Part shown: in pieces, positions 1 through 5,862 of the stretch
Layout of the letters: the number at the start of each line of letters is the position of its first letter
How positions within the stretch are numbered: the first letter of the stretch is position 1
From: Bacteroidota bacterium
Lineage (GTDB): Bacteria; Bacteroidota; Bacteroidia; JACCXN01
Direction of reading: 5' to 3'
Length of the DNA: 5,862 bases
Assembly: GCA_013696965.1 (NCBI GenBank)
Contig: JACCXN010000075.1
Coordinates: forward strand, 1 to 5,862
Program-made: the position numbers and the translations under genes
Notes under the pieces: generated by a model
The model's input: the letters and a program-made list of their open reading frames with translations, nothing else
What the model was told of the DNA's origin: nothing
Databases searched by the model: none

Positions 1-13
1 ACGCCCCTTTTTT

Positions 14-140
14 GCTACGAAGAATACAGGGCTACGCCCCTTATGCTACGGTAATAATGGGGCGTAGCCCTAAAATCTCCGTAGAAAAACAACGAAAATT
101 TAAAAAACAGGGGCGTAGCCCTGAAATCAGATTGAGCCTA
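14..140. repeat. Long repeat unit, copy 1 (about 127 bp)
   Basis: This stretch is nearly identical to 297-424. It begins gctacgaagaatacaggg and contains one forward core (28-40) and two inverted cores (59-71 and 110-122). It ends in a shared tail, tgaaatcagattgagcc. The copies differ by a few substitutions (for example ctccg against cttgg near 77-81) and a one-base change in an A-run. Both units have the same orientation, so they are direct repeats that could recombine and delete the tandem units between them. Confidence 0.88.
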
Positions 141-176
141 TGGTATGATTAGGAAAGATATCAGGGCTACGCCCCT
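102..176. terminator. Second terminator-like palindrome, possibly bidirectional
   Basis: Positions 109-124 and 161-176 are perfect 16-bp inverted complements separated by 36 bases. On the minus strand the structure is followed by a run of six T (107-102). On the plus strand the right arm runs into five T (176-180, the first inside the stem). The inner copy alone (108-123) repeats the short hairpin plus T-run seen at 384-407. It could act as a backup terminator. The long loop weakens the case for the 16-bp stem. Confidence 0.35.
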
Positions 177-310
177 TTTTATCTACACATACATTTTGCT
201 ACGAAGAATACAGGGCTACGCCCCTTTTTATCTACACATACATTTTGCTACGAAGAATACAGGGCTAACGCCCCTTTTTAACTACACATACGTTTTGCTA
301 CGAAGAATAC
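163..310. repeat. Tandem array of three 49-50 bp units
   Basis: Three head-to-tail units start at 163, 212 and 261, with periods of 49, 49 and 50 bases. Each holds the palindromic core, a T-run, a segment containing actacacatac or tctacacatac, and gctacgaagaatac. Units 1 and 2 are almost identical. Unit 3 has an extra A inside the core and a few substitutions. The fourth core, at 311, begins the second long unit. A shortened version of the same unit, lacking the acacatac segment, is visible at 1-27. The pattern suggests slippage or unequal crossover within the cluster. Confidence 0.9.
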
Positions 311-424
311 AGGGCTACGCCCCTTATGCTACGGTATTAATGGGGCGTAGCCCTAAAATCTTGGTAGAAAAACAATGGAAATTAAAAAAAACAGGGGCGT
401 AGCCCTGAAATCAGATTGAGCCCA
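297..424. repeat. Long repeat unit, copy 2 (about 128 bp)
   Basis: Second copy of the unit at 14-140, in direct orientation, offset by 283 bases and then by 284 after a one-base insertion in the A-run near 384-391. It has a forward core at 311-323 and inverted cores at 342-354 and 394-406. It lies closest to the 3' end of the kinase gene on the minus strand and contains the best terminator-like structure in the window. Confidence 0.88.
384..407 (-). terminator. Probable intrinsic terminator of the kaiC-kaiB-kinase operon
   Basis: Read on the minus strand, 407 to 392 is cagggctacgcccctg. It can fold as a 5-bp CAGGG/CCCTG stem with a 6-base loop, or alternatively as GGGC/GCCC with a 3-base loop. 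Eight T residues follow at once (391-384). It lies about 90 nt past the kinase stop codon, the right place to end the operon transcript. The stem is short, so efficiency is uncertain. The structure is an inverted copy of the repeat core, so the repeat itself seems to supply the terminator. Confidence 0.55.
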
Positions 425-498
425 TCAATGAAAATTTCGGGTAAAATAGCAAATTTCACAGCAGCTATGAGGCAGGTGGGGCTGCTTATTGGGCTGCT

Positions 499-2277
499 TT
501 AAGAGTTGGGCTGATGGTCAGCTTTTCCAATTGGTAAGGTAAAATGAAAAGTAGTTCCTTTTCCCACCTCACTTTCAACCCAAATCTTTCCTTTATGTTT
601 TTTAATAAAGTCTTTTACAAGAATTAAACCCAAGCCTCTAGATTCGTCCTTTTCAGGTTCTGAACTGTTTATGGCAGATTCATAGCTAAATAATTTTTCT
701 CGATTCTGGTCAGACATTCCAATACCTGTATCCTTTATTGAAATCTGAATAAACGAATTCCCTTTTTTAAGAGCAGAAGCTATAATTCTGCCACCCTTTG
801 GTGTAAATTTGATAGAGTTTGTTATAAGGTTTTGAAAAATTGACCTTATTAAAAACGGGTCAACCCGAACCCGAAACGATTTATCCACTTCATTAATAAT
901 TTGTATCTCTTTTTGTTTAGCATTTTCTTCTATGAGTTCTGTTGACAGGGAAACTAATTCATATAAATTTCTGTTTTGAGGGTCGAAGTTTATTTTTTTT
1001 GATTTTTGTTTTGACAATTCTACAAGCTCGTTTAGTTGATTGACTATTTTAACCGAAGAGCCATTGATTATTTTAGCTAAAATTTCTATTTCTTCTTGTT
1101 TAAGAGATTTAATATCGGTCATCAAAATTTCAGAAGTAGCAATAATTGAAGTAAAAGGATTTCTTAAATCGTGTGAAATAATAGAAATAAATTTGTCTTT
1201 AGACTTTGTGGCTTTATCAAGTTCATAATTAATTTCTTCAAGTCTGTCATATGCGGATTCTAAAACTTTAGTTCTTTCAATTACTTTAAATTCCAGTTCC
1301 TGATTAAGATTTGTTATTTCCTGCTGGGCTTTAAGTAATTTTTTATTTTGGTCATAATGTTCTCTCTCAGCTTTTAATATTGCCGTAACGTTTTGGCTGG
1401 TACCTATGAACTGATAGGCTTTGCCTTTTTTTAAAATTACTTTGCCTTTTACATGAAGGATTTTTTTTTCGATCTCCGCTGGAGTGTTGATACTGGTGAA
1501 AAAATCAAAGGAGCCGGTTTCTTTAACTGCAGTGTCGAAAATTTCTTTTGATGCTGCCCGGTCATTTTGATGAATTAAATCATAGGGTGTTAATGTCAAT
1601 GAGCTTTTATCAGTCAATCCGTATATTTTATAAAACTCCGGGGATACTGTTATCTCTTTTGTTTTCAGGTTCACGGTCCAGCTGCCCATTTCCGCTATTT
1701 TTTCCGCTTCCTCGAGCAATTTTTTTTGTGTTATTAATTCTTCCTGGTGTTTTTTAATATTGGAAATATCTGTTATGATAAGGTTAAAAACACTTTTGCT
1801 TTCCAGACTCAATGTATTTATTGATATCAGGACAGGAATACTCTTTTGGCCCCGGGCACCGATGTAATATTCATCCTTTGCCGGATTCATTTTGCTGTCA
1901 TTTAACAGATTTTCAAACCTGGATTTTGAGGGGGCTTCAATATAATTTATAAAATCATTTCCTATAATTTTTTTAAGGGGAGCGTTCACCATTTCAGAGA
2001 AACAGGAATTACTGAAAAGGATAATTCCATCCTCATTAAGGGTAACAGCGCCTTCATGCATTTTTTCCATTAAAAGACGGTAAATTTTATCCGCTGAGCT
2101 TTCTGTGTAAATTTTCCGGGATTTTCCTTCCTTAACAACAAGTGCATCAACATGCCCGGCTTTGATTGCTTCAATGAAATTTCTGGCCTCCTGTAATTTA
2201 AGCAAATGGTTAGCATTTTCTTTCTTTACATTTTCCAGTTCCTCTTTAAGTTCTATGATGTTTTTCTCCATGTTCAT
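499..2277 (-). CDS. Soluble PAS-PAS sensor histidine kinase, probable KaiBC output kinase
   Basis: A 592-residue cytoplasmic histidine kinase: no signal peptide or membrane segment is visible. An N-terminal helix (about 1-40) leads to the motif AIKAGHVDALVV and then a first PAS domain (about 65-175, with EGAVTLNEDGIILFSN). A short helix precedes a second, PAS_3-like domain (about 190-302). A coiled coil follows (about 305-360). The HisKA H-box SHDLRNPF carries phospho-acceptor His369. The HATPase_c domain has an N-box NLITNSIKFT (Asn483, Asn487), a G1 box DTGIGM (516-521) and a G2 box RGLGLIL (547-553). All catalytic motifs are intact, so it should autophosphorylate. There is no receiver domain, so a separate response regulator is needed, and none is in the window. 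The ATG lies 5 nt after the kaiB stop, arguing for co-transcription and coupled translation. Unlike cyanobacterial SasA, it has no KaiB-like domain. A direct link to KaiC or KaiB is inferred from gene order only. Confidence 0.95.
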   Translation of the reverse strand: MNMEKNIIELKEELENVKKENANHLLKLQEARNFIEAIKAGHVDALVVKEGKSRKIYTESSADKIYRLLMEKMHEGAVTLNEDGIILFSNSCFSEMVNAPLKKIIGNDFINYIEAPSKSRFENLLNDSKMNPAKDEYYIGARGQKSIPVLISINTLSLESKSVFNLIITDISNIKKHQEELITQKKLLEEAEKIAEMGSWTVNLKTKEITVSPEFYKIYGLTDKSSLTLTPYDLIHQNDRAASKEIFDTAVKETGSFDFFTSINTPAEIEKKILHVKGKVILKKGKAYQFIGTSQNVTAILKAEREHYDQNKKLLKAQQEITNLNQELEFKVIERTKVLESAYDRLEEINYELDKATKSKDKFISIISHDLRNPFTSIIATSEILMTDIKSLKQEEIEILAKIINGSSVKIVNQLNELVELSKQKSKKINFDPQNRNLYELVSLSTELIEENAKQKEIQIINEVDKSFRVRVDPFLIRSIFQNLITNSIKFTPKGGRIIASALKKGNSFIQISIKDTGIGMSDQNREKLFSYESAINSSEPEKDESRGLGLILVKDFIKKHKGKIWVESEVGKGTTFHFTLPIGKADHQPNS

Positions 2278-2282
2278 AATAC

Positions 2283-2609
2283 TTAAATGATTTGCAATTC
2301 TTTCAAAACCTTCTCCGTATCCGACAAATCTCCAATAAACCTGACAACGGGTAAGGGGAGTAGTTTTATCAATAGGGGAATAGCAATTATTTCCTCAAGG
2401 AGCGCAAAGTCAGGCTGCTGATAAATATCAATAATTTCTAACTCATACCTGCCTTTGAGATATTTTTCGCAGATGGATTTAATATTTACAACAGCATGGG
2501 AAGAGTTTGGGTGTATGCCTGAAATGTATAAATTAAGAATATATTTTTCTTCCGGGGGGCCTTTGGGACCTTCATTAATATCAATATTTTCCCGAGTTTT
2601 CTTCGCCAT
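2283..2609 (-). CDS. kaiB: KaiB, fold-switching clock/timer protein
   Basis: A 108-residue KaiB family protein with a thioredoxin-like fold. In characterised systems KaiB switches fold and binds the CI ring of phosphorylated KaiC. Visible family signatures are the first strand YILNLYISG (23-31), the SICEKYLKGRYELEIIDIYQQP block (45-66) and IKLLPLPVVRFIGDLSD (81-97). A charged, probably disordered N-terminal extension of about 22 residues precedes the first strand; cyanobacterial KaiB has only a few residues there. The C-terminus stops at about residue 93 of the cyanobacterial protein, so the last segment is missing. The conserved Gly and Asp of the GLD motif are replaced (ELQ, 104-106). The start is fixed by an in-frame TAG immediately upstream of the ATG. 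There is no Shine-Dalgarno sequence at normal spacing. It sits 67 nt after kaiC and 5 nt before the kinase gene. Confidence 0.96.
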   Translation of the reverse strand: MAKKTRENIDINEGPKGPPEEKYILNLYISGIHPNSSHAVVNIKSICEKYLKGRYELEIIDIYQQPDFALLEEIIAIPLLIKLLPLPVVRFIGDLSDTEKVLKELQII

Positions 2610-2676
2610 CTAATTGAGTTTTTTCAAATAATTCTTATACAGTAAAATTTTTTTTATCCTCCTTCCTTCTGATTCA
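2610..2676 (-). other. kaiC-kaiB intercistronic gap with a misplaced aaggagg
   Basis: This gap of 67 nt is the widest in the operon. On the minus strand, just after the kaiC stop, it reads ggaaggagg (2666-2658), a strong anti-16S match. However, it lies about 49 nt upstream of the kaiB ATG and has no ATG, GTG or TTG at 5-10 nt. It therefore does not explain kaiB initiation. No stable hairpin is evident. It may be a chance purine run or a remnant of an earlier start. Confidence 0.4.
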
Positions 2677-4152
2677 TTATTTTTTTGATCTGATTTTTTC
2701 ACGAAGCCTACCCTCTTTTTTTGGGATAGCCTCAAGGGAAATTCCATTATTTGAAATAGTAATTTTTTTCACACTCCTGGAATGGCCCATTCCCCTTGCT
2801 TTCAGAACGGTCAGCGTCCTATTGCGTTGCCCTTGCGTTTCTGCATCCTCAACCATGATCCACGTATCAACCAGGGATGAAATTCCCTCATCGCTTGGAT
2901 TTCGTTCAATTAATTTCTCTGTAATTGCGGCTGTAAATATTACGGTTATCTGCTCCAGTTTTAAGTAATCTACAAACAGGGTAAGCATTAATCGAACACT
3001 GCTGTTTGGGTCTTCGTTCATTAAATTGGTAATAGGATCAATGATGACTATAGCCGGTTTTAATTTTTTAATTACTTCCTTGATGGAAATAAAATGCAAT
3101 TCAAGATTTTGTAAAGTAGGCCTTGAATAGTAAAAATGTAAAAATTCTGATTTAACCTCTGGCTCAAGATCAATTCCTATGGAATTCATATTCCTTATAA
3201 CCTGGTTGGGTGCTTCTTCGAAGGCACAAAAAAGAACCTTTTTCTTTTCTATGCATGCATTTTTTGCAAAGGAGGTTACAATGCTTGTTTTTCCTGTTCC
3301 GGCTGTTCCTGATACAAGAATACTGCTTCCAACATAAAAACCTTTTTTATCCAGCATTTCGTTCAAATCTTTAATTCCGGTAGAAATAATTTTTGAACTT
3401 ATCTTGTGCTGGATTATTTCACTTATTATTGGGAAAACTGTTATGCCATTTTCTTCTATAATGAAGGGGTATTCATTGTTTCCGTGAAGTGTTCCCCTGT
3501 ATTTTACAATTCTTAAGCGCCTGGTGGACACCTGGTCTTTAACACGGTTGTCCAGCAATATTACACAATCAGCCACATATTCTTCCAGGCCGTGTCGCGT
3601 GAGAAAGGTGTCTCCAATTTCAGCGGTAATTATCGCAGTTACCTTCTTTTCTTTTAACCAAATAAAAAGCCTTTTAAATTCTGACCGGAGCGTCTTGTAG
3701 TCCAAACCATAAAAAAGTGTATCCAGGGAGTCCAGAACCACCCGCTTTGCTTTAACTTTGTTTATTGCTTGTTCAATCCTTACGAAAAGTCCTTCAATAT
3801 TATATTTACCAGTTTCTATTGTTTCATCGCTATTAATGATCTGTACATGTTCAAGATAAATTTTATTGTTACCAAGATGCGTTTCAAGATCATAACCAAG
3901 GGATTTAACATTTACCATCAATTCCTCGATTTTTTCCTCAAAAGCCATAAACACAGCAGGTTCATCAAACAACGTGATCCCGTTCACCAGGAACTCCATT
4001 GCCATCAGCGTTTTTCCACAGCCTGTATTCCCCAACAATAATGTAGGTCGGTTTTTGGGTAACCCACCCATTGTTAGATCATCCAGCCCTTTGATTCCGG
4101 TAGGGGATTTGGGAAGGGTGCCAGGAAAATTTGTTTTATTTATCTTTTTCAT
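2677..4152 (-). CDS. kaiC: KaiC, circadian-type ATPase/autokinase (KaiC2-like)
   Basis: A 491-residue protein with two tandem RecA/DnaB-type KaiC domains; the family forms double-ring hexamers. CI (about 12-245) has Walker A GNTGCGKT (41-48), catalytic Glu72-Glu73 (FMAFEEK), a Walker B-type strand RVVLDSLD (137-144) and the KYRGTLHGNNEYPF block (217-230). CII (about 252-478) has Walker A GTAGTGKT (282-289), Glu312-Glu313 (FCAFEEAP), AIVIIDPIT (367-375) and KARGMGHS (451-458), which supplies the Lys/Arg that reaches the neighbouring subunit. By alignment, Synechococcus Ser431-Thr432 correspond to Ser425-Ser426 in DEGISSLVDT, and Thr426 to Ser420. Autokinase activity is therefore expected, with a Ser-Ser pair. 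The C-terminal tail is short and basic (EGRLREKIRSKK), without the long KaiA-binding tail of KaiC1, and no kaiA is nearby. The first ATG fits the family N-terminus. It is the first gene of the operon. Confidence 0.97.
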   Translation of the reverse strand: MKKINKTNFPGTLPKSPTGIKGLDDLTMGGLPKNRPTLLLGNTGCGKTLMAMEFLVNGITLFDEPAVFMAFEEKIEELMVNVKSLGYDLETHLGNNKIYLEHVQIINSDETIETGKYNIEGLFVRIEQAINKVKAKRVVLDSLDTLFYGLDYKTLRSEFKRLFIWLKEKKVTAIITAEIGDTFLTRHGLEEYVADCVILLDNRVKDQVSTRRLRIVKYRGTLHGNNEYPFIIEENGITVFPIISEIIQHKISSKIISTGIKDLNEMLDKKGFYVGSSILVSGTAGTGKTSIVTSFAKNACIEKKKVLFCAFEEAPNQVIRNMNSIGIDLEPEVKSEFLHFYYSRPTLQNLELHFISIKEVIKKLKPAIVIIDPITNLMNEDPNSSVRLMLTLFVDYLKLEQITVIFTAAITEKLIERNPSDEGISSLVDTWIMVEDAETQGQRNRTLTVLKARGMGHSRSVKKITISNNGISLEAIPKKEGRLREKIRSKK

Positions 4153-4341
4153 GAGGGTTTGAATCTTTAAGGAGGTAAATGTAACTCTTAAAAAGGCTTA
4201 ATCCCTTAAAAATCAAAAAATCTTCTTCTAAAACAGCATTGTTTCCAACTTCTTATAGTTCTCAATATAGTAACTCTGATATGAAAATGTTGAGTTTTCT
4301 AATTATTTTTATGATAAAAGGAGTTTAATCTAAATGCTAAC

Positions 4342-4529
4342 TTAAATGCTGTGTTGGCCAGAATTTGCAGTATTGAAGCCAATCATTTGACAAGCATTCG
4401 TTAAGGAATTTTTTATATTGTTCATAACTTTAGCTTCATTTTCTAACAATTGTAGTAAATCTTTTTCTTTTAATTTTGGCTTTTCTCAATTAATTGTGAT
4501 ATAAATTCTTCTGGCTTTTTAAGATTAAA
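4342..4529 (-). pseudogene. Frameshifted C-terminal fragment of an unknown gene
   Basis: On the minus strand, downstream of two adjacent TAA codons, a frame encodes FNLKKPEEFISQLIEKSQN and then stops. The next frame, entered inside the A-rich stretch near 4485-4495, continues for about 48 codons (PKLKEKDLLQLLENEAKV, ending NSGQHSI) to a TAA at 4342-4344. Joined by one base of frameshift, the two give about 60 residues of helix-like, charged sequence that reads like a genuine protein end. There is no start codon at the proper place and I do not recognise a family. It points the same way as kaiC and lies 190 bp upstream of it. It could also be chance. Confidence 0.3.
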
Positions 4530-4562
4530 TTATTAACCAGTTGATAAATCCCTAATGAAAAA

Positions 4563-4674
4563 ATGAAACTTGTGGATAAACGATTTTATAGAAAACATAT
4601 GGGTGAAATATGGGTGGAAAGCAAACCAGGAGTGGGGCACTACTTTTAACTTCACTCTACCTGATGCTGAATAA
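4563..4674 (+). pseudogene. Relic of a histidine-kinase C-terminus (HATPase_c end)
   Basis: In broken frames this stretch encodes the typical last 35-40 residues of a sensor kinase. KLV lies at 4566-4574. Read one base later, DFIE (4582-4593) is followed by KHMGEIWVESKPGVG (from about 4594). After one surplus G near 4635 comes GTTFNFTLPDAE and a TAA at 4672-4674. At least two to three indels are needed, so it cannot be a working gene. Only the region after the G2 box remains; the H-, N- and G1 boxes are absent. Over the 27 residues from DFI to FTLP, 20 match the operon kinase (residues 556-582). It is probably the remains of another kinase of this type lying in the same orientation as the gene at 5055. 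Confidence 0.75.
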
Positions 4675-4820
4675 TAATTTAAAATCAGATATTTCATCTT
4701 TTCTGGGAGTGTAAATTAAACTGTGCTATTTAGTTTTATTATATTTGATTCATTAAGTAAAGCATAGTTGAGCAATGCTGGAGAGCAACTCAATAAGCAA
4801 TAGCTTAATCCGATAGCATG

Positions 4821-4848
4821 AACAGAGGTTGATATTTCAGCCTCTGTT
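4821..4848 (+). terminator. Strong 12-bp hairpin, possible terminator remnant
   Basis: Arms aacagaggttga (4821-4832) and tcagcctctgtt (4837-4848) enclose a 4-base loop, tatt. All twelve positions pair in plus-strand RNA, one as G-U; in minus-strand RNA that position is an A-C mismatch. The structure therefore favours plus-strand transcription. The T-run after it is weak (gctgataatttt), so termination is uncertain. It lies about 150 bases past the kinase relic and 200 before the next gene. It could be the old terminator of the decayed kinase gene or a structured leader element. Confidence 0.35.
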
Positions 4849-5054
4849 GCTGATAATTTTCTGTCTGTAAAGTTTTGGAAAGCGGTGGCTGTTTTTGTTT
4901 CTGCTTCACGTTATAGGTTTTCCGAATTTTAGCATTACTTACAACTATTATTTAACATCAACCACTTTTTTTGTTATGGGATATTTTATTAACTTTATAA
5001 AGGAAGGATTAGCATTAGTACATTTTGTCCTAATTCATTTATAAAAGCCTATCA

Positions 5055-5862
5055 ATGGACACAAAAAGTAAATTATATGTTATTTCAAGGCCTATAATAT
5101 TGGTATTTGCCATTATTTCTCTTTTCCTTGTATTGTTTGGAATGATGAATTTGAACCACCTGAATAAGTTTGAATCAAATATAAAATACATCAAAGAAAT
5201 TTCTTTTGAACAATTAATCCTGCTCAATACGATTAAGCACAATGCCGGATTGAGAAAGCTAAACATATTGTATTATTTGTTCAGCCAAGATCCCATTTCC
5301 AAAGAGGTTTACAAAGGAAATATTCATAATTATCATGATGAAAATGAAGAACATTATAAAAAATTAAACACCTTAATAACAAATGAAACGATTAGGCAAC
5401 AATTTGATGTTGTTCAAAAATCAAGAGGTGAGTATAATTTAAAAGCAGTTAAAACAATTGAATTATTCAAGAGTGATACAGGCGTGAATCCGCTTGAATA
5501 TGAAAAAACAGAACTTAGGCCTGTTTATACTCATTACATCAAAAATTTAAATGACCTTTCAATACTCATTATAACCAATTCATCAGAAACCATCGCCGCA
5601 ACACAGGAAGCAGTGGATAACAACAAAAGAATCATATATTTAATGCTTATCATAGGAATCCTGATTATTCTATTTTCCGTGAGGACTTTAGCCCGGGTCG
5701 TAAAAAAATTGAAATCAGATTATTCCTTGCTATCCAAATCACAATCAGCGTTACAGGTTTTATATAATGAATCAGAAGAAGAAGTTCAAAAACGTACCAA
5801 AGAACTCGTTACATTAAATATGGAGCTATACAATTTTAAGGAAATTGTAGAATTATCCGATA
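5055..5862 (+). CDS. Membrane sensor protein with 4HB-type input domain, 3' end outside window
   Basis: An open frame of 269 codons from ATG to the window edge with no stop. The frame is closed upstream by TAA at 5031-5033, and this ATG is the first after it. Residues 13-31 form a first membrane helix and 193-209 a second. Between them lie about 160 mostly helical residues, as in the four-helix-bundle sensor domains of bacterial kinases and chemoreceptors (4HB_MCP type), probably periplasmic. After TM2 there is a basic HAMP-like or linker stretch, then a coiled coil (about 215-262) with EVQKRTKELVTLNMEL, typical before PAS or kinase modules. The last visible residues, FKEIVELSD, look like the start of a PAS domain. 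A histidine kinase is most likely, but the catalytic part is not visible; a diguanylate cyclase is possible. It is transcribed away from kaiC. No Shine-Dalgarno sequence is evident. Confidence 0.85.
   Translation, partial: MDTKSKLYVISRPIILVFAIISLFLVLFGMMNLNHLNKFESNIKYIKEISFEQLILLNTIKHNAGLRKLNILYYLFSQDPISKEVYKGNIHNYHDENEEHYKKLNTLITNETIRQQFDVVQKSRGEYNLKAVKTIELFKSDTGVNPLEYEKTELRPVYTHYIKNLNDLSILIITNSSETIAATQEAVDNNKRIIYLMLIIGILIILFSVRTLARVVKKLKSDYSLLSKSQSALQVLYNESEEEVQKRTKELVTLNMELYNFKEIVELSD

Follow-up and report, generated by a model that had tools for sequence, protein, structure and literature searches.

Outside the cyanobacteria, a general context of kaiC is an operon in which kaiC is followed by kaiB and a gene for a PAS kinase, as described in a 2011 survey of kaiC contexts (PMC3164672). 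This order has been published for the alphaproteobacterium R. palustris, a proto-circadian timekeeper for which a single promoter was suggested (PMC4794148), as well as for R. sphaeroides and R. rubrum (PMC5520375, PMC10931921), while Bacteroidetes were reported to carry only KaiB2 and KaiC2 (PMC5520375). A survey also concluded that SasA-like kinases outside the cyanobacteria are without the KaiB-like domain, so that some other form of output is required (PMC5520375).

With regard to mechanism, the C-terminal tail of R. sphaeroides KaiC makes the dodecamer and drives dephosphorylation; an engineered coil-less KaiC forms a hexamer, is phosphorylated normally and barely dephosphorylates (PMC10076222). 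The timing of the KaiB fold switch is set by three prolines (PMC11551320), and a triple mutation that includes positions 68 and 83 converts the KaiB of R. sphaeroides to its binding fold (PMC10808063). Legionella KaiB (Lpp1115) and KaiB-TV4 adopt the thioredoxin-like, i.e., fold-switched, form (PMC10808063).

Here we describe a kaiC-kaiB-PAS kinase operon from a Bacteroidota genome. The three-gene layout is already known from the systems above, including R. palustris, and the locus is a reduced variant of it, which retains the kinase and a kinase N-terminal module found only with kai genes in the genomes tested, and lacks the coiled-coil KaiC tail and the canonical KaiB. The operon is more likely to behave as a switch than as a clock.

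Gene order at the locus and in its relatives

The window, i.e., the whole 5,862-nucleotide stretch that was analysed, is an entire contig (C75). Three open reading frames were verified on its minus strand, separated by 67 nt (kaiC/kaiB) and 5 nt (kaiB/kinase), and the coordinates from which a compact same-strand operon had originally been predicted were reproduced exactly. The features are as follows.

2677..4152, minus strand: kaiC, 491 aa, two RecA-like domains, CI and CII (Pfam KaiC matched twice, 354.7 bits)
2875..2880, minus strand: codons of the KaiC phosphosites S425-S426, corresponding to R. sphaeroides S413/S414 (alignment)
2283..2609, minus strand: kaiB, 108 aa, type b, i.e., the kinase-proximal type (Pfam KaiB, 77.8 bits, cut-off 27)
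499..2277, minus strand: PAS-PAS-HisKA-HATPase histidine kinase, 592 aa (Pfam)
2062..2277, minus strand: N-terminal module of the kinase, residues 1-72, long helix, hairpin and connecting helix (predicted structure, profile)
1762..2082, minus strand: first PAS domain, residues 66-172 (Pfam, model)
1399..1653, minus strand: second PAS domain (PAS_3), residues 209-293 (Pfam)
1003..1200, minus strand: HisKA domain, residues 360-425 (Pfam)
529..861, minus strand: HATPase_c domain, residues 473-583 (Pfam)
392..407, minus strand: terminator-like palindrome with T8, the first downstream of the kinase, 92 nt past its stop; weak, and also a repeat copy

No terminator-like site was present on the minus strand between the three genes. 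The Pfam matches and intact active-site residues bear out the assignment of KaiC and KaiB, which had been made from motifs. The kinase is complete, as had been proposed, with H369 in the H-box as predicted phospho-acceptor, and a hydropathy scan classed it as soluble (0 stretches of 19 residues with a mean hydropathy >1.15). The KaiABC circadian oscillator needs KaiA, by contrast with the window's genome, which has no KaiA (PF07688) match above the Pfam cut-off, in agreement with the predicted absence of kaiA. A second kaiC-kaiB-kinase operon lies on contig C41 of the same genome; its genes are 5 and 4 nt apart, and their products are 72, 61 and 53% identical to the window proteins, respectively; this operon and the domain matches rule out chance or mis-called reading frames. 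A third kaiC in this genome is cut by the end of its contig (C3).

Among named KaiC relatives, a kinase-profile gene directly follows kaiC and kaiB in 75 of 80, most of which carry two kaiB genes; these 75 comprise 50 kaiC-kaiB-kaiB-kinase operons, 13 with an extra receiver gene, seven with a single kaiB (although in one of the seven, L056, an overlap of reading frames may conceal another kaiB) and five further variants. When Bacteroidota loci drawn by KaiB alone were added, a kinase-profile gene stood downstream at 105 of 114 kaiC loci, and 104 of these genes carry the N-terminal module (89 recognised by pattern, 15 by eye). This recurrence in most relatives, together with the second operon in the genome, places the gene order far beyond chance, and it upholds the proposal that KaiBC and the kinase form one functional unit: kaiBC pairs that regularly lack a neighbouring kinase, which would have spoken against that proposal, were not what the survey found. 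The window, in which kaiC, kaiB and a PAS signalling gene with the module follow one another on the same strand, thus belongs with the non-cyanobacterial kaiC-kaiB-kinase operons.

The kaiC-kaiB-kaiB-PAS kinase operons of other Bacteroidota, some of which continue into a receiver (REC) gene, share with the window a related KaiC, a type-b KaiB, a module-bearing kinase and the same order, but have two KaiBs and a long KaiC tail, whereas the window has no type-a KaiB, no such tail and no adjoining REC gene. REC genes often adjoin the kai operons of relatives; in two Chryseolinea, Ohtaekwangia and one metagenome-assembled genome (MAG), a single-domain receiver gene lies upstream of kaiC. No REC remnant was seen upstream of the window kaiC, where a kinase ATPase fragment lies on the opposite strand. 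A search of the window's genome for a cognate response regulator, using the REC protein encoded upstream of Ohtaekwangia kaiC as query, gave weak matches (best E 1e-8, 27% identity) and no clear orthologue. In two relatives (L020 and L017), stressosome-like genes flank the kai operon.

KaiC tails and KaiB types

The window KaiC has Walker A motifs in both domains (GNTGCGKT, residues 41-48; GTAGTGKT, 282-289), intact catalytic EE pairs (72-73 and 312-313) and Ser-Ser instead of Ser-Thr phosphosites, which places it in the KaiC2 subgroup, although it lacks the C-terminal extension of about 50 residues that is predominant, but not universal, in KaiC2. Its tail has 24 residues past the last aligned block, compared with 108-111 in long-tail KaiCs, three of which, from Bacteroidota, are 49-52% identical to it; identity to the C41 paralogue is 72%. 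Tail-less KaiCs accompanied by type-b KaiB only form a single clade (support 100), nested among long-tail KaiCs, that comprises the window, C41, two Chryseolinea, Ohtaekwangia, Flavobacterium, a Bacteroidales MAG, a Bacteroidetes MAG and three Chitinophagaceae MAGs. Members of this clade have tails of 24-56 residues and one KaiB each, of type b; the NQVREF segment and the Tyr/Phe at R. sphaeroides position 436, which hardly vary among 97 long-tail KaiCs, have decayed in it. By their sequences, the KaiCs of this natural coil-less clade resemble the truncated R. sphaeroides construct. The three tail-less Chitinophagaceae genomes (L025-L027) have no module kinase at all.

A strict tie between loss of the KaiC tail and loss of type-a KaiB was considered and rejected, as three loci (L151, L156 and L075) are tail-less with a type-a KaiB and others (L135-L140) are long-tailed with one KaiB. 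The two losses are linked in the window's clade only and, since they coincide in one clade, count as roughly one event.

In tandem operons, the KaiC-proximal (type a) and kinase-proximal (type b) KaiBs separate completely (86 vs 86). Every type-a KaiB falls on one side of the KaiB tree, together with the KaiBs of R. sphaeroides, S. elongatus and T. elongatus (81/94), while the window KaiB falls in the Bacteroidota type-b clade (100/96), within a group of its own kin (99/94); the sole KaiB of the window operon is therefore type b by the tree, and the canonical type a is absent. The fold-switch prolines, kept in nearly all KaiBs of both types, are retained in the window KaiB as P78, P85 and P87. 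Positions corresponding to R. sphaeroides KaiB 68 and 83 are hydrophobic in 87 of 87 type-a KaiBs and charged in 43 and 49, respectively, of 87 type-b KaiBs, so that many type-b KaiBs have changes that resemble the ones locking KaiB in the binding fold. In the window KaiB, V88, K103 and E104 correspond to R. sphaeroides positions 68, 83 and 84, the three sites of the fold-flipping mutation, the valine at 68 being uncharged. Its predicted model has the fold-switched fold (core pLDDT ~95), i.e., that of Legionella KaiB and KaiB-TV4, and its best structural matches are all fold-switched KaiBs; this is weak evidence, however, because AlphaFold2 with deep alignments tends to yield the fold-switched form. 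The window KaiB belongs to a separate lineage from the Legionella KaiB and KaiB-TV4 and stands beside a two-domain KaiC.

A type-b profile reaches the N-terminal domain of SasA (E 2e-6 and 1e-5) and a type-a profile barely does (0.047); in single-member scans, both types match the SasA model (best E 1e-6 for type a and 2e-10 for type b), and the closeness of type b to SasA is therefore only modestly greater.

The N-terminal module of the kinase

The window kinase and SasA are both soluble HisKA and HATPase kinases linked to KaiC. SasA's N-terminal KaiB-like thioredoxin domain, by contrast, is absent from the window kinase, a point of the original prediction on which the domain and profile searches and the predicted structure agree; a predicted coiled coil and hairpin stand in its place. 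This module of about 65 residues consists of a coiled-coil run followed by AIRxGxVDALVV...IYTLxxADxxYR, ahead of the PAS domain. In the AlphaFold2 model, a long helix is followed by a hairpin of low confidence and by a helix linking into the PAS domain, and no KaiB fold was predicted. Searches of Pfam, NCBIfam and PDB profiles with the module returned coiled-coil-like noise only. Neither the module nor the distinction between KaiB types a and b was found in the literature searched, which left most subscription journals outside its scope.

The module is co-inherited with kai genes. Across 395 Bacteroidota genomes, its profile matched 29 places, spread over 28 genomes and all within 275 nt of an independently found kaiB (29/29, Fisher p ~1e-36), and thus never away from kai; kaiB occurred without the module in seven of the 395 genomes. 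In 21 further kai-carrying genomes (Bacteroidota, Verrucomicrobiota, Nitrospirota, Planctomycetota, Chloroflexota and archaea), the module was found in 18, at 19 places that match kai loci or lie beside other kai genes; of the two off-locus matches, one (L172) marks a second kai locus and the other (L171) a KaiB-fusion locus of Chloroploca. A collection of 72,556 plasmids gave 11 matches, nine of them from Cereibacter sphaeroides, and the three examined (KD131, Pararhizobium and Rhizobium) are all kai operons; outside Bacteroidota, module specificity is based on this collection and the 21 genomes.

The plasmid pRSKD131A of R. sphaeroides (Cereibacter) KD131, the source of the studied KaiBC, thus carries the same kinase N-terminal module as the window, in a KaiA-less kaiC-kaiB-PAS kinase operon (gaps of 2 and 5 nt) with a Ser-Ser KaiC, but differs from the window in its coiled-coil-tailed dodecameric KaiC, its type-a KaiB and its HWE-type kinase. 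Because the KaiB that accompanies the module in R. sphaeroides is of type a, the module does not depend on type b, and the idea that type-b KaiB is its sole partner is weakened. If a Kai-docking domain takes the place of SasA's KaiB-like domain, this module is the best candidate for it. Being confined to kai loci in the genomes tested and present in the biochemically tractable R. sphaeroides, it is a direct candidate for the missing output link.

Switch or clock

We favour the reading that the window holds a derived KaiC2-class operon in which KaiC and the type-b KaiB act as a state switch on the kinase (probability roughly 0.45), since the timing parts of the studied relative (i.e., coil and canonical KaiB) are missing and the kinase and module are retained. 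KaiC would assemble as one hexamer, use ATP to phosphorylate S425/S426 and, without the coiled coil, turn over its phosphates poorly, so that it would register an energy or other state rather than cycle. The type-b KaiB, presumably largely pre-folded in the thioredoxin-like, KaiC-binding form, would bind the CI ring when KaiC is in one of its states, and the pair may engage the coiled-coil/hairpin module at the start of the kinase. Under the control of the PAS domains, such docking would set autophosphorylation of H369, with phosphotransfer to a putative single-domain response regulator; some physiological input would presumably drive the switch. Evidence against this reading comes from the window KaiB sequence, which keeps all three switch prolines and has Val, not a charge, at position 68, from the type-a KaiB that accompanies the module in R. 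sphaeroides, from the tail-less KaiCs with a type-a KaiB and from the tail-less Chitinophagaceae genomes that have no module kinase. The clade is a natural counterpart of the laboratory coil-less KaiC and so would allow the action of KaiBC to be followed in the absence of its timing parts.

A self-contained timer, as the original prediction had it, finds no support here, because the closest studied hourglass, that of R. sphaeroides, depends on the KaiC coil for dephosphorylation and on a KaiB that switches fold for its action, and the window's clade has lost both the coil and the canonical KaiB. An hourglass of the R. sphaeroides type, in which KaiB slowly switches fold, binds phosphorylated KaiC and raises its ATPase activity and dephosphorylation while the kinase reads the phase, would fit the gene order and kinase module shared with KD131 and the retained Ser-Ser sites, catalytic residues and switch prolines; it is nevertheless unlikely, given that the entire clade is without coiled coil and coupling residues, that type-a KaiB is absent, and that the C41 KaiC has Pro for Ser at the second phosphosite, which makes phosphorylation at both sites impossible. 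Signals might instead run in the opposite direction, with the PAS kinase sensing redox, oxygen or a ligand and resetting KaiC, and KaiC and KaiB having targets of their own. For the kinase of R. sphaeroides, a part in redox input has been proposed (PMC5520375, PMC10931921), and the nearest folds of the predicted first PAS domain include heme and LOV sensors. Moreover, the half that follows PAS varies among module proteins and sometimes contains no kinase, some Bacteroidales products ending there (232-238 aa), and the constant piece is therefore module-PAS and not the kinase. We still judge such a reversal improbable, as most copies keep the full kinase and the often adjoining REC genes fit an output.

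The operon could also regulate stress or growth state without keeping time, which is the role reported for KaiBC in Legionella. Legionella KaiB scores 93 bits with the type-b profile versus 78 with type a, although these scores could partly come from the broader type-b profile, and the stressosome-like neighbours in two relatives point the same way; on balance we consider this quite unlikely.

Extending the switch reading beyond the window, it is possible, though doubtful, that the output job of SasA has been split outside the cyanobacteria: a free, permanently fold-switched type-b KaiB would replace the KaiB-like domain, the kai-only module on PAS proteins (kinases, HD-GYP and others) would be its receptor, and the window's clade would have lost the timer half (type-a KaiB and coil) while retaining this output half and a KaiC without the coil. 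In Chloroploca, a KaiB-PAS fusion adjoins a module protein with kaiC on another contig, which supports KaiB and module as a separable output unit and counts in favour of the switch reading; the C-terminus of this module protein is an HD-GYP-like domain, named by eye.

Repeats and other signalling genes of the window

The window opens with an array of palindromic repeats (1-420) centred on GGGGCGTAGCCC, within which a 49-bp unit is repeated in tandem (162-325); the 13-mer AGGGCTACGCCCC occurs 21 times in the source genome and is confined to contigs C33, C59 and C75, the last being the window itself. Parts of two further signalling genes lie on the strand opposite to kaiC, the second of them truncated by the contig end:

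4560-4680, plus strand: decayed histidine-kinase fragment, a short remainder of the ATPase C-terminus (WGTTFNFTLPDAE)
5055-5861, plus strand: first part of a further sensor protein, which carries a four-helix-bundle sensory domain (4HB_MCP_1)

The source genome also carries two more kaiC genes, on contigs C41 (locus L014, 2530-3996) and C3 (locus L015, 2-343); in the C41 KaiC, the second phosphosite is Pro.

kai loci of other composition

In three Bacteroidota genomes (loci L130, L158 and L128), KaiB genes are flanked by or adjoin genes matching a kinase profile, and kaiC is absent from their vicinity. In three Chitinophagaceae MAGs, whose genomes contain no module kinase, kaiC-kaiB is followed by a conserved protein of 146-152 aa:

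L025, 2744-3184
L026, 8803-9261
L027, 8847-9296

In Chloroploca, a KaiB fusion is followed at locus L171 by a module-PAS protein, with kaiC on a different contig (L075):

7462-9153, minus strand: PAS-PAS-KaiB fusion
3700-7440, minus strand: module-PAS protein of 1246 aa, ending in an HD-GYP-like domain

Stressosome-like neighbours

In two distant Bacteroidota, the kai operon is adjoined by a stressosome-like gene set (L020, 1490-4164; L017, 1965-4610), in which the names RsbR, RsbS/STAS and RsbT-like were assigned by eye from sequence.
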